A stretch of DNA of 12,861 bases, from the NCBI GenBank assembly GCA_019751575.1, contig JAIENF010000735.1, forward strand, positions 1 through 12,861. The letters are read 5' to 3'. The position numbers were made by a program, and so were the translations under genes. Positions 1 through 12,861 of the stretch are shown here, one piece after another. Within the stretch, counting starts at the first letter, position 1, and each line of letters starts with the position of its first letter. The DNA comes from Burkholderiales bacterium. Its GTDB lineage: Bacteria > Pseudomonadota > Gammaproteobacteria > Burkholderiales > CAIKXV01. The notes below the pieces were generated by a model that saw only the letters and a program-made list of their open reading frames with translations, ran no database searches and had not been told where the DNA came from.

Positions 1-515
1 AGATTTCGTATGCCTCCAACGGCAGCGGCAGCGGCCAGCACATCGCCGCCGAACAGCTGAAGCTGATGACCGGCATCGATATCGTGCACGTGCCGTTCAA
101 GGGGGCGGCGCCGGCGCTCACCGCCGTGCTGTCGGGCGAGATCCCGGTCGCGTTCAACGTGATCCTGTCGCCGCTGCCGTACGTCAAGAGCGGGCGCCTG
201 CGCGCGCTGGCGATCGCGAGTTCCCGCCGCGCCAGTCTCGCGCCGGACGTGCCGACGATGGCTGAACTCGGCTATCCGATCGACATCGATACCTGGTATG
301 CGCTCTATGCGCCGGCCGGTACCCCGAAGGACGTCGTCGGCCGTCTCGCCGCCGAGGCCGTCCGCATCGGTGGCCTGGCCGACGTGCGCGAGCGCGCACG
401 CAGCCAGGGAATCGAGATGATCGCGGCAGGCCCCGAGAAGCTCCTGGCCCACAACCGTGCCGAGATCGCTCGCTGGACCCAGGTGATCCGGCAGGCGAAG
501 ATCAGCATCGACTGA
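1..515 (+). CDS. Bug/TctC-family periplasmic solute-binding protein, 3' part
   Basis: This is the C-terminal 170 codons of a gene whose start lies outside the window; the reading frame is open from base 3. The family binds organic acids in the periplasm, and in Burkholderiales most members are not next to the TctA/TctB membrane subunits of tripartite tricarboxylate transporters. Visible family marks are SYASNGSGSGQHIAAE at the very start, HVPFKG (codons at about 90-107), the conserved GRLRALAIAS segment followed by P-DVPTMAELGYP, and the late YALYAPAGTPKDVV stretch. The gene stops at TGA 513-515 with no recognisable terminator behind it. A second, decayed copy of the GRLRALAIAS region occurs near 3119-3167. 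The substrate cannot be inferred. The family call is secure; only the missing N-terminus limits it. Confidence 0.93.
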   Translation, partial: ISYASNGSGSGQHIAAEQLKLMTGIDIVHVPFKGAAPALTAVLSGEIPVAFNVILSPLPYVKSGRLRALAIASSRRASLAPDVPTMAELGYPIDIDTWYALYAPAGTPKDVVGRLAAEAVRIGGLADVRERARSQGIEMIAAGPEKLLAHNRAEIARWTQVIRQAKISID

Positions 516-585
516 CCGCTTCCACGCGCAGCCCTCATTGAAAACGTCAGACAAGGCGCAATTCGAAGCAGGCCGGGCGGCTTCA

Positions 586-602
586 TTAGTCTTATCGGAC
601 TA
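586..602 (+). promoter_or_regulatory. Dyad operator candidate TTAGTC-N5-GGACTA (gene 1 copy)
   Basis: The sequence reads TTAGTC-TTATC-GGACTA and extends to an 8-base inverted repeat, CATTAGTC (584-591) and GACTAATG (598-605). Its centre lies about 63 bases before the predicted transcription start near 658, a usual place for an activator site. The same half sites with the same 5-base spacer recur upstream of the second PEP-CTERM gene (2894-2910), the main reason to take it seriously. The binding protein is unknown. Confidence 0.6.
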
Positions 603-621
603 ATGGCGGTACTCGTTGGCA

Positions 622-651
622 TTGACTCTCGAATGACCAGAACTTGATAAT
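622..651 (+). promoter_or_regulatory. Sigma70-like promoter of the first PEP-CTERM gene
   Basis: TTGACT (622-627) and GATAAT (646-651) are separated by 18 bases, each differing by one base from the sigma70 consensus hexamers. Transcription would start near 658, leaving a leader of about 97 bases before the ATG at 755. The region is much richer in A+T than the flanking genes. Confidence 0.55.
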
Positions 652-754
652 CAGGTCCAGTAAATTGCCACATGACCAGAAACGATCCTGCAAGCGCATT
701 GGCCATGCTGACGCGCCTGTGAATCGGCAGACTGCATCTCACCTTGGGGAATTC

Positions 755-1642
755 ATGATGAAGACGATTTCTCGTACGCTCATCGCATCATCGATGCTGG
801 TCGCGTTTTCCGGCCCGGCCTTCGCAGGAATTTTCAGTGCCGGGTTGCCCATCGGCTGGACCGTCGTCGGCAATGCCGGTACGTCGTCCGCCGATGGCGA
901 TGTCGGGCTGGCACCTGGCGGTGGCACGAGCTATGGCTGGGTGTCGACTGCCAGCGGCGTGGGCGGGGCGGGTGCGCTGCCCGGCATCGGAAACGCTGCA
1001 GGCGCCAACACCAGTCTGGACATCACTGGATCCACGCTGACGTCGACGCTGTTCTCGGCGGCAGCCGGGCAGAACCTGCGGTTCCAGTTCAACTACATCA
1101 CTTCCGACGGGGCGGGGTACGCCGATTACGGCTGGGCGCGGCTTCTGAATGCAGACAACACCCCGTTTGCGGTGTTGTTCACGGCACGTACCACCCCCGC
1201 AGGTAACAGTGCCCCCGGCTTTGATCTGCCGCCGATTGCGGCCACGCTCACGCCCGGCGTGGTCACGATTCCGGATGTGCAGATCCCCAATCCCAATTTC
1301 GATCCCTCGGATCCCGACTCGTCTCCCACGATCCGGGTCGGCCCGACCTGGTCGCCGCTCGGCAACGCGGCAGGCGAGTGTTTCAACATTGGTTGCGGCC
1401 TGACAGGCTGGATCCAGTCGGATTTCACGATCGCCGTAGCCGGCAACTATCGGTTGCAGTTCGGCGTGACGAACTGGAACGATTTCCTGTTTCCGACGGG
1501 TCTTGCCTTCGATGGCATCACCGTGGGCGGCACGCCGATCAACGAAATTCCGACGACGGTGATTCCCGTCCCGGCGTCGTTCGTACTGTTCGGCAGCGGC
1601 CTGATCGGATTGCTGGCCCTGCGTCGCAAACGCCGCGCCTGA
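755..1642 (+). CDS. PEP-CTERM-like (VPxPA type) exosortase-dependent exported protein
   Basis: The 295-residue product has a Sec signal peptide (MMKTISRTLIASSM..., likely cut after AFA at residue 24), a Gly/Ser/Thr/Asn-rich secreted body, and a C-terminal sorting tail: IPVPAS at about 270-275, a hydrophobic helix with FGSGLIGLLAL, then RRKRR at the end. In this family the tail is recognised by an exosortase that removes it and releases or anchors the protein at the surface, often with exopolysaccharide. IPVPA in place of PEP resembles the VPLPA variant. The body has two cysteines in GECFNIGCG (about residues 207-213) and aromatic-rich beta segments; its function is unknown. The start at 755 is preferred over an in-frame ATG at 644 because GGGGA lies five bases upstream and the signal peptide begins there; ATG 758 is equally possible. 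A strong terminator follows at 1663. Confidence 0.85.
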   Translation: MMKTISRTLIASSMLVAFSGPAFAGIFSAGLPIGWTVVGNAGTSSADGDVGLAPGGGTSYGWVSTASGVGGAGALPGIGNAAGANTSLDITGSTLTSTLFSAAAGQNLRFQFNYITSDGAGYADYGWARLLNADNTPFAVLFTARTTPAGNSAPGFDLPPIAATLTPGVVTIPDVQIPNPNFDPSDPDSSPTIRVGPTWSPLGNAAGECFNIGCGLTGWIQSDFTIAVAGNYRLQFGVTNWNDFLFPTGLAFDGITVGGTPINEIPTTVIPVPASFVLFGSGLIGLLALRRKRRA

Positions 1643-1662
1643 TCCGCGCATCACCCTGGATG

Positions 1663-1708
1663 ATGCAGAAACCCCCCAGCCCTCGTGGCTGGGGGGTTTC
1701 TGCATTTT
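1663..1708 (+). terminator. Intrinsic terminator of the first PEP-CTERM gene, 19-bp perfect stem
   Basis: Bases 1663-1681 pair without mismatch with 1687-1705 around a 5-base loop (CCTCG/CTCGT region); the stem includes six C facing six G next to AAA/TTT. TTTT follows at 1705-1708. It begins 20 bases after the stop codon. The stem is unusually long for a simple terminator. The opposite strand lacks a long U run, so it mainly serves plus-strand transcription. Confidence 0.85.
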
Positions 1709-2004
1709 GAAGGGCCGGAACGCCTGCACGCAGGCGACCCGAAGCGGGATGGCAGGCGTTCGGTGCAGGTACCCTTGCCCGGCAGGGACCGCGGCCGCGC
1801 GTCCCGCGTCCCGGTAACGCTTCCCTCCGTCGATACCATCAAGCGTGTGGCAGCCGGCGACGGTGGCCGTCGGCGCCGAAGGAAGCGTACGCCCCGGTTC
1901 AAGCCCGCCGTACGTCCCTGCAGGGAGCGTATGCCTGCTGGGGCTGCCGACGCGCTGCTGCGTTGATCCGCATCGACGCGATACGACATGGCGATGCATC
2001 AGGC

Positions 2005-2038
2005 AAAAAAAACGGGGACGACCTTCGTCGTCCCCGTT
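2005..2038 (-). terminator. Intrinsic terminator of the second PEP-CTERM gene
   Basis: A 12-base perfect stem (2011-2022 with 2027-2038) closes a four-base loop. Read on the minus strand it is followed by eight U (A tract at 2005-2012), a textbook rho-independent terminator. It sits 65 bases beyond the stop codon of the minus-strand gene at 2103. Confidence 0.92.
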
Positions 2039-2102
2039 GTTCCGCTTCCGGTTCAGGCCCTGAGCCCTCGGCCCGCCTGTACCGGACTGCAGGTGCCCGG
2101 AA

Positions 2103-2783
2103 TCAGGCGACCTGCACAGCCTTCTTCTGGCGACGCGAAGCGAACACCATGCCGAACAGGCCCGACAGCATCAGCGCAGCGGCGCCCGGAACCGGGATCT
2201 GAACCGTACCGACGGTGTGGTTGTCGGTCTCGAAGGCGATGCCTTGCGAGGACAGCACGACGCGGTTGAAGCCGCCGGTCAGGAACGCGATGTTGTAATA
2301 CGCAGCCTGCGCCTGGTTGCCGGGGATCAGATCGGGGTTCGGCAGGGCGATCAGATCCGCGCCGGTCACCGTTCCCATCAGCGTCACACCGTTGAAGAAC
2401 GAGATCGAATTGTAGAGATCGATCGAGCCGGCGAAGAAGCCGAAGTAGTTCGCCATGCCCGGCAGGGTCAGGGTGACGCTACCCGTGCCGCCTTGAGCCG
2501 GGGTGACCAGATAGGCGGTGGTGTTCGGGCTGGTCGGCGACGTCGGTTGCGCCCACTGGCCAGCAATGCTGCCCGTGACGACCGCACCGTTGCCGGAGTA
2601 GACGGCCGGCAGCAGGCCGTTGTTGAAGTCGTAGGTCGTGCAGAAGCCGCACGAGTTCGAGATCTGGCCATTGTTGGCCAGGTTCACGCCGCCTACGGAC
2701 GACACGGGCGCGGCTTGCACCGCGGTCGCTGCGAGGCCCAGCGTTACTGCTGCGCCGAGGGTCTTGAGGGTATGAGTGATCAT
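2103..2783 (-). CDS. PEP-CTERM-like (IPVPGA variant) exosortase-dependent surface protein
   Basis: The 226-residue product starts with a signal peptide (MITHTLKTLGAAVTLGLAAT, likely cut after VQA at residue 24). The body has a CGFC pair at residues 45-48, a GSIDLYNSISFFNG segment and a late FNRVVLSSQGIAFETDN segment. This pattern of a YNS beta strand followed by an AFE-DN strand is common in exosortase-sorted surface proteins. The tail from about residue 196 has IPVPGA, a hydrophobic helix (MLSGLFGMVFA) and the basic cluster RRQKK, then five more residues. The Glu of the classic PEP motif is replaced. The start at 2783 is set by AAGGAG (2797-2792 on the minus strand) eight bases away and by the signal peptide; an upstream in-frame ATG at 2831 lacks both. 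It faces the first PEP-CTERM gene and shares its operator-like dyad, so the two may be co-regulated. Its molecular role is unknown. Confidence 0.85.
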   Translation of the reverse strand: MITHTLKTLGAAVTLGLAATAVQAAPVSSVGGVNLANNGQISNSCGFCTTYDFNNGLLPAVYSGNGAVVTGSIAGQWAQPTSPTSPNTTAYLVTPAQGGTGSVTLTLPGMANYFGFFAGSIDLYNSISFFNGVTLMGTVTGADLIALPNPDLIPGNQAQAAYYNIAFLTGGFNRVVLSSQGIAFETDNHTVGTVQIPVPGAAALMLSGLFGMVFASRRQKKAVQVA

Positions 2784-2935
2784 CAGTAAGGCTCCTTGTG
2801 AAGGTGATGCCGAGAGATTCGGGTAATGCAAACTGAAGTTAGACGAAACTTAAGGCAAAGAGTGTGAAATTTTGCCCCTGATTTACCTTGGAGTAGTCCT
2901 TTCGGACTAACGAAAGGACCCGAGAGATCAATTCT
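2784..2935 (-). promoter_or_regulatory. Upstream region of the second PEP-CTERM gene
   Basis: The leader and promoter region of the minus-strand gene is A+T-rich compared with its surroundings. It carries AAGGAG at 2792-2797 and the dyad at 2894-2919. No convincing -35/-10 pair was found; the best read on the minus strand is TTCACA (2868-2863) with a poor -10. No GG-N10-GC sigma54 element was seen. Confidence 0.45.
2894..2919 (-). promoter_or_regulatory. Dyad operator candidate TTAGTC-N5-GGACTA (gene 2 copy), inside a larger inverted repeat
   Basis: On the minus strand bases 2910-2894 read TTAGTC-CGAAA-GGACTA, the same half sites and spacing as at 586-602. On the plus strand a second, overlapping inverted repeat is present: GTCCTTTCG (2896-2904) and CGAAAGGAC (2911-2919) around GACTAA. 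The two alternative pairings share bases, so only one can form at a time as a hairpin, but as a DNA site both could be read. It lies 111-136 bases upstream of the start codon. Confidence 0.6.
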
Positions 2936-3097
2936 TCAGGGATGGAGTCTCGGGCGCGAAGCGAGCGCTGCCCGACCGCCTGGACTTCCGGCTAACGGCG
3001 GCCGATGAAAATGGCCTGTCGTGGCAGGTGACAGACGGCAGCTTGACCGACTGGTTCCAACATGGAAACCCTTCAAGCAAATCTCCTGCCAGCATAC
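2936..3097. other. Noncoding stretch between the PEP-CTERM promoter and the Bug remnant
   Basis: No convincing gene. One plus-strand frame is open and would read LDFRLTAADENGLSWQVTD, but it has no start with a ribosome binding site and resembles nothing I recognise. Possibly more of the decayed Bug neighbourhood. Confidence 0.4.
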
Positions 3098-3180
3098 CCT
3101 GTCGCGGCTTCCATGGCGAGCGCGGGTGACTGCGCGCCCTGGCGATCGCGAGTTCGCGCCGCGCCAGCCGGACACCGCGA
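3098..3180 (+). pseudogene. Decayed fragment of a Bug/TctC-family gene
   Basis: Bases 3119-3167 match 187-235 of the Bug gene at the left edge at 44 of 49 positions without a gap; the same strand would encode LRALAIASSRRA. Upstream, CCTGTCGCGGCTTCC (from 3098) resembles CCTGTCGCCGCTGCC in the same gene, joined after a small deletion, and after 3167 CCGGAC resumes after a seven-base deletion. A stop codon in the LRALAIAS frame at 3127-3129 and these frame breaks show that it is not expressed as a protein. It could be a remnant of a local duplication or of a different paralogue. It ends where the dehydrogenase gene stops. Confidence 0.55.
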
Positions 3181-3185
3181 CTCGA

Positions 3186-4070
3186 TTACCGCTTCAGCCG
3201 CGCCATCTCCCCCAGCACCGCGCACACCGAGCCGGTGTCCTGCTCCGCGCGGCCCTGCGCCATCGCCGCGTCGTACAGGATCGCCGACGTATTCAGCAGC
3301 GGTGTCGGACAGGCAACGGCCTTCGCCATCTCGCCGATGATGTGCATGTCCTTCTGCCAGACTGCGACCTTCATCGTCGCCGGGTACTCGTCCTTCACCA
3401 TCATCGGGCCGCGTACTTCGAACATGCGCGAGCCACCGGCACCGTTGCCGGCGACCTTCAGGATGGATGCCGGGTCCAGCCCCATCTTCATGCCGAACAC
3501 GAACGCCTCGGCAGCGGCCACGTTGTGGATCGCCACCAGCATGTTCGCAACCGCCTTCATCTTCATGCCGTTGCCGAACGGACCGACATGGTCCTGCTGG
3601 CGCGAGAAGCCGGCGAACACCGGGCGGATCCGTTCGGCAGCCACGGGGTCGCCGCTCATGTAGACCGACAGGTCGCCGCTGACCGCCTGTCCACCGGTCC
3701 CCGACAGCGGGCAGTCGAGCATCGTGATGCCGGCCGAGGCGAGCGCGTCGTGGCTGCGCTGCTTGTCCTCGATCGGCAGCGTGGACAGTTCGGCGACGAC
3801 GATGCCGCCGCGGGCGGCGTCGAGGATGCCCTCGGCGCCTGCAACCACGGCATCCAGCGCCGCGACGCTCGGCAGCGACAGCAGCAGCACATCGGCCTTT
3901 GCCGCAGCCTCCTTGGGCGAGGCGACCAGCATGACGCCTTTCGCCTTTGCCGCGGCCCTGGCCGCGTCGGATACGTCGAAGCCCAGCACGGTGAAGCCGT
4001 TCTTCACCAGGTTCGCCGAGATCGCCGAGCCCATGATTCCGAGCCCGATCATTGCCACGGTGTGCGCCAT
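3186..4070 (-). CDS. NAD(P)-dependent beta-hydroxyacid dehydrogenase (3-hydroxyisobutyrate dehydrogenase family)
   Basis: The 294-residue product belongs to the cytoplasmic family that oxidises short beta-hydroxyacids or reduces the matching semialdehydes (3-hydroxyisobutyrate, tartronate semialdehyde, L-threonate and relatives). The N-terminal Rossmann fold shows GLGIMGSAIS (residues 9-18), then the substrate-loop signature DCPLSGTGGQAVSGDL (119-134). The catalytic lysine is Lys172 in GNGMKMKAVAN, four residues before Asn176, and the conserved Lys240-Asp241 pair is present. Length is normal for the family. The start at 4070 is chosen because the protein then begins directly with the Rossmann strand, and GGGAGG stands five bases upstream; 34 extra codons are open before it but are Pro/Gly-rich and unlike the family. 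It is transcribed alone, divergently from the c-di-GMP gene. Lacking pathway neighbours, the exact substrate is open. Confidence 0.92.
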   Translation of the reverse strand: MAHTVAMIGLGIMGSAISANLVKNGFTVLGFDVSDAARAAAKAKGVMLVASPKEAAAKADVLLLSLPSVAALDAVVAGAEGILDAARGGIVVAELSTLPIEDKQRSHDALASAGITMLDCPLSGTGGQAVSGDLSVYMSGDPVAAERIRPVFAGFSRQQDHVGPFGNGMKMKAVANMLVAIHNVAAAEAFVFGMKMGLDPASILKVAGNGAGGSRMFEVRGPMMVKDEYPATMKVAVWQKDMHIIGEMAKAVACPTPLLNTSAILYDAAMAQGRAEQDTGSVCAVLGEMARLKR

Positions 4071-4332
4071 GCCTGCCTCCCATTCGCCGGTACGCGCTGG
4101 CTGCAGCGCGAAAGCGACGAGTCTAAGCGAAAGCAAAACGGGCGGGTCGTCTGGCCCGCCACCGCCCTCCATAGCAAGCCCCCCGCGGGCACGGCCGGAA
4201 AAAAGCGGTGCTGGCGGGCGCGAAAGTTCGGCGGTAAGCTGCCGATATACCTGTATCCGCCGGTCTGCCTGGGCCTCACCCCCGCCCGCGACTGCCCGGT
4301 CCCCGTCTTGTCATCCATAGCGAATCGGTTCG
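4071..4332. promoter_or_regulatory. Divergent intergenic region between dehydrogenase and c-di-GMP gene
   Basis: These 262 bases must hold both promoters, but no clear hexamer pair was found for either direction. A short inverted repeat, GGCGGG (4141-4146) and CCCGCC (4155-4160), is present. An in-frame TAG at 4318-4320 fixes ATG 4333 as the first possible start of the plus-strand gene. Confidence 0.45.
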
Positions 4333-6543
4333 ATGTCTCTGCGCGATCCCGAGAACACGCCGCGTGCCGGCCCGACCTCCTTCCGACGCCTGCGGCTCGC
4401 CGCCACGCAGCTGCACGCGGATGCAGTGCACTTGCCGCGCCGTGATGACGCGCTCCAGGTGGTCCCGGAGGCAATCCTGGTCACGGACAGCCGGCGCCGC
4501 ACGATCTACGTCAATCCGGCGTTCGAGGCGCTGACCGGATACGGCGCCGCCGACATGGTCGGCCAGACCTGCGCGATCCTGCAGGGTGAAGGCACGTCGG
4601 CGAAGACCCTGCAGGTGCTGGGCGCGGCGCTGGATGCCGGACGGCCGTTCAAGGGTGAACTGCTGAACTACCGGAAGGACGGCACGTCGTTCTGGAATGA
4701 ACTGACGGTCGTTCCCGTCTTCGACGCGCTGGGTGCGCTGGTCCAGTTCGTCGGCACGCAACGGGATGTCACCGCCCTGCGCGAGGCGAACGACCGACTG
4801 CTGATGGCCTCGCGCGTGTTCGAGGATGGCAGCGAGGGATTCATGATCGCCGACGCGGAGCGGCGGATCATCAAGGTCAATCCGGCGTTCACCGCGATCA
4901 CCGGCTATTCCGAGGACGAGGTGATCGGCCGCAATCCGAACATCCTGAGCTCGGGCCGGCACGATCCGGCCTTCTACCGCGCGATGTGGCAGGCGGTGGA
5001 CGAGGACGGTCAATGGCAGGGCGAGCTCTGGAACCAGCGCAAGGACGGCACGGTCTATCCGCAGCAGATGCTGCTGCGCCGCGTGGTCGACGGATCCGAC
5101 GGCGCCGCGAATTACGTGGCTTCGTTCAGCGACATCACGGATCGCAAGGCGGCGGAGGACAGTATCTGGCGGCTGTCCCGCTACGATCCGCTGACCGGGC
5201 TGCCGAACCGTGCATACCTGCAGGAACGCGCCGCGCATGCGCTCGACCGCTCGCGAAAGAGCGGAGAACCGTTGGCGGTGGTGTTCATCGACCTCGACCA
5301 GTTCAAGAACGTCAATGACTCGCTGGGCCATCGCATCGGCGACCGGCTGCTGGTGAAGGTCGCGGAAAGGTTCGAATCGACGCTGCGCGAGAACGATACC
5401 CTGGCGCGCATCGGCGGCGACGAGTTCGTGATGCTGCTCCCCGGTACCGACGCGCGCGCCGCATCGCGCGTGGTGCGCCGGCTGGTCGAACTCTCGGAGC
5501 AGCCGCTGCGTGTCGACGCCCATGAACTCACGATCACGCCATCGGCCGGGATCGCCATGTATCCGTTCGACGGACATGACTTCGATTCGCTCGCGACCTG
5601 CGCCGACGCCGCGATGTACCGTGCCAAGGACATCGGTCGCAGCACGTTCTGCTTCTTCACGCCCGAGATGCAGGCGCTGTCCGCGCGCGCCCTGGTGCTG
5701 GACAACCTGCTGCGGCGGGCGATCGAGCGCGGCGAGCTGAGCCTCGAGTACCAGCCCCAGTGCGCGCTGCACGATGGAGGGATCGTCGGCCTGGAGGCGT
5801 TGCTGCGCTGGCGCAACCCGGAACTCGGGCAGGTATCGCCGGGCGAGTTCATCCCGGTCGCAGAGGGCAGCGGGCTGATCATCCCGATCGGCGAATGGGT
5901 GTTGCGCACGGCACTGGCCCAGATGCGCGCCTGGCTCGATGCCGGCATCGCGCCGCCCGTCGTGGCGGTCAACCTGTCGATCGTGCAGTTCAGGCAGCCC
6001 GGCTTTCCAGACCACGTGCGCCGGATGCTGGACGAATGCGGAGTGGCGCCCGACCGCCTCGAGCTGGAGCTGACGGAAAGCGTCGCGTCCGACGATCCCG
6101 CCGGGGCGATGGCCGTGATGGAGGCGCTGCACGCGCACGGCATCCGGTTGTCGCTGGACGACTTCGGCACCGGCTATTCCTCGCTCAGCTACCTGAAGCG
6201 GTTCAAGGTCGGCAAGCTGAAGATCGATCGGTCGTTCGTCGCGAACGTGACCGACAGCGCGGCCGACCAGGCGATCGTCAGCGCGATCATCCGGCTCGCC
6301 AACGGCCTGGGGATGGCAACCCTTGCGGAGGGCGTCGAGACACCGGCGCAGCTGGATGCGCTGCGGTTCCGCGGCTGCGACCAGGTTCAGGGCTACTGGC
6401 TCACCCGCCCGTTTCCGCCCGCCGAGTTTCCCGCCTACCTCGAGGCGCACCATGCGAGCCGCCCGCTGCTGGGTCCCGACCTTCAGCGCTCGGGCTTCAC
6501 GGTCGTGCATTGGCGCGACCGCCTGCCCGAACGGCCGGCCTGA
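4333..6543 (+). CDS. LOV-PAS-GGDEF-EAL protein: putative light-sensing c-di-GMP cyclase/phosphodiesterase
   Basis: The 736-residue protein has no signal peptide or membrane segment and should be cytoplasmic. Domains: a PAS of LOV type (about 41-147), a second PAS (about 160-275, with GRNPNILSSGRHDPAFY), GGDEF (about 285-440) and EAL (about 455-710). GGDEF makes c-di-GMP; the motif at 361-365 is intact and REND at 352-355, five residues before it, fits the product-inhibition I-site. EAL degrades c-di-GMP; the expected residues are present: Glu488 (EALLRW), Asn547, Glu579, Asp609-Asp610 (DDFGTGYSS), Lys630, Glu666 and Gln686. Both activities may therefore work. The LOV call rests on Cys80 in GQTCAILQG and on Asn112, Asn122 and Gln143 at the spacing of known FMN-binding LOV domains. 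ATG 4333 is the first possible start, but no clear ribosome binding site precedes it. It stands alone, convergent with the CoA-transferase gene. Net activity and light response are inference. Confidence 0.93.
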   Translation: MSLRDPENTPRAGPTSFRRLRLAATQLHADAVHLPRRDDALQVVPEAILVTDSRRRTIYVNPAFEALTGYGAADMVGQTCAILQGEGTSAKTLQVLGAALDAGRPFKGELLNYRKDGTSFWNELTVVPVFDALGALVQFVGTQRDVTALREANDRLLMASRVFEDGSEGFMIADAERRIIKVNPAFTAITGYSEDEVIGRNPNILSSGRHDPAFYRAMWQAVDEDGQWQGELWNQRKDGTVYPQQMLLRRVVDGSDGAANYVASFSDITDRKAAEDSIWRLSRYDPLTGLPNRAYLQERAAHALDRSRKSGEPLAVVFIDLDQFKNVNDSLGHRIGDRLLVKVAERFESTLRENDTLARIGGDEFVMLLPGTDARAASRVVRRLVELSEQPLRVDAHELTITPSAGIAMYPFDGHDFDSLATCADAAMYRAKDIGRSTFCFFTPEMQALSARALVLDNLLRRAIERGELSLEYQPQCALHDGGIVGLEALLRWRNPELGQVSPGEFIPVAEGSGLIIPIGEWVLRTALAQMRAWLDAGIAPPVVAVNLSIVQFRQPGFPDHVRRMLDECGVAPDRLELELTESVASDDPAGAMAVMEALHAHGIRLSLDDFGTGYSSLSYLKRFKVGKLKIDRSFVANVTDSAADQAIVSAIIRLANGLGMATLAEGVETPAQLDALRFRGCDQVQGYWLTRPFPPAEFPAYLEAHHASRPLLGPDLQRSGFTVVHWRDRLPERPA

Positions 6544-6583
6544 CCTGCAGCACTGACCTGTTGCGCCGACCCTGCGAACGATC

Positions 6584-6611
6584 CGTTCAGCGCGTCACGT
6601 TCAGCGCGTCA
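6584..6611. repeat. 14-base tandem duplication across the CoA-transferase stop codon
   Basis: CGTTCAGCGCGTCA occurs twice in direct succession (6584-6597 and 6598-6611). The second copy contains the stop codon of the minus-strand CoA-transferase gene, the first lies just beyond it. The 57-base gap to the c-di-GMP gene's stop otherwise shows no terminator hairpin. Confidence 0.9.
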
Positions 6612-7785
6612 GGATGACCTTCGCAGCCGCCAGCTTGTCGATCTCGACATCGGCATAGCCGATCGAGGCCAGGATCCCGCGCGTGTGTTCCCCGACCTTC
6701 GGCAGGTCGAGGCGCATGCCGAGCCGGTGGCCGTCCATCTCGATCGGCAGGATCGGCACCTTCGTCGCCGTGCCGTCGGGCATGGTGATCGGCGCGAGGC
6801 CGCCGGAGGCGTTCAGGTGCGGGTCGTCGAACAGGTCTTCCGGCCGCGCGATCGGCGCGAACGGCAGGCCGAGCGCCTCGAAGCGCGCCATCAGGTCGGC
6901 CTTGGTCATGCGCGAGAACAACTCGGTGATCACCGGGATCGTCTTGCCGCGCTGCTCGACCCGCTGCGGATTGGTCGCGAGGTCGGGGTCGGCCAGGAAC
7001 TGCGGCAGGTCGAAGGCGTCGCAGAACACCTTCCACTGCGTGTCGGTGACCACGCCGACGAACACCTGTTCGCCTTCGACGGTGGTGAAGGTGTCGTAGA
7101 CCGCCCACGCACGGACGCGTTCGGGCATCGGCACTGCCGGCCTGCCGGTGGCGAGCGATTCCATCATGTGCTGCGCCATCAGGAACACGTTGTTCTCGTA
7201 CAGCGCGCTCTCGACATACTGGCCGCGCCCGGTCGACTTGCGCTGGTAGAGGGCGCCCATCACGGCGACCGCGCCGAACACCCCGCCCATCACGTCGTTC
7301 ACCGACGCGCCGGCGCGCAACGGCCGCCCCTTCGGCCCGGTCATGTAGGCGAGGCCACCCATCATCTGCGCCATCTCGTCCAGCGCCGTGCGGTGCGCAT
7401 ACGGACCGCGCAGGAAGCCCTTGTGCGAGCAGTAGATGAGTCCCGGGTTGTCCTTCGACAGGGCCTCGTAGCCGAAGCCCAGCGCTTCCATCGCGCCGGG
7501 CCGGAAGTTCTCGGTGACCACGTCGGACTTCGCGATCAGGCGGTGCACGATCTCCTTGCCGGCCGCCGACTTCAGGTCGACCGCCAGGCTCTTCTTGTTC
7601 CGGTTGTACGCCGGGAAGAAGCCGGCGCCGGAGGCGGTCAGCTTGCGCGTGTGGTCGCCGTCGAGCGGCTCGACCTTGACCACCTCGGCCCCGAGGTCGG
7701 CCAGCACCAGACCGCAGGTCGGGCCCATCACCATGTGGACGAACTCCACCACGCGCACGTCGGCGAAGGGCAGGGCATGGGTCAT
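6601..7785 (-). CDS. CaiB/BaiF (class III) CoA-transferase
   Basis: The 394-residue cytoplasmic enzyme should move CoA from an acyl-CoA donor to a carboxylic acid, through an aspartyl thioester. Family marks in order: [16 protein letters not shown] near the N-terminus, [11 protein letters not shown] (30-40), [12 protein letters not shown] (61-72), [16 protein letters not shown] (92-107), and the catalytic aspartate, most likely Asp164 in [10 protein letters not shown], followed by [14 protein letters not shown]. Length is typical. The start at 7785 is preferred because GGAAGGAA (7798-7791) stands five bases upstream; an in-frame ATG at 7809 has no ribosome binding site. It is divergent from the VOC gene, 49 bases away, so both may share one control region. 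Candidate substrates include aromatic or branched carboxylic acids, but none can be chosen from sequence. Confidence 0.93.
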
Positions 7786-7790
7786 CGCGG

Positions 7791-7798
7791 TTCCTTCC
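7791..7798 (-). promoter_or_regulatory. Ribosome binding site deciding the CoA-transferase start
   Basis: The minus strand reads GGAAGGAA five bases before ATG 7785. No comparable site stands before the alternative ATG at 7809. Confidence 0.65.
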
Positions 7799-7834
7799 GT
7801 GGTATTCATTGCCGATCATCGACCGGAGACTGCC

Positions 7835-8269
7835 ATGAGTGCAACCCCCTCGTTCCAGCCCTTGTTCCATCTCGCATTCCCCGTGCGCGACCTCGCCGAG
7901 GCACGTGCCTACTACGGCGGCCTGATCGGCTGCAGCGAAGGCCGCTCCTCCGACGAGTGGTGCGACTTCGACTTCTACGGCCACCAGATCGTGGCCTACG
8001 AGGCGCCGCACCTGTGCGCGGTGAGCGATACCTCGCCGGTGGACGGCGACGAAGTGCCGATCCGCCATTTCGGCGCAGTGCTGCCGCTGGCCGACTGGGA
8101 GGCGCTGCGCGACCGGCTGCAGGCGGCCGGGGTGAAGTTCATCATCGAGCCGCAGGTCCGCTTCGTCGGCGAGATCGGCGAGCAGCATTCGATGTTCTTC
8201 CTCGATCCGTCCGGCAACGCGCTCGAGTTCAAGGCGTTCAAGGATATCGGCTATCTGTTCAGGAAATGA
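7835..8269 (+). CDS. VOC-superfamily (glyoxalase/extradiol dioxygenase fold) protein
   Basis: The 144-residue protein has the paired beta-alpha-beta-beta-beta layout of the vicinal oxygen chelate fold. FHLAFPVRDLAEARAYYGGL opens the first half and HFGAVLPLADWEALRDRL the second, with FFLDPSGNALEFKAF closing it. Likely metal ligands are His12, His78 and Glu131, the usual triad of this fold; His50 in GHQIV is a further conserved candidate. Such proteins isomerise, open or modify small organic compounds; this subgroup is usually annotated only as glyoxalase-like, and its reaction is not known to me. The start at 7835 is supported by GGAG (7825-7828) six bases upstream and by the fold beginning directly there; an upstream open extension overlaps the CoA-transferase gene and is not real. 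The divergent CoA-transferase suggests a common catabolic role, but this is inference. Confidence 0.9.
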   Translation: MSATPSFQPLFHLAFPVRDLAEARAYYGGLIGCSEGRSSDEWCDFDFYGHQIVAYEAPHLCAVSDTSPVDGDEVPIRHFGAVLPLADWEALRDRLQAAGVKFIIEPQVRFVGEIGEQHSMFFLDPSGNALEFKAFKDIGYLFRK

Positions 8270-8273
8270 CCGA

Positions 8274-8302
8274 AGCCGGACGCCAAAAGCAGCGTCCCGG
8301 CT
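8274..8302 (+). terminator. Weak terminator-like hairpin after the VOC gene
   Basis: AGCCGGACGC (8274-8283) pairs with GCGTCCCGGCT (8292-8302) with one bulged base around an eight-base loop, five bases after the stop codon. There is no U tract behind it, so termination would be inefficient or Rho-dependent. Confidence 0.35.
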
Positions 8303-8317
8303 GCATTGATGCGATGC

Positions 8318-8329
8318 ACAATCGATTGT
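8318..8329. promoter_or_regulatory. 12-base palindrome, operator candidate of the TRAP operon
   Basis: ACAATCGATTGT is a perfect 12-base palindrome lying directly before the proposed -35 element at 8331. It is 131 bases upstream of the first gene. No regulator gene is in the window, so the binding protein is unknown. Confidence 0.45.
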
Positions 8330-8330
8330 T

Positions 8331-8360
8331 GCGACACGCCCGACCGGCGCTCCCTATACT
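8331..8360 (+). promoter_or_regulatory. Sigma70-like promoter of the TRAP operon
   Basis: GCGACA (8331-8336, four of six consensus bases) and TATACT (8355-8360, five of six) are 18 bases apart. Transcription would begin near 8367, leaving a leader of about 93 bases before the ATG at 8460. Confidence 0.5.
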
Positions 8361-8459
8361 GTTCTCACATGCGGAGATGGGGCATGACTGCCCCGGCTCC
8401 CGCAGCGCTTCCGCAGCAGCGTGTCGCGGAGGCCCACAAACACTGAGAGGATCCGTCCC

Positions 8460-9419
8460 ATGAAGCGTCTGATCGCGATCGTCGCGGCCGTTCTGGTCGC
8501 AGCGTCGGCATCCGTGTTCGCCCAGCAGAAGGCGTTCTCGATCGCCACCGGCACCACCGGCGGCGTGTACTTCCCGCTCGGCGGCGGGCTCGCGCAGATA
8601 CTGACCAAGCACGCCGGCATCAATGCCAACGTCGAGGCGACTGCCGGCTCGGCCGAGAACATGTTCCGCATCGCGCGTGGACAGGCAGACATCGCATTCG
8701 CCCAGACCGATGCGGCCTGGGATGCCTACTCGGGGCTGGACAAGTTCAGCGGCAACAAGGTCGGCGTGCGTGCGCTGATGGTGCTCTACCCGAACACGAT
8801 GCACCTGGTCACGATCGACGGCACCGGCATCAACACCATCGCCGACCTGCGCGGCAAGCGCGTGTCCACCGGCCCGGCGAACAGCGCGACCGAGATCATG
8901 GCGATCCGCGCGTTGCAGGCGGTCGGCATCGATGCCGACAAGGACATCAAGCGCGCCCGGCTGTCCCCGGCGGAATCGACGCGCGCGATCCGCGACCGGC
9001 AGCTCGATGCCTACTTCTTCGTCGGCGGCGTGCCGACGCCGGCGATCACCGACCTCGCCGCCAGCCCCGGCATCAAGTTCAAGCTGATCGACTACCAGAA
9101 AGAGGCACTGGCCGGCATGGTGAAGGTCACCGGGCCGATCTACGTGCCGATCACCATCCCGGCGAAGTCGTACCCCGGGCAGGACGCCCCGGTGCAGGCG
9201 GTGGCGGTATGGAACATCCTGGCGGTGCGTGACGACATGCCGGTGGAACTGGCCTACAACATCACCCGCGCCGCATACCTGAACCGCGCAGACCTGGCCG
9301 TGGTGCATCCCGAAGGGCGCAACATCGACACGAAGTGGCAGCTCAATGGTGCCGCGGTGATCCCCTTCCATCCTGGCGCAATGAAGTTCTGGGCTGAACA
9401 GGGCGTGAAGCTCAAGTAG
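8460..9419 (+). CDS. TAXI-family TRAP transporter solute-binding protein
   Basis: The 319-residue periplasmic protein delivers a ligand, in this family usually a carboxylate such as glutamate or another organic acid, to a fused TRAP permease. It has a signal peptide (MKRLIAIVAAVLVAASASVF, likely cut after AFA-type site at residue 21). Next come the TAXI hallmark FSIATGTTGGVYFPLGGGLA (26-45) and ATAGSAENMFRIARGQADIAFAQ, where the ligand is contacted. DLRGKRVSTGPANSATE in the middle and AYFFVGGVPTPAITDL later are further family segments. The start at 8460 is chosen for the signal peptide and for GAGAGG (8445-8450) nine bases upstream; an open frame extends back to an ATG at 8421 that would bury the signal sequence. 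It is the first gene of a two-gene operon, 16 bases before the permease gene. The ligand cannot be named. Confidence 0.95.
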   Translation: MKRLIAIVAAVLVAASASVFAQQKAFSIATGTTGGVYFPLGGGLAQILTKHAGINANVEATAGSAENMFRIARGQADIAFAQTDAAWDAYSGLDKFSGNKVGVRALMVLYPNTMHLVTIDGTGINTIADLRGKRVSTGPANSATEIMAIRALQAVGIDADKDIKRARLSPAESTRAIRDRQLDAYFFVGGVPTPAITDLAASPGIKFKLIDYQKEALAGMVKVTGPIYVPITIPAKSYPGQDAPVQAVAVWNILAVRDDMPVELAYNITRAAYLNRADLAVVHPEGRNIDTKWQLNGAAVIPFHPGAMKFWAEQGVKLK

Positions 9420-9435
9420 CCGGCGCGGGGGGCGC

Positions 9436-11583
9436 ATGGCAGGGGAAGCAGTGCAGGGCGGATCGGTGCCGCCCGCACGGGTCGGGGAAGCGCTCGTGCT
9501 GAACGAGGACTCCGAGCGCAAGGTCACCGAGCTGATCGAGGCGGAGGAAGGGGCGACCCACCGCTTCAGGGGCTGGCTCGGTGGCTTCATCACGATCGTC
9601 GCGATCGGCATCTCCCTGTTCCACCTGTACGGTGCGATCGAGGTGGTGCCGGCGCAGTTCTTCCGCACCGCGCACGTCGCGCTGATCCTGTTCCTGGCCT
9701 TCCTGCTGTTCCCGGTCGCGCGCCGCTACCGCAACCGGATGATGTGGTGGGACTGGCTGTTCGCGCTGGCCAGCCTGTCGACGCTGGTCTACGTGCTGGT
9801 CGAGGGCTGGGACTTCGTCTACCGCAACATCGACCCGACCACGCTCGACGTGGCGATGGGCTGGCTGCTCATCCTGCTGCTGCTCGAGGCGACCCGGCGC
9901 ACCACCGGCATGGTGATGGTGGTCGTGATCGCCGTGTTCCTGCTCTATGCGTTCATCGGCCCCTGGCTGCCGCAGCCATGGACCCATCGCGGCTACGACC
10001 TGGCCCGCCTGGCGGCGACGCTGTACATGACCGTCGACGGCGTGTACGGCACGGCGGTCGACGTATCGTCCTCGCTGATCATCCTGTTCTGCATCTACGG
10101 CGCCTTCCTGCAGTTCTCCGGCGCCGGGAAGTTCTTCCTCGATTTCTCCTTCGCGGTGATGGGCTCGAAGCCCACCAATGCCGGACGCACCGTGGTGCTC
10201 GCCTCGTTCCTGCTCGGCGGGCCGTCAGGGTCCGGCGTGGCGACGACGGTCACCATCGGCTCGGTCGCCTATCCGATGCTCAAGAAGGCCGGCTATCCGC
10301 GAAACCCGGCGGGTGGCCTGCTCGCGGCCGGCGGGCTGGGCGCGATCATCTCGCCGCCGGTGCTCGGCGCGGCGGCCTTCATCATCGCCGAATTCCTGCG
10401 CGTGTCCTACCTCGAAGTGATCCGGATGGCCATCGTGCCGACGGTGCTCTATTACCTGAGCCTGTTCCTGATGGTCGAGCTCGATGCGCGCAAGTACGGC
10501 AAGGACAATGCGACCGTCGACAACCCGTTGTCGGCGTGGCAACTCGCGAAGACGTTCTGGTTCCACTTCCTTTCGCTGGTCGCGATCATCCTGTACATGA
10601 TGCTCGGCTACACCCCCACGGCGGCGGTGTTCTGGGCGATCGTCACCGCCTTCGCGGTGAGTTTCCTGCACCGGGACTGCGCACTGCTGCCTTACGACCT
10701 GTTCCGGCTGCGCGGCCCGGTGTGGGCACACATCCGCGACTCGCGGCTGGCCGGCGCGCTGCGCGACGGCACGGTCGGCATGCTCAATGTCGGCGTCACC
10801 TGCGCGGCGGCGGGCATCATCGTCGGCATCGTCACGCTGACCGGGCTGGGCCTGAAGTTCAGCTCGATCGTCGTCGGTTACGCCGAAGTCATGGCCAGCG
10901 GCTTCGTCAGCGCCTTCGCGCTGGTCGGGATCGAGGCGAGCCAGGCCATGTTCGCCAGCACCCGGTTGCTGTTCACCACCATCTTCACCGCGCTGATCGT
11001 CTGGACCGTCGGCCTCGCGGTGCCGGTCACTGCGTCGTACATCATCTGCGCGGTGGTCGCGGCGCCGGCCCTGATCAAGCTCGGCGTGCCGGACTTCGCC
11101 GCCCACATGTTCATCTTCTACTACGCCGTGCTGTCGGAAGTCTCGCCGCCGACCGCGCTGTCGCCGTTCGCCGCAGCCGCCATCACCGGTGGAGACCCGT
11201 ATCGCACCACGCTGCAGAGCTGGAAGTACGTGATGCCGGCCTTCGTCGTGCCGTTCATGTTCGTGCTCGACCCGGCCGGGGTGGGGCTGCTGCTGAAGAC
11301 GCCGGTGGGCGGCGACTGGACGGACATCGCCGCGGTCGCGGTGTCGGCGACCATCGGAATCTGCGCGCTGGCGGCCGGCGCACAGGGCTGGCTGCTGATC
11401 CAGACCAGCCGGGTCGAGCGCTGGCTGCTGATCGTGGGTGGCGTGCTGCTGGTGTTCCTGTCGACGACCACCAACGTGCTGGGCGGTGCCTGCATCGTTG
11501 CGGCGGTGATCAGCCAGATCGTCAGGCGCCGGCGGCCGGGTGCAACTCCCGACGGCGGCGCGCCGCAGACGGCCGGCGCCTGA
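9436..11583 (+). CDS. TRAP transporter fused permease (small plus large membrane subunit)
   Basis: The 715-residue inner-membrane protein joins the four-helix small subunit and the twelve-helix large subunit of TRAP transporters in one chain, the usual partner of TAXI binding proteins. It should import the ligand with sodium or proton symport. A soluble N-terminal stretch of about 45 residues precedes the first helix (GGFITIVAIGISLF). The large-subunit signature is visible around residues 240-325: GSKPTNAGRTVVLASFLLGG, GPSGSGVATTVTIGS and GLLAAGGLGAIISPPVLGAA. A second conserved part is FFYYAVLSEVSPPTALSPFA-like sequence near residues 555-580. The C-terminal part after about residue 600 adds further hydrophobic segments. 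ATG 9436 follows a G run (9427-9432) and lies 16 bases after the binding-protein stop, so the two are cotranscribed. The long open frames opposite and in the +2 frame are shadows. Confidence 0.95.
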   Translation: MAGEAVQGGSVPPARVGEALVLNEDSERKVTELIEAEEGATHRFRGWLGGFITIVAIGISLFHLYGAIEVVPAQFFRTAHVALILFLAFLLFPVARRYRNRMMWWDWLFALASLSTLVYVLVEGWDFVYRNIDPTTLDVAMGWLLILLLLEATRRTTGMVMVVVIAVFLLYAFIGPWLPQPWTHRGYDLARLAATLYMTVDGVYGTAVDVSSSLIILFCIYGAFLQFSGAGKFFLDFSFAVMGSKPTNAGRTVVLASFLLGGPSGSGVATTVTIGSVAYPMLKKAGYPRNPAGGLLAAGGLGAIISPPVLGAAAFIIAEFLRVSYLEVIRMAIVPTVLYYLSLFLMVELDARKYGKDNATVDNPLSAWQLAKTFWFHFLSLVAIILYMMLGYTPTAAVFWAIVTAFAVSFLHRDCALLPYDLFRLRGPVWAHIRDSRLAGALRDGTVGMLNVGVTCAAAGIIVGIVTLTGLGLKFSSIVVGYAEVMASGFVSAFALVGIEASQAMFASTRLLFTTIFTALIVWTVGLAVPVTASYIICAVVAAPALIKLGVPDFAAHMFIFYYAVLSEVSPPTALSPFAAAAITGGDPYRTTLQSWKYVMPAFVVPFMFVLDPAGVGLLLKTPVGGDWTDIAAVAVSATIGICALAAGAQGWLLIQTSRVERWLLIVGGVLLVFLSTTTNVLGGACIVAAVISQIVRRRRPGATPDGGAPQTAGA

Positions 11584-11626
11584 TCCGGGCGACGGAGGGA
11601 CGGCTCCGGATGATGGGCGACCGCTG

Positions 11627-12586
11627 ATGGGCACCAGGGTGCGAGGTGCCGGCCTGCGTGCGGCCGCGCGCGTCGCCGCGGCCAGCGCCGCGCCCGGCGG
11701 TGCCGAACTCGACGAGTTCTGCGACGCGATCTGGCTCGAGGACGGCCTCGCGCGCAATTCGATCGAGAGCTACCGGCGCGACCTCGCCCAGCTGGCAGAC
11801 TGGCTGGCACAGCCGCCACGCTCGACCGCGCTGCTGGCGGCGGGGCGCGCCGACCTGCTCGACTACCTGGCGCACCGGGTACGCATCGGCGCGCGGTCGT
11901 CGAGCAGCGGCCGGTTGCTGTCGGCGATGAAGCGCTTCTATCGCTTCATGCTGGCGCGCGGCCGGATCCCGGTCGACCCGACCCTGGAGATCGACGCGCC
12001 GCGGCAGGTGCGGGCGCTGCCGCACAGCCTGGCCGAGGCGCAGGTCGAGGCGCTGCTCGAGGCGCCCGACATCCAGGACCCGGTCGGCCTGCGCGACCGG
12101 GCCATGCTCGAGACGCTCTACGCCACCGGCCTGCGGGTGACCGAGCTGGTGTCGTTGACACTGCCGCAGGTCAGCCGCGAGATGGGCGTGGTGCGCGTGG
12201 TCGGCAAGGGTTCGAAGGAGCGTCTGGTGCCGCTGGGCGAGGAGGCGCTGGCCTGGCTCGGGCGCTACCTCGCGCAGGGACGCGGTGCGATCCTCGGCGC
12301 GCGCCACAGCACGGCATTGTTCGTCACCGGGCGCGGCGAGGCGATGACCCGCCAGGCCTTCTGGTACCGGATAAAGCTGCACGGCCGCAGCGCCGGCATC
12401 ACGCAGGTGATCTCGCCCCATGTGCTTCGCCATGCATTCGCCACGCACCTGGTGAACCACGGTGCCGACCTGCGCGTGGTGCAACTGCTGCTCGGCCATG
12501 CGGACATCTCGACCACCCAGATCTACACCCATGTGGCGCGCGAGCGGTTGAAGGACGTGCATCGGAAGCACCACCCGCGCGGCTGA
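11627..12586 (+). CDS. xerD: Site-specific tyrosine recombinase XerD
   Basis: The 319-residue cytoplasmic protein should act with XerC at the chromosomal dif site to resolve chromosome dimers. The N-terminal core-binding domain (about 25-110) contains FCDAIWLEDGLARNSIESYR; the catalytic domain has Arg170 (ATGLRVTEL), Lys194 (GKGSKERLVPLG), His265 and Arg268 (HVLRHAFATHL), His291 (LGHADISTTQ) and Tyr300 (IYTHV). The spacing agrees with E. coli XerD to within one residue. HRKHHPRG at the end and RALPHSLAEAQVEALL after the linker favour XerD over XerC. It is about 20 residues longer than E. coli XerD because of an Ala/Arg-rich start. ATG 11627 lacks a good ribosome binding site; an in-frame ATG at 11540 would overlap the permease gene, and GTG 11639 is another option, so the start is uncertain. 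It may be read partly from the TRAP operon, 43 bases upstream. Confidence 0.93.
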   Translation: MGTRVRGAGLRAAARVAAASAAPGGAELDEFCDAIWLEDGLARNSIESYRRDLAQLADWLAQPPRSTALLAAGRADLLDYLAHRVRIGARSSSSGRLLSAMKRFYRFMLARGRIPVDPTLEIDAPRQVRALPHSLAEAQVEALLEAPDIQDPVGLRDRAMLETLYATGLRVTELVSLTLPQVSREMGVVRVVGKGSKERLVPLGEEALAWLGRYLAQGRGAILGARHSTALFVTGRGEAMTRQAFWYRIKLHGRSAGITQVISPHVLRHAFATHLVNHGADLRVVQLLLGHADISTTQIYTHVARERLKDVHRKHHPRG

Positions 12587-12713
12587 GCCCCGACGCGCCG
12601 GGAAGGTTGCCGGCCGGCGCCGGTATGGGCGATGATGCGGGACACCCGGCATGCAGACCGGCGTTCCCACAGAGTGATGGCGTCGAGGCATCGCGGCGCC
12701 CGGAGGAGATCCA
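12587..12713 (+). promoter_or_regulatory. Intergenic region before the right-edge Bug gene
   Basis: This 127-base gap holds overlapping GC-rich palindromes around 12610-12622 that could form a hairpin after xerD but lack a U tract. GGAGGAG (12702-12708) is a strong ribosome binding site five bases before ATG 12714. No clear promoter hexamers were found. Confidence 0.4.
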
Positions 12714-12861
12714 ATGGTTCGCACCGTCCTGCTTGCGCTGGCGCTGTCGGTCTCGTCGACGCTGCCCGCCCCGCCTGTCGCCGCCCAGTCGTTTCCCGCC
12801 AAGCCGGTGCGCATCATCGTCGGCTTTGCGCCGGGGGGAGGCACCGACTTCGTCGCCCGCG
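12714..12861 (+). CDS. Bug/TctC-family periplasmic solute-binding protein, 5' part
   Basis: Only the first 49 codons are in the window. They show a signal peptide (MVRTVLLALALSVSST..., likely cut at VAA-QS near residue 24), then the family opening FPAKPVRIIVGFAPGGGTDF, in which PGG-G-D is the conserved first ligand-binding loop. The start is set by GGAGGAG five bases upstream. Together with the left-edge gene and the remnant near 3119 it shows that this genome carries several Bug genes without adjacent TctA/TctB. It is cut by the window edge; ligand unknown. Confidence 0.93.
   Translation, partial: MVRTVLLALALSVSSTLPAPPVAAQSFPAKPVRIIVGFAPGGGTDFVAR

Follow-up and report, generated by a model that had tools for sequence, protein, structure and literature searches.

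The 736-residue open reading frame located on the + strand at positions 4333..6543 of the window (the whole stretch of 12,861 nucleotides analysed here, from a Burkholderiales bacterium) raises a precise question: is its first PAS domain a LOV photosensor placed ahead of c-di-GMP enzymes, even though it departs from the published LOV motif? Pfam divides the protein into PAS_9 (residues 45-148), a second PAS, GGDEF (283-437) and EAL (459-693), which is the LOV-PAS-GGDEF-EAL order of the original prediction. The first domain, called PAS1 here, covers residues 40-150 (4450..4782, +) on the basis of Pfam, profile scores, model and tree; the stretch initially proposed, 4453-4773, corresponds to residues 41-147. 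It is followed by PAS2 (residues 157-276, 4801..5160, +), by GGDEF (5179..5643, +), whose GGDEF signature at 361-365 is intact with an RxxD motif upstream, and by EAL (5707..6411, +), whose motifs are intact as well (E488, N547, E579, D609-D610, K630 and E666, presumably the catalytic residues). The AF2 model of the full-length protein has a pLDDT of 87.7 and a pTM of 0.55, so that the interdomain layout is uncertain. No tRNA genes were found in the window.

Lineage and photochemical residues of PAS1

As expected from the original prediction, generic annotation recognizes PAS only, Pfam assigning PAS_9 and other generic PAS families. Since PAS_9 includes LOV (PMC8846402), this label by itself argues neither for nor against LOV. 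When PAS1 was scored alone against NCBIfam, the LOV models (PRK13559 104 bits, YtvA 102.9, PRK13557 100.4, LOV-HK 98.8) exceeded NifL (80.1) and sensory_box (74.7) by about 19-29 bits; the better-scoring non-LOV family that could have spoken against the prediction was thus looked for, and LOV models outscored both NifL and generic PAS. None of the NCBIfam LOV equivalog cut-offs was reached, as expected because PAS1 is a single domain and the models are longer. For PAS2 alone, the scores were 147.9 bits with DibA, 77.3 with sensory_box, 73.6 with NifL and 51-57 with the LOV models. Among solved chains, the top single-domain matches of PAS1 are LOV domains (90.6 bits), NifL reaching 73.6 (9qq6) and 68.1 (2gj3) and MmoS 60.5 and 50.9 per domain. 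The AlphaFold model of the domain, built from 53 sequences (pLDDT 94.1), also has LOV domains as its top structural matches, but NifL is near too and the fold is therefore not decisive between them.

The Abeta-Bbeta turn of PAS1 (residues 52-57, D-S-R-R-R-T; 4486..4503, +) falls three residues short of its length in most LOVs that carry Arg451. A tree of 102 rows was computed after removal of the turn and marker columns, comprising 40 short-turn LOVs, 36 long-turn LOVs and 26 FAD-like PAS domains recognized by Trp at position 97. NifL, MmoS and a single solved LOV (MrLOV) were among the rows; four other solved LOV references, aligned but with unscorable turns, were left out. Rows were selected by identity thinning with a limit per group, 88 columns were kept, many branchings are poorly resolved and the bootstrap had yet to settle. 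The split between LOV and FAD-like domains is supported at 100/98, with PAS1 inside LOV and PAS2 grouped with NifL and MmoS.

The residues and spacing put forward originally are all present. The segment G77-Q-T-C80-A-I-L-Q84-G carries Cys80 (TGC, 4570..4572, +), the predicted flavin-adduct cysteine in Ealpha; Asn112 (+32) and Asn122 (+42), predicted to contact the flavin ring, delimit NYRKDGTSFWN (4666..4698, +), and Gln143 (+63; 4759..4761, +), the Gln513 equivalent, is the predicted relay of the N5 proton. The four substitutions are equally confirmed: Thr79 and Ala81 replace the Asn449 and Arg451 equivalents around Cys80 (4567..4575, +), Ala47 stands at the Asn414 position and Gly97 (4621..4623, +) at that of Arg467. 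The consensus GXNCRFLQ, a census screening rule rather than an ancestry test, is consequently not matched by PAS1 (GQTCAILQ), and the phosphate arginines of canonical LOVs are absent (A81, G97), which leads to its filing as a variant rather than a canonical LOV.

These residues were compared in 398 PAS-type domains (404 aligned) taken from the query, the best 120 of 684 homologues and the best 80 of at least 571 genome loci. Both asparagines occur in 179 of the 186 domains bearing the cysteine, against 10 of the 212 lacking it, among listed matches that are related and were drawn with PAS1 or close kin as query. Some rows are probably the same gene (L039 and P0005 have identical motif and turn strings), and P0002, 99% identical to the 736-residue protein among the matches listed, is clearly the protein encoded in the window. 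The best-matching domain has the cysteine in 102 of 121 proteins (the best 120 of 684 plus the query) and in 76 of the best 80 of at least 571 loci. Where Ala follows Cys, both asparagines were found in 24/24 listed domains of this set and the glutamine too in 18/24, indicating that a missing Arg451 is not accompanied by missing photochemical residues. Judged from these alignments, the Cys/Asn/Asn combination of PAS1 is not due to chance. Ala47, on the other hand, did not keep the interest first attached to it and is non-discriminating: Asn occupies this position in none of the 121 best domains and none of the 80 loci, and Gly in 45 of the 49 scored domains having both the Cys and Arg451 equivalents (listed homologues and best 80 loci). 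Gln84 is replaced by Arg (GRACGFLRG) in some close relatives (L040, P0008 and P0009), which keep Cys, Asn, Asn and Gln.

On the basis of profile scores, a marker-free tree and the joint presence of Cys, Asn and Asn, mostly together with Gln, in relatives, PAS1 is placed by sequence in the LOV lineage with its adduct cysteine, as had been claimed; both its descent and its predicted photochemical residues mark it as a LOV, of a short-turn type lacking Arg451, and it is likely to be photoactive.

Turn length and the arginines of the flavin phosphate

The turn could be scored in 142 of the 179 listed domains having Cys and both Asn (first set). All 55 domains lacking Arg81, the Arg451 equivalent, have the short turn and none has a turn 2-3 residues longer; this longer turn is found in 79 of the 87 Arg81-bearing domains, the other 8 being short (Fisher 4e-31, a value that ignores shared descent). 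Phe106 and Gly108 each occur in 58/63 short-turn and 11/79 long-turn LOVs of the same listed matches. A second set, seeded with the short-turn protein P0079 (best 120 of 901 matches, of which 114 proteins were new; 255 domains), agrees in direction: Arg81 is absent from 72 of its 87 short-turn LOVs and present in 11 of its 12 long-turn ones (Fisher 6e-7). As 15 short-turn domains of these listed matches have Arg81, the rule is strong without being strict. On a tree of 101 rows from which the columns of turn and motif had been dropped, Arg81 changes four times and the turn a single time. The association may therefore rest on one ancient event; the phylogeny-corrected test could draw on 3 independent pairs when limited to starred branches and on 4 when every branch was counted (p = 1), too few for power. 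In the 102-row tree (88 columns, bootstrap not settled), the short-turn group needs three changes and the long-turn group two, and a single short-turn clade is neither rejected nor shown (AU p 0.43).

By their titles, the 39 short-turn loci within the best 80 of at least 571 belong to Pseudomonadota (32), Verrucomicrobiota (5), Actinomycetota (1) and Planctomycetota (1). The top-scoring match to P0079 is P0122, a histidine kinase named from the green alga [Myrmecia] bisecta, on a contig of 5.6 Mb. Another short-turn, LOV-like PAS is encoded in the window's own genome (L002, contig C722), with Pro replacing Cys (GRHPRFMQG). A short-turn profile retrieved no solved short-turn LOV among its 60 best chains; where the match of a LOV chain crosses the turn, that chain has a net excess of 1-3 residues, as estimated from match ranges only. 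In the LOV-diguanylate cyclase LadC (8c05), a net match length of +3 suggests a long turn. PAL (6hmj) was suspected from its match ranges to be a characterized short-turn LOV, but the alignment shows a long turn.

The missing arginines bear on how the flavin phosphate could be held. In YtvA, Arg63 is in contact with Asp36 from the Abeta-Bbeta loop, and N61, R63, Q66 and R79 secure the phosphate and the ribityl chain (PMC3836802); the PAS1 equivalents of these four residues are T79, A81, Q84 and G97. The residue aligned with Asp36 is Asp in 78 of the 91 long-turn domains among the matches listed. When two phosphate-side arginines of PpSB1-LOV were mutated, recovery became 280-fold faster, as cited in PMC5314338. 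In PAS1 the turn contains Arg54-Arg55-Arg56, and Arg is found at turn position 55 in 99/127 short-turn domains lacking Arg81, against 12/23 short-turn LOVs having it, 15/81 FAD-like PAS and 18/211 remaining short-turn PAS (listed matches). Arg55 is proposed on these counts as a replacement phosphate contact for Arg451. Within short-turn LOVs the association expected if Arg55 compensates for Arg81 is weak (p 0.018 for 150 rows; 0.05 for 119 rows below 80% identity), and harder thinning gave p 0.44 for 36 rows below 60% and 1.0 for 7 rows below 50%.

Position 97 is Arg in 49 of the 63 short-turn LOVs of the first set (listed matches), and the nearest homologues among those listed, P0003, P0004 and P0007, keep it. 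Arg97 is also missing in 17 of the 127 short-turn domains lacking Arg81 (listed matches, PAS1 and its near-copy P0002 included); Arg55 is present in 11 of these 17 and absent in 6, and Gln143 is kept in 13. The idea that the substitutions tune this single protein has therefore to be narrowed: by alignment, most are traits of a LOV type, T79 and A81 fitting the type as a whole, and only Gly97, the loss of Arg467, is unusual among close relatives.

Proposed signalling and its alternatives

The preferred reading, given a probability of about 0.7, is a c-di-GMP enzyme headed by a flavin-binding LOV photosensor of the short-turn, Arg451-less type and regulated by blue light. Light would form a Cys80-flavin C4a adduct, and N5 protonation, read by Gln143, would be transmitted through the beta-sheet and helix 147-165 to PAS2 and the linker, changing the GGDEF/EAL output, most likely the EAL phosphodiesterase activity. 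The flavin would probably be held by its ring and ribityl chain, the phosphate being met by Arg55 and its neighbours in the shortened turn or left loosely bound; a weaker FMN preference, a faster dark recovery or both would then be expected.

The same missing contacts could be explained by a degenerate LOV, in which fold and cysteine persist but binding of flavin in the cell is too weak to sense light, leaving a dimerization or relay module. Both phosphate arginines are indeed gone in PAS1, its nearest homologues having kept Arg97; the LOV domain is 59-64% identical to those of three orthologues of the same genus against 77-85% for EAL, and one natural LOV is known to carry flavin at a level of only about 10% after purification, although its arginines are kept (PMC5314338). 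C80, N112, N122 and Q143 are nevertheless all conserved, and the frequent Arg55 and Gln143 of the 17 listed domains devoid of both arginines point the same way, which makes degeneration unlikely. Slightly less probable still is a redox or thiol sensor with a FAD pocket as in NifL/MmoS, the cysteine undergoing redox chemistry rather than, or besides, photochemistry. The short turn and the aromatic-x-Gly segment (F106-x-G108) are common to FAD-type PAS, and FMN and FAD PAS are reported to have one origin (PMC10468136). The same paper names the Falpha Trp as the primary FAD determinant, however, and PAS1 has Gly97 there while PAS2 has W219; the tree places PAS1 with LOV, and both asparagines are rare in listed domains lacking the cysteine. 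As to an ordinary PAS domain with a coincidental cysteine, the generic Pfam families are what it would produce, but profile scores, tree, the co-occurrence of both asparagines with the cysteine and the frequency of this cysteine in the best domains and loci listed render it very improbable.

The blue-light reading gains a further component with PAS2, which has the FAD-type Trp219 and Asn234. As the Trp in Falpha that marks NifL/MmoS is lacking in PAS1 and present in PAS2, the chain may carry two flavin sensors, a point absent from the original prediction; PAS2 may contribute a redox input, and light and redox may thus be combined in one protein. No FAD was bound, however, by PA0285 constructs containing one or the other PAS domain, even though the same study modelled the PA0285 PAS2 on NifL (PMC10874727). 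NifL PAS1 and MmoS PAS-A share the short Abeta-Bbeta turn and the common fold with PAS1 but have no adduct cysteine and carry Trp at the Gly97 position. Residues 150-698 (PAS2-GGDEF-EAL) match the DibA phosphodiesterase (NCBIfam NF045675) with 668.7 bits, below the curated cut-off of 980 bits, and PAS1 lies outside the match.

The blue-light reading has functional precedents in SL2, an M. loti LOV-GGDEF-EAL protein and LadC, as described in the literature. SL2 of Synechococcus elongatus is similar in having LOV upstream of GGDEF-EAL, here with intact GGDEF and EAL motifs in one chain; it hydrolyses c-di-GMP in its blue-light state and is reported to have two arginines on the FMN phosphate (PMC8846402), both absent here, where PAS2 is additional. 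The M. loti protein WP_140774521.1 is likewise a proteobacterial LOV-GGDEF-EAL, described without the glutamine that is present here as Gln143; light lowered the cyclase output of its truncated LOV-GGDEF (PMC9098866). RmcA PASd of P. aeruginosa is described as LOV-related, within a light-affected phosphodiesterase (PMC8846402), and as lacking the cysteine that PAS1 has. For the protein studied here, phosphodiesterase output appears more likely than cyclase output. Crude motif matching found GGDEF and EAL together in 28/63 short-turn and 8/79 long-turn proteins, listed matches chosen by similarity to this protein.

Published motif filters mostly bypass this variant, so that natural light-controlled signalling proteins may be undercounted. 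The definition of LadC demands a single LOV and a single GGDEF, no more, together with the strict motif Gx(N/D)C(R/H)(F/I)L(Q/A) (PMC10396304), and excludes the present protein by its PAS2, its EAL and its unmatched LOV motif; this motif passes 2/63 short-turn and 59/79 long-turn listed domains of the first set. The 8-of-9-residue rule, written to find LOVs without the glutamine (PMC9098866), passes 8/63 and 78/79, and PAS1 scores 6/9 under it. In the second set, the motif and the rule pass 3/87 and 12/87 short-turn, and 7/12 and 11/12 long-turn listed matches. GXNCRFLQG served as a screen in PMC12202551; the sequence clustering of PMC10468136 may well include short-turn domains. No description of a short-turn or Arg451-less LOV was found in the literature within reach, from which most subscription journals were absent.

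If short-turn domains are photoactive, LOV photoreceptors are undercounted, and a LOV photocycle would be possible without the arginine that PMC10468136 counts among the conserved FMN residues. They would also supply naturally occurring variants with which flavin choice and recovery speed could be tuned, and would tie blue light to c-di-GMP in bacteria with photosynthesis genes. A broader proposal remains tentative, the odds leaning against it: a second broad photoactive LOV lineage, largely missed by motif-filtered censuses and often driving c-di-GMP enzymes, would build its FMN-phosphate clamp differently, with Arg55 of the shortened turn in place of the Asp(turn)-Arg451 pair and the 3-residue extension, and would stand in form between canonical LOV and the FAD redox PAS domains.

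Host genome and gene neighbourhood

The host genome is 84% complete in 807 contigs. It contains two adjacent Photo_RC matches, presumably the purple-bacterial L and M subunits, and Photo_RC was found in 11/11 genomes of the genus, in line with the blue-light reading; two matches to the photolyase/cryptochrome FAD-binding domain were also obtained, and BLUF had no match in the genome. A relative at least 65% identical over nearly the whole length of the LOV protein exists in 4 of the 11 genomes, the window's own included, and in two others (G005 and G008) a 44% match is limited to residues 130-709. In 6/11 genomes the dehydrogenase-like and CoA-transferase-like genes adjoin, their hits ending some 15-210 bases from each other without an intervening LOV gene; in G002, another open reading frame, presumably MFS-like, adjoins the CoA-transferase instead. 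With four carriers and six empty sites, the LOV gene is either an accessory insertion or repeatedly lost at one site.

The dehydrogenase-, CoA-transferase- and VOC-like proteins of the three other carriers (L038-L040) are 90-95% identical to those of the window. The TAXI-like protein, covered in part, is 87-96% identical in these carriers, and the TctC-like protein 90-94% in two carriers and 40% in L039. The LOV protein is 65-70% identical in the same three carriers, a divergence that contrasts with its conserved neighbours and points either to fast divergence or to replacement by a relative. Downstream, 8421-11583 is taken to encode a binding protein of the TAXI type and, after it, a large TRAP-like permease, and a presumed XerC/D-like recombinase comes next at 11540-12586. 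The orientation of the dehydrogenase-like gene (3186-4172) varies: the window and L039 have it on the - strand, L038 and L040 on the + strand, directly behind a TctC-like gene; in the window two open reading frames intervene (644-1642 and 2103-2831), both presumably PEP-CTERM-like.
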